Positions 1 to 64,000 of a stretch of DNA of 64,000 nucleotides are shown here, one piece after another. The stretch lies in the NCBI GenBank assembly GCA_030549175.1, contig JAUKUA010000004.1, positions 4,960,001-5,024,000 on the forward strand, read 5' to 3'. A program made the translations under genes and the position numbers. The stretch is from Lasiosphaeris hirsuta. Lineage: Eukaryota > Ascomycota > Sordariomycetes > Sordariales > Lasiosphaeriaceae. Every line of letters begins with the position of its first letter. Positions within the stretch are counted from its first letter, which is position 1. The notes beneath the pieces are model-generated. The model had not been told where the DNA came from. It did no database searches and saw nothing but the letters and a program-made list of their open reading frames with translations.

Positions 1-1313
1 AGTGCTCTTCCTTTTGCAGGCATTCCTTGGGTTCGCATATCTCATGATCCTCTTTCTGTTAGGTAAGATAGATAGATGGCTTTGAATCACGCATCAGCTC
101 GGCAGCTTGGTGGATTCCTCGAACCGAGTTCTCGCAGACTGCCTTGTCCGCTTTTGTCGAGTTGTGCATCCATCTCGCTCATTTCGGAATGCATAGCAGA
201 CAGGACTCACTCTCTCTTCTGGCGGCCTTGGGTTGCTCATGTGTGCGGTATGCCATCGGCGATTTGAAGCTGAGTGCATCATGATGGCGAAACGAAACGT
301 CCAGAGACGGATTAGTTTGGGCATCTCTGCTTCGAACCGCCGGAGCGAAAGCAAGGCGACACTTGGCTTGTCGTTCGTTGAGACTCATCACACTTGTAGA
401 GTGAGCTGGGCCAGCTGGACAGATCGAGCCACAGGCATCGTCGGGTTGCCAGGGCGTCAACAGGAGCAAAGTGTGGCGGCCTGGGGGGCTCGACAGCGAT
501 CCACTGAGTCATGAAACATGTTCCTGGACGCGCATTGGCAGAAACCCAATGGGGGGGACAATTGAGTGGCTGCGATGCAGGAACGGTGTGGAGAGCAGCC
601 AATCAGGGCGTGCCGCGCACCCAGCTGCAGAGCCAACCAGGCCATCTCCACGACACTGGCGGGTCCTCGACCTGGGCCAGAGCTTGGGAGCCGACGTTGA
701 CCGCCTGACCTGCTGTCAGCTCGCGCCAGGTGCGCTGCAACTCGCTTCAGCTGGGGGCCCATGGCTCTCACAGGACGGCAAGTGTGCCAGCACTTCCGGA
801 GGGTCCCGCCTGCCACTTCCGACACGTCACGGTGCCCCGGTCCCCCGTCTTGGGCTCGACCTACACTAGCTCAGGCTCCAAACTAAAGTGGAAACAGCTG
901 GCCCATTCAGCGATGGCCAGGCAATATTTTGTAGCCGACGATTGGACCAGCCACTCTCCCAGCTTCTCCCAGCTCCAGCACTCGGCGCAGCGACGCCCAG
1001 CAGCCCGCAGCATCCCCGGTAGTTCCGTCTCTCGCGGCCATGCAACCTTATCGATGCTGTCTGGATGCCATGTCGATGCCGCCTTGAAACACTTGGGCAC
1101 AAACATGGCCTGAGGGGACAGGCAGCGGGGATAAATAGACGGTCGCGTCTGCCCCGATGCCATCCCATTTTCCTCATCATCACACAACAGCAAGACATCA
1201 GACAGCCTCCGCTTCAAAGCCAGCACTCAAGCACTCCAATCACTCCCAACACCAAACGCACAAAACATCACCACCACCACCACCACCCAACACCACCACC
1301 AATCACCATCATC
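1..1313. other. Non-coding 5' region of the first gene
   Basis: I see no convincing gene here. Several open frames overlap on both strands, but none has a recognisable domain or a consistent splice structure. The last 150 bases become CA-rich and pyrimidine-poor (CACCACCACC runs), which is typical of a fungal 5' leader just before a start codon. The upstream part is most simply promoter sequence. Confidence 0.5.
1131..1138 (+). promoter_or_regulatory. TATA-like element
   Basis: ATAAATAG lies 183 bases upstream of the start codon at 1314, after a GC-rich stretch and before the CA-rich leader. Position and sequence fit a TATA element for the small gene downstream; no transcript evidence is available. 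Confidence 0.3.
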
Positions 1314-1818
1314 ATGCCTTTCTTCAACGCCCACAGCATTGTAAGTCGATCCAGCACTCCCGGCTGTCCCACACTGCTAACCTCAGGCCTAGCGGGAGTC
1401 CCTGGTCATGGACCCGAGCGTCACCATCCCGCAGAGCAACCACCACGCGTCTCTCACCGTGGCCGAGCAGCGCCCGCTCGAGGTCGACTTCCAGGGCTGC
1501 GAGAGCGTCGTTTTCTGGGACGGTCCCTCGCGCACCGGCGACAAGTACCTCCTCCACACCAAGGGCACCGGCCGCGTGTCGCTCCCCGCTGGCGTGCAGA
1601 TGCACGTCACCAACGGCAAGGTGCTCCTCCGCCAAGCTCCCGCACGCCAGAGCGCCGGGGCCTCAACCGTCGGCGCCGGCTACGGCAGCTACCGCGACGG
1701 CTCGGCCTCGCCCAGCTATTCGCCCAACTCGCCCTCGCGCGTGGCTGACGACTTTGTCGTCCAGGAGGAGCACCCCGATGCGCAGAAGTGGTTCAGCCAG
1801 ATGGAGGTCCGCCGCTAG
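1314..1818 (+). CDS. Small hypothetical protein, two exons, 150 aa
   Basis: Model: exons 1314-1340 and 1393-1818, with a 52-bp phase-0 intron (GTAAGT donor, GCTAAC branch, CCTAG acceptor). The earlier AG at 1386 would put a TAG in frame, so the acceptor at 1392 is preferred. The nine-residue first exon supplies the ATG in a CA-rich leader typical of fungal genes. The body is compact and mixed polar, with Gly/Asp turns and alternating hydrophobics (residues about 20-95) suggestive of a small beta-rich domain. It is followed by a Ser/Pro/Gly/Tyr-rich tail holding one YSPNSPS heptad. I do not recognise the family and assign no function. GC-rich third positions and the clean splice make a real gene likely. 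Confidence 0.7.
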
Positions 1819-2962
1819 ATTTCGACCTCTCTCGAGGACCGGGAAGCGGTGATGGATGGAGGCGGGATGGGGCCGCGAGATCGAGTCGACGCGGGCTGAG
1901 CCGGTATTGACTACAGAGTAGCTGTTCCCCTCCCCTCTCTTCTACTTTTTTTTTTTTTTTTTCCCCTACCCTTCCCAGGCTGGTTGCAGCTGAGAACGGA
2001 ACCAAGTGCTGGGATTCGAGATGGTGGGATTTGCATGGATTGGGTCATTTTCTGGCATGGGTCGTTGGGATTTCGGGTTTTTTTCATGGGGATTAGCATC
2101 GAGTGCCGCGAGAAATAGAGCGCACTCTCCTTCGGGACGGATGGGACTGGCAAGTCGGGGCACATAGCATAACGACCTTTCATTGAGAATTGAACCATTT
2201 CTGGCAATTTGCGCTGCATTCCGAGTCTGATGTGACATGAACTGAGTAGAGTTTAGTGTCGGGCGTGATTTGACTGAGAAGAGTTCAGTCGCCGAAAAGG
2301 CGCACTGATTGCACCGGGGCAGTGCTTCCAAAGATGGACAAAACAAGTCGACACGTCGACATGCGCAGATGTGACTCCTATTAGCACTTGTAAAAAAAAA
2401 AAAGATGCAGAAAAGAGAATTCTCCAAGCCGACGAGCCGGACGTTCCCCCGTTTCACGTCACTGGCGGTGGCTTGCAGGCCTCTTGGCCTATCAGAGCCA
2501 ATGGCGGCCCTCCACCTTCCCCGTCTTGGTGGCGCCCTCGCTCCACAATCCCTCGAACAATTGCCCCGATGCCGACCCGTGAAGAGAGGCCCTGGGCGCA
2601 CCCGCTAGCCCAGGATGCCACGCTTATTGTTTTGGTGGCGTTCGGCCGGATCGGAATCTCCCCGCCTTTGGCATTTTGGCGTCGATGCCGTGCAACATTG
2701 CGTCGAGGCTTGGACCCTGATGGCGCGCGGCCATTTATCTGCTCTGTCGCGACGGCATATCTTGAGAAAAGATACAAAAAGGGCGTGTGCCGCCGGACTT
2801 GAATGTTTGGATTGGCAGTTCCAAGACAAGTCTCGTCAGCTTCATCCCATCATTCCACCCACACCGAGCTAATTCCCTTTCTCAACCACACGTTCAAAAT
2901 CACCAGCTTCAAGTTCATCTGACTTACACCAAACCAAATCAAACCACCACCTCACCCCCAAA
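1819..2962. other. Intergenic region with homopolymer runs
   Basis: This holds the 3' end of the first gene and the promoter of the next. There is a T17 run at 1946-1962 and an A12 run at 2392-2403. Open frames here have no family resemblance. Bases 2880-2962 are CA-rich, as expected of a 5' leader. Confidence 0.5.
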
Positions 2963-3700
2963 ATGCCCAAAACCATCCTCTTCATCGGCGCCACCGGCGG
3001 CTGCGTCCTCTCCACCCTCCAGCGCTCCCTCGCAGCCGGACACACCTGCATCGCCCTCTGCCGCACACCCTCCAACCTCAACTCCAAACTCACGCCCGCC
3101 GAGCAGTCAGCCGTGCACATCACCCAAGGCAACGCGCACGACGCATCGGCCCTGCGCGGCGCCCTTACCGTCTCGTCCGCCGCGCAGCCCACCTTGGTCG
3201 ACTACGTCATCTCGGGCATCGGCAACCCCGTGACCAAGGAGGGCATCCTGCACCCCGACAATGACGTGTGCCGGCGCGGCATGGAGACGCTCCTGGGGGC
3301 TGTGGCGGGGCTGCGCGCTGAGGGCGTCGGCGGGCGGGTGCGGATCCTGGGGATTAGCTCGACGGGCGTGAGTGACTTTGGGCGGGATATCCCGTTTGCC
3401 ATGATTCCGCTGTACAAGGTCATGTTGCATGTGCCGCACAAGGATAAGAAGGGGATGGAGGATTTGCTGATCGCGAGCGGGGAGGAGTGGACCGTGGTCA
3501 GGCCGAGTTGGCTGACGAATGGGGAGGGGGGTGTGACGGAGGTGAGGGCGGGTATGGAGGATCCCGAGAGGAAGGAGGTGGTTACCAAGGCGGTGGGGTA
3601 TACCATCTCGAGAGAGGACGTTGGGAAGTGGATTTTTGATAATGTGGTGGAGGAGGCGGATGGGAAGTGGGTGAAGAGAATTGCGTCGCTGACGTATTAG
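2963..3700 (+). CDS. NAD(P)-binding Rossmann-fold protein (NmrA/atypical SDR type), 245 aa
   Basis: A single uninterrupted reading frame starts at an ATG after a CA-rich leader with AAAATG context. The N-terminus is a beta strand (KTILFIGATGG) with the glycine-rich dinucleotide loop at residues 8-12, then a helix and a basic CRTPSNL segment, as in NmrA-like and NAD(P)H-binding (NAD_binding_10) proteins. Further on are an ISGIGNP segment (about 86-92), a GISSTG segment (about 131-136) and VRPSWLTNGEG (about 178-188), typical of these small cytosolic oxidoreductase-like or sensor proteins. No Tyr-x-x-x-Lys active-site pair is obvious, so enzymatic activity is uncertain. It ends with ISREDVGKWIFDNV, the usual C-terminal helix of the family. 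Length is normal and the gene looks intact. Substrate cannot be told. Confidence 0.85.
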   Translation: MPKTILFIGATGGCVLSTLQRSLAAGHTCIALCRTPSNLNSKLTPAEQSAVHITQGNAHDASALRGALTVSSAAQPTLVDYVISGIGNPVTKEGILHPDNDVCRRGMETLLGAVAGLRAEGVGGRVRILGISSTGVSDFGRDIPFAMIPLYKVMLHVPHKDKKGMEDLLIASGEEWTVVRPSWLTNGEGGVTEVRAGMEDPERKEVVTKAVGYTISREDVGKWIFDNVVEEADGKWVKRIASLTY

Positions 3701-6630
3701 CCGGTTTTGGAGACGGTGTTTAGTTCCTTTGATATCCCGCTTTGTAGTTTTGTTTTTGTTTTGACGTCACGAGGTTTTCTCCGCGTAATTATTTGATAGA
3801 CATTTAGAAGGTTGATTTATGAAACATTACCCCCAACCTGGGATATTTGTGAGAATGTGATCCTGAAAGGGAGGTGATACATGAAGACGCCTTTCTAGTA
3901 TTTCGAAAGGCCTTTCCTCCATTAGAAGAGGCACTATTACCATTTTGAAGGAACCTACAGTACTTCAAAAGGCTATTTTAACATGTGAAAACCCCTTATG
4001 CTTTCTAAGAACTACTACAGTTTCGGGAGTAACTTATAAATTATCTACCCAGCAATCCGTAACCGGAATATCCGCCCTATGAGTCAACCTATTTGCTCTC
4101 GCGGAGAACATCCGCAAGCACTTCGGCAGCCTTCACAATATACGGTCCAACGTCATCGCCTAGTCGGCAATCGCACATCGCCTACGAAAGCCTTTCGCTG
4201 GTCATTTAGATGGATTGCCCGAGGGCCACGGTCGTATCGGGGGTAGAAACCTGTCATCATGCCTAGCCTTCATCTCGTCGGTATTTTGTGTACGCGTCTG
4301 ACGTGTACGCGTGTTTGTATGCGTTCTTTTGATTTTGACGCTCTTCATTATGTGCATATCAGGGTATGGCGGGTAAGAGCCCGGAGGGCGGGAGACTGAA
4401 CGGATCTGCCAGGGTCGGAAGTCGAAGGGGACCGCTAAAGTCGAATATAAGCGGCCTCGATGACTGCGGCTGCTGCTGTAGTGTGCCAAGGAGGAATAAG
4501 GGAAAGTGGTGGGAAGAAAAGTAGGTGTCGAGCGAAAATCCCATGCCGACTAAAGCTCCAGTGGGCTAGTGTACCGGAGTTAGAACCGGGCGATCATCTA
4601 GACTAAATGTTAGGTAGTTTGCTGTTTGGGTATAGCCTATTGCCGAGACTGGAGTTGAAGTTAGGGAATAGGTGTAGACTTACTATACTGAAGATAAACC
4701 TATCATTGTCTAACGAGGTATCGGCCAAAGTGTGTATATAAGTGTATTGGAGTAGGAGACGGTTTAAGAAATGAATGGTAGAAGAGGAGTAATCGACGGT
4801 CGACGGTGAAGTTTGGCGTATATGTGGGTACATACTAGTACCTATGACACATCCATATCTCTTTATTCACCCCCCATAACATTTTCTGACCAAGTCAGGA
4901 TTAATCATAGAGCCTGAGTAGGAGGTGAGGCAAAGCGAGTACCTCCCTGAGCTGAGGCGAGTTCGGCTATAGTTACTGTGATTTAAAATCGGGCCGCTCC
5001 TGAACCCAGTTTAGGGACACCAGTCCATTAAGTACTACCGTTTTCTTTTACCCATATAAGCAACCACCGTTAACAGACCTCCTGAATTGCCGCTCGTTAT
5101 TAGAGCGTAACTCTAAAGGCCCAAGTCAAATTTCAATTTTCTAAACTACAGATATAACGTTTTGTAACCCTGTGAGGCGTCGGGCTGACAAGGATAGGGG
5201 GTCGTCGCCGTACAAGATGATAGAACAGTAATTAAGCGGTTATAAGAAGATCAATTGAAGTCTGGACCCCCTAACTCGGTTGAGTGGTCTAGTACTCTTT
5301 TCTATCTGGACTAGGGTATCCGTAAACGGTAGAGTGATTTGAGGTCTCTTTGTTGCCTGTGTCCCGAACTATCCCACTCCTTACACAGGGCTTCCGCGGA
5401 GGTGTTCTTTATCCTATGCTCTGCATCGCCCAACGGTGCTCCTGGTACCTACACTCGCAGTGTGTGTTACAAATAGGGTAGTTAGAAGTTTATTAATTAA
5501 ATTATGTAACTATGAACTAAATCGGTTAAAACAGCTCCGTTATACTTAATTAACCTCAGTGAATTCAGACTTAGCCTTGGTAAGACGTTGACGTTAAGTT
5601 TTCTACGAACAAAAAAAGATATGTACCTATGGCGGCAGAATTACTCCTTTTTATTCGACTAGTCTGCTGGCAGAAAATTTACCCAGCTCTCAATAAGGAG
5701 CCCAGTTCCCACCCTTCACCCCAATTTTGGTCTTTCTGTCGCTGGTACAAGTCGCTAGCGGAATCGGCTTCCGCTATTTTTCGTCAACGTCAATTCTTCG
5801 CACGGGCATTTTATGCATCTAACCGACCACACCGTGCGACCCTGCACGCGTCTCAGTATGGCACGCACATGTAATAATGCATGTACCGACTGCCTGGCAG
5901 TAATGCCGGACGCGGCCGATCCGCGATCCAGCGAAGTTGCCTAGCTTCGGTTTGTCAAGCTGTCCTCATACGGTGGAGTCCTCGGCTCTCGGTGAGCGGG
6001 AGCATCGAATCGGTGGGGACGAGGGGTTCAGGGTGGGGCGCATTGGCATTGTCGGCGCCACCTCCATTTGCAGGCCAGCGAGAATGGAGGTATCTGCGCA
6101 GGCTTCGTTCGCTCGGCTTGCCAATGTTGACGAATCGTACGGATCGTACTTTGATCAGATACTTAGATCAGTTGATCTCCCGTTCCCTTCGTTTCGCGAA
6201 GCTTTCAACACCGGGCGCAACCGATGCGTCGAAGTCGAAGCCGTCCATTGTTTCGTTCCCAGCGCCGCGCCTGGTTTCTAGGACTGCCGCGCTGGATGGG
6301 ACAGAACGCGTCTAAGACGTTTCGTCAATTTACCGCTCATCGTACCGCTGGCCGACAGAAAAAGCGCGCTGCAGCAGAGAAGCATGTGGCGTCTGAACGA
6401 TTGGCCATGGCTGTGTTGTTGGGCAGCAATGCTTCAGCCCGAAAGATGGTTGGCAGCATCCAGCTCGCCTCTCCCCCACCTTCCTTTCCCCTTTGCGACT
6501 TCGCATTCACTCGCGCGATCGTCATCTTGCTTCAGACATAGCGAGGTTAAGCAGCTAACCTGTCAGGCACCAGCGTGATTACGCATCGGCCATCTGTCGA
6601 CTTCTTAGCTGATTCGACAACGCAATAGAA
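3701..6630. other. AT-rich, gene-poor region
   Basis: From the 3' end of the NAD(P)-binding gene to about 5.9 kb the sequence becomes clearly AT-rich, with many stops in all frames. It contains one copy of a dispersed repeat (listed separately). From about 5.9 to 6.6 kb the composition returns to GC-rich, and this part is probably the NLR promoter. Frames such as 5881-6315 have no recognisable domain and overlap other frames. The composition shift fits old RIP-mutated repeats. Confidence 0.5.
5160..5474. repeat. Dispersed repeat, copy 1 (partner at 19.67 kb)
   Basis: About 310 bases align in direct orientation with 19669-19975. Shared blocks include ACAAGGATAGGGGGT, CTCTTTTCTATCTGG, TTTGAGGTCTCTTTGTTGCC and TGTTCTTTATCCT. 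Many differences are G-to-A or C-to-T in this copy (for example the partner's GGTGGAGCAAGGTG region reads AT-richer here), as expected of stronger RIP. The partner keeps an open frame of about 100 codons and this copy does not. Its identity is unknown: transposon or duplicated gene fragment. Confidence 0.7.
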
Positions 6631-9600
6631 ATGATGGATGGATTCCTATCACGGCCGAAGAAGCGCAAGACTCCGCCCAATCCTCAAGCACATCCCAACA
6701 CAGACACCAGTCCGTCCGAGAACCCCCCGATTCCCTCCTTCCCAGACGGAGTGAAGGTTCTGCACGACTGCCCCGACGCCACCGTCGACATCTGCTTTGT
6801 CCATGGTCTGACAGGGGACCGGGAGAGCACATGGACCGCCGACGGGCAGTCCGTACCCTGGCCAAAGACTCTTCTCCCGCCGAAGCTCGACAAAGCTCGC
6901 ATACTTACATACGGCTACGACGCATACATAGTGCGAAAAGGAGTTGCGTCGTCGAATCGGCTGATCGATCATGCTACGAACCTCCTGAACGACTTGACGA
7001 CAGACAGAGTCTGCTGCAATGCGCCATCTCGCCCCATCATATTCGTCGTCCACAGCCTGGGCGGCCTTATCTGCAAACAGGCCGTTCTCCTCTCACGGAA
7101 CAACCCAGATACCCATCTTCGGGGCATATTCAATTGCACCACCGGCATCGTATTTATGGGTACTCCCCACAGGGGAGCTTGGATGGCTGACTGGGCTGAG
7201 ATTCCGGCTTCGGCTCTTGGTCTGGTAAAATCAGTCAACAAGTCGCTGCTAGAGATCTTACAGACAAATAACCAGGCCCTCGAGCTCATTCAAGTCAACT
7301 TCTGGTCAATGATACGGGAACGGCAAAAAGCCAATCAACCTCCAGATGTCACATGTTTCTTTGAGGAACTACCTGTACCTAGGGTTGGGAAAGTCGTGTC
7401 CAAGGAATCCGCTACTCTTGAGGGCTACAATTCCATTACCATCCACGCCAATCACAGGGACATGGTCAAGTTTGCCTCTGTTGAGGAGAACGGGTTCAAA
7501 AGGTTGCTGGGAGAGCTAGTCCGATGGGTATCGCAACTCGGTAAGGAGAATTAGCCAATTGCTTCTGAGAACACACTGGGCTAAATCTGCTTTGGAGGCC
7601 AGGTACTATCTCAGACCGCGCAAGATTGCCTCAAGTCACTAGCCTTTCCGCAAATACAGAACCGCTCCCATGAAATCCGCAGTGCCTTTAAGGGGACATG
7701 CGAGTGGCTGCTTCAACATAAAATGTTCGGTAGCTGGACCGCTTGCGACCGAGGCCTGCTCTGGATCAAGGGAAAGCCCGGCTCTGGGAAGTCGACTCTG
7801 CTAAAATATGCTCTCGATAAACACGAAACTAGGGACGGCGCCCTTGTTCTCTCGTTCTTCTTTCACGGTCGCGGCAATGAGCTCCAAAGGACGCCTCTTG
7901 GCCTCTGGCGGTCTCTCCTTCATCAGGTCCTTCGGCAAGCCCCCGGCGCACTGCAAGATCTCGTCGACGAGTTTGAAACAAAGCGCAAACAGATCGGCAA
8001 GCCGGGTGAAGACTGGCACTGGCATGAGGAGGAATTGTTGTCCTTCTTCAATTCGTCTCTTCCGAAGGTCCTAAAAACTCGTCCGGTCTGGTTATTTATC
8101 GACGCCTTAGACGAATGTGGCAACGAGAAAGCAGTCAGGCTAGTTGAGATTTTCAAGTCTTTGCTAAAGAGTCTCCCATCCCAGTCCGTACGCCTCGGAC
8201 AGTGTCGCATCTGCTTCTCTTGTCGCCACTACCCGATCCTAGATCTGGGTGAAAGCATGTTCGAAATATGCGCCGAGGCTGAAAACCAAGGGGACATTTC
8301 GACGTTTGTGGATGACCAACTCGCCGGGTTCCGTAAGCGTACGTCATCTACGATTCCGGCCTTGATTACGGAACGTGCCTCTGGCGTTTTTATGTGGGCG
8401 CGTCTCGTTGTAAAGCAAGTTCTGGACCTGGAGCGTGAAGGAGTCGCATTAAAGAAGATCGAAGGGATAATCCATTTCATCCCTGCAGATCTCGATAAAC
8501 TCTACCGACAACTCATTCGGAGTATGAAACCGGCCTCCCAAAAACTGATCCAATGGATTTGCTTTGCCACGCGGCCTTTATCAATTGACGAGTTGCGATG
8601 GGCTATGGTTATCGAGGCCGATTGCCCACACCAGTCGTTACAGGCATGCGAGAGCGCGGATGATTACGTACCCGACAGTGTCCAGATGAAGAGGCAAGTT
8701 CAGACGCTCAGCTGCGGTCTTGCCGAAGTCAGCCAAGCGCAGGCTGTCCAGTTCATCCACCAGTCCGTCAAGGACTTCTTCGTCGAGACAGGCCTCCCAG
8801 CTTTGGGCGGCGACGCAACGTCGGCCGAGACGGCAATCAGAGCACACTTCCAATTGTCCAAGATTTGCATACGCTACTTGGCAATGGAAGAGATCGGTCG
8901 GTCAACAACCTACAACGACTTTACATTTTTGCGTTACGTCACGACCTCGTGGTTATCGCATGCACAGCAGTGTGATGCTAGAAGCATCCGTCAAGAGGAT
9001 CTCCTGGCGTTGTTTGCTTGGCCATCAAACAATCTCGTAGAGTTATGGATGCGCATTTACCGGGCAATAGATAGATATTCAGGTGACTGTCCATCAGAAG
9101 GAACTAACCTGCTACACGTCATATCGAGATATGGAGTCTTTGGGCTAGTGAGGGCCATTCTGCAAAGTACATACCAAATTACTACTGCTGTTGACGCGAA
9201 AGATAAGGACGGCCGGACGCCACTGTGGCGGGCTGCCGAGAACGGCCACGAGGCCGTCGTACGATTGCTGCTCGATACCGGCGCTGCTGTTGACGCGAAA
9301 GATAAGGACGGCCGGACGCCACTGTGGCGGGCTGCCGAGAACGGCCACGAGGCCGTCGTACGATTGCTACTCGATACCGGCGCTGCTGTTGACGCGAAAG
9401 GTAAGTACGGCCGGACGCCACTGTGGCGGGCTGCCGAGAACGGCCACGAGGCCGTCGTACGATTGCTGCTCGATACCGGCGCTGCTGTTGACGCGAAAGA
9501 TAAGTACGGCCGGATGCCACTGTGGCGGGCTGCCGGGAACGGCCACGAGGCCGTCGTACGATTGCTACTCGATACCGGCGCTGCTGTTGACACGAAGAAT

Positions 9601-9852
9601 GAGTACGGCCGGACGCCACTGTGGGGGGCTGCCGGGAACGGCCACGAGGCCGTCGTACGATTGCTGCTCGATACCGGCGCTGCTGTTGACGCGAAAGATA
9701 AGTACGGCCAGATGCCACTGTGGCGGGCTGCCGGGAACGGCCACGAGGCCGTCGTACGATTACTACAATGCCATGCCTACACCAGTGGTACCCCTGCCGT
9801 CTCTACTTACCTCACGATACCACTCTATGATTCGACAGAGCCGGTAACATGA
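6631..9852 (+). CDS. NLR: SesB-like alpha/beta hydrolase - NACHT - ankyrin repeats, about 1054 aa
   Basis: Exons 6631-7540 and 7598-9852 join through a 57-bp intron (GTAAGG donor, CTAAAT branch, GGAG acceptor, phase 1). The splice restores the segment [14 protein letters not shown] and TCEWLL that precedes NACHT domains in fungal NLRs. Domains in order: residues about 40-300, a SesB-like serine hydrolase (oxyanion strand ICFVHGLTG, nucleophile elbow [15 protein letters not shown]); about 345-510, NACHT with Walker [10 protein letters not shown] (about 362-370) and Walker [12 protein letters not shown]; a helical region with the conserved SIDELRWAM; about 835-1030, six 33-residue ankyrin repeats. 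The family acts in cytosolic non-self recognition and heterokaryon incompatibility, with repeats sensing and the N-terminal domain as effector. After repeat six the frame runs into an unrelated tail and stops; ankyrin debris follows. This suggests the array once continued. Confidence 0.9.
9190..9783 (+). repeat. Six tandem 99-bp ankyrin-coding repeats
   Basis: Units start at 9190, 9289, 9388, 9487, 9586 and 9685, each exactly 99 bp (33 codons, [23 protein letters not shown] ankyrin unit). Units are almost identical at the nucleotide level. Differences cluster in the codons for the segment before TPL (DKD, GKY, DKY, NEY) and in single sites (R/Q, T/M, E/G, R/G). The last unit diverges after RLL. 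Such near-identity implies recent amplification or unequal crossing-over. Unit three contains a perfect GTAAGT that could act as a cryptic splice donor. Confidence 0.95.
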
Positions 9853-10039
9853 TGAATCCTATTATTTTCTATTCGGATTTGTCTTCTAGGGAAGGGTATG
9901 GGAGACAATGTCAATTTATAGCCTTTCATGACCTCGTTCTACCAGTTTCTAGATAATTTGTCAAAAATCGCCGCTTTCTACGTATTTGTCAACAAGGTTA
10001 CTATCAGTTGATTGAACAGGTGGCAATAGTGACAATAGT

Positions 10040-10275
10040 GGCGACTATCATCATTAGGCTAAAAATTACCTTAGTAAGCTTAGGCATTGACCTCAAGGAT
10101 GGTACCGACACGAAAAATCATCGTGGGTCGCCAAGGAAGGACACGAGGTTGTCGTCCTCAGCTACTCAGCACGGCAAGGTCGATGTCAATGCGAGAGATA
10201 GATATGACCGGACGCCGCTATAGTAATGCTGCCGACAATGGGCATGAAGCTGTCCTTAAGCTGTTGAAGTAAGCG
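10040..10275 (+). pseudogene. Degenerate ankyrin repeats downstream of the NLR
   Basis: Short ankyrin-like pieces appear in changing frames: a WVAKEGHEVVV-like piece near 10130, VDVNARDRYDRTPL ending at a TAG near 10220, then NAADNGHEAVLKLLK to about 10270 in another frame. Each matches the NLR repeat consensus (TPL, A.NGHEAV..LL) but is more diverged than the six intact units. These are most simply the decayed 3' end of the NLR's ankyrin array, separated by the premature end at 9852. Confidence 0.65.
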
Positions 10276-10324
10276 AAGGAGTATATTAATCCCTCTATAT
10301 TTTCTATCCTTGGTATGACACAGA

Positions 10325-10510
10325 AAGGGCGAGGATGGCGAAATTATTTTGTGGCTGTCTCAGAGCCTACCAACTGCGCCGAAAGTGCCGGGTTCCCGCC
10401 CTACTGATTGTGGCACTGGTTGCATTGAGCATGGCGGCCAGACCAAGAAAGAGTGGGACTTCCTTGTTGAAACTGCTGCTGTAGCTCTCGCCGCTAACAA
10501 CGGCAACTGA
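10325..10510 (+). other. Open frame without start codon, possible old gene tail
   Basis: An open frame of about 61 codons runs to a TGA at 10508. It contains the segment GGQTKKEWDFLVETAAVALA, which has good codon balance and an amphipathic helical look. No ATG and no upstream continuation are visible, apart from a possible acceptor AG near 10323. It may be the C-terminal coding tail of the ancestral NLR or of another lost gene. Confidence 0.2.
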
Positions 10511-10827
10511 TCATGTCATCTATTCTGTAGGGTTGTATCTTAGTTGAGTTTTGGGTTCTCCCGAGTTCTCGGCATTTTGTATGGTTTGTTTTCGGGATCA
10601 CTCATTACTATCTTTGCACCTTTTCAAGTTTCAAGATGTTTCTGGGCATTTTGCCCCATGTAAAGCTAGATAAGACGTACTTGCGTGTCCATTTCACTTT
10701 CCTTCATTAGTAGGGTTTTTACAGGCTGTAGAAACCATCCACCAACCAGATTGAGACATAGTCGGAATACTCTTTCCGTGCTTTTGTGCAGATTCTGCGT
10801 ATCATTGAGGAAATTCTAAGCTTCCCA

Positions 10828-11950
10828 TCACTCGGAGAGATGCAACTTGAAGTCGATTCCCATTTCTTTGAAAGTGTTGACGACCTCCTGCTTCTCATCC
10901 CCTCCCCATTCCTCCCACTCCTCCCACTCCTCCCACTCCTCCCAGTCATCACGGAACCCTTCTTCCACCTGTACCAAGTCAAGCACGACCTTCTTCAACC
11001 CCCGGCCATGCTTCATAAGCAAGTCTTTCGCCTGGGTGGGGTTAAAACACGACTCCCCCGCGCAAATGCCTCCGTACTCGTACACAAACGTCTCCAGCGC
11101 CGGACACAACCTCAACGCTTGCTCCAAACAGCCGCTATCCATCGAAGTATGCTGCAGCTCGACTTCCTTCACGTGCGTTAATACACTGGGGTCCGCAAGA
11201 TCTTCTTCAAAGCCCACTCCCACGGAATGGCCCCGGATTGCTCCTAAGTTTGGCGCCGCCCTGAGCAGCGGCACAAAGTTACCGAAAGAACTACCGCCCT
11301 CAGTATCGTAAAACACTAGTTCGAGGGTGTGGAGAGACGGCAACGAGCCGGGGGGGCGAGAAGTAGAGAGCTGCGTCGCGGCCGATCATGGCCTCGAAAG
11401 TCTCCAAGCTGGGGCACAGGCTGGTCAGGATCGTCACGTGGTCGTTGGTATTGCCGGATATGAGAGAGTCATCCTGATGGTCAAAACGGAGGAAATGGTT
11501 TCTTTCATCGTCTGGAAGGGAAGCGACGTAATTGTCGACGTGGGATTTTGTAGTAGGACAGGACCTCGGGCACGATGTCGGCTTCACTTTCGGGACAGAG
11601 AAAGGACTCGGGAAAGTAGAGCTGCTTGACGTGTCGAGCGAGGGCCGGCTAGGAGAGAAGGGTGCGGGCCAGGGGCCACCATCTGAGCGTTCGTGGACGG
11701 TGGTAGAGATATGGGGTGTGGCGGCATCGTTGAGGGGCCGGGAGGTGAGGCAGAGTGCGCCGAGGGCACGTGTAGCTGTATTGACGTCCACGGTGTTGTT
11801 TTGATCGTGACGATCAGGGCAGCAGCAGTGGCAGCTGACGGCCAAACAGCCCAAGGGACATTGTCGAGAGGGCTCCCGGCCGCAGCGCAGGCAGAAGCTC
11901 TCGGCAATGCGCGAAATGAGCTCGAAGGGGAGGTCTTGGAGCGATGGCAT
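10828..11950 (-). pseudogene. F-box/LRR-type gene, broken by three frameshifts and one stop
   Basis: The start at 11950 gives an F-box-type helix pair (LPFELISRIAESF, then LCLTSRPLNDAATPHI). Reading on, the frame must change three times to stay coding: between 11678 and 11695 (into WWPLARTLLS), at the TTTT of 11546-11549 (back to KSHVDNYVASLP), and at the G7 run 11350-11356 (into LPSLHTLELVFYD). A TAG at 11649-11651 interrupts the second segment. The last segment has LRR-like CPALETF and LETF pieces and ends in an EWEEWEEW repeat before the stop at 10828. F-box proteins are substrate adaptors of SCF ubiquitin ligases; this copy cannot encode one. One homopolymer shift might be a sequencing error, but four lesions argue for a true pseudogene. 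Confidence 0.8.
10912..10947. repeat. Four 9-bp tandem units (CTCCCACTC)
   Basis: Four near-perfect copies of CTCCCACTC in a row, the last with a single change. Read on the minus strand they encode the Glu-Trp-Glu repeat near the C-terminus of the broken F-box gene. Confidence 0.8.
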
Positions 11951-13118
11951 CTTGGGTCTTTTGGTGAAGTCGAGAGAGTATATATGCTTGAAGAGTAGAG
12001 TTGTGAATTTACTTGGCGTGGTCACCTGGCGGGGAATGAAACATCTTGGTCGTTCAACTTGTGCAGTCGCGCTGATTATTCTTGGCCATTTAATTGGTTG
12101 TCGGTCGGCAATTGTCCGGTCACGACACAGGCAGGCGAGGTTAACATTGGGCGGCGCGTCTCCACAACTTGTGCAAAGGCCAACAAGATTGAGGTACTCC
12201 TCCGATTCGGCCACTCTTCTTATTTCCTGTGTATCAGCGCACTGGATTGTGTCTTCGGTATTCGAGATGCCGGGTCTGTGCATGTGGACAACCATTCGTG
12301 TTGCCAGGCTGCCGCTGCCAGCTGCCTCTTAAACTCCTCACTCACTAAATCAACCCTTTCAATCCCCGCTTACATTTTCTACTCAATCGAGAAGTCGCTA
12401 CCGGACCCGCCGGGTTTAGCGCCCTTTCCAATTGGGGTGTGGCTACCCCACCGGTTCGGGCTAATTGGCCGCATGCTCAAAGCTCGGTCACGCCCGCACA
12501 TAAATTGACCTTCCCCAAAGTCAAGTCGGCGTCCTGTTGTTACTCTTGACTTTGCACGCCCCGCTGCCTTCGCTGACGGCTACCAAGGCTGCGATTCGAC
12601 CCTAGTCTTTTCCGCCTAGGAACTTGGCTCTACTCAATCTCTGTCCCCTTGCCTCTGCAGTGTCGCGCAACTATCAACCCCACTCTCACCATTGTCTTCT
12701 GAAACTTCACCCTTGACATAAACCCGACTCGATATCAACCACAATCCCGACTCCGGTGCCGACTTTTTGTCGACTGGATGAAGGCAAAAACCGACCACCG
12801 GATACGTCCACCAAGAAGCCCCTGTCAAATATCACGTGCATCAACTAGAAACAGCATAATCAAGAGAGTTGCATGTGTGAGGTAGTCCATTGTGCGCAGT
12901 CCCTGCGCTCAATTGAGCACAGGGGGTGCACTGCTATATAATGGCAGTGCACCCACCAGACTGATTGCCAACGGGCCATCCTTTACAAATTATTTACACT
13001 ACCATACAACATGCCAGTGTATAGTGAAGGGTCACCCTAAAAGATGCGCCCTAATTGAGCGCGCACGAAAGCGGTCCCCATTCCGGACCGTAGCAGAAAC
13101 AGAAGGGTTTATTAATCG
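11951..13118. other. Non-coding region upstream of the F-box pseudogene
   Basis: No supported gene. It is moderately GC-rich to about 12.85 kb, and the part next to 11950 is probably the old F-box promoter. A perfect 11-bp hairpin (listed separately) and low-complexity stretches follow before the TIR element. Confidence 0.4.
12924..12954. repeat. Perfect 11-bp inverted repeat (hairpin)
   Basis: GGGTGCACTGC at 12924-12934 and its exact reverse complement at 12944-12954 flank a 9-base AT-rich loop. No gene end is adjacent, so this looks like a transposon-derived palindrome rather than a terminator. Confidence 0.75.
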
Positions 13119-13120
13119 TA

Positions 13121-14246
13121 TTACCCCTTAGCGTCACTAAAGTTTAGATAATAATCTTTCAAAGGTCTGTTCCAAAATAAGAACTGGGGAGCTTCTTCCT
13201 TTCAAGGATCCATTGTAACGTACCTATCTCTTTTATCTAGAGAACTATCTATAATATATAAGAATATTAAGATACCTAAGAATTCTTCCTAGCTACCTTT
13301 TTATAATAGGGTCTGAACAGGCCTGTAGGGCCCTGTGGAGGTGTGTGACGAAGTTCCTATGGATATTAGCAGTGTCACACTACTGGGCTCACCTAAGGTC
13401 AACAAGGTGTATCACCTCCTTGACCTGGGCCCACAGTGATTGCTACAACGGTTGCTACATCGTGGCTTACCTAAGGGACACACTCCACAACATCGTGTGA
13501 TCAGGGACCCCCTGGCCCATATATTGGTCGATGGATCCCCCCAAGTATGGCCACGGGCCAAGCCGGAACCCAGACACCACTAACAAAGCCGGACCGACCC
13601 ACCTCGTGGACCTGGCCTATGCTAGGTAACGTTACCACACAACCTCAGTATCGTAGTCGGAACTACAGTAGCTAGCCAAAAGACCCACATGATAATTCAG
13701 TAGGTCTTTCGAGTCATAAACCTCCTAGTTATCACAGTCATCTTTTTGGAAGGCTTAAACCCTGACGTTCTCCGGAGTCTAGCTTCAGTGGTAATAAGTG
13801 ATTACGACCGGGCCTATCGGGCCTTCATAAGTCACGAAGGGAATCGTTACTGTAACAAGATACTAACTATGTAACTGGCAATTTAGTGGCCGACGTAAGT
13901 ACCAAGGACGGGAAGGAACCTCCATAGTAATGGTTACCATACCTCTTAAGTTATAGGAGTAAGTACCAATACCGGCCGTGGACCAACGGGAGATAGTTAG
14001 TAACGTTTAGCTTGTATCCCTCATTATAAGGTACGAGAGACGGATGGCTAAAGGAGATTCGGGACCGACGGGTGAATAAGACGGATCTTTAAGCATCTCG
14101 GTATTCTTATATCTTATATATAGCCTTCTAGATAAAAGAGACGGGTATACTGCGACGGACCCGCGAGAGGAAGAAGCCCCCTAGTCCTTTTTAGAAATAG
14201 AACTTAGAAAGATTATCAGCTAAACTTTAGTAAAGTTGAGGGGTAA
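13121..14246. mobile_element. TIR element with about 170-bp inverted arms and TA flanks
   Basis: The left arm, starting TTACCCCTTAGCG at 13121, is mirrored by the right arm ending at 14246 (inverted: TTACCCCTCAACTTTACTA). Matching blocks continue inward: CTAAAGTTTAG, GCTTCTTCCT, CTCTTTTATCTAGA and ATATAAGAAT, giving arms of roughly 170-180 bp. Dinucleotide TA lies on both outer sides (13119-13120 and 14247-14248), fitting a TA target-site duplication as in Tc1/mariner-like elements. The 780-bp interior has no long open frame, so the element is non-autonomous or decayed. Diverged pieces of the same family lie at 18.3-18.6 kb. The superfamily is inferred only from the TA and the arms. Confidence 0.75.
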
Positions 14247-14395
14247 TATACCGTTCCATGAAACTCAGCAGTCTTTCTAGTCCCAACTTGCATACGGCGC
14301 GCCGCAAAGCAGGGGAGACGTTTGTCATATTGTTACTTTTTCGCCCCTATAGGCGCGCTACTACGAGCAACGTCTGTTCGCGACCCCCAGCCCTG

Positions 14396-14630
14396 GATGC
14401 ACAAAAGCATGTTACAAGGCCTCGCTAACCATTTCCAAATCGCTGATGTGCGCATGGTAGAATATTGGATTGTTGAGCACGGGTTTGAGACGCCTTTGAG
14501 GCTATCTGTGGAGCAGAGCACCGAGGTTGCGCGCCGAGTCCACGAGGCTGTAGAGGATGCTACTTCGCCGGCAAACCGTTTAGATGACGAGGAAGAGGAT
14601 TCGGAGTATGAGATGGAACATGAGGATTGA
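14396..14630 (+). CDS. Short hypothetical ORF with acidic tail (77 aa)
   Basis: The frame from the ATG at 14396 encodes two helix-like segments (LQGLANHFQIADVRMVEYW and a VEQSTEVARRVHEAVEDA helix) and ends in a very acidic tail (DDEEEDSEYEMEHED). Composition and codon use look more like coding sequence than the AT-rich surroundings. The upstream frame is open to about 14322 without another ATG. I recognise no family. It could be a surviving C-terminus of a transposon or host protein next to the TIR element. Confidence 0.3.
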
Positions 14631-15240
14631 GAAGAGCGCCCCATTTTGTATGAGAAGGTGATAAGGTAAGGATAGTGCAAGTCTTCAACGGTCCTATTAA
14701 GCCCGGAGATCACGGGGTGGGCAATTGAATCTCACAATTGGCACGCAGGCCGGCCGGCCTTGGAAGTGGTGAGTAATTTGCATGCGGGCCTTGCAGTGGT
14801 GTGGCTTGCTTGCAGCATGGCAGTATTCGGGTTATTGCGCAGAAGAACGCTCTTATTAGGGCAAGCTAAATAGATCGCTTTTTGGAAGCCAAATCCAGCA
14901 GCTAGCACGCATAGACTGCAGCCTAAATAACGCCAATGATACATTTCCAGATAATTAAAAATCCTGCCTCGTCAATTTGGTAAAACTGGCCCAGGGCACG
15001 ACTAAGACTTGCTGACATCTTCACGGCTAAAAGAGACCCGACAGTTTTCAACAATATTATATCACATCGGTGGCTTCAGTTCTATTGACATTTTCATCCC
15101 TGCTTCCTGCCTCTCAACATCACTGCGATTTTTCTATCACGTTGCCATCCCCACCCCCTGCTTTTCGACAGGAGACAGCCGGGTACTATTCGAACATCTC
15201 TGTTGGCAGCGCAGGTGGTCTGAACAATTATTTACGAATC

Positions 15241-17577
15241 ATGAGAGACGGCGATGAACGGACCGATGTTCTAGAGTCAGCACCAGATTGCGATATTTGT
15301 CAGAAACTCCTCAAAGCCGCTTCTATCTTCTTACAACGTCAGTCGTCACCACCTAAAACCGTGGATGACTAGAGCGATACTGATTCATTGGAACTGGGCG
15401 AGTGGCATGATCTGCTTGCTGCCGAAAATCCCACGTCAAACTGCGAGGCTCATAGGGAGTTTCTCCTTTCTGTGCGCCATCATCACCCGGAAACCCTCCC
15501 ACGGCTGCTGAGCATCATAAAACACGAGGGCAAGATAATCATCTCTGATAAATTCACTGCAAGGGATGGAAAGCTCTGGACGCGGTGGCTCTGCGAAGTA
15601 TTGGTCATAAATGACTCGGCACAGCAGAGCCAAGCTACTAGCAGAAGGCTGGATCGCAAATACATAGATCCGGCTCTAGTGCAATACTGGAGGTCGTACT
15701 GCGAAAACCACCACGGCCTGGAGTGCTCTCAACCTCGATTTCGTCTTTCTAAGCCGCTGGCGTGGCTTATCGACTGTAAAAAGAAGTGCTTGGTGGCAGA
15801 ATCCGACGGTGGTATATGCCAGCACTCATACGTTGCTTTGAGTTACGTATGGGGGCAAACGCCTAGGCTGAAAACGGTACGGGCGAACGTGTCTGCGCAT
15901 CAGGAGGAGGGAGTTTTCGACTCTGACAGGATTGGGGGCGCGATACCGCAGACGATCCGGGACGCAAGCCAGTTGGTGCCTCTCTTGAACGAGCGATACC
16001 TCTGGGTGGATTCGCTCTGCATTGTGCAAGACGACCCGGATTAGGTGCAGTGCCACATCGATCAGATGGCCATCATATTCGAAAACGCCGTCCTTACTAT
16101 TGTAGCGGGTGACGGAACCGACGCAGACCATGGGATTCGTGGAATTCGTAACATCTCTCAGCCACGGGTGCTCAATACGGTGCTCAGACTGACGGACGAC
16201 ATCAGTTTGGTTGCCCGCCAGGGAGGCCACCTCAGCAATACCGTGTGGTCAACGCGCGGTTGGACCATGCAGGAGTCCATCTTCTCCCGACGGAGGATTG
16301 AATTTTTTGACAACTCGATCCGATGGAGCTGCCAGCAGAATGGATATTTCGAAGACGTGGATTCACCCCTTGACCTGGACCGAAACTGGGCTATGGTAAT
16401 CAACACCCACAGCCACGCTATTGACCACATGTGTCTAGGCAACATTTCCACCAGCTTCCCCAATATACGCCGATATTTTGAGCTAGTCCAAGTGTACAAC
16501 TCTCGGGTACTCACATTCGACCATGACGCTCTTCGAGCCTTTAACGGCACCCTAAATGTGCTCCAGTACCAGGCGTTTTCGCGAGGCTTCCTGCATGGGC
16601 TTCCAGTCTCATTCCTTGATGCCGCACTTGTTTGGCGCCCGGCCGGTTCCTTTGGGAAATTACGGGCGCAATCTTTGAGAGATTCAGCACAGGGATCCCT
16701 GCCTAGTTGGACATGGGCTGGCTGGAAGGCCGGCATTAGGTACGACTTGACTAACTTCAACTATATTAAATCATTTTCTGAGGTGCGCCATATCTACGAC
16801 ACCCTATTCCAGGTCATTCCGACTCTCGATTGGCACATCCGAACCTCGACAAGCCCAGACACGGAGCCCGTCCGCATTCCTTTTCAAAACGAATGGTACC
16901 AGTGGAAGTGCTGATACATGGGTAAAAGGGACAATCTTCCAGCTGGCTGGAAATTCGAAGAAGAACATCCCGAGTCTGTTCAGGAGTATGCAGAAAACCT
17001 CAGATGATGGTCAGAAAATCCACCGTATTCGCTCATGTGTCAGGATCCGAAGAGTCCAATCCCCTTCGGCGAATGGGTAACACCATACTACTATTCACAC
17101 GAATCGGTTCCCGACGTCAAGTTCTGGCATCCCGTTCCGCTAGGCGAGATGGACCACACAACTAATGTCGCCGCCCCAGACACCCTCTCCCCTGGGCGGT
17201 ACTTATGTGCGCAGACGCAGCAAGCCCGTTTATGGATGGCGCGTCCTCATCAAAATAGTACCTTTAAACGACATATTTCCACAAGGGCATATGAACAGGT
17301 TCTCCCTATGTTTTCAACTGCACTCTGCATGAGCACGGTGCTAAGAGATGACCAAGGTCAAGAAGTAGGCGTGATTACCATTGACCAATGGAAAGACTGC
17401 GAACAGTTCATTCTGGGTGGAGGAGAAGACGGGAGTCGTGAGGACCCTTACGACGACATTGATGTCAACGCCGACTCCGTTGTTCCTTGCGATCTTGTCG
17501 CTATCTCTCGAGGCTTTGACTTCTATACGCCGCAGCTACCGGGCTACGAGATGTACACTTTCTATAACGTGCTTTAA
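15241..17577 (+). pseudogene. HET-domain gene 1 with four in-frame stops and no frameshift
   Basis: One reading frame spans the whole gene, interrupted by TAG (15370), TAG (16042), TGA (16912) and TGA (17005). It begins with the usual C-x-x-C segment (DCDICQKLL), then the HET domain: YVALSYVWG (about 15829), IPQTIRDAS, RYLWVDSLCIVQDDP (ending at the second stop), then IFENAVLTIVAGDG, RGWTMQE and a C-terminal region with PSWTWAGW. HET proteins trigger cell death when unlike hyphae fuse. Lack of indels with several stops points to point-mutation decay: TAG can come from CAG or TGG by C-to-T or G-to-A at CpA, as in RIP. An upstream in-frame ATG exists at 15070, so the N-terminus is uncertain. 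Confidence 0.88.
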
Positions 17578-18284
17578 GTCAAGTAGGTTGACGGTATTGC
17601 TTACCGGCGGGGCGTGGGTCTTGTGAAGAGGGAGGTCTGGGAGAACCTGCCTAGGGACGACGTATCTCTCATTCTAGGGTGATAAAAAGTGCTTGAAAGG
17701 GTCACTGCCAACAGCGGTTTCAAATATTTTCCCAAGTGTTTTGGGAGGGGGATCTCCTTTCAGCTATCAGCGAGCCTTGACGTGTCAATCACCCACGGTG
17801 TGAACCACGTACGTTGAACCATATTCAATTTAATTCATCAAATCAATCAATCACCTCCTTACTATGCATTCTTGGAATCCCATCCACAAGCTTTCCTGAG
17901 AACAGACAACCTAGTCCACAGTCCTTTCACTCGTCCCTCCCAGTACCAAGACACCCCCCTCGACGGCTATCACGCCGCCCAGCCAGCGTGGGAAAGCGCT
18001 TTGAAGGACCGACTTCACGTGGCGCCACTGTCGTCGCTCGAAATGATCTTCATATCTAGATTTTCCATCCTACCGTCCTCCCCGAACATCTGTATCAGAT
18101 ACGCGCAGAAGATGGCACCCGATGATGTCTGTAGGGGATGAGGGCGTCTCAGCTAGGCCATCTTAGTGTCTCACGAGAATACCTCGAGCGACAGAGAACT
18201 TTCCCATTAGGTATATTCCTCGAGAGGTAGGTTGCTTATTTTACTAGATACATCTTCTCTTAACATACTACCTAATCTTTCTCT

Positions 18285-18645
18285 AAGCTGTAGAGATAAG
18301 TTATAATAGACAAATCCTTAAGAGAAAGAAGCTCGCTAGTTCTTTTTAAAAACAAACCTTAGAAAGATTATGAGCTGAACTTTAATGAAGCCAAGGGATA
18401 GTATAGTCTGTAAGGTAAGTACTAAGAACCTGAAGTAACCTTTATAATAATGAGTATTCTGCTGCTTAAGCTATTAAAGTATTAATACAGGTTGTAGATT
18501 AATAAGAGATAACCCTTAGCTTTACTTAGCTTATAACTATGGATTTATAAGGCGCAAGAGATGAGCGATTAAGGAAACTGAGAACTAACGAGCAATTAAG
18601 AAGGATTCTTAGGTATCTCAGTATTCTTATATATTATTGTTAGTT
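18285..18645. repeat. RIP-like relics of the 13-kb TIR element
   Basis: Bases 18290-18400 match the right arm of the element (AAGAAGC, CCTTAGAAAGATTAT, GAACTTTA, GGGATAGTATAG). Bases 18411-18645 match its interior plus inner arm (GTAAGTACTAAG, then GTATTCTTATAT). The two blocks are in the same orientation but in swapped order relative to 13.9-14.25 kb, so they come from two fragmentary copies or a rearrangement. Most differences make this copy AT-richer. Confidence 0.65.
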
Positions 18646-19668
18646 ATAATGTGAAAGAAACTAAATATAATATTAGTAATCTAATATCATGGAAAAACGC
18701 GGCTAAAATCATAGATATGGTAAATATATTTTTTACTACCAATATCCTTTGATAATAAAAAGACTTAGTTCTCTTTATTACAATAGTCAGACGCTTTCGT
18801 TTATACTCTAGACGTAAATCGCCACTTAGGACTAAGGATCTTTGAGAGTACAACTGTCTATAGAATACATTTTCAAAGGCTGAATGGGCTCCATTTGGTC
18901 CATAATAGTAAGATGTGTATGGTACGTACCAGGAGGAAAAAAGATAAAAGGAGGGCTTACACCCCTTAGATAGTTACTTTTCATAACATACACAACAAGT
19001 TCAATTCAAGCACTATAATAACAATCATCCCATCATTCAAATCCTCTTTCCAAGCTCTGTTAAATGGTGTTAGAAGATAACACCTTCCATTACGTCTTCG
19101 TCCTCTTTTTCAACGAAGAAAACCCTGAGCAGATTTTATCTACTATTATCCACAGGAACTTCGTCCTATACCTCCACAGAGCCTCCTAGGCCTGTTCCAA
19201 CCATATTATAAAATATATTAATAGCTTATTATATATATATAGCTTATTCTTTATTATTATATTACCTGATTTAACATCCAGTACCTTGTATATACTACAG
19301 GGGCATTTTAAGCAACTTACAAACGAGTGTGGTAGCTAATAGTAGATTATATACGCTGTATTAACTATGTTAATCTAGTTCCCATGAGCTCCCATTTAAC
19401 TTATGAAGTTATACATCTGTTTAATTACTTTCTTAATTATAGCTTAAGGAGTACATGAGTAGTAAGGAGCGGTATAGCTGACAAGAGATTGGTGAGAGCA
19501 ATTAATATATTCAGTGATATATTATATGTTAACTTTTAATTAATAGGAGGCTTTAACCAGGGAAACTAAAGACAGGCGTTTAAGGCGATGTTACGGCCGT
19601 ATCTAGGATCACCTTAGCTTAGGGCTACAAACGAAAAAAGAAATTTCGCCTACCTAGATTCGTGTAAC

Positions 19669-19975
19669 GCAGCGATGCGTCGGGGTAACAAGGATAGGGG
19701 GTTGCACTGCAAGTTGGTGGAGCAAGGTGTTAGGTGGTTTCAAGGAGATCATTTGAAGCCTGTACCTCCCAACGCAGTTGAACGATCCAGCATTCTTTTC
19801 TATCTGGGCCAGAGCATTCGGAAGCGGAAGAGTGCTTTGAGGTCTCTTTGTTGCCTGTATACCAAATTATCCCGCGCCTTGCAAAGGACTCCCGCAAACA
19901 TGTTCTTTATCCTGTGCTCTGCATCGTCCGACGGTGCTCCCGGCACCTGCACTCGCAAGTGTGTGTTACAATTCG
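19669..19975. repeat. Dispersed repeat, copy 2 (partner at 5.16 kb)
   Basis: Direct-orientation match to 5160-5474. This copy is GC-richer and retains an open frame on the plus strand (19675-19983, 102 codons) and one on the minus strand (20087-19800, 95 codons, with segment EHRIKNMFAGVLCKARDN). I cannot tell which, if either, was coding. Homology ends sharply after GTGTGTTACAA, which gives one likely boundary of the repeat. Confidence 0.65.
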
Positions 19976-20141
19976 TCTCATAGGACCAGGCTGTACGGTA
20001 GACGTAAGATGGATAGAAGTGCCACCTTACAGCAGGGAGAAGAGCAACCTTGCGTACTCGCCCATAACGGTCAAAATTTTTTAACAATCAGAGTCTACGA
20101 TATGGCACGTTATAGTTGAATTACTAATATCTACTATCAAA

Positions 20142-22135
20142 TTAGTTCCCGTTGGGCAGAAGCAAGTTTCGTGTTATGCTCTTGCCTTTCATCTTTGCGA
20201 AGCGGAAGCCCTTGTAAGCGTCATACATAATACTAATATGTTGTTGCACTTCTGATGACGGTGCTGTAAGTATTCCTCTCTTTACTCTTTTGGGTCTATC
20301 ATCATGGGCTATTTCGTCGCTATAGGGAAAGGAAGTGAACACATAATAGACGCCGTGCTGAGTACGAGGAGAATGCCGCTGTCTCGGCTTTGGCGAAGAG
20401 GCAATCTACTGAAGTTGGCCGCCGTAGGTAGTCTCCAAAATAAAAGGATTCCACCCACGTGCTATGCTTCCTCCGCTGGAGAACCCCAAAGCCCCGTAGA
20501 TTCCCATCAAGCGAGTAGTGGGTGCGGATTAGGTCTATGTCTTGAAGGAAAGTTCCATTGGGAAAGCCAGTAGTGTCAACAATACAAAGAAAAAAAGAGT
20601 TGTCAAACATTGATCCATCTCTTGAGCTGGCGTGTTGAGGAGAAGTATGCACCATCGTAAATATGAGACAAAAATCAGATTCTCTCTCCAAAACGCCAAA
20701 CATTCGAGCCGTCATGTTTTGGCACTCAAGTGCCTTTTTGCCCATCTCCACCCTTTGGATATAAAAAATGGCGCTTGGTCTCGGTGTCTCCTTCCGTCAT
20801 AGATGGAGCTCTAGACTTTCGCCTGGCCTCCCGGCGAGACAAGCGTGCCTCGGCTTTCTCTTCATCTTTCCCCTCCTTCACCTCATCCTCGGAGAGAGCA
20901 TAACCACTCGTCAAGATTTCGTCCTCGATGACAAGGCTTGGCCATACAACCCTTCCTGGCGCTGACTGTGGCTCGTTGGCTGGCAATTTGGTCTTTGAAA
21001 TTTTTGCGGGCGTGCCTCCGCTCGATCTTGCCCTTTGATTGTGAACCGATAGCGGCAGTGAAGAAAAGTTGATAATCTTGAAACTCGACTCGAATAGTCC
21101 GTCACTTGGTGTGACACTCTCGTCGAGTGTTTGGACATACTGCCATAGATCGCACGCCTCCTTACAGATGGCCTCGACGTCGGTTTCGAAGTTTCTTCCC
21201 TCTGGTCGATCAGAGAAAGGACCTTCAAGACATCCGAACACATTCTTTGTCGCAATTTGGATATGTTTTCTGGTCATCAACCGTTTATTGTCTTCCTGGT
21301 GAGCCTTTAGGAGCACCGAGCGAAGATGTGCTCCAAGCTCCGGTTCGCTGATGGCGAGGTCAACAAGAAACCGGTTGAACTCGCCAGCCGCCCCTGGAAC
21401 GTAAGTCGGTAGGAAGACATGCTCGGACAGCTCGGATGATAGGACAGCCAAGAAGGCACCCATCCGCATCTTCTTGGCAGTGGGTGTGTCTGCCGAGGGC
21501 AGAGAGATCTTGTCCTTGACTGCCTTGTGGCCCTTTAGAACATTCCAGCGACCGCCATCAACGCCCAGGTCATTGCTGAAGTACTGATTGGCCAGCTCAA
21601 ACGCCCGTTGAAAAAGAATCTCAAATCGCGATTCGCTACTGGAATAGTTAAGCTTCGTTTTTTTTTTTTTTTTTGGCTCTAATGATCATCGGCAATAAAA
21701 CAACACAATGCAAGGGGTGACATACATATCCTCGGATAGGGTCGGCTTGAGCTCCAACATACAGCTTTCTAGCTCAGTGAGCCGCTCGCTTTTATCTTTT
21801 AGTGCAGCCTTGGTGGAGCGGAGCGAGTCCTCGGCATTCTTCTTGTGCATGCGAAGCTCGGTTTGAATTGCGTTAATATTCGCCTCCTGCTCCTTTAGCG
21901 TACCCTGAAGAGCTGATAACTGCTTTCCACGCTCCCCAAGCTTCTTTCCTGCATCTTCCAATCTGCGTTCCATATCGTAGAGCTGGCGGTCTTGGACTCT
22001 TTTAGCACCCTTCAGATCAATAATCTCCGTATCCAGCTCGAGGACCTTAGCAATAAGAGTTTGGAAAGAGCCGTTCTCAGCGACGTTCTTTAACGATGTC
22101 AAAAGCGACTTGACATCAATAGGAAGTGACGACAT
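20142..22135 (-). pseudogene. Coiled-coil protein gene, 3' part frame-broken
   Basis: Exon 1 (22135-21726) and exon 2 (from 21638) join across an 87-bp intron (GTATGT donor, TTAACTATTCCAG acceptor, phase 2). Residues about 15-130 form a long heptad-rich coiled coil. Exon 2 continues with a globular part (RFEILFQRAFELANQYF, ELGAHLRSVLLKAHQED). Read straight, it stops at 20726 after 440 residues. One base fewer in the T-run near 20735 would instead lead into HFYIQRVEMGKKALECQ and a further 130 coding-like codons. Another frame change near 20500, then a TAG, separate a last piece (GVYYVFTSFPYSDEIAHDD to 20142). I therefore read it as a gene whose C-terminal half is decayed. The family is unknown to me. 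Confidence 0.6.
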
Positions 22136-24304
22136 GCTGGGTGTTCTGGGGCTGGAGAAATGGCAAGCGAAGATGAGCTCTGGAAATTGGAATAGCAGGA
22201 GAATAGCAAGAAGGTTGCACTTGACACCCTCTCCGTGGAAGTTTTTACGCGATTTATGTGTTACCCCTTCCCCCCCGTTTTGAAACGGAGTGATGCTATG
22301 TAGGCCTCAATGCAGAAAGTCCGGGGCTTCCCACCAATACATACTTCCTAGCTTCCTGGCGAGATCTGTAAATATCCATCCGAGCAATCTTCAACTGGTT
22401 CTCAAAGAACCTGTAGTTCTCGAATATAGTGCCACCGCCGGGGTGATGAAAACGCTTTGCCGTATGGCATTTCGTACCATGCCGGGGGCGATATTTGCGT
22501 AGTGCATTGGCGCCGGCGGTCATCACTTGATTTGAGAACATCGTCCGTTCGACTTCTCCACCGTTTATCTAGGCGCCCGCCTATTCCCCGCTCGTAGCGC
22601 GACGTGGTATCTTGACCGTTTGCGATTTGGCTGGGTTCTGTGACTAGCTATTTGGTTGCGTCGTCATGACTGCTTGCGCAAGGTCATGTTAACAACTGCC
22701 CATGCTCCTGTCTGGCCCGGCATTGAGATGATTGGACGTGGATTTTCCGTGGGGCGTCAAGCTTGCTTGCTTCTCCGTGCGGAAAATCTTGTGGAAGGCT
22801 CCAGCTAGCGCCGTAAACGCCATCAAGGTTGAAACGAGTTGAGGCCTAGCACTCGAGGCGAATGCTGGTAGGTGCCGACGCCCAAGTCGAGGCAAGCAGA
22901 AGCCGCGAGCTATAATATAAATTTGCTGATGCTGGATTTTTGCTAAAAAGGACGCTACAACATAGCAAAACCACAGGTACACCCTGTAACCTGAGTCAGC
23001 AGTCGACTACCGAGGATTTGTTCCTTTTCTCATCAATTGACTAAAAGCACGACCCCAGCCCCCATAAAGAAGCAACGATCTGACCTGATTGAGCGTAAAG
23101 CTGATACTAAAGAGCGGCAAACGACGAGGGCCTACTTGTCAATCACGGCAGACTCCCGGCGAGGGCCCCTTGGTTGTCAGACCATGCACAGTGAATTCGG
23201 CAGAGGCACTGTGAGCTCTGCGGAGGCATTGTGGATTGCTTCTCCTGTGACCCTATTGTTGGGCAATTTGGACCGGTGAATGCGGAGAAACAGTCTCATT
23301 GGCCTTCCAGTGGACAAATCAGAGACGGCCACACCTTGTAGCCTCAGGTTCGATGAGTCATGGACCTTCCACCAACCCATACGGCTTCCAGGCAGGAGCT
23401 GAAGAGGCCAGCGAGCCCCGCGACTCCGACGATGAGCTCAGCAGTCTCCATGGTGACATATTTGTTTGTTGAGGCGATGCGTCCCGGCGAACGTGGAGGG
23501 CCTCGTTTTGTATCCCACACACAGCCACTTTTTGTTCAAGGCTGTTTTGCTAGGCATAGAGAGTCCGTCGTGTGTTAGGCTGCCACCGGCAGTGGGCAGG
23601 GCTGACGACAGTCCATCCATAAGGCTCCCGAAGCGCCACGTGGACGAATCAAAGACCGACTTAGCTATACGGCATCTGGGTTGAATGTCGGTCCCTGCCG
23701 GAGTGAGCCTCAAGTAGGGGCGTCAGTTCGGGGGGGCCCTACCTGAATACACAAGGCCGAAACCTCCTTTGACGGTCTTGCGGTCAACGCGGTATCTATC
23801 GTTTATTAGAATATCCTAGAAGGAACACCAGAGTCAGCTGAATACGATGCGCACGAAGCCGGAAAGTCACACCTTCGTGAATGGTTTGCGACGAGAGTGT
23901 GAAGAGTGGCAATGCGTCAGCGTTGGAATCAGGGTCGCCGCGGGAGATGATTTTGCCGCTAACCCACCCTCGTACCCCGCACGAACGACGCCAGTAATAT
24001 GCAGCTAATGGTTGGCTGATACTGTATCTAACTTATCGCAGACAAGACACCATTCCCACATCCAACAGCGCGTTCCAGCCCAATCATTCCCGTCGCACAC
24101 TGTCGATTTTGGTTTGGCCAAGTAGTTCTGCGATGCAGAGCGCTCCAAAGAGTACAGAGGTCTCCCATTTGGCGGCACTAGCCGTTATACAAGTATCAAT
24201 AACCATGATGGTTATGGTAAGTGTTTTATCCAGTCCGTTTCTCATCTGTTTACTAATGCTTGAGCAGACAATCTTGGGGGGATGATTTAGAATCTATTGG
24301 ATAA
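22136..24304. other. No supported gene
   Basis: Promoter-side sequence of the coiled-coil gene followed by mixed-composition DNA. The minus-strand frame 22541-22296 (from an ATG, segment FENYRFFENQLKIARMDIYR) is the only one that looks slightly protein-like, but it has no family match I know. Everything else appears non-coding. Confidence 0.4.
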
Positions 24305-24610
24305 ATGTTAATCTATTTTGCCCGCGGCTCGCTACCGTGGCAAGGCTTCAAGGCACCCACGGACAAGGAGAGGAACAAGGTGATTCAAGAGAAGAAGATG
24401 AGCCTATCGGGACAAGATCTTTATAGAGATGTCCTCCCTGGTGAATTCGCCACGTACATCGACTACACCCGATCGCTGGGTTTCGACGATGTACCCGACT
24501 ACTCATACCTCCGCAAGCTTTTCCGACACCTGTTCGTATCCGAGGGATTCAAGTATGATAAAGTCTTTAACTGGACTGAGAAGAGATTCAACGAGATTTA
24601 TGCCGAAGTC
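24305..24610 (+). pseudogene. Casein kinase 1 C-lobe fragment
   Basis: About 100 codons match the end of the casein kinase 1 catalytic domain: LIYFARGSLPWQG, then EFATYIDYTRSLGFDD, PDYSYLRKLFRHLF and FNWTEKRF. The ATP-binding lobe, catalytic HRD and DFG parts are absent upstream, so it cannot be a kinase. Casein kinase 1 is a housekeeping Ser/Thr kinase. This is a duplicated piece stranded in the accessory region, directly followed by pieces of a second kinase. Confidence 0.8.
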
Positions 24611-24624
24611 AGGCAATCAGCGCC

Positions 24625-25008
24625 CCTACCGCATACCGCGATCCCGATTACAACCCCGACTATCTCTATATCGAATTGTCGGACTTTGGCTTGAATACAT
24701 TTTGCGGCACACCTCTCTCTATTTGGCCCCCGAGGTACAAAGCAATGTTATGCCGCGAAAATACACAGAGGCCGTGGATATTTGGGCCCTTGGCGTCGTC
24801 ATCCTACGGTTTATATACAATCTTCCGGAAATATCCTGGTTCCGGAACTAGGAGTTGGTGGTGTGAAAGGATAATAGAGGAAGCGAACAGTTGGGATCCA
24901 GAAGGTTTGATCGACATCTTGCAGAACATGTTGGTCATCAAAGCAAAGGCGCGGTATCCAGCTGCGGCCTGTTTGCTTGAAGCTTCGCGGCTCCTTTTGT
25001 CGTCCTAG
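24625..25008 (+). pseudogene. Second Ser/Thr kinase fragment, frameshifted
   Basis: The activation segment is recognisable: LSDFGLNTFCGT in one frame, then YLAPEV, KYTEAVDIWALGVVI in the next after a one-base change inside CTCTCTCT near 24715. A third segment (IIEEANSWDPEGLIDILQNML, then ARYPAAACL) resembles kinase subdomain XI and needs another frame change near 24845. The N-lobe is missing. It lies 15 bases after the casein kinase fragment, yet its features (NTFCGTPLYLAPE) are not casein-kinase-like, so two kinase genes contributed here. Confidence 0.75.
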
Positions 25009-25289
25009 GACGGTTCTGCAACTCCAATGCCAGCCTCTTGCGCCCATGCCCCAGGAGAGGAAGAGCAACAGGCATTACGGTTGCAACATGAGGTATACTC
25101 TGTTCAATTGTGCGAACTGTCGCTAATTGACTCGCAGTACCACTTATGGTTCCTCTGAATCTGATTAGGAAAACGGCTCAGACGCCTTATACTAGACTCA
25201 GAGAAACATCCGATCTAACGCCCCGCCTCACGCTTCAACGAGTCGAACAGGCACTCACACCCAAAAGAGGACCAAGCGGGCATCCAAGT

Positions 25290-25475
25290 CCTCCAAGTCC
25301 TCCCCGCCCGCCCTTCCCCGACGGTGTCTTTGACGTGGTGCACGCTCACTAGGTCTTGATCCACCTCGCGCAGCCTGTCGCAGCACTGCGCGAGATACGC
25401 CGGGTACTGAAGCCCGGTGGGCTAGTGTGCTTGGTTATTGATTTCCCTCGTGGTACCTTCGCCCCCGTTGGGAGT
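25290..25475 (+). pseudogene. Class I methyltransferase fragment with in-frame TAG
   Basis: FPDGVFDVVHAH, a TAG at 25350-25352, then VLIHLAQPVAALREIRRVLKPGG in the same frame is the core post-motif region of UbiE/Methyltransf_11 SAM-dependent methyltransferases. The usual residue at the stop is Gln (HAHQVLIHL), so CAG-to-TAG is the likely change, a CpA transition. The SAM-binding motif I and the C-terminus are both missing. The fragment ends where the minus-strand HET gene begins. Confidence 0.75.
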
Positions 25476-25484
25476 AGTACTATC

Positions 25485-27441
25485 CTATCGAATCAAAACT
25501 TGCTCAACCATAGAGCCATCTCGTTCAAACACCTCGCCGTTCATGAAGTTGTGAACATAGCATTCGCCAACGAAAGTACGAAATCGCCGCGCAGCATGCT
25601 TCCTCAACACGACTGGCACGCTACAGCCCTGTAAAACCCACATCTCATCACCCTTTATTGCGTGAGCGGGGACAAGACCAAGATAGCCATCTGCAAGCGT
25701 AGCTAGCACCTTGCTTCCGCATTTGCTTCTAGGCTCCTCCCCTAGGCCCATTGTCTCCACTAGACGGTCTGACAGGCTCTCCTGCCACTCCATGTCACGA
25801 CTTTGCGTATGGAACTCTGGTGCGATGCTCAGGCAGACATCGTGTAGGCTCCAACCGCGGGTTCGGAGATGCATGTTGCTCTGAAACCATCGCGTCGCAA
25901 ATCCAACCGCGCCGGTGTATCCCCGGGCTTAATAAGGGTTGGTTAAACCAAGTCGTCTCAATTCTGACCGGTACTTCCCAACTGGAGCAACATCTTTTAG
26001 ATACTGCGAGCCCCGATCGAGACTCAAGGTGCAGGCTATGTCTGTTGCAAGATTTTTTGGATCCATCTCGTCCCTCTCCGCTACGTTCGCCGTGGATGTC
26101 GACTGGACAAATGTGGCCAGATTATACCATTCGTCGGAGCCCTCAAACAAGCCCATTGCCATCCCGTCAATTTTATCCAGATATACCGCTCTGCACGAGA
26201 TAGCCCGCGCTGTAAAGTCCAAGTCAATACTTGGCTGAGTGGAACCGGAAGCAGAAAATACCGCAAGACAATCTCCGTGTATCTCAGGCCAAGGAAGTGG
26301 CCTGAAGCAACCGATATGGCTCCGGCCAGGCTGACTGACCATGAAGGGGACGGTTCGGGGCCGGATCTGGACTCGCCAGTCGGGTAGCCAGGTCGGCCAT
26401 TGATGTTCACCCGTGTCTGCGGGATTGGTAGTCTGTCGCCTGAACAAACTCGAGAGACAAATGATGTCCAAGCTGTGTAGCTGTTGAACAAAGTTGACAA
26501 AGAAGTTCATGTACACGGCTTCCACCGTGTTTCTTGGATCGTAGTTTGGCTGGCCGACAATGGCACGGTCTTTTGCTCTTACAAGCCCAAGGAGCGAGTA
26601 GATCCGATCTCTTGGATCCACGCAGTGGTAATTCCCGGTAAACGCCAACAAGGCTGTCAGACTCATCTCATTCCGAGTGCTCGGATGCCAAAAAACGTTA
26701 CGAAATCGTCGTCGTCCCCACGCCGTTCCCTATGCCGTGCACTCACCGAGGCCGTTTTTCTTGCACAAATAAATTCCTTGCATTGCATTGCGAAAGACTT
26801 CGTGCCCAATTTCCTCGTGGCCGTAGTGCAGGTCGAGCACTCGTGGAAGCATAAACTCCTGCAGAGTCTACGCTCTCGTCCACCACGGCTGCCGAAAAAA
26901 AAAAGTCGAGGTCGTCCCAGGCTTTAGGCTAGGTGGCGGCCGCGGGTACTACTTCCCGGGTCGGGGATCTGACGGGGGCCGCTAGCTCGCGGAGAAACCT
27001 CATAGCGCTATCCGTTTGTGCAGTTCCTACCCCTAGCCAAACAACGGTTCTGGTCGACTGCTGGTAGACACGCTTCATCAGCTGGACCTGCTGCGCGCGT
27101 TCGTGGTCGTCCTCCTGGTTGATGCAGATCGAGTCGATCCACACCTAGTAGTCGTTCTGGAAGCACGGATAGTTGCAGATGGCCTCGAGGAGGGGAAACA
27201 CACTATCCAGGACCGTAAATGGTGTGCCGTCGAGTTGAATCGCCCTCGCATATTTCTGCTCGCCCCAAATATAGGAAAAGGTGACGAAGCCTGGACAGGA
27301 ACGATTATCGAGGTTGAAGTTTTCAAGGTGGCCTTGAAGGCGACCACTCTGATCTCTGTTGAGATGTAGGAGTCGAATAGGTGCGAACGATATATACCTG
27401 TACTTTTCGGGCTGCGTGGGCCCCAGCCCGATATGCGCCAT
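25485..27441 (-). pseudogene. HET-domain gene 2 with four nonsense codons and a homopolymer frameshift
   Basis: From an ATG at 27441: RLLHLNRD, TFSYIWGEQ, then a TAG (27145-27147) directly before VWIDSICINQEDDHERAQQV. Next come VVWLGVG, a TAG (26929-26931), WDDLDFFF running into A10/T10 (26895-26904), a frame change to PWWTRA, a TAG in place of the conserved Trp of the WTLQEF motif (26868-26870), an intron-like GTGAGT near 26746, the body (VDPRDRIYSLLGL), a TAA (25929-25931), and an in-frame tail to 25485. The stops fit CAG-to-TAG, TGG-to-TAG and CAA-to-TAA changes, all at CpA on one strand or the other. The architecture (HET plus DPRDRIYSLLGL) belongs to the large fungal HET family. Confidence 0.87.
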
Positions 27442-27448
27442 TTGGGGA

Positions 27449-27467
27449 GGGGGGGGGGGGGGGGGGG
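27449..27467. repeat. G19 homopolymer
   Basis: An uninterrupted run of 19 G just upstream of the start of the minus-strand HET pseudogene. It is likely to be length-variable and hard to sequence. Confidence 0.9.
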
Positions 27468-27468
27468 C

Positions 27469-29832
27469 GGACTTGAAAGTGAAGAGAAATGTACGGAAAG
27501 CGTTTAGCTGGCGTGGATAGTGGTGCGATGCGATGTTTTTGCTCTGGTAGTGCATGCAAGGTAGCCGAAAACGAAGCTTATTTTAGGGGCTGTGCTAAAC
27601 ATATCGAAGGCATCGCCATCAAGGTAGTGCATATCAGTAGCTCGGCCTACGAAACAGTGACGGCGATTGCCGAGGCAAAACTCGCCAATCAAGAGCACAA
27701 TCACAGCCCAACCATTGTTCACTCACAACCTGTCATCCTCAAACCCCATTGACGGCATCAAAATGCCCTTCCGGCATTGCAAAACCAATGAGATGACGGT
27801 GAGGACAGCCCTGGACACAGGTGTCCCAACGGCCAGTAAGCTGTACTTCTTCTGTTCTGTCTACGGGAAGCCGTTTAATCAAGGTAAAATACCTTGGTGA
27901 ACTTGGAAATGTTCTTTGCTCATTCCGCTAAAGCATTCACCGCTTCTAGAACTAACTAACCCACACCCGCCACGTGCAATACTGCCGCCGCCGGACAGCC
28001 CGGAAACGAACCTCGTGGCCAAAAGCCTGTCGAAAGTTTTGCTTGAGCAGGACTAAATGTGATTTCTAGGAGTGTGGGCAAGACAGCAATGGAAATCGGT
28101 GATGGATTGTGCGGTGTTACGGACCAGGATTTCCTGGCCTGCAGCTAAGTAGGTGGGGTGGCATGGCGCTAAGGCCATGGCACTAGCCAGGCACCCAGGC
28201 AGGCGGGGGTGGCGGCTGCGCCCTGCGCTCGAGGTAGGGCTAACACTCCAACACTTCGCTATCCAATCCAAGATATGGTGAGCACTCGCCGCATCTATTC
28301 TCGTGCCAGCTCCATATCTCCCATGAATTCCCGCATATGGAACGACAAGAAACAAAAAAATATCAGCCTCTGAAATTCTCGTCACAGATTTGACAAGGAC
28401 CCCAGCTTCGTCGTTACCAGAAAGGGCCAACGCGATCAACTGACCAGTCAGGTCCCTTGCCCTGGAAGCGAGGTCTCAAAGCAATTGGGGCTGAGTGTTG
28501 ACACCACCTTGTTCAACGGGCTGCGAGATCAGTTCCAGTTGGTCAATCACGGGAGAAGGGTTGGGCTCGACCTGGCGGGGAGCTTGGGGTGTGAGGGAGG
28601 TAAAGAGATGGTAAGAGGAGGGGGACCGCTGGGATACGGAAAGTGCTAGTAGTGTGATCATTGGCAATCGTCGGACATATATACGCCCTTGCCTTCTGCT
28701 TATCGGTGAGGAGTAAGAGGCTAATGGAGAGCCCGATTAGCCAAGGAACTGCGAGACTTGTACTTGACACCTGATAGGTTAGATTATTGCGTATAGTAAT
28801 GGGTATTTCTTTATCGGGACTTCGGATACTAAGAAAAGGGGGCTACGCCGTGCGCCCGTCGTGGTTTCTGCTAGGAGACTGACTCCTGACCACTCGCTTG
28901 ACCGAGTAGGCCGTTCAGGGGTTTTAGTTAACGTATCCGACGATGGCGAGCAGGAATCGGCGTCGTAGCAGTTTGGTGTGAAGCCAAATGGGCCTCACAG
29001 CACTGTCGTTTCTAAATCCTCTAACTTAGCGGGCACGTAGCCGGCGGCTGCGGGCCATAGGTAGTAGTACATATGGCCCGTTTGATTCGATTTGCCACCC
29101 TATCTTACAACTGAGTCGCGACCACTGATAATTCCCAGCTAACCTCGGGCTAAAGTGCAAAATATAATATAAATCCTTCTTACCGTGCATACCCCCTAGT
29201 AAGTCACTCAGGGGAGCCCGAACCCCCTGGAGAAGCCTTGAAAAATGACGCTTATCGGATCACGTCGAGGGCATGGATGATTCGTTCAAGGTGATTTTCC
29301 AGCTTTGTGAGGCGGGCTCCCGGGCCCTCTACAATCCAACCTGGTTCGTTTGTTAGCATGGCCGAAAGGGGGTTTATAGTGAGAGTTGAACGTCTACCGC
29401 AGACCACGCTGATCATCGGCAAGATTTATCCTCGATCCATTATGTCTTAATTGTCTTGCTTTCTCGTTTATTAAGCGCGGCTCCTCTCAACTGGGTTTGA
29501 CTGGCTATAAGTTTTAGATCTGCAATTGATTCGAGATTACTTGGCACCAGTAGGCTGGTAGCGGCCTAACGGCGGGCCACGCCGCAAACTTCTCCTACTT
29601 TACGTGCAACGACGGGACATCAGAGACCGGAAATCGTAGTCCACACCTGGTCAATTGGTTATCATTGTGGTGGGTGAGCCAGATCACAGCATCAGGGGGT
29701 CACGGCGCGTCATCTGTTATGCGAAAGAGCATGTCACGAGGTGCTGGGAAAGGTAAGAGAGTGGTTATATGAGCGCCGTGCGCCTCCTGATGATGTCTCA
29801 TCTCTCTCTACATCATAGCGTCTCACTCAGCT
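27469..29832. other. No supported gene
   Basis: A short plus-strand frame at 27752-27900 starts with an ATG and contains a TALDTG segment reminiscent of an aspartyl-protease motif, but it is too short to assign. A minus-strand frame near 28439-28053 begins without an ATG. From 28.8 to 29.8 kb the sequence is mixed in composition and holds the terminator side of the next gene. No clear repeat seen. Confidence 0.4.
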
Positions 29833-31245
29833 TCATTCATTGTCCGTCTTGACTACAACCATGCCATCCTCCAGCCCCTCATTCTTGACCACAACTTTAC
29901 CCTCCTCCGAGATCAAACCAAAAGCCCGCATCTGAGCCTCACTCATCTCACCCCGGACACCAGATGGAGTCTCCCATTCGGACTCACCAGCAGCCCGCCG
30001 TCCGGGAGGCTGCTTCCCTGACCTTTTCTTCGGACGGTATTGCAGTTGATCTCCATCATCGTCATCCCGGCGGTGCACCACCCCATACTCACTCCGGTCA
30101 AAGTGGTCTTCATCATCCTCGTCGTCCATCGGTCCGAAACCTGGATTCCGACTCTGGCTCTTACTCGAACTCTGACCCTTCGTCGACGAGCTACCCTGCG
30201 CCTGTGCCTGCGCCTGCGCCTCAGCCTCTCGCGCCTCGCGCGCCAGACGTGCCTGATACTCCCGATCCTGTCGAAACTTCCGTTCCACCTTGTCTGCCTC
30301 GATGCGGCGCCTGATCTTGTCAGCCAAAGCCTCATTGGCCTTCTTGTCTTTGGCCATCGCAAGCGCGTGCTTCTGCGCATCGTTGAGCTCCTTCTTCTTC
30401 TCCACTAGCTCCTTCTGCTGGCTGCGATCCTTGGGCGTGAGCGTCTCCTTCCCTCCCGGCTGTGTCTCCTGTGGATCAACTGCACGGTAGACGCCCAGCT
30501 CCTCGGCAAGAAACCTGGCAAAGTCATCGATGCGCCGCCCGTCCCACGTCGTCGTCTGCACCTTGTACCCGCCGTGAATGAAGCAGTGCGGCGTGTTGAC
30601 GACAATAGACGTATTCACCCACGGCGCATCATTCGGCGCCTTGGACGCGACACCGTAGCGCGCAATATCGCGCGTCACCTCCCGCGAGTCGGCGTGCATG
30701 CCTACAAAGCCTGCCAGGCGCGGATGCGCCACGGCGTCCGTCCACCCGGGGGCGTGGAAGGTGTCGCGCAAGAAGTTGGCGACTTCACGCCCATACGGAA
30801 GCTGTTCGCTGCGGGGGCGGAGCGTGCCGGCGCTGATCTCCGGAAAGGACGCCATGGCTTCGTGCGCGGCGACGGCCGTCTCGCCCTGGCCGCCGAGGAT
30901 GACGTGGTCGAGGCCGCCTGCACGCTCGGCTTCCTGGAGGAGGATCTGCGTGATGTAAGGGGAGCGGGCTTGGGTGGCCGAAAGGCCGACGGCGGCCTTG
31001 TCTTTGGCGGTGAGGTTTCCGTAGGGGTGCCCGCCGGTCTTGGCGAAGGGGAAGACCCAGCGGATTCCGGGGAATTGCTCGCGCAGCGTCTTGTGGTTCT
31101 TGGTGCACTTTGCGGAGAGGACCTTGTCGGGCAGGTCGGCGTCAGATGTGGCCTCGGGGAAGCGGTGCAGGAACACGACCGTGTGGGTGTGATCTGTTGT
31201 GGGCTCGACCGTGAACGGTTTGCTGAGCGTCTGGCGGAGCGCCAT
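29833..31245 (-). CDS. Acyl-protein thioesterase/carboxylesterase-like protein without the catalytic serine, 470 aa
   Basis: An intact single-exon gene. Residues 20-260 follow the phospholipase/carboxylesterase (APT1-like) fold: TVVFLHRFPE, a WVFPFAK strand, an LLQEAERAGG helix, then VILGGQGETAVAA at the nucleophile position, and HCFIHGGYKVQ near 245. In active members the elbow reads GG-x-SQG; here GGQGE (118-122) appears to lack two residues including the serine. It is therefore probably a non-hydrolytic binding protein or pseudoenzyme. Residues 260-470 form a long charged extension (KKKELNDAQK coiled-coil-like helix, QAQAQAQ and Ser/Lys runs, acidic DDEDDED patch, basic KKRSGK) far beyond the usual 230 residues. 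Many fungi carry homologues of this extended type, so it is probably under selection. Confidence 0.8.
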   Translation of the reverse strand: MALRQTLSKPFTVEPTTDHTHTVVFLHRFPEATSDADLPDKVLSAKCTKNHKTLREQFPGIRWVFPFAKTGGHPYGNLTAKDKAAVGLSATQARSPYITQILLQEAERAGGLDHVILGGQGETAVAAHEAMASFPEISAGTLRPRSEQLPYGREVANFLRDTFHAPGWTDAVAHPRLAGFVGMHADSREVTRDIARYGVASKAPNDAPWVNTSIVVNTPHCFIHGGYKVQTTTWDGRRIDDFARFLAEELGVYRAVDPQETQPGGKETLTPKDRSQQKELVEKKKELNDAQKHALAMAKDKKANEALADKIRRRIEADKVERKFRQDREYQARLAREAREAEAQAQAQAQGSSSTKGQSSSKSQSRNPGFGPMDDEDDEDHFDRSEYGVVHRRDDDDGDQLQYRPKKRSGKQPPGRRAAGESEWETPSGVRGEMSEAQMRAFGLISEEGKVVVKNEGLEDGMVVVKTDNE

Positions 31246-31744
31246 GATGAAATCAATGCCGGGGATGATGTGTTGGGAAGGAAGAGAAGTCGCTGCAAAC
31301 TGAGCCGGTAATGCTCGGGAGACAAATTATGGATCGTGGTGGTACCCTCAAGGAGAAAAAAGAAGCCCGTGGTGCAGGACGTAATGAGGCCTACTATTAC
31401 CACTCTGGTTGAGGTTGTTGTCAAATTGAACGCACATGTACAGTGGATGAATTGGATCTAGAGCGCTGAGCGCGGTTTTCGTGCACGCGCCCCCAACAAA
31501 GAGGTATTAGAGTTTGCAGAGAATTTGCTAGTGCGTTAGATCCACACGCTTCAGCGCTCCGTAGCCTTCGCCCGTTTTCCTCGAATGATCTTGTGGTCAG
31601 TTCATCCCACGCCGCCACCTGTTATTCTATTCCTCCCCGCAATACCCTTGGGACACATCCCATCATCTTGGTCAACCCAGAAGACATCGTAATAGCCGTG
31701 GACATGGCCGAGGGACCGATATGTCACAAACCCGCCACCAGGTT

Positions 31745-32095
31745 TTACGACGCTGTAAGGCCCTGTATCCCACGGAGCCTATAATTCACATACCATCTGT
31801 TGGCTGCAATAATGATAAAAATAGCGCTGTTGTAGACGTCGCCCATCATGTCAATGTCCGTGGCCTTGGATTCCTGGTCGTCCTGGCAGATGCAGAGCCG
31901 GTCGATCCATAGATAGCGCTGCCCAAGAAGGATGGCCAAGTTCATAGCGTGGCGGATCGTCTTTGGTATGACGACAGCGGTATCCTCGACGGCAACGACC
32001 CCGGGGCTTGAAAGACGCAAAGATTCTCTTGGCGGATCTCGGTTGACTCTACTTGTCCCCAGACGTAGCTCAGCGCAACGTATCTATATCTATGT
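31745..32095 (-). pseudogene. HET-domain fragment 3
   Basis: On the minus strand RYVALSYVWGQVEST is followed, after a frame change in the CCCCGGGG near 32000, by IPKTIRHAMNLAILLGQRYLWID and LCICQDD, then DVYNSAIFIIIAAN and GIQGL, ending in a TAG at 31745. This is the central third of a HET domain. The Trp-Thr-Leu-Gln-Glu part and everything after it are missing. It is a truncated, frameshifted copy. Confidence 0.82.
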
Positions 32096-32099
32096 TTCT

Positions 32100-34751
32100 A
32101 CGTCCATGGGACGAGGCATTGCCGCTTGGCGTCGATCAGCCAGACAGGCTATCCTGCCAGGTCCTCATCCGGCTAACAAAGCTGAGCCGTGTTCATTGAT
32201 GCACGTCTTGACCCAAGCTGTGAACCACGTCGAGGTCGTATCCATTTTGAGTCAACGAGGATGAGCTCGGACTTGGGCGGTAGTCGTTCGTCCGTTCCGG
32301 CCCATCAGACGTCGGCATCGGCATCTCGGTATTCGCGAGGAGAGCCCTCCGTCATGCTGTTGGGTACTCCAATTGCTGGGGTTGTTGTTAAGAGAAGTTG
32401 TTCGGAGTTCGGGGAAAGCACGAAGCGGGGTTTCGTCGAAGTTGCCTGCTGCTCCTTAGCTCTGCTATCAACATGCCGGTAACATTGATGAATGATGACT
32501 GGAACAGAAGTGTCCTTTCACACCGCAAGGGCATTCGAGGGTTTCCGGCATATCCAAAAATGTCTGCAAATGTTATGCTTATTGACGTGGTTGCCGTTTG
32601 TGGAAAGCTAGCTACCTGTTGGAAGGTGCATTTTGTGAAAAGCTATCCTATGCTTCCTCGCACGGACAGAGCGGCCCTTCTCATTCGACGGGAGCCTTCT
32701 TCCTGTCCCAAGCCGCTACAAGTCCTCCGCACACAGCTTCCAAGACCTTGCAGCCAATGGTAAAACGCATAGTGGAGAATGCCGTCCAATACCCATTGCA
32801 GCGACTCAGCCACCGCTGAGTGCCTGCTTGGCGAGAAGTTAGGCATCAGCCGGGTTCAATTTTCCTCCCGCGCCATGGACTACGGTCAACAGAGATAATA
32901 CGGTTCGGTTGGTAAATGCCGGAGCAGACGGGAGAAGATACAATCCTCGCACGATACACGATAAACGATTCCGCAAAATAATACTAGGTTAGATGTAGGG
33001 CTAGTTGCAAGCAAGCAAGCTTATCTTTGCAAGGTTGGTTCGATCGGAGATAGTCCTGAGTCGCAGAGCAATGGAACAAGAAGAGGGTACTCTTAAACCG
33101 CTAATCTCGCCCTCTAGGACACTCCCCAGGTGAACTTCCCGACCTTAACCCCCACGACATACAACATCTTTGAACGACGAGGTTGAAGGCGCGATTGGCG
33201 CATGTTGAATGAACATTGACACGCCACTAAAAAAAGAGTATTTCCACTTAATGTTAGTATTACAACTGGTTTCATACCTCCTATACTCACCTTGCCATCT
33301 CAAATCAGATCTTGCAGGGATGGCCGGGTTGGGTCTTTAGATACGAGGTGCCCTTTTGGGTAAATAGGAGGTTCCATGATCAACTGCGATTGTCCATGGG
33401 TAGGTCTTATATCGACCCGATCTAAACCCCTGCACTTTATGTAAGGGATCTAATGTGATGTCTGCCGTGCTTATAGGCACCTGCCGTTTTGGAAGGAGAT
33501 TATGAAATTGGTGAAGGGTAGGGTGACGGCAGGCTTACACCAATATAGATCGAAAGATCTGTAAGACCTGTAAGCCCGTTAGGGTGGAGAATGGTCGTAA
33601 CACATCCATCACTGATTGGCTTTACGTATTGTCTGGTCGTTTGACAGGATCCCTGGGGACCTAGGTGTTTTCAAGCCTTAAAATTAAAATTATTGGTGGG
33701 TAAAAGCCATTTTGTCTCCTGCACAAGATGCCCTGTCACTGAGGCTGAGCTGCCATGTCGACACTTGCATTGTAATCGAGTGATCTTAAATCCCCTCATT
33801 TATCATGGACAAACTAGGGGCGGAGTAGGTACATTAGGCTAAGTTCCTAAGGTGAGTGCTGGAAAGAGATGGGGAATAAGTTGGTGGCTTCGAAAACGGT
33901 CCTAAAATACGGCTAATATGGTTGTTAAAATAATCGGTTCTTCTCTCTGACTTTCGATTCTTCTACTGTTCCAGGCTGCGCTGCTGTAAATCTGTGTAAT
34001 TGTGAGTATTTGAAATAGATATACCCGCTCAGATGTTGCAATCATGGTTAGTAGTGTCAGGGAGGGCCAGAAAGACGAAATGAAGTGAGTTCTAAAGACG
34101 TGTGTGTCAAAGAACCTTCCCCGCATCTCGTCGTAAAGGTTCCCTCAAGCTGTTCCATAATCGCATTGTGCGGCGTGCGAAACAAGGCAGAACGAAGCGA
34201 CTTGCTACCTACTGAGCCGCATTTCGGCGGAGGCCAGCCGAGAAACATATCTTGGGTGCATGCTCCTTTTGATCCACGTACCAAGTTGGGACGTAATCAG
34301 CATCAGAGCACATAACACAAACCACACACACAAAAAAGATCGTTGCATTATAGGTGCCACATTATAATCGCTGTTGCCCTGAACTCTCTGTTACGTGAGA
34401 TGTCAGCAAAGGTTTGTCTATTCCGATTGGCACACTGAAACCCAATGATCCACAGGATATCCCAAAACGGTTTAGGTACCGACCGTGCCCATGTAGTGAG
34501 GTAAATCAGGTTGGCCGCGTATCCAATGCCCTCACATTCTATACGGGTTTCTATACGGTTTTTTTGGTCGCTAACGGGTGAACCTTGATAACCCCTGAAG
34601 CCTAAACTAGCCCCCCTTGGGTTGATAGGTCGTTTTTCTTTAGCAGCATACACCTGCAGCGAAGAAGAGGCCTCACCGAGGTGGGAGAAGTAGGATGCTA
34701 GTGCCAGTATGGGAAGCTCGTATGTTGTAACTGTGGAAGCCTCCTTCTGTG
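32100..34751. other. No supported gene
   Basis: Small frames on both strands overlap one another and lack recognisable domains. AAGCAAGCAAGCTT near 33010 is a minor tetranucleotide repeat. The last 100 bases hold the promoter of the secreted-protein gene. Confidence 0.45.
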
Positions 34752-34759
34752 TATATAAA
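34752..34759 (+). promoter_or_regulatory. TATA box of the secreted-protein gene
   Basis: TATATAAA lies 134 bases before the ATG at 34893, followed by a pyrimidine/CA-rich leader with CATACAATCAACC. Good match and spacing for a fungal core promoter. Confidence 0.5.
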
Positions 34760-34892
34760 CCAGCTCCTCCCTCTATTTCCCAGGCGTAAAAATCACCCCA
34801 GCCTTCAATACCTGTCTATCACATCAGTCATTTCAAACATACAATCAACCCTAACTCACCAAGCACCAGCCGTCTAGAGTCCCTTGGCCAGA

Positions 34893-35347
34893 ATGAAGCT
34901 CCAGATTCTCACCCTTCTCTTCACCACGTCCGCCGCCATCGCTACAGCTGGTATGTCCTCTCCACAACGTACCTCTCAGATCTGTTGTCTAACATGAAAT
35001 CAAGTCCCGCCGGAACTTCCCAATACCCCGGCCGCCATTGCCGAGTACAAACGCATCATCGACCTCGCCGAAGCGGCCCGCGCCAAGGATGGCAATGACA
35101 CCGGCTCGCTTGAGAAGCGCCAGTGCGACCGCCTCAATGACCCTTGCTGCCCTGACGGGTCTGTCAGCTGCGTCGATGACCTTTGCAGTTTTGGTGACGG
35201 CATCAACTTTTTCGCTTGTGTGCTTGGTATGTGTCATCTGGTGTTGAGATTTTGGCATGATGCAGTGGTTCTAACTGAGTGGTACTAGGATGCTGCCAGG
35301 CTTGCAAGGACCATACCCGCTACTGCAATGGATCAAAGCCTACCTAA
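34893..35347 (+). CDS. Small secreted cysteine-rich protein with Kex2 site, 112 aa (effector candidate)
   Basis: Three exons (34893-34950, 35005-35226, 35289-35347) join through two introns with GTATGT donors; both splices keep the frame. The N-terminus is a signal peptide (MKLQILTLLF start, cleavage near ATA-VPP, residues 17-20). A propeptide follows, then a Lys-Arg Kex2-type site (SLEKR). The mature part is about 54 residues starting QCDRLNDPCC and contains 10 cysteines, with adjacent pairs CC twice, consistent with five disulfides. Such proteins act outside the cell as effectors, antimicrobials or surface peptides; I recognise no specific family. It is intact between two dead HET fragments and has its own TATA box, so it probably is expressed. 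Confidence 0.8.
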
Positions 35348-35627
35348 GGTAGCGACTGAGAGGGATTAACCTAGCTAGCTTATGTGGGTAAGGAAGCAAA
35401 CTTGAACTTCGGTTCTTGGATGGGGACATGTTTTGTGAAGGGTTAGGGGTACAAACGTAGTGCTGGGAAATATCATGAGTCGCTCCCGCTTGCGGTGGTA
35501 CCACTGCTTTCGCCGCCGTTATTTGTAGCTGCAGCATGCATTCCGCCCATGGGCTTCACAGGCGTGACGAAATCATGGTCGGGGTTAGCCGGGATGCCAG
35601 GGTTATTGACGGCGCCGTTGTAGCTAA

Positions 35628-36026
35628 TTGGCCTGCAAAATCATGTGTTTTCCTCCCTTATATTTGCTTGCTTTTATTACCTACTTCGCGGGTCCAAACG
35701 AGCCCGGTCGACTTCTCAGCGTTGTCAATCTTGACGGGTCTTACGGTACCGACCTCTTTCTCTTCGAGCCAGAACATCGGATTCAGTACGCCCATCTTAG
35801 CTACGGCTGGAGAAGTAACCTTGATAGCATTCTTCGCACTACGATAGATAATTTCAAGGCACACTTACGGTGTATCGACTTTAATCAACTCCCAAACACG
35901 ATTCAGGATACTATTAGGGTCTATAGAGAACTGGACATTCTAAGCCTCTGGATAGATTCTCTTTACATTGTTCAAGACGACAGGGAAGATCGGCTCCGAG
36001 AGGCAGCACTGATGGTTGCCGTCTAA
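35628..36026 (+). pseudogene. HET-domain fragment 4, mutated core motifs
   Basis: The frame reads IQYAHLSYGWRSNLDSILRTT, then FNQLPNTIQDTIRVYRELDI and LWIDSLYIVQDDREDRLREA before stopping. It is a HET core, but key positions are changed: LSYGWRSN in place of the LSYCWG type, and SLYIVQDD in place of SLCIVQDD (TGC to TAC, a G-to-A). The rest of the domain is lost or in other frames to about 36.5 kb. Transition-type changes suggest RIP. Confidence 0.78.
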
Positions 36027-36645
36027 TCCAATTCGCACACTAAAAAATACACAAACAATTGCATGTCTTACAACAATGGAACCCTGGGACCTCAGAATTC
36101 CGCCAAACCGGAATAGCAACGTCCTGTTATGACTCACCCTCCAGCGGACCGGGAGACTCCTGGCAGAGAGTTCTTCATAAGGATGGTGTCCCTAGATTCG
36201 AGCGAAGCACGCTATGTCAGCAGCGTCTTGAACAACCGCGGATTGTGCCTCAATGGTTAAGAAGTCGCATCGCCGCACTAGCATTAGCTAGCTCACCCAG
36301 GCATACTCGGGACTAGTGGCAATCTCGTCAAGACTCTCTACATCAACTTAGATAGCAAAGCTGGCCAGCTGAACCTTGCGCTATACGAGACCCCACCCAT
36401 AGTGAACCAGATAGAGTCTGAAAAAGTCGCGCGCGAGGCAAAAGGAATCTCAGAGCCCGCTGAGGCCTGGTAGGAAACATTTCTTTCGAATAAGCTATAT
36501 ACCTCGCCCCGTTCTGGGTCCGAAACATCATGTTACCCGTTTGTTCGCCATCCTTGGTTCGGTGCTACAAGACGTTTATGCATGCCGCATCATCCATGAA
36601 GTGTCACTTGATGGATACTTTTAAATAAAACCTCTTACGCTCTGC

Positions 36646-38291
36646 TTAGAGACGGTCAACGTCCTTCATCGCACTCGCTAAAAACTTCCCTAGATCATTC
36701 CCTCGCCCCTGGTTCATGTTGAAAAGGTCCAGGAGCCTGCGCTTCTCAGGAGATGTCGACCCAGAACTTTGCTCCATCGAATTCACACACATGAGGGCCA
36801 CTCCCACCGGCAGCGGCGCCGAGTGCATACCAAATACCCCTGCGGATGGGTGCAGCAACACCTCGGCAATGTATGCCACATGCTGACAATACTGCATCAG
36901 CTCCGCCCTCTCCGGGAGGGCCACCTCGCCATCTCCATTATGCAACATGGAGACCGACTGAAGCGTGCTGTACACTAGAATGCAGGCCGCCCAATATATC
37001 CCCATGATGTGCGCAACTACAAAGTCTGATAGAAGGAGATCGTCGTTTCTGAACTTCCGCTCCCTGAGCTCATCGAGCTGTGTCTGGGGCCCGTACATGT
37101 TGAACCACCGAGTAAGCTCGCTGTCGAGACGCCAACATTCTTGCATCATGACAAGACGTTTGTCGTGGTGCGAAGGGGAGTCCAAGTATTGAATCTGTCT
37201 TAGAGTATCCATGTCTTCGAGGAGACTGGGGATATCAGCCAAGATGTCGAGTAGAGCATCTTTGTGGGTTTTGGGTGTGTTTGTGAAAGGGATGCGCTTC
37301 CACTGTAGTGTGCTTAAGGGACAGCGTTGACGTTTAATTATACAATGGATAATCTGTTCAGTAAAGTCAGTGATGAGGTAAATGAAGAATTGGGGGGGGA
37401 GGAGGGGGGGAGATGCGTTGTAACCTACGATGTGCATGCGGGCGCTAATGAAGAGGAGTCTAGCGTGGCCTTGGGTGTACATCTCCGGCGACCGCTGAAG
37501 GATAAGGGCTTGCTCGCCCTTATTGTGACTTTGCCAGTTTTTCGCCTGGCTCGATCTGTCATCCGCGCCATATAGGAGCTGATTTACAAATCAGCGGGAT
37601 CAGTTGCATATTACCTGCCAGTACTCGTACCTCGTATAAACCAAGCGCCTTGGATGCTGCCAGCAAAGAATCCGACCTCCATCCATGTGGCTGTCGTAAT
37701 CGATCCGACATTTGCCTCAGCGACCGAACATAGCAGCCAAGGCCCTCATTTATCATCCACCGCTGCCCATCCCGGCGACCAAGAGTCGCCAACCCGAGAC
37801 TCAACATAGCTGTTCGAAGGGTGTCGTCCGCGGGGTACAGTTCATTCGCTGCGTCGGCCCAAGACGGATTAACGTAGGTCAAATGCACCCCCAAGTCTCT
37901 TGTCGTGGGCATGTATGCACCCCAGAACAACTCCAGATACCGCACTTCGTACGCTCCCCGCGCAAGGCTGCCGGGGAGCGCTATTGTGGCATTCGCTGTT
38001 AGGTTCTGATCATCTCGCCTAATGACGGCCGTGTCGGGGTCGCGGTCGCTCGAGGCGCCAGTGTTTGTGAAGTTGACAAAGGTGCGTGGCCGGTCGTATC
38101 CAGCACATTCAATTGCAGACTTTCGGCACTGGCCGCATGCTGGACGTGCTAGATCGCACTTTTATTGGTCGTTAATTCCGGCACTCGACGCTGTTTCGGT
38201 TTTGTACAGTCGGCAGATTTTGGTTACTTACCCCCTTCTTCCGCTTGCGACATGTGTTGCATCCCTTTGAACGCCCTGGGACTCCAACCAT
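36646..38291 (-). CDS. Zn(II)2Cys6 transcription factor, four exons, 481 aa
   Basis: Exons 38291-38232, 38158-37631, 37578-37429 and 37353-36646, all introns phase 0 (73, 52 and 75 bp). The first exon ends inside the zinc cluster, and splicing restores C-x2-C-x6-C-x6-C-x2-C-x6-C at residues 11, 14, 21, 28, 31 and 38, a textbook Gal4-type DNA-binding domain with the basic RKRKKG segment. The rest is a fungal-specific regulatory region with DTLRTAMLSLGLA, KNWQSHNKGEQALIL, and a C-terminal helical part (HIMGIYWAACILVY, QYCQHVAYIAEVLLHPSAGVFG) common in fungal_trans_2-type factors. It is nuclear and binds CGG-type sites by family. It is divergently arranged with the DUF2306 gene across 688 bases. 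The donor GTACGA for intron 2 is weaker than usual but keeps the conserved LGLYE-LLYG junction. Confidence 0.85.
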
Positions 38292-38880
38292 TTTTGGTGC
38301 TTCTGTATCGTTTGGCAAGGGTATATATCTATGGTGAGCGCCAAAAGATGGGTGGTTGCGCAGGATGTTTCTGGTTTTGGAAAAGAGCCAGCAAGATCTG
38401 CTTGGAGTCACGTCCGCGGTCCTCGCACAGCCGTGCAGGGCTGAGTTACCAAGTAATCCTTCCGAGCCGATCTTGCTTCCCAAACGGGAAGCAATGCGCG
38501 CCGCATACATTATGTTAACAGCCACCCAACAGCAAACTAGGACCATATGCTGTGCTTATGCTTTGACAAGTCCCGCCAAGGCCAAGCCAACCAGAAATCG
38601 ACTTGGCGCCAACCGGCCGGAGATTAGGCCGTCCGTCCTCCGTTCAGTGCTCCTGCTGAGGCGGACGCCTGTTGAGAAAGAAGGATCACGGTTACCTATC
38701 TGGGAAGCATATTGCGCGTGCTGCAGAGACAACGTCTCGGTGCGAACGAATGCGATGAAAGAAAAAAAAAAATTTACAAAAGAAAAAACATGGGTTTGCC
38801 GGGCAGGACACAACATTTTTAGAAAGAGTAACGGAAGGAAACATTTCACATAAGAAGTCAAGTTCCCATCCCCCTCAAAA

Positions 38881-38887
38881 TATAAAT
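38881..38887 (+). promoter_or_regulatory. TATA element of the DUF2306 gene
   Basis: TATAAAT lies 99 bases upstream of the ATG at 38980, with a short leader. Convincing position and sequence. Confidence 0.45.
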
Positions 38888-38979
38888 GTTCGAACCTGGA
38901 CAACACCGCAAAAGCAACTTCGTGCAAGCACCAGACATATCAGACCCATTTCCCCGAAAGATTCACTTAGGCCGCCGAG

Positions 38980-40212
38980 ATGGTGCAACCAACACGCCCA
39001 CCGGCTAACGCCTTTGTCTCATATTTTCGCAAAATCTACAATCCCATCGGCTTTGTTCAGGGGTACAACTTTGTTTTGTTCGTCATCTTTTTTGGCGCCC
39101 TTCTAGGGTTCAGCCTCTCCCGCCTCATGTATCTCGACTTTGACGGAGTTTTCTGCGCCACGCCTGAGCCTGCGGCCCTCCCGTCAGAGTGCTTCTTCTA
39201 CAAAAATGACGTTGAGAAGTTTGGCATCATCCTCCATCTTGCCACCATCTTGCCGGGCGCAATCCTCGCTTGTTGTCAGTTTGTGCCCGTTATACGACAC
39301 AAAGCGATCATCGTCCACCGCATCAACGGATACATAGTCATTCTCCTCAGCTTGGCGAGCATCGCTGGTGTCTTGATGATCACCCGACATGCGGCGGGCG
39401 GATCTCTCGAGACTCAGGCTGGCCTCGGGCTCCTGAGTATCATGTTCGTTACTTCATTAATCCTTGCCTTTATCAACATCAAGAGGCTGCAGATCGAGCA
39501 GCACCGTGCATGGATGTTGCGGGCATGGTTTTATGTAAGTCGTGCACCTTTCCCTCTTCCTAATATACGAGTCTTGACATTATCAAAAGGCCGGTTCCAT
39601 CATTACACTTCGGCTCATCCAAATCATTTCCGCCATACTCTTATCTGCAATAGGCACTTTTCAGGCTGCCCGCCGCTGCGACCTGCTGGAATACCTAGTT
39701 GAGGATGCGAACAGGACGCTTGATCTCTATCCGGCCTGTGAGCCGTACTTTTCGGGCCAAAATATCAACCAGTATGCCGTCGTAGATGCGGATTACGCGG
39801 ACCCCAGCTCTGCGGCGGAAGCTGCTGTTGCATTGGAGATCTCGTTCGGCATGGCCTTGTGGATTGCCCTTGCTATGCACGCGGTTGGCATCGAAATTTA
39901 TGTGAGCAATTCCCAGTATACAATAAGAGGGCGTCATATAGTGGGTTTAAGACGCTTCGCTATTGTGGGCACTGACGTCCTCTACAATAAACTCTCAGCA
40001 TTAACGTTGACCTCCTCTCTTAGTTGCACCTTACCCCTGCGGAAGCTGAGCGGATTCGACACTTTTCATATAAGCGGCAAGTAGAGGCTGGAATGAGACA
40101 CCCTGGGCGTGCGGGGATCACAAGCGATCGATTCGGGGACGCTGGATTATGGAAGCCGGATGGCAAGGAATATATTCCTGTCACTGTCGGAGAATCAGCG
40201 ACGGCTCATTAG
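38980..40212 (+). CDS. DUF2306 polytopic membrane protein, three exons, 351 aa
   Basis: Exons 38980-39534, 39590-39901 and 40024-40212 (introns 55 and 122 bp, both phase 0; GTAAGT and GTGAGC donors). Hydrophobic segments at about 30-50 (FVLFVIFFGALLGFSLS), 85-110, 115-135, 150-170, 190-210 and 270-290 predict six to seven membrane spans. The segment HRINGYIVILLSLASIAG followed by EQHRAWMLRAW is the DUF2306 signature, with conserved His residues that resemble haem-binding membrane proteins. The last exon is hydrophilic (RIRHFSYKRQVEAG). The function of the family is not known. The gene is intact and its codon use is GC-rich, unlike the AT-rich second intron. Confidence 0.85.
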
Positions 40213-41540
40213 GGATAGCTGCCGGGATGAAATCCTTATCGGTATTACCCTGGGCGTAATGAGTTGGCCTAACGCCGTTGCATGACACACTTTCGGCTCG
40301 TAGATGCACTGTAGCTCCAATAGCCTCGACATAGAGCAGATCTTTCCATATTGCAAAAACGTTCTCAAGATACTGCGATCCCACTTCTCCATCCGGATCT
40401 ACACAGAAACAGACAGTAGGGCAATATGTATCACTGTATGGAGATACTTCGTACTGCTCATTCTTTGTGTTGACTCACTGCAGATGCAGCAACTTGGCGT
40501 AGGCGATAGCAAGGAGGGGCTGCCGCTGTTAACGCTGACCTTGATCTTGACTTGTGATCCCGAGTGGACTCTCTATTTTTCCGTCAATCGTCTCGACAAG
40601 GTTGTATGTCTGCGCCTTGGAGCTGTTATAACGTTTCAACTGACGTGTATACTTGCGCAGGAAATCAAACCTAGCTTCTGTTTTCCGGCTCCTCAGCACA
40701 TCCACAGGCAGTAGAAGCCTGAACCCTTCATTCAGGTCCACTGACCGACACGTTCCAGATTGGAACTAACATATCAAGCTCATGGACCTAGACGTTGGCG
40801 ATTCATTGTAATCGCTACCTAAGAAAATTATGTTGCATCGATGTGCAATTTAGTGCCGTTCGTCCCTCCTCCGAGCCGTGGGTATATATCTAGAGCGTGT
40901 TGGTTGGCAAAAGATGGGAGCAGTGAAGTCATTGTAAACACTCGAGGGCAAAGTCGCGGTGATGTTGACGTCAACTTGGCGTGTGTCGCAGTGGCTGGCG
41001 ACGCCGCCATTTCGACAGCGTGCGGCTACTGCCTCCCAGGCGGTCAACAATGCGCGTGTAGCCTCCAAATCCTTGTAAGGCGGATGTCACAGCCAGGTAG
41101 GATGGGAGAGACAGGGCTGCAATAACCCATTCCTGTATTGTGGAAAAACAAGCTGGAGAAGAAAAGAAGGAAGAGAGGAAGTGGGCTATAGAACCCAGGG
41201 CTCTTTGTGGGAGCCCTGGGGTGCACGTGCTCGCTTCTCCATTCACTCCTCGATGTGGGGTGGGCTTGCCAGGCGGGGCCACTGCCGTCACAGCGGCGGG
41301 TTAACGACATGGGAGGGCTACGCCGTTCGAATTGGCGCTGAGCCAGAAATTGCAGCCTGCCGTCGACCCTTGTCGTTGGTCCGGCGAGCCCGGCCGCAGC
41401 GACAAAACCCCGCCATGTCCCTCTCCATTCCCCCTCAAATGGCAAAGAGTCAACAAAAATAATACCCGTGGACAGGACACAGAAAATAAAACAACAAGGT
41501 GAGCCTAGTAGCCTAGTAAGCAGAGGTAGCCAAAATTGAT
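40213..41540. other. No supported gene
   Basis: Frames on both strands are short and mutually overlapping. The sequence from 40.8 to 41.5 kb is GC-rich without recognisable protein segments. Nothing structural stands out. Confidence 0.45.
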
Positions 41541-41792
41541 ATGTCGCAGATGTCCGAACACCAAGAAGATGGCTTTAACCTCCAACGGCCAGATGATAAT
41601 CTCGTCATTGAGGAGATGTTTGGAGCGCTGATGAGAAAGCGGGGCTGGACTATACTCCCAGACCAGGCGGTTAATCAGATGCTCTCGTACCCGCCCGAAA
41701 AGAAATGGACTCTGATCTATCAGGATCGTCTCGTCGAGTGGTTAGGACAACAGCGGTCGCTGGCTCGTCAGAGGATGGAGGATAACCCTTAA
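41541..41792 (+). pseudogene. Formin N-terminal (GTPase-binding) fragment, 83 codons
   Basis: An open frame from an ATG encodes DDNLVIEEMFGALMRKRGW, LPDQAVNQMLSYPPEKKW and LIYQDRLVEWLGQQ. This closely resembles the start of the diaphanous/formin GBD-FH3 region of fungal SepA/Bni1-type formins (MFxxLMxKRGW, QMxxYPxxKKWTLxxQDRLTEW). It stops after 83 codons, and no FH1/FH2 coding follows. Formins nucleate actin cables; this is a stranded exon-sized fragment. It could still be translated as a short GBD decoy, which is speculative. Confidence 0.6.
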
Positions 41793-42479
41793 ACGTGATG
41801 TTGGGAGGCCCCCGCGCGCGGCGAGTGGTAGGCGGAGATAGTGAGATTGAATAGCGAGAGGTCAAGTTTGTATAACTTGAACCTTGAACTCTAGATATAC
41901 TACATTGTGGTACCCAATCAAAGATGGCTAGATGGAATTGCGGTTAGTCCTGGAATTACCCGGCAATTCGTCGCAACAAAGCGGGCCCCCCAACGACAAG
42001 AAAAGAACACCGGGTTTGGCTCTTGGAAGGCTCAACACGCGGAAGGAAGCTCGCGTGATCACATTCAGAGAGAAGACAGTAGCAATGGCGAGCTTGAGGG
42101 TGCCACTATTGAATAGCAGGTCACCGGACAGGATTCGTTGGAGGAATACAGCTCCAGCTCATACTCGTAGATTCCACTAACTGCAACGCCCTGGTTCCAA
42201 TACACAGCTGGGTGGCTGTCAACGCAATCTTCAAACCGGATGGAGTCCAGCAGAGGCTACCTCTCGTAACGTCAGGGCTACGCTGCTCGGAGCTACTGGC
42301 AGACCGACCGAGGCTTTTGACATCTGTCACACTTGGTATATATAAACTGCCATACCTTGCCGTTTCTTCGAGACGAAGACAATGTGTTCAAGGACAGCGA
42401 CAGACAAAGACCTCTTCAGCTTTTCTCCAATCTTTGCATCAGGTGGGAGCCAGTTCGCCTGCGGACCGGTATCAAGAAT

Positions 42480-42593
42480 ATCGTGAATATTAAGACACTG
42501 ACAGGGAAGTCTTTCCAGGCCTGGACCGACTTCACTGAGTCCAGTGCGCATTTGAAGGCACAGATATACGAAAAGGAAGGGATCCACCCGAAG
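42480..42593 (+). pseudogene. Degenerate ubiquitin fragment
   Basis: About 37 codons read NIKTLTGKSFQAWTDFTESS, then HLKAQIYEKEGI followed by HP. They match the start of ubiquitin (IFVKTLTGK..., VKAKIQDKEGIPP) at the characteristic TLTGK and KEGI positions. The remaining 40 residues and the diglycine end are missing. It lies 690 bases after the formin scrap. Confidence 0.6.
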
Positions 42594-42599
42594 GCCGGC

Positions 42600-43876
42600 A
42601 CGTCCCCTGGTACCATGCTTGCATGCATGCACCATACCATTGTTACACGCAGGCAGCCTGTGCGCGCCGGACCCTCGTTTCCTTCTTCAGAATTAGCGTT
42701 TTTGCAACAATCACGTATCCTGCGTCCTTGACTGGAGAGGCTTTTCTGGAACAAATGAGCCGATATGGAGATGGCTTCAACCCCATCCGTGACTGCAAGG
42801 TGGCAGGTGAGGACTTGGCGCTAGGCCTGTTGGAGGAGGGCGGTGGGAGGCGGGGTATTCTGCCACTAAATCTCTTGCAGACACAACCCCACCTTCTTCA
42901 TCTTGTGGCTTTTTCTTTTCATGTACCTTACACTAGAACTGAGGCAAGCGGGAAGGACAAGACGGCCTTCAGCGGACAAGGGGTATATTTTCGGCATGGA
43001 TTTTGGAAGGGGCATCTCCTACAGTTAGCGAGCTTCTTGGTGGGTCTTCGGCCCACTACATTGCGAGTTACCTCTGGTGAGAACCCTGGACGTTAAACCT
43101 AATCAGATCAAATCAAATACAATCCGGTACAACCATCACAAAGACCTTTCTTGTAAGACACAAACACCCACTCTCCACTCCAATCAATCGCTAACATGGA
43201 TCACAAAGTCCTCCTCCACCAACATACCAACAAGTCACCCACTTGAAACATGCAGCATAGAGAGTTTAAGGGGCAGGCATGGCTCCGTCTCATCTCTTAA
43301 CAGCGCACTCATCATCAATCCCCAAAGGGCGCAAGGGGCTTTTGTATCGTTGCATGTGATGGGGGAGGGGGGAGAGAACGGCACGACGCGGGGCTAAGAT
43401 AGCACGGTTGGGTTTCGTGAGTTGGTATGGTGTTAGTTGGGTTGCGGAATAATGATAAGAAGCGGGGTAAGTAATAGTCATGGCGCTCTCATGCAGGACG
43501 GACGCTCCCTCCTGTCGCACTTGATCCGACTACCACACCGACAAGGTCAAGCGATCAAAGCTGTTCCAACGAAGCAACCACCTTTCCCATTACCGCGATG
43601 CTCTCTCGCCATGAGCTATCACGCCCTATTAAAAGATTCGAGTCCGCCTCAGCCTACTAAGCGGGCGGGAAGGTTGTTTGCGAGGGGTGTGCGGATAGCG
43701 TCTTTAATTCATCGCTTCGGCGATTACTCACTGATGGGCGCGATGCAGCGTCACTGACACTGACACACACCTACTCTAGGCTCTCCCGCGACGTTTACGC
43801 GTCGATTCTTTCTGGCTGCCGATGGTGTACCAATATTGGGAATGCAGTTCTTACCAGCTCTGAGTCGGATTACTGG
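42600..43876. other. No supported gene; upstream region of a HET gene
   Basis: Frames of 70-157 codons overlap here, but none shows a family signature. The last 200 bases probably hold the HET promoter. Confidence 0.4.
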
Positions 43877-45948
43877 ATGCAGGACTGGAATGGGTCCCGT
43901 TCGGACGGTGCTAGTCTCGGATCCCTCAGCGGTGACGAAAGCGCGGACCTAGATTCCGACAGCCCAAACGAACTTTCGCAGCCACCGGCATTTGGTCTGG
44001 ATGAGGATATGGGGGCGGGCGAGAACGGCCTCGGCGTGGAGGATGCCACCATCGCCAAGGAGAGTGCGGGCGAGAAGCTTGGCTTTTACACCATCAAATC
44101 GCTCGACTGCGAAGCAAAACTAGATATCAATATTGAATTCTTGAGATGGCGCGGTAGTCCCGTTTTCAACCTCCTCAGGGTTACCGCTGAAGTGACCACG
44201 CCCAGCCAGGTGGAGGATGGCTGCCTTCTTGGGGACATGGTCGACGACAACGCCGTCATCATGACGCTTGAAGTCATGTGCGCCGGTAGGGTAAAAGCCG
44301 TTCCTTTCCGCATCCGATTGTTAACACGGCGAGTATGCAAGACATGATCGATGGCAGCTCGGTGTTCCCTCGGCAATGGGATATCGTATCTGCCGCCAAC
44401 TCTGACGAGTGGGTGCCACGCGCAACGCCGTGGCTTCGAGGCTGCGACGAACACATTGTTTGCGCGACCTCGGACACTTTCTAGCCCACACGGCTCATCA
44501 ACGTGCGTAACCCCGATCATCACCAGCTCACTGTTCTCTCGGAGGACGACGACCAGAGCAGCGTCCGGCCTTATGCAGCCCTCAGCTACGTTTGGGGATC
44601 GAAGCAGGAGTACGTCCTCACCACGGCCGCCCTTGCAGAAATGCGCACGGGGCTAGACTTATCGAGGCTGCCGAGAACGATATCAGACGCCATTCGGGCA
44701 GCACGCCAGCTGGGCTTTGACTACCTATGGGTCGACGCCCTGTGCATTATCCAAGACTCGCCCGAGGATAAGGCCAGGGAATTACCGCTCATGTCGGATA
44801 CGTACAGGGAAAGCTCTCTTTGCATCGTGGTAGCTAGCGCCGCGGCAGCGAGTGAGGGATTCCTCAAGGCTCCTGAAAGTCCTCGGTTCCTCGTCGATCC
44901 TTTCGAGGTTAGGGTTGACTCTGCTGACGGCTGCTGCTCACCGTCGCTCACGTTTGGCTATCGGGCGCCGTACAAGGCTTCGGCGGATCCCATCAGCTCT
45001 CGGGCTTGGACCTTGCAGGAGCGCGTTCTCTCGCAGCGCCTTCTGATCTTCTCACGAAAAGGTGTGATGTGGATGTGCAGAGGCCGCTTCATCAACCCCG
45101 GCGCCGCACCGGACGCAGGGCCACCCTACCAAACGTCTCTCGGCCTACACGCCGACGGCGACGAAAACAGCAGCGACCAAGATACTGAAGCAAGCATCCG
45201 CGAAACGTGGATGGCTATCCGTGCGGACTACACCGAGATGGGTCTAACGTACTGTGCTGACAAACTGCCCGCCATATCTGCCCTTGCAGCCGAGGTGGGC
45301 AGGCAGACAGGATGGACATACCTCGCAGGGATGTGGAAGGACAACTTGTTTTCGGAGCTGCATTGGCGATCCACTAAGCGGAGCCCTTCGGGCGAGAGGC
45401 TTGTCCTTAAGCCGCAGAAAGCAAAAGGGGCTGGCTACATTGCGCCGAGCTGGAGCTGGGCGAGCGTTGGCATTGGCAGCGTCGAGGAGAGCGAGGACGA
45501 GCACCGCGAAATCTTTGATTTTACAATTCTAACATGCCATGTTGATACCGATCCGGCCTTCCCATTTGGACCCGTCAAGGGTGGGTATCTCCAAGTTTCT
45601 GGAAGGGCGGTGGAGCTGGCATGGCGAGCAGAGGACAGGCCCGAATGGGATGGTTTTGACATTTCTCTGCTCGACCCGCAGGAGAAAGCCAGCAGCACTG
45701 GTACACCACTTTTGGTGGGAAACGGGACGCTGGATTCCCTGGATGAACATCTAGACCCGGGCGTGAAACTTGTCTGCCTCGGGATGAGCAAGCTCAAGCT
45801 TGGCCGGCAACGGATTATGCCGGTTGAGGGATTACTCCTTATCCCAACCGGGTCTAGTCGAGGCACATTCCGCCGTGTCGGCTTCTTTCGCATGACAGCA
45901 CCTTCGATCTTTAGCGGAGTGTCGATTAGCATCTTGAGAATTGAGTAA
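43877..45948 (+). CDS. HET-domain gene 5, best preserved, one in-frame TAG
   Basis: Exon 1 from the ATG at 43877 to 44285, a 56-bp intron (GTAGGG donor, TGTTAAC branch, CAAG acceptor), then exon 2 from 44342. N-terminal acidic region, FYTIKSLDCEAKL, and WLRGCDEHIVCAT. A TAG at 44482-44484 then sits directly before PTRLINV, a conserved HET-family lead-in. After it 488 codons are intact: YAALSYVWGSKQEYVL, LPRTISDAIRAARQLGF, YLWVDALCIIQDSPEDKA, RAWTLQERVLSQRLLIF, YIAPSWSWASV, and a C-terminal region to 45948. There is no in-frame ATG between the TAG and the HET core. Either the TAG kills it, or an unrecognised intron removes it (44413-44484 would be phase 0 but with a weak GTGCCA donor). Of the seven HET loci, only this one might still be functional. 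Confidence 0.82.
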
Positions 45949-47423
45949 AATGAATGGTACCACCCGGCCTATGTCAAGATGGGGCAAATGAAGTTGGGCG
46001 CGAACTTGGATATTCACGGGATGGGAGTGCGAGCGGCGGAAGATGGCAGGTGAGAAGGAGGCTACGGCGAGGATTAACACTGTGATGAAAGCGATGGGTC
46101 TCTGAAGTAAGGAATATGAAAACATGTTCATCTAGGCTCTCGTCTACTGAATGTTAATAGCGGCTGTCTTTCTTTGTTTATGAGGAGGGTATTTACCTAT
46201 AATGGATGCCAACTCGCCTGAAGGATTGGCTTGACGAGCTCATCAACGACGACTCGGACCTATAAGAGTTGGCGGCCGGCTCCGACTCTGTCACCGGTTC
46301 GCCTGCAACTGTTCACCGTAATTATCACGCACTGTAGTCATCACGTGGTAGGAGCCACACCCGGATCATGTATAGAGGCCTCTATATATATATATATACC
46401 TATTTCAGGGCTGGCGCCCCCACCGTCTGGGACCCTTCGTGGTTTCACAAATACATCATTCTGCCCATAAGGTCCGATCATGACTGTGGTAGACCCGAAT
46501 GACGACGTCCAGGGGCTCGCTGCGGGCGGCGGCGTCGTGGTGATTCTGAGCCCAGTGGGAAACTTGGTGGGAAATGTGGAGACCACCCGGGCGGCCACTT
46601 CGTCAGCATCCTCGCACCAAACGATCCCGGGCCGGAGTCACATAGGCTAGCCCTAGTCGCGACGCCGGGCGCTCTTGACAGAGGAAACAAAGGTTTTTTT
46701 TAGGAAAGTTAGAGGAATCCAACGGTGAACTCGGCCATGAAATGGGTTCTGCGGGCAAATTCTTTTTTTAAACTGGGCGGGCAAGTATTTGGGAATGGGT
46801 TCCTCGGTGGTTCTAATTTTGGACCCAGTCATTGCTCAGGCCTCTCTCTCGCGAAAAGTCGCCAATTTTCATTCTCGGAAGTCTAGGCAGTCTAAACTTG
46901 TTTCAGTCGCTTCACTGGCGTCCTCCTGGCAAGTGCCTGAGCAAAAGCAGCGAGGGGTGGTGTGGAGATTATCAGTTGAACTTGTGTGAAAACTGAAGGT
47001 TTGGAATTGAGTCTCAACCCTCTTATATTCTCTACATTCTGCACCACGTCGAGTCGTGAAAGTTCGAAGAGAGGTGGTCAAGTCTCATTATTCAGTCAAT
47101 ATATTTACGTTACGGCCTACATCTGGAAAGGGTCAAGACAGATTGTAAGGCACGACGTAGGTAGTAAGACGGCTGGGAAAAGATTGGTTGTGCAGTAGGA
47201 TTTGAAAAGTACTGAATATCGTTTATACCATTTGACTTGACTTGCCCCCTGTATAATTGTTTTTGTGGAGGACAGACTTGTTCGAACCTTGATTGTCCCA
47301 ACGTCGTGTGCAACCCCAACGGCCGTAGGCTGCCCCAACATATATATAGAGTATATATTGCAAAGCTTACTCTGTGTGAAAATTCCTTCTTCATCCTCCT
47401 CTACAGTTACTGTCGGCCAGACC
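45949..47423. other. No supported gene
   Basis: Contains a short (TA)n run at 46384-46397 and low-complexity tracts. The frames here are short and overlapping. The last 150 bases may carry the promoter of the broken F-box gene. Confidence 0.4.
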
Positions 47424-48915
47424 ATGAACAACATGGATCAGCCAGTTGCCAATGGGGCGATATACGGACCCCAGCCGGCTGGAGAGTTGGAAACGAAAAA
47501 TGATTGCCAAAACGATAACACCACATATAATGAACCGATGCATCCATTGATGGCGGCCGCCCACCAGAACTCGACCAAGAGCAAGTAGGTAGCTCGTGCC
47601 CTTATTCCAGCTAGACAAGCTAGCAGAAACTGACACCTATGACCAATCCCTTAGCCTATGCCGCCTTCCCGATGCTATCTTGATTCGGCTGATGCAAGCA
47701 TCGGACAAGACTACAGTCAAGTGTCTCGGGCGCCGGATTTTCCTCCGCCTATTTCCCGCCGCTTTTGACTTGGCGAAAACCTTGTCTTTGCATTACTTGG
47801 ACCGTTATCCATGGTCAGTATCCACGAGAAAACTATCGACGGAAGAGAACGCGAACCTGCTTTCATTGCTCGCGAGAGACGCCTACTGCAAACACTGCCT
47901 ATCCGCCAGACAGGCACCCGACTGGGAAGCCCGCGTCGCGGCCCTGGCAAAAACTTACCTGCACTGCTTCGGCTGTAACACCGAGCATCCGGCCTGTCTC
48001 TTCTCAGTCCGTCAGCGGAACAGGACCTGGGGAAAGTCGAAGCAGATATGCATCGGTCATCAAGGCTACATGCGGCTCTGCAAGCATGTTACTGTGCCGT
48101 GGTCCTCGGTTGTCGCCGAGGCCGAGAGGCGGCTGCTTCCTGACGCGACGTTGCCGAAGCAGAGCTACAGCACACTGGCAACGTGTGAACGGAGCAAACA
48201 TGGGCGAGTTGTGATCCGCGGCGCAAGCTGTTTCCCGAGCAGTTTCCTGACGACGAGTTCAAGTTGAGCCGGAGGGAAGTACAGATACGCAGACACATGA
48301 CGTGCTGCCCATACATGCCCACCGTCACCTGCACCTTTCGAGAATCCGTGGCAGCCCCTCCCCTCGGAGCCCTCGTGGTGAAGCTCGCCTGGCCCGGTCA
48401 CCTGCCCCTGGCCATGGAGCTGGATGGGTGTTGTGCTTCTGAGGACCTCGAGAGGGGACTGCGGCGGCTGTACCGCGAGCAGGGCCATTTCATCTGTCCC
48501 CAACGGCAACAAGGGCCAGTGTTACCGGCAATGCTCGACGGGTCAACAGCGCTCGTCGGGAAGGCCGTTTAATGGCTGCTTTGATCTTCAGATTGTGGAT
48601 ATTATTGGATGCGACATGGACGCAGATTACGCTGCTGTAAGCTACTCGTCGCGCGTCATTATTGAGCTGCACAGGAGCGAGCAACACCTCGGGTAGATGA
48701 ATGCGAACTGGTACCACGCGCTCGATCCCGACTCATACAGCCTTACCAGATATAAGGAGGGCTTTGGGGTGTACTGGCGTGCTGAAGGCTTCAAAGTACC
48801 TGCGTATCTAACTCTACGGCGTCCGACTCACCTCATAACCCTAATTCCCGCCAATAACGAACGTCAAAGCTTCTTCGCTTCTTCTGGTACTACCATAATA
48901 ATACAGGTATCATAG
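47424..48915 (+). pseudogene. F-box-type, Cys-rich fungal gene broken by frameshifts and stops
   Basis: Segments follow one another in changing frames: MNNMDQPVANGAIYG from the ATG at 47424, a TAG near 47587, PLFQLDKLAETDTYDQSL with an F-box-like LCRLPDAILIRLMQASDK, Cys-rich pieces (CKHC, CFGC, ICIGHQGYMRLCKH), a frame change near 48205 into CDPRRKLFPEQFPDDEFK, another in the CCCC near 48496 into CPNGNKGQCYRQCSTGQQ, and a TAG at 48694-48696 before MNANWYHALDPDSY. The order matches a single fungal protein family with an N-terminal F-box-like helix and cysteine clusters. At least two stops and three frame changes make it non-functional. Confidence 0.75.
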
Positions 48916-48986
48916 TACTGGTAATAATGGCCGAGCTGAGAGAGTCGACACTGCCAAGTGTCGGAACCAACTCACACTCCCAATAC

Positions 48987-49330
48987 CTACCACTTCGATA
49001 GACACCCAGAAGGGAAATAAATCACTTTCAAGACATATGGCCGCTTACCTTCGCCGCGGATAGGGGTGTATAGGATGCTGGTCATCTTGGTCACCTGCTG
49101 CGTGAGTTCGGCAAGGTCGTCCTGATTGATACAGAGGGCATCAATCCAGACTATGCGCACGCCACGCCACGGTCGCAGGTAGCGTAGAATGTCCCGGCAA
49201 TTCTGCGTTTGTACGAGCACATCTTAGCAGGGTCACCGACGAAGATGGGTTGGCTTGGCCTCGCGCCGCCGCCTTCGCCACCCCACATGTAAGACGTGGC
49301 CTCATACTCGGGACAGTCATCCTATGAAAC
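48987..49330 (-). pseudogene. HET-domain fragment 6
   Basis: On the minus strand DDCPEYEATSYMWGGEGGG is followed after a frame change near 49230 by VLVQTQNCRDILRYLRPWRG and VWIDALCINQDDLAELTQQV, then KMTSIL. This is the HET core from the SYMWG motif to the INQDD motif. Upstream ITLEPFH is one more frame away. The rest of the domain is missing. It lies close to the broken F-box gene on the opposite strand. Confidence 0.82.
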
Positions 49331-49963
49331 GGCTCGAGCGTGATATGGATCGGGTAGCGGCTGCTGCTATATTATTGTCGTCGGCAGCGTACAAACATAT
49401 GAGTCGGATCTCATCGGCGCCTAGGGTCCTGTCATAAATGGTCCAATCGGGCTCCCCCTGATCTGCTGGGCCAGGCTCAAGATTCTTGCCATCTTTCTTG
49501 GTATTGTGCACCCTGATCGTTGAGTTTTGCAGACATGGCAAGTGACGAGCGCCGAGCCGTCCAAGGTCGATTTAGACAGCCACGAACCAGTGGAAACCAC
49601 CATGGAATGGGAAGCACGGCCTCAGCCGCACCATCCTCCATATTTCTGAAGTTGAACAACTGTTGGGATGAAGTCCGGATCTTCACACTGCTACGGGACC
49701 AAACCAACGGCCAACAACCTAGAGGCTTAGAGTGGCCTAGACTGTGATAGAATTTGCGTCCAGTGCTTTACTAGCTAGCTGTCATCTGATCTGTTCCTTC
49801 CCTTGTAGGCAAGGTAGGTGTACCCTGAAGTACTGTCACTGAGGTTTGCGCCTGCCAGTCACCACCCAGGCAGGAACAACATTCACACACCACCTTCACC
49901 ACCACGGCCAACGTCTCTTGAAAAGCATCTTCTGAAGACCAGCATACAAAAACAATGAAGCAA

Positions 49964-50035
49964 GGCCCTGTGGCGCAATCGAAGCGCGTCCGACTCCAGA
50001 TCGGAAGGTTGTCTGTTCAAGTCAGGCCAGGGTCA
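49964..50035 (+). tRNA. tRNA-Trp (anticodon CCA), 72 nt, no intron
   Basis: Folds as a full cloverleaf: acceptor GGCCCTG with CAGGGTC (one G-T), D stem GCGC with GCGC, anticodon stem TCCGA with TCGGA and loop CTCCAGA (anticodon CCA, tryptophan), T stem GTCTG with CAGGC (one T-G) and loop TTCAAGT. Discriminator base is A. The D loop (AATCGAA) is one base short and has a single G where most tRNAs have GG, so processing efficiency or expression could be reduced. No intron is present. The gene sits upstream of the dioxygenase gene on the same strand. Confidence 0.9.
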
Positions 50036-50689
50036 AGGCCCCTCATGTTTTGTCTCCTTTTTCTCTGTTTTCCTCCTTTTGCCCCAGCAACAGAGGCGCT
50101 CTTTCCGATACCACTGATTTGTTTCCCCTCAAAGCAAAAGTCATGGGAAAACTTGGATGGGCAAGAAAGCGCTAGCATGACGAACCGTCAATCCTCCCCG
50201 CTGCTACACAACCTCTCGACCCAACTTTACCGGATATCACATCCATCGCTTTACACCATTCCCAACTCGTACTTTCGCACTGCGAGCTTACATATTCTAG
50301 CGGCTGATTAGCTCGCTCGCTGTTGTCGCATTGCCCGAAATCGGGTATGCGGCTACGTGCAACTGGATGACGCGATCGACCCCACGAATAGCAGCATCAC
50401 ACACCATTTCGATCACCACCCGACTGCCACACAATGCCGCAGAACAGCAGCAACCTGGAATGGCGATTGGCGATAAGGGCGCCTAGGCCATCTTATCTCC
50501 GCCTCTATGATCGGAGATTGATTCCATGACCCGGGATGGCGTCTTGTGGTCTTTCTGGCGGTGCCGGTTCGGGTCCGCCAGCGCCTCGCGGGGATGTCAT
50601 TGGCGAACATGCCAAATCGCCAAGAGTTCGGGGGGCTGTTACGACACTCGGGAAAAGCACGCCATGGCATCGATGGGGTATCTCGAGCG

Positions 50690-50696
50690 TATAAAG
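50690..50696 (+). promoter_or_regulatory. TATA element of the dioxygenase gene
   Basis: TATAAAG lies 112 bases upstream of the start codon at 50802, preceded by GC-rich sequence; typical core-promoter spacing. Confidence 0.45.
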
Positions 50697-50801
50697 ATGA
50701 AGATGCCGTGATGGAGAAACGGAAACACAAAGCATCAAGCTTCTCATCACTGATCAACACCGCGTCCAACGATCGACCCAAGCAGCACCAGAACTACCAT
50801 C

Positions 50802-52068
50802 ATGGCTCCCCACTCCCAAGAAACCGTCTCGGCCGCCCCCATCTCGGCCACCCTTCCCGTCCTCGTCTCCAAACCCCGCCCCGACACGGACCGCCAAGCC
50901 CTCTTCCCGAGCGGCATCGACGAGGATGCCGAGGCCGGCAAGAAGGGCCACCCCGCCGCCAAGGTACTGCCCCTTAACCCCTTGCTCTACGTCTTCCAAA
51001 CTAACCCGCTCAGTACCGCCACTACCTCCCGACCTGGGACAAGACCGAGCCCCTCCAGCCGCGCCTCGAGCCCTTTGAGGCCCACGACCCCGGCCTCGAC
51101 GCCGACACCTCGTACCCCGACCTCCTGCCGTCGTCGGTAACACGCACCGATCTGACGCCGACCATCGGGTCCGAGGTGCACGGGATCCAGCTGTCGTCGC
51201 TGACGGACGCCGGAAAGTCGCAGCTCGCGCACCTGGTGGCCTCGCGCAAGGTGGTCGCCTTCCGCGACCAGGACTTTGCCGACCTGCCCGTCGGCGCGGC
51301 CGTCGACTTTGCGCGCTTCTTCGGCCCCCTGCACGTCCACCCCACTGCCGGCCTGGCCGAGGAGCATCCCGAGGTGCTGATCGTGCACCGCGGCGCCGGG
51401 GATGATTCCGTGGATAAGTTCTTTGCGGGGCGTACCAGTACCGTGCTCTGGCACAGCGATGTCTCGTATGAGGCGCAGACGCCTAGTTTGACTTTTCTCT
51501 ATGTGCTTGAGAAGCCTGGCGTCGGAGGGGATACCCTCTTCGTGGATGCTGTTGAGGGCTATGAGCGGTTGAGTCCCGCGTTCCAGGAGCGGTTGCACGG
51601 CCTGAAGGCGGTGCACTCGGGCGAGGAGCAGGCTGCCGGAAGCCTGAAGAGGGGCGGTATCGTGAGGCGCGAGGCCGTCAAGAATGAGCACCCCATTGTC
51701 CGGACGCACCCGGTGACTGGGGAGAAGGCCTTGTTTGTCAACCCTGGGTGTGAGTGACCCTTTTACCCCCCTTTTTCTATTCTTAACAAAACCGAGGCTA
51801 ATCTGGGCCCATAGTCACCCGCGAGATCGTCGGCTTTAAGAAGGAGGAGTCGGACGCCCTCCTCAAGTTCCTTTACGACCACCTCGCCTATGGCGCCGAC
51901 TTCCAGGCTCGCGTCCGCTGGGAGCCCGGCACCGTTGTCCTCTGGGACAACCGTGTCACCCAGCACTCGGCCCTAATCGACTGGAAGTCGGGCGAGCGCC
52001 GCCACCTGGCCCGCATCACGCCCCAGGGAGAGCGGGCTTTTGAGACGCCGTTTGTGGCCAAGGCCTGA
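50802..52068 (+). CDS. TauD/TfdA-type 2-oxoglutarate-dependent dioxygenase, 383 aa
   Basis: Exons 50802-50963, 51014-51749 and 51815-52068 (introns 50 and 65 bp; CTAACCC and CTTAAC branch-like sites). Splicing restores NPGFTREIVGFK across the second junction, a conserved TauD segment. The iron-binding facial triad is present: H201 and D203 in WHSDVSYEAQ, and H350 in VTQHSA. A 2-oxoglutarate-binding Arg near 366 (LARITP) completes the site. Family members oxidise sulfonates such as taurine, sulfate esters or aryloxy compounds with Fe(II) and 2-oxoglutarate, releasing sulfite in the sulfonate case. The enzyme is probably cytosolic. Length is typical for fungal members; substrate is unknown. Third-position GC is high and no lesion is visible, so this is one of the clearest functional genes. 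Confidence 0.93.
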
Positions 52069-52306
52069 TTATGAGCAATGCTGGCTGTTTTTTTTGGGGG
52101 GGGTATTAGTAGTGTGACTTGTACAAAATAAAACATGAACTGTCAAATCCACCGCCGTTCGGTTGCACCTCTCAGTGTCACAACACATGGCTCTTTGGCC
52201 GCTTTTCTTTCTTTGCTTGCATGTGCTAGATGGGGATCGTAGCGGGGAAATGAGGGAGGTAACAAGCTTTGTTGGGCTTGAAAAGTGCGATAAGACTAGT
52301 TGTAGT

Positions 52307-52360
52307 AACAAGCCTAGTTGTGGCAACAAGCCCTGTTGAAGGAACAAGTCTTGTTGGGAT
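52307..52360. repeat. Three 18-bp palindromic tandem units downstream of the dioxygenase
   Basis: Three units starting AACAAG at 52307, 52325 and 52343 (consensus AACAAGCC-x-GTTG), with a related AACAAGCTTTGTTG at 52261 and CAAGTCTTGTTGG at 52364. Each unit is nearly its own inverted complement. Origin and role are unknown; the region is the 3' side of the dioxygenase gene. Confidence 0.6.
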
Positions 52361-52626
52361 TTTCAAGTCTTGTTGGCCGAATGGGGCGCTCTGATTGGCC
52401 GGATAAGCTAGGCCCTGGAGGTTCAAATTCTAGGGGTGTGCCCTGTGCCTTAGGCTCACTGTAAAGTTGTGGATAATGACATTCGAGAAGACGCACACAC
52501 CCTGGGAAATAAGGAAAGCCCCCGGCCCTGCTAAACTTCTCCCAAACCACATCTGTGAATGGATTTACTCCGCGCCGGTTTGGCACACAACCTGCTGTTC
52601 ATCTCTCTTCACCGTCAGTGCTCGGA

Positions 52627-54494
52627 ATGGACAGAATCTTTGGCAACGGCTCCTCTGCCAGTACGACAAGACGGGAGGCCGAGGGGACGCGGAGCCATGC
52701 CTGGACCCTCACCTATAGCTACTTTGCTGTGATGGGCGGTTTTGAGGCCGTGGTTGATGATGAAGCCAATGCAATCTTCCCCACCAGATCGGACGTCACA
52801 GAACGGAAGACTCTCCGATTAACGCCTGAGAGTCTTCGAATCCTCGCCGAGATAAACGCCAGCTTAATCCCCGACATTCCGCTTCATCAAATATGAGATA
52901 AAAGCAAGGGTAGAGCTCCTTTGCCAAAACCATCGTCTGCTTCCAAGGTAAGTCCAGGTACTGCACAAGAAGTATTTCACCTTGACCTTTTGACCTTGGT
53001 CGATTAAATGAGAATCACTCTGAGAAGCCCCGTGGTTCTATGTTCAATGTCTAGTGTGGTTCGGTTAGTAGCTCGGTATTAGCCTACTAGAGCTCAATAC
53101 CTTTGTATACGCCATTCTTACCCTAGCTATCTACTTTACTTGGTAGAACAAGCCTTTAGATGTCGAGGAGCCCGTGACGCTAAGGGTCGCCAGCGATCTG
53201 GAGTACCAGGCACTTGCCTTGATGTGCTACCATCCTAATATCAATTACAAGAGAAAACCCCAAAAAATACCCACGGGCATCGTAGGGCACAGAGCCAACT
53301 TGGAGGAAATCAGTTCTTCAGAGAATGTGCGTACCGGGAGATATATCGTTATTCCCATATTTTTGGTGAAAGGGTCTAACAATGATCCTTTGGCGAAAAC
53401 ATCTACCGAGATACCATCCTCGATATAGCGTAGCCTCCGATTCATTGTTTGGACACTCTTCTTCAGTTTTAAGGTCGACGATCTACGGGACAAAATCGAA
53501 AACTGGTAAGATAGCGAGAACCATCTTGGACCCCGCCAACGCCATAGCTGACCTCTAAATTTCCTACCTAGCCTAGGTTCCCTTAGAGACAAAAACTTGT
53601 GTTACTCGAAGACGGTTGGAAAATTTATGGGACCCCCTACTCCTATTGCATTTACTTCAGGGAAGGGAAGGGGGACGTTTTTCTTTGGTTCCGTAGTATA
53701 GTAGTCAGTATATGAGCTTGTCATCTTGCCTCGCCCCTCTTGGAGACGAAGAAGGAACTGCCGTCGGTGGGTAGGATCTTTCTCTAGGCCACTTATACGT
53801 CGGCATTACAGGACGTGACATGCGCCGGCGGATTTTTAGCACTGTGGTGCCGCTCTTAGCCAAACCTAACCTCAAGCTATCTAAACCGGATGAACTGAAC
53901 CCCGAACTTCTTGTGGATCGTATCTCGAACTGGCTAAGATTAGGGGTTTTGGACAAATTAGCTACTTTACCTCGTGTTCGGGGTCGTGGGCCTTGTGTAC
54001 GGTGGCTTACATTGTGCCGCCTGGTAGCGCCGTTCCCTACATACCTCGAGGCAGTTCTCTGGCGGGCTGGGAGCGTAGTAGTATCGGCGACAGGATCTAA
54101 AATCCTCTATCTCTACAGCTAGGCGTTCTCTAGTCCAATAAAAGACTGGATGAAACTCCTTGAATGGGGTTTAGATCATGGCGGATTTTACCGGCGTCTT
54201 GACTGTGTTGAATTTGCTACAGTCGGAGATTTTCCATTTCCCAAGGGGATATGGAAAATGGCATGGCAGGCTCAGGGTTGGCGGAGAAAATGTCAATTCA
54301 TTTTCAATAGGGTCATTACAGTACCGACACTTATTCCCACAGTATGTCTCCCTTTATTTCTTATTAGGGTGTCGTTTAATACCTTGGTTTTGGCTTGTGT
54401 GGCTCTGCACTTCCTTGCCAGGATCTTTTTGGTTGTCGAGTGCTTCAACAATCTCACACACCTCCCTGACTCGGCTACCAGATTCCACAACTAG
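52627..54494 (+). pseudogene. Polytopic membrane protein gene of a fungal-specific family, decayed
   Basis: Recognisable family pieces appear in order: HAWTLTYSYFAVMGGF, LTPESLRILAEINASL and HQI, then TGA (52894-52896) where DKSKG continues, then one frame over SFAKTIVCFQ at a GTAAGT donor (52949), later YFTW, a TAG where a second Trp is expected, then NKPLDVEEPVTLRVASD at about 53150-53200, and near the end CVALHFLARIFLVVECFNNL with THLPDS. Fungal genomes hold many copies of this integral membrane family (WTLTHSYFAxMGGF, DKSKAD, FWWNKPLDVEEP). The TGG-to-TAG at the WW pair and CGA-to-TGA before DKSK are transitions, and frame changes occur too. The middle (53.4-54.1 kb) is unrecognisable. 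Confidence 0.75.
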
Positions 54495-54499
54495 ACCCA

Positions 54500-55158
54500 G
54501 CACCTACCGTCTATTTCCTGATACTCCGGTACAAGGGAGACTGGGTGTTCTAGACATATCGAACTGTATTTAGAAATGACTTCTTATTAAATGTGGCCGA
54601 ACAGATGCCAGATACTGCCGGGCTTCGATCTCACCGTGTTAGTACGGCAGCGTGTCTGTCACTGGGTGTAGCCGGCGCTACCGGAATAAGGGTATACGCC
54701 TATCAAATTTTGCGATAGAGGGCAATTCAAGTCTCAATCGCATCTGAACTCATTTCACGAACCCCTGGACACTACGACACAGCTTACGCGACGTTGAGCC
54801 AAGAAAAAACTCGACCTGGTTCGTCCCATGTAAGCCAAGCGCTCGGCCGAGCTGCGCCGTAGTAGCGTTGAGGGATCGTTCTCGATAACTGATCATTGTA
54901 TCTTTCACACCAGCAAGTGTACTGGGATAGACAGCAGTCGCACTCGGTGACACCGTGGCTGACGAGAGACCACGCGATTGGCTTGGCAAAGCTTACCATG
55001 TGAGAATATCTTCTTGATTTACGACTTACACGACATGAAATCGAGGTAAAATGAACAAGAGGGCAGTATATATACAACGGACGCCGACCCCAAGTTTGAG
55101 ATGGAGTATCAGAGACATCCATATCGTACACATAGAATCTATCTTGATGTTTTACAAA
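54500..55158. other. No supported gene
   Basis: Short frames only; nothing recognisable. The last 120 bases contain TATATA near 55068 and probably the promoter of the short secreted ORF. Confidence 0.4.
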
Positions 55159-55356
55159 ATGTCTCACCTCCACACTCTTGTCAACCTCGTCGCCGCCGCC
55201 ACTATCGCCGGCATAGGCTTAGCCCAACCCCAGGACAAGACCTCTCTCCTCAACCCGGGCGAGATCGAGCTGTACGGCCCCATGCTTGCGGGCGTGTGGC
55301 TTCGCCCCAGCAACGTCGTCAACACGACAGGGATACCCGAAACGGGCGAGGAATGA
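55159..55356 (+). CDS. Short secreted-type ORF, probably truncated (65 aa)
   Basis: From the ATG at 55159 the frame begins with a signal-peptide-like stretch (LVNLVAAATIAGIGLA, residues 7-22) followed by QPQDKTSLLNPGEIELYGPM, WLRPSNVVNTTGIPE, then GEE and a TGA. It looks like the start of a secreted protein rather than a complete one, because the segment ends without any domain and a minus-strand HET scrap begins 62 bases later. An upstream ATG at 55051 is in the same frame but less likely. I recognise no family. Confidence 0.35.
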   Translation: MSHLHTLVNLVAAATIAGIGLAQPQDKTSLLNPGEIELYGPMLAGVWLRPSNVVNTTGIPETGEE

Positions 55357-55417
55357 CAGAGAGATCATTACGCGCAGCAACGTGGACAAGGGGTGCTTTT
55401 CCGCGAAGACGCCTTCG

Positions 55418-55770
55418 CTACGATTTCCTCATTTCCGGGGTCAAGGTGGCGCTGTAGACGTGGGACATCTGCGCGGCCTGTTCTTTCCAGTCGGCTGCGT
55501 CGTCCTGGATGATGCAGAGCGAGTGGATCCAGAGATATCGGAGACACTTTGCAATCCGGACAGCGTCCTGAAATGATAGCGGCAAAGGTGCAGCGGGATA
55601 CCTTGGGAGTGACTTTGAACGACTGATTCTGTCGTCCTCAAGAGCTGCCTCTTTCCCCAGCAATGACTGAGCGCAACATACCGGCCATCTTGGCTATCAG
55701 CGCTGACCACCGCCTGGTCGACAAGCAGGATGGTGTTCTCTGGCGAAACATCTAGCAAAGCGACCAGAAC
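55418..55770 (-). pseudogene. HET-domain fragment 7
   Basis: Minus-strand pieces: ILLVDQAVVSADSQDGRYVA then LSHCWGKRQLLRTTE, a frame change near 55650, then LPLSFQDAVRIAKCLRYLWI, a His where Asp is usual, SLCIIQDDAADWKEQAAQM and VYSATLT. This is the first half of a HET domain, with the motif Asp changed (LWIHSLCII instead of LWIDSLCII) and the second half missing. The transition GAC-to-CAC is not RIP-like, so other decay also occurred. Confidence 0.82.
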
Positions 55771-56265
55771 GAGTAGCCTCGATGAGATGGTTCCCTAGTT
55801 GAAGTTGTGTCGCTTCGGGGTTAGTTGCCATTATGATGCGACGCTCTGTGCGTGGAGTAAACCTATTGAACAAATTGACAAGGGAGAGGCGACTTAGCTG
55901 TGCAGGGGCGGGGTCAAGCTAAGGGGGTGTGCCAGATGGGAACAAGGTGGAAGTAGCAGGAATTAAGGGCGTTAACATTACCACCACAATAAGGATTATT
56001 TAAAGAGCGCGTATACGGTACGGCATTACGCGCTCATTTCATGTACTTTTCTTGTCCGACGCCTCAACCAGTTTCAACTCGTCATCAGCTCATACCTCAT
56101 GAAAGTATCTCGAGTTAGGTTACACAGGACTCTCGGTCACGAGGGGTGGGGTCGACGCGGCATCAAAATCAACACTGGTGCCCCGCGTCAGGCCGCATTT
56201 GAGCCTGGCTCACGCATTCCTGTCGCCATAAGACCTGGAAAGGCTTTCCGATCCCCAGACCCCCC

Positions 56266-59200
56266 ATGCCTACCTCAAGCCCCGAAGAAGAACGCGACTG
56301 GGATCGCCACCAGCGCGAAATATGGAGGCTCTACCTGTTTGAGGGCAAGCCATTAAAGCAGGTGATGCAAGATATGGCGCAGCGTCATGGATTCTCGCCC
56401 AGGTAAGGAGGTCAAACTTGCTGTCCCAACAGAAGCCAACGATATTAAATGAATGCCATGTCGACGCTAGCAAGCAACAATGGATTGCCAAACTCAAGCA
56501 ATGGGGCTGCTACAAAAGCCTCCCCAAGGAAGGATGGCGCTATGTGGTACACCAGGCCCGAAAGCGGAAGTTGTCCAACAGCGATGAAAGTGGCCCATGT
56601 GTGGTTCTTTCGGGTGTGAGGTTGTCCCGGGAACAAGTGCGCAATGGCATGAGGAACCACTGCCCAGGACCGACTCTGAAGTTGCCGCGATATCGATGTG
56701 AGCAACTTTTGTTTAGGTTCAGATGGGAAGCCTTCCCCCTGTGAGTTCGAAGACTGACCCGTGCGTGCAGCCCCAAGCCCTCAACCTCCCCGCGGTCTTC
56801 CCCTGACTGTATACACACCTCCTCCCCTGGAAGGTACATCGTGGCCCCAAAACCTCCCATGGCTACAGTTCCACAATCGGGAGTTCCGATGTGAGTTGCT
56901 AGCATGGTTTCTTTAACATCAACACTCCCTCCTAGCCCAACTTGATCTTGACATAATAACCCTAGCAATCATGTCGACCCTGGAAAGCGCTCTTTCCAGA
57001 ATCTCTCTCTTATCGCCATCACCAACTAGCGTACCGATATCACTATCCCGCTCCCTCGGCCCACACCTCGCCTCTCTCACAGCAGGACGAAAGGCCGACG
57101 GAATCCACAGCCGTCTGAGCCTCTTCATGCCCGAGAATGAATCCAAAGAGCATCTTATCCGCGCCGAGTCTATCTGCCAGCACGGCACGCAATGGGCCGC
57201 CCGGACGTGGCTGGAGCTCGCCCTGTTCTGCTACTCCAACCACCTGGACTCGCCGTCACTCGATGCAGAAGAAGGCGGCAGGCGGTACGGTACCGCATGG
57301 GCAACGAGAGATAAGCAGGCGCTTCAATTCCTAGACTTCCTCTGGACAGCCGGGACGGTACTGCAGGAGCTGGTGCAGTCGGAGGCACCCACAGCACAGG
57401 CCCTAGTGGAGAGGTTCTTCGCCAGCGCAGTTCGACTTGGGCGGATTGAGACGCTGAGGAAGTTGGTTGATGATGCTGGCTTGCGTCTGGCGGGGTCGGG
57501 GCTCCTGGTGGGCGTCAAGGATCGGGATGACCTTGGTGAGGGTACCCTTGCGCCTATTGACTATGCCCTGCGAGTGGGCGATGCGGAAATGGTGGACTTC
57601 CTGTTGGAAAACGGGGCAAAGTTTACGACTGGTCCGGCGCGGTCGTCGCTTGACGTGGCTATGGCTGGGTACGCAGTGGGTACGCTGAAGCTGGAGGTTG
57701 CCGACGATTCCAAAAGCCCGCGGTCCCTGGCAGACGAGGTGTGGGTTGACCAGGGCGATCGGTATTCGGAAGAGGAGCTGATCCGCATGTTGAGTCGCAT
57801 GCCGAGGGTCCGGCAGAGGCCCAAGAATTTGGAGCGGACAAGTTGGCCGGTAGCCGCCAGGCGAATCCTGAAGCGCCTTGGCAGGATGGACACAGATTTC
57901 GAAACTCGACTTCAGAACCCTCTACCCCTGTTGATTTTCGCTATCCGGTACGGAGACCGAGAAATGATGGCGGCAGTCACGTCGAGGGTCCCTGATCTTG
58001 ATGCCACATGGACTCCCGACGGCGATGCATTGACGACTACGGCCATGGCGGAAGCTGCGTGGGTGGGAGACCTTGAGTTGTGCAGGATTTTGATGGCTCG
58101 GGGTGCCACACCCAACCCGGCCGCCGCCTCGTCTCTATCCGCTCTCCAGATCGCAGCCCACCTTGGGAATATGCCCTTGGCTGGCTTCCTCGTCGAGAAG
58201 GGCGCCGACGTGAACTACTCGTTCAGCGGCTCCGTCGAAATCCGACCCGAACCTACAGCCCTCGGTCTCGCTATTGCAGAAGGACACGCCCCAATGGTGG
58301 AGTTTCTACTAGCGAAGGGCGCCATAGCGACAGCAGAGAATCTGGTCAGCTTGGAGCCGCTCCTCCCAGAGCTGCCCGACTGCGAGGCGATGGTGCGGCG
58401 GCTTGTTTCCTCCCAAGGGGAAGACTTTACCAGCACAGCCTTGCTCGTTGCCGTGCGTCAGGGTGATCTCAACCTGGCGAAGCTCCTCGTCCGGGCTGGT
58501 GCCGACTGGTCGCATGTTAGCGAGACGGGGGAGACACCCTTGGCGCTGGCCCTGTCGGTCGGATATGCCTCCGTCGTCCACCATATCGTGGAGACTGGGC
58601 TGACACGATATGATGCCGCGGCCCTGCTAGCTGCGACAGCGGCGACCGATTCGGCGGTGCCACGGAGCATATTCAACATCATCCTAGACAGCAGATGCGG
58701 AGTCGGACGGTACCACTACCACCAGAGTGACAAGGCGTGGACAGCCTTCCTGGAAGGCCTAGCCCTAGCCACCGCCGTGTGTCTCGGGGACGAGCATCGG
58801 GTCGCCCGGTTACTTGACGCCGGAATCTCCCCCGTCGAGAAATACCCCCTCGCCAAGTCGAGGAATGGATACCTCTTCCGTTTCAACCTCCGTGACGACG
58901 GCACCAATGAGGTACTCGGCGTCGGTCCTGAATCTCGCCATGACCACATCCTGACCATCCCTGGCGCGACCATTCTCGGGACTGCCTGCGGGGCCAAGCA
59001 ATCGGCCACCGTCCCCATCCTCCTCCGTCACGGATACCAACCGACCCACGTCGACCTTGCCATCGCCGCCCACTTCATGGACCAGAAGACAGTCGACCTC
59101 TTCCTCCCCTTGGTACCCAACCACTCGGGCATCCTCTCCCCGCTCATTCGCCGCGGCTGGACATCCCACGTCGACAAGATTCTCGACAACGGTGGAGACC

Positions 59201-59850
59201 CCAACACTCTCGAAACTTACATTCCCGCCATCGGCCCCTATCTCTCATTCATCACCACACCCCTTAAATCAGCCATCCTCTCCGACAACATCAAGCTCGT
59301 GTCCCGCCTCCTCCACCTCGGCGCACACCGTGACATATGCCCCGGGCCGTCTCCTTCCTCTCCCCTCGCCGCCGCAGCAGCCAAAGGGCATATCGCCATC
59401 GTCAAGCTCCTCATCTCTCACGGCGCTGGCATCAATGCCTCCTGCGGTGAATCCCCGCTGGAGGCCGCGGCGCAGAGTGGGAGGATTGATGTATTGAAGT
59501 ATTTGCTTTCCGAGGGGGCCGACACGGAGGGCGTGCACCGCCGGAGGTATCTCCGGGCGATCAAGCTTGCTGAGGAGGAGGGCCATCAACTTGTTGTGAG
59601 GATGCTGAAGGAGCATCGGGAGTGGAGTGAGGAGGATGGCCGGATCTTCGAAGCGCTGGATGTTTATGACGAGGACTATGGAGATGGCTGGGGAGGGGAA
59701 AAGGGGGAGGAAACTGGCCGAGAGCGTGAGGACGCGTGGCAGGCTGGGCTCGATGGTGACGGGGGGGAGGAAGGCTGGCAGAGTTTTGTTGACTGGGATG
59801 ATGATAAATGGGGGTCTCTGGAGCATGATTTCAGCTTTCAGGCAGGGTGA
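56266..59850 (+). CDS. Clr5-domain ankyrin-repeat protein, four exons, about 1132 aa
   Basis: Exons 56266-56402, 56471-56697, 56771-56890 and 56936-59850; donors GTAAGG, GTGAGC and GTGAGT. All four joins keep one frame. Residues about 8-62 form a Clr5 domain (RDWDRHQREIWRLYLFEGKP, MAQRHGFSPR, QWIAKLKQWGCYK), a DNA/chromatin-associated helical domain named from a fission yeast silencing factor. A proline-rich linker follows. From about residue 350 to 1060 there are many diverged ankyrin units (GDAEMVDFLLENGA, ALQIAAHLGNMPLAGFLVEKG, ALAIAAHF-like, PLAAAAAKGHIAIVKLLISHG, PLEAAAQSGRIDVLKYLLSEG), ending in a very acidic tail. It is intact and single-copy here. Fungi have many Clr5-ankyrin genes; functions are mostly unknown, perhaps nuclear recognition or regulation. 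Confidence 0.88.
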
Positions 59851-60669
59851 CTCGCACAAACTGTAAACTGTGATGATATCGGGGAAGTTAGTTTAGAAAG
59901 AAAGTGTGCCGAATTCGAGAGCCTTAGAGGAAGGCGTGTTTTTTTAACAGAGCCTGTATCATAGTGCTAGGGTGTTAGCATAATACGCGGGGAAAATGGT
60001 CAAAACAAGTCCCCGTTTTTTTATAAATACTATTTAGCCAATAGCTCTGCAGTGGGTATAAGACTGTTGAATCTTTCATACTTTTATCATCCCTTATCAT
60101 TTTATATGGTGTTTTTTTATGAAGGGTATGTTGGAAACGGTGAAAGATACATGCAAAGTTGGAATTTCAATGCCAGGTGCCAGGCCGACACCAGATTCTG
60201 GCCCGCACCCAAGGGGCGGGCTATCAGATTAACTGGATTACACACACAAGCACACAGTTTGGCTCATACATACGTGTGAAGGATGGAAAATCGTTAGAAA
60301 AAGAGATGATATATTAGAATTACCTTGAAGGCTATTGGAATAGTTATTATCTATAACACCATTAGACTCTAGACTATTCCCTCCATTTGATAGTAGGTAC
60401 CTAGAATAAATAGCTTAGATGCTGCTCGCTTCGTGTAGCTGAGAAGGCGTGGGTGTAGGCGGTGGAAGTTATTGTGAAAGTACAAGGTTCGCCAGAGCAG
60501 CGGGAGCCGATGGGAGATGTACGAGTAATATTTTAGAACAGTGGAAGCGCGAGCAATAGAGGCCGTAACAGAGTAAAAGGCTAAACACAGTGAAAACCAC
60601 CTATAAGACTATTTAAAAAAATAATTGGCTAAAACAGCAGCTTGCAATGGTTTCGAAGAGATAATATAC

Positions 60670-60976
60670 TAGGTAACGTACGTGATAAGCGGGTGACCCA
60701 GACAAGCGAGTGACCCACCTTAATAAAATTTGGTAGAGCTGCGCGCAAAAACATGATAAGGAATTGATAAGGCCCCTACCAATTTCATAGCCAATACCGT
60801 TGGAGGTGCTGTCCCACCTCGAGGGTAGCGCACACGCCACCCCAGGAAAATCCTGGCCCACAACACACAATCACCACCTTTTCCACATGCTCTGCTTCGC
60901 CCACAAATATCTATGTGCAGCCCCTACTAAATTTCACTTATCTGGGTCACCCGCTTATCACGCACGTTATGTAATA
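60670..60976. mobile_element. MITE-like element, about 307 bp with inverted ends
   Basis: The left end GTACGTGATAAGCGGGTGAC (60678-60697) is repeated in inverted orientation at 60943-60966 with one change (GTGCGTGATAAG). The likeness continues inward with a gap: AAATTTGGTAG with AAATTTAGTAG and GCTGCGCGCA with GCTGCACATA, so arms are about 50-60 bp. A TA flanks both sides. The interior is about 190 bp with no open frame, fitting a non-autonomous DNA element. Both sides being well matched suggests a fairly recent insertion. Confidence 0.75.
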
Positions 60977-61415
60977 GGGTGAAATAGGAATATTGGCTGG
61001 AACACACTGTGGTAAGCGGTTTTTAAAAATTAAATAGGGCGTTTGCTGACGGGCAGCACTCCTTTTGGCTGCGCGGGCACTATGTCATGCAGGGTTAGGG
61101 TTATATGTAAGGGGAAAATCGGGGACCCCCTTTGCCCACCAAATGCTATGTCAGCCATTGACCCCTCCATGCCCACCACTTGACAATTTTTTTATGTTAC
61201 CACCCAATCCCAGCAACAAGCCTTGAAGTCAAGTAACGAATAGCCGATGAGGGGCCCCACTGGTACAATATGCGGGTCCCTCAAACACGACATGAGTGGG
61301 CTGTTGCTAGATTTTGAGGTATCTGATTGGCTACTCAGTGCTCTCCTCTTGTATCTTTATGTACCTCCCCGTTGTCAGCGCCATCATCCCCACGCAGCAC
61401 CAGCCTCCGAGTCGA

Positions 61416-61422
61416 TATAAAT
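61416..61422 (+). promoter_or_regulatory. TATA element of the retropepsin-like gene
   Basis: TATAAAT lies 158 bases before the start codon at 61574. Weakly supported but well placed. Confidence 0.35.
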
Positions 61423-61573
61423 TGGGAATTAGACCATGCATGTTCAGCTCCAGAATCGTTTCTGCCACACCTCAGCAGTGACCATCTTATCCTATAGATC
61501 CACCCACGAAACTGACCGTCAGGTGCCCTCGCAGGATTCCTAGCCTGAGGGGCATCGGCATCCCACAGCGAGA

Positions 61574-62440
61574 ATGGGAAACAGCAACTCGCGGCCCCAA
61601 CCCCGGGCCGTCCTGCCCGTAGACGTGGCCATGATGAGATCCACCGCCAACGGGCACCACGGCCTTCGGGTTTCGACCATCGCACTCGATGAAGTCGAGG
61701 CTGCTACTCGCAAGTTCACCACAGCCCTCTCGGGCCTGGAATCTGCCCTCGGCCCGCGCCATAGCTCCACCGTCGCGGCGAGGGACCTCCTGGACACCCT
61801 GCACAGCTGGCGGAGGCGCCTGAAACAGCTGAGAGGCTGCCCCGCCCAGCCCCCGAGTGATGGCACTTTCAACAGGGGCATCAAGCTCCTCGATGCAGAT
61901 GAAAGCTGGGTCTATGCCACGGCGCTGCTTGACACGCAATGCCAGATCGGAAACTGGATCTCTAACCGGCTGGTTGAGCGCCTGGGCATGATGCATTTAA
62001 TCTCAACTCCACCTCACCTGCCTCAGGCCTGCGATGCAAGTGGCCGTCTCATCCAGGCCCGTGGCGTCATCGATCTGCCCTGGAAGTGGCACGACCCCCG
62101 GGGAATCCGCGTTCACGAGTGCCAGTTCTACATCTTTCCTAACTCGACCCACCTCGATGTTGTTTTCGGTGTGGAGTATATTGTGGCCGAAGACTTGCTC
62201 CGCGTCAATGAGTCTGCTATCCTGCCGCTCGTAGAGCACAAGCCGACGAAGAAGGGTGTGTGTTTCAATTTTCTCCTCTATTAGGAGTCATCCCTATATC
62301 TGACATCTTTTCTTGCAGGCGACAAAGCTGCCATCGCCGCCGCTAAGGAGAGACAGAGGCTGGAAAAAGCGGCGCTAGCGGAGCGAAAAAGGGAGGAACA
62401 GAAAGGGAAGGAGAGAACGAAAATGGAGGCCCGAAAGTGA
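61574..62440 (+). CDS. Retropepsin-like protein with N-myristoylation start, 267 aa
   Basis: Exons 61574-62255 and 62319-62440 with a 63-bp intron (GTGTGT donor, CTTGCAG acceptor, phase 1). The start MGNSNS matches the N-myristoylation pattern (Gly2, Ser6), so membrane attachment is likely. Residues 40-90 form a helical segment. Residues 114-190 resemble a retropepsin-type aspartyl protease: ALLDTQ at 117-122 with GNWISNRLVERLG following, then ECQFYIFPN, DVVFGVEYIVAEDLL. The catalytic triplet is DTQ instead of DTG, so activity is doubtful. The last 40 residues are a charged coiled-coil-like helix (ERQRLEKAALAERKREEQ). Many fungi carry such retropepsin-like domains away from any retroelement; this may be a domesticated gene. 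It ends 52 bases from the convergent DUF6594 gene. Confidence 0.78.
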
Positions 62441-62492
62441 TCGGGAGAGTCGATGACATGGACCGCACTTTGGGTGCTCGATATCGCTACCT

Positions 62493-63509
62493 CTAACAGG
62501 TAACGGCATCTGGGCCGTTGCTACCAACGAAGACCACCTGAACGGCAGTAAATCTAATTGAGAGGACAGGTGTTAGTTTTCTAGAGTCGGGAGCAAAGAT
62601 CGGGGAGATGCCTAGACAGATATTTTCTTGTAAAGACATGCATGAGACTTTTGAGCTTACGCGGCGGTGGCCGAAAACACCTCGACCATTCGTCCATTTG
62701 TGAGCAGACACAGACTCAACGAGAAGGCGCCGGTAAAGATGCCAATTGTCGTGAGCCGCATCACCATGCTGCCGACGGAGTACAGGACGACGATAGATCC
62801 TACGAGGAGGAGAGATCCAAGAACTGTACCCACGACAGCCCAGGTGCGCTTGACACCCTCGTGGGAGTACGGCACTATGTCTCCGTGCATCCCCAACGGA
62901 TCCGGCTTTTTGAAGAGGTATCCAACAAAGTGATGGTACCATCGAAGCATCCGATCGGTAAGTCCGGCAATACAACTCTCACTTTGTCGGGGTAGAAGGC
63001 AAACTAATTCCGCGGGATCGAAGGTTCCCCATATGTCACTGTCGGAGCCGAGGAGATAAATATTTCCCATGGACGGTAGGCTCATCCATTTTTGGAGAAA
63101 TTTGAAGTCCCGCCTGTTGGGCTGTCCAATCTTGGCGATATTGTGCTGCAGGTGGAGTGCCTCGTCTGGCAGAGGTCAGCGGAGAGCCCAAACTTACAAG
63201 AGCATAGACCTAACTGTATTCCTTTAGTTTCTCCCTGACTTGCAGCATAAGCTCCCATTGCCTAGGGTTTCCATTCTCTGTCGTTGCCGACTCGCTAAGG
63301 CTCTGCCAGTCCCGGCCATAGAGCGTCCTGTCGAAATGGCCCGAATCAGCGTCGGCTTTAGCCTCCTTCTGCAGAGCATTTTCCAGGTTGGTCAATTCAG
63401 CTTGTAGATAGAGTAGATTGAGGGCATTCAGGGATCCAAAGCGCCGCAAAATTGCCGTCTCTGGGTGGGCTCCCATCAGTGACGCAAGCCTTGTATAGCC
63501 CTCAGGCAT
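62493..63509 (-). CDS. DUF6594 membrane protein, three exons, 286 aa
   Basis: Exons 63509-63215, 63165-62661 and 62553-62493 (introns 49 and 107 bp). The start MPEGYTRLASLMGAHPETAI followed by LRRFGSLNALNLLYLQAELT is the DUF6594 signature. Then DWQSLSES, a YNEALHLQ junction created by the first splice, a CLLPRQSESCIAGL segment, and at the C-terminus two or three membrane spans (WAVVGTVLGSLLLVGSIVVL, then a hydrophobic segment ending SLSLCLLTNG) and AAFTAVQVVFVGSN. The first intron uses an unusual GTTAGG donor; with GTAAGT absent there this may be a mutated site, so splicing could be inefficient. The family is common in fungi, with unknown function. No other lesion is seen. Confidence 0.83.
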
Positions 63510-64000
63510 GGCTCGAGTCTGTCAACGACCAGACCTCCCGTCCAGCCAAGCGTTGTAAGATAGGTTGTTCTGTTGATTGTATTAACTTTACTGCGGTGGA
63601 CGAATGGTAGAATCTTGAATGAGGAGGCGGTACCATTTTATTCTTAGCATCAGATTTTTGCTTGCAAGTCACGGTGTGAGTTAGGCATCCCTTGGGCATT
63701 ACTACCACGTGACACCCGAAGTTCTCAGTGGGCGCCACCCGAGAGCCCTGCCTGACAAAGTGAAGAAAAGAAAGGGATTTGCTAGGGCGGCTCCCCTCCT
63801 TTGTAAGTGAGGGTTAAATATCGTATGCGGCTCTCATCATCTAAAGATGACGACCAACACGAGGAAGAGTCCCTTACCCTTACTTTGACTTATAGGACGG
63901 AAGCTGGTTGTCTTTTAAATCATTATGCCATCCGACGTAGCTATATATTAGACTTGCCACGAGGTAATGTGCTTTTCTTTTTTGAAAATTACTCTTAAAA
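63510..64000. other. Promoter side of the DUF6594 gene and AT-rich end
   Basis: The first 200 bases upstream of the minus-strand start contain GC-rich promoter-like sequence. From 63.8 kb on the composition is AT-richer, and the frame at 63807-63998 (from an ATG, running close to the window edge) has no recognised domain. Confidence 0.35.

Follow-up and report, generated by a model that had tools for sequence, protein, structure and literature searches.

The window, the whole stretch of 64,000 nucleotides of Lasiosphaeris hirsuta DNA that was analysed, very probably encodes an intracellular NOD-like receptor (NLR) with a built-in effector, in which an ankyrin domain would be the sensor, a NACHT domain the switch and a SesB-like hydrolase the death or defence output. 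A single two-exon gene of the fungal NLR type was predicted at 6631-9852 on the forward strand, with its ATG at 6631 and its stop at 9852. Its features are given below in window coordinates; residue conservation refers to alignments of 45 hydrolase rows and 29 NACHT rows hand-picked from 236 proteins.

6631..7540, + strand: exon 1, SesB-like serine alpha/beta hydrolase (effector) domain, 303 codons plus 1 base
7054..7056, + strand: Ser142, presumed nucleophile in HSLGG, directly after strand 136-141; S in 44/45 rows
7363..7365, + strand: Glu245, presumed catalytic acid at the end of strand 239-245; E in 45/45 rows
7453..7455, + strand: His275, presumed catalytic histidine after strand 267-271; H in 44/45 rows
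7541..7597, + strand: 57-bp intron, GTAAGG...GGCTAAATCT...GGAG, with in-frame TAG at 7552 and TAA at 7582
7598..9852, + strand: exon 2, NACHT-type NTPase, winged-helix region, ankyrin domain and stop (Pfam scan)
7771..7797, + strand: P-loop GKPGSGKST; GKST invariant in 29/29 rows, model confidence low here
8092..8118, + strand: Walker B; DALDE invariant in 29/29 rows
9109..9165, + strand: divergent helix pair preceding the array, probably an ankyrin-like cap, exon-2 model helices 504-511 and 514-522
9185..9761, + strand: near-identical 99-bp ankyrin units, 5.8 copies (Tandem Repeats Finder, period 99, no indels)
9766..9849, + strand: short C-terminal tail QCHAYTSGT..., a pattern common to P0008 and P0046

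The six near-identical ankyrin repeats over 99-bp units described in the initial annotation were confirmed using Tandem Repeats Finder, which detected 5.8 copies at 95% matches and thereby ruled out a chance repeat. Five whole units begin at 9193, 9292, 9391, 9490 and 9589, and the sixth, at 9688, departs from the pattern after 26 codons. When the exit of unit 6 was left out, 12 nucleotide positions varied across the units, nine of them non-synonymous, in eight codons (2, 4, 5, 6, 8, 9, 13 and 16), and three synonymous (codons 3, 25 and 26). All amino-acid differences among units 1-5 are confined to codons 1-16 of 33, in line with the earlier claim that the units differ at a few codons, at the partner-binding sites of ankyrin domains; the chance that 8/8 amino-acid-changing codons fall in the first 16 of 33 is 9e-4, for a half chosen post hoc. 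Numbered by the ankyrin register, positions 1, 2, 3, 5, 6, 10 and 13 of the first 23 vary, with unit codon 2 just preceding the register. Since the helices of the structure model occupy register positions 7-13 and 17-25, the changes map to the hairpin and to helix 1, the inner helix. Variation was found in the window array at four of the five positions that we take to be binding positions (2, 3, 5, 13 and 14, those randomised in DARPins), with a p value of 0.017.

The array reached 97% identity on its best 100-aa span and at least 85% over 202 aa, which places it among high-internal-conservation (HIC) repeats as defined in the available text of Dyrka et al. 2014 (PMC4986451), namely repeats more than 85% identical across 100 aa or more. 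Identity rose from 95.1% at a lag of 99 bp to 96.2% at one of 198 bp, CTA is common to units 2, 4 and 6, and ATG to units 4 and 6; the higher 198-bp identity and the distribution of CTA suggest a two-unit duplication step. Eight DNA matches to the array were found elsewhere in the genome, and these were only 64-70% identical among the best candidates scored, arguing against sharing with, or gene conversion from, another locus. When the window units were compared with those of eight relatives, the nearest unit lay within the window protein for 6/6; over all nine proteins it lay in the same protein for 38/46 units, with ties counted as the same protein and with P0017 giving only 1/3. These counts fit homogenisation within genes, imperfectly, and recent or concerted homogenisation of the window repeats is supported. 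The RIP index of the array is slightly raised (0.43; GC 0.646), and CpG transitions account by reading for 3/9 coding changes, too few for judging RIP as the source of the differences. A RIP-type dinucleotide index near 1 with lower GC was noted at window positions 5001-5500 and 13501-14000, possibly RIP-hit DNA flanking the gene on both sides. A decayed ankyrin-like stretch was also seen 3' of the stop, at 10162-10266 (local score 55 versus at most 44 in 200 shuffles). Given the similar tails of P0008 and P0046, we do not favour truncation of the array by a recent insertion.

Next, the pattern of substitution was compared among array genes. Over positions 1-25 of the ankyrin register, dN/dS in the window array was 1.17; at the five binding positions dN was 0.154 and dS was 0, and the remaining positions gave 0.75. 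Over six array chains dN/dS ranged overall from 0.92 to 2.57, and synonymous differences at the binding positions were zero in five of the six. The unit pattern retained these six chains from five genes but did not catch the arrays of L010, L055 and L063, so that the position test covers 5/8 uniform arrays, the window's included. The binding positions varied in 20/25 cases, a number reached in 0/200,000 random draws, and single-gene p values of 0.0037 to 0.089 gave a Fisher combined p of 4e-5; two chains of L017, which may overlap, were merged, and the genes are paralogous and therefore not fully independent. These results are suggestive of positive selection but fall short of proof.

It is somewhat unlikely, though by no means negligible, that repeat uniformity instead reflects very recent duplication followed by neutral drift, with no binding-driven diversification. 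The window's own dN/dS and its ratio of nine non-synonymous to three synonymous positions, near the neutral 3:1, agree with drift, as do the shared CTA and ATG and the excess of 198-bp over 99-bp identity, which would be expected after a two-unit duplication; purifying selection on the scaffold would give part of the pattern too. Against drift stand the avoidance of helix 2 by the amino-acid changes and the concentration of variation at binding positions across five array genes, paralogous as these are. It is very unlikely that the array length is a product of assembly and not a true allele: short reads recover such repeats unreliably according to the accessible part of PMC12222747, but the contig is 5.9 Mb long in a 44.4-Mb genome of 14 contigs, which suggests long reads, and most units can be distinguished, units 1 and 2 differing by a single base.

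The initial annotation had also proposed that a splice across 7541-7597 links the SesB-like hydrolase to the NACHT domain, and three lines of comparison bore this out. First, the spliced model, of 1054 residues with the intron between residues 303 and 304, has the same junction peptide as P0046 from Cercophora sp. LCS_1 apart from one L/V difference. P0121 from Dichotomopilus funicola also aligned at the hydrolase/NACHT junction, and P0121, P0103, P0122 (with a longer linker), P0131 and P0154 run uninterrupted through the joint, these relatives being gene predictions themselves. Second, a SesB-NACHT paralogue with a broken frame and roughly 46% identity to the window model (L059, C9:954160-956137) keeps the splice-donor and branch-site letters, GGTAAGG...GGCTAAATCT, at the same place. 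Third, among the 10 frame-preserving GT-AG choices in the range searched, 7541-7597 alone preserves WVSQ and QVLSQ as in the relatives (by frame reading); its acceptor, TTGGAG, is weak. As one correction, the open frames 6613-7554 and 7585-9852 share a single reading frame, parted by two stops that both fall within the intron, whose length is a multiple of three. A division into two genes, with a stand-alone hydrolase that stops at TAG 7552 and a NACHT-ANK gene further downstream, is very unlikely: the intervening stops, a stand-alone SesB gene in the same genome and P0004, a database fragment of the window locus that begins within exon 2, would fit such a division, but the junction peptide agrees with a single-protein relative, five relatives span the joint, the paralogue keeps the donor and branch letters, and the stand-alone SesB has a sigma tail that the window hydrolase lacks. 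The predicted intron, and with it the single receptor gene, is thus well supported.

In the Pfam scan of exon 2, NPHP3_N (9.3e-34) and the ankyrin models (Ank_2, 3.1e-74) scored above their cut-offs; NACHT (3.9e-5, 24 bits) and GPIID_WHD (1.1e-4, 23 bits) were below theirs (26.7 and 27, respectively). Walker A and B are both intact, as in fungal NLRs (STAND proteins), and the predicted spliced model unites an effector, a NACHT domain and C-terminal superstructure repeats in one protein, which is the architecture of that class. The exon-2 structure model had a mean pLDDT of 82.4 and a pTM of 0.62; confidence was high in the ankyrin part (residues 531-720, pLDDT 92-98) and poor around the P-loop (residues 21-80, pLDDT 56-69). 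According to this model, the divergent helix pair 504-522, which is probably ankyrin in nature, is followed by six uniform pairs, and the ankyrin part superposes on the designed ankyrin protein 6moi (TMt 0.95, 1.0 A).

Pfam models scored just under their curated cut-offs in the window hydrolase; in the stand-alone SesB of locus L058, 68% identical to it and the closest hydrolase in the genome, DUF676 passed (20.8 versus 20.3). The structure model of the window hydrolase has a lipase fold, and its topology suggests the presumed catalytic roles of Glu245 and His275. A serine alpha/beta hydrolase fold, conserved presumed catalytic residues and homology to named SesB proteins mark the domain as sesB-like; P0209, a 'SesB protein' from Nannizzia gypsea, is 65% identical to residues 1-315 of P0046. 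A PDB sequence search with the hydrolase returned three weak matches only (E 0.6-0.9) and no similar solved structure. Human SERAC1, whose kinship with sesB is described in the available text of Dyrka et al. 2014 (PMC4986451), was absent from all matches listed. Modification of the plasma membrane is proposed there for sesB-like domains; lipase activity of SesB and its role in death are proposals in the literature.

We also searched for uniform arrays elsewhere in the genome. When 69 loci were examined for 300-bp spans that reach a lag identity of 0.85 or more at lags of 90-108 bp, the following seven were found besides the window at C9:4960001-5024000, which itself scored 0.98; since the loci were picked by similarity, seven is a lower bound.

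C9:5631 kb: uniform array, lag identity 0.91
C12:748 kb: uniform array, lag identity 0.975
C1:7708 kb: uniform array, lag identity 1.0
C11:3257 kb: uniform array, lag identity 0.975
C7:3500 kb: uniform array, lag identity 0.915
C8:6152 kb: uniform array, lag identity 0.98
C9:5537 kb: uniform array, lag identity 0.89

The window array is not special in its own genome. In L014 (C1:7707-7709 kb), an array comprises 12 or more ankyrin units, whose types succeed one another in a higher-order pattern. In the window, a 977-codon ankyrin protein frame lies at 56917-59850 (+), with no NACHT match in the Pfam scan, and two HET-domain (heterokaryon incompatibility) genes lie at 15373-16914 and 44485-45948 (+), the first in two open frames.

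The stand-alone SesB is a 377-residue ORF (C8:5316291-5317424; L058 4792-5925, - strand) whose C-terminus carries a sigma amyloid motif (PF17106, at 55.4 bits). A short divergent ORF (L069 2058-2285, + strand), about 0.6 kb from the SesB-sigma start, begins with another such motif (45.2 bits) and is followed only by ankyrin-like pieces, the locus spanning G000:C8:5316291-5318242. Near this divergent ORF no NACHT-like stretch was matched in the part covered by L058, and no P-loop was seen by eye in the ORFs listed. The locus thus apparently represents a damaged SesB/sigma signalling pair, with a receptor that looks damaged. Of the three PF17106 matches in the genome, two over the cut-off, none is at the window locus, and the window receptor lacks the PF17106 motif before NACHT that characterises sigma-amyloid NLRs. 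The weak match at C9:1844475-1844567 (L064/L068; 25.9 bits, under the cut-off) lies upstream of the NACHT-ANK frame closest to window exon 2 in the genome. A sigma motif considered in the linker of P0098 was rejected, as PF17106 gave no match there at E <= 1.

The initial annotation had assigned this architecture to an established family, and sesB-like/NACHT/ANK proteins are indeed described in the portions available of Dyrka et al. 2014 (PMC4986451), whose Table 2 gives a SESB-LIKE/NACHT/ANK protein of M. anisopliae. The ascomycete NLRs of this type (PMC4986451, PMC12258605, as far as available) have the same three modules in the same order as the window gene; the architecture is identical and only the locus sequence is new. 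In the Sordariales, sesB-like domains are among the commonest N-terminal domains and T-NACHT/ankyrin among the commonest combinations, according to the available text of PMC12258605. As described in the accessible literature, the HIC NLRs Pa_3_8560 and Pa_2_8180 of Podospora anserina have ankyrin units over 85% alike, as in the window, and Pa_3_8560 has its variable sites in the hairpin/loop and inner helices, like the window array; their effector is PNP_UDP in place of SesB, and several alleles were sequenced there, one here. The sesA/sesB/het-eN system of Nectria haematococca (PMC3321046, in the part available) combines the same hydrolase family with a NACHT-ANK receptor, but at the window locus hydrolase and receptor form one fused protein and a sigma motif was not found; it is the C8 SesB-sigma pair that resembles the Nectria arrangement, and the same text has the fused effector-receptor form coexisting with it. 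HET-E and HET-D (NWD) and PLP-1 are, in the accounts available, fused effector-NOD-repeat receptors like the window gene, HET-E and HET-D with similarly uniform repeats and PLP-1 with a phospholipase effector. They carry WD40 or TPR repeats, not ankyrin, and HET or patatin, not SesB, and they have demonstrated incompatibility roles, with patatin-dependent death shown for PLP-1.

To compare the modules, relatives of each part were considered separately. At least 85% identity on a 100-aa repeat span was found for 40 of the exon-2 relatives among the best 120 of 1168, P0004 included, and for six of the hydrolase relatives among the best 120 of 628. Apart from its own fragment P0004, the exon-2 matches listed were at most 78% identical. 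Among the matches listed, hydrolase identity was highest in P0121 (87%) and P0046 (83%), and NACHT-part identity was highest in Lasiosphaeria ovina P0028 (80.5%), besides a 198-residue piece of P0046 (81%). The P0028 hydrolase is 26% identical to that of the window; conversely, P0123 has a 72% identical hydrolase with a 33% identical NACHT part, and Aspergillus P0149, annotated as a WD40 protein, has a 72% identical hydrolase with a distant NACHT part (24%). These uneven identities indicate that modules have been exchanged. No L. hispida protein was found among the 120 hydrolase matches listed (of 628); P0062 of that species has a 76% identical NACHT part and no listed hydrolase match, and one gene neighbouring the window NLR is 90% identical to L. 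hispida.

The 235 relatives of exon 2 or the hydrolase (P0004 excluded) were then sorted by the extent of homology (hydrolase at least 55%, NACHT at least 45%): 50 run through the joint, 103 match on the NACHT side only and 77 on the hydrolase side only. On the NACHT side, 39 of the 103 carry over 40 residues ahead of the match, which starts at model residues 301-314 in 33 of the 39; in the other 64 the match mostly begins near the protein's own start. On the hydrolase side, 45 of the 77 end at 299-306 and most others at 307-320. Because a break at a domain joint is expected anyway, this clustering near the intron is only suggestive of exon shuffling; it suggests that the intron at the hydrolase/NACHT joint may be a site where effector modules exchange. 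That the intron is a working hinge, by which SesB, divergent SesB, sigma or PNP_UDP effector exons are shuffled onto the same NACHT-ANK exon, with the fused SesB receptor and the separate SesB-sigma gene kept in this genome as two ways of wiring a single effector, is a doubtful extension that we put forward tentatively. Exon shuffling in brown algae appears in a reference title in the available text of PMC12258605 and in a sentence in that of PMC10197012.

By analogy with its family, the receptor would work as follows. The ankyrin stack would bind a ligand on its concave face, formed by the hairpins and inner helices; binding would free the NACHT switch for nucleotide exchange and oligomerisation; the oligomerised receptor would gather or activate SesB-like serine hydrolases; and these would attack membrane lipids and so set off cell death or defence locally. 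Because units of 99 bp that are nearly identical readily recombine, they would be gained, lost and homogenised while the few binding codons change. A role in allorecognition is possible, not the default; most fungal NLRs do not serve allorecognition, according to the available part of a 2025 review.

Since seven other arrays in the genome reach 89-100% lag identity and many fungal proteins share its architecture, the window NLR is a new representative of a known class. Fast evolution is an established trait of this class, of which the window gene is a clean but ordinary example. What it contributes is a clean case of a SesB/NACHT/ANK receptor whose repeats are uniform, and the Sordariales genome that carries it, with at least seven more uniform ankyrin arrays, is a convenient one for counting the NLR sensors outside Podospora that evolve through recombination of their repeats. 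For population studies there are two concrete things to measure, one given by the cross-array position test and the other by the intron where the modules meet.
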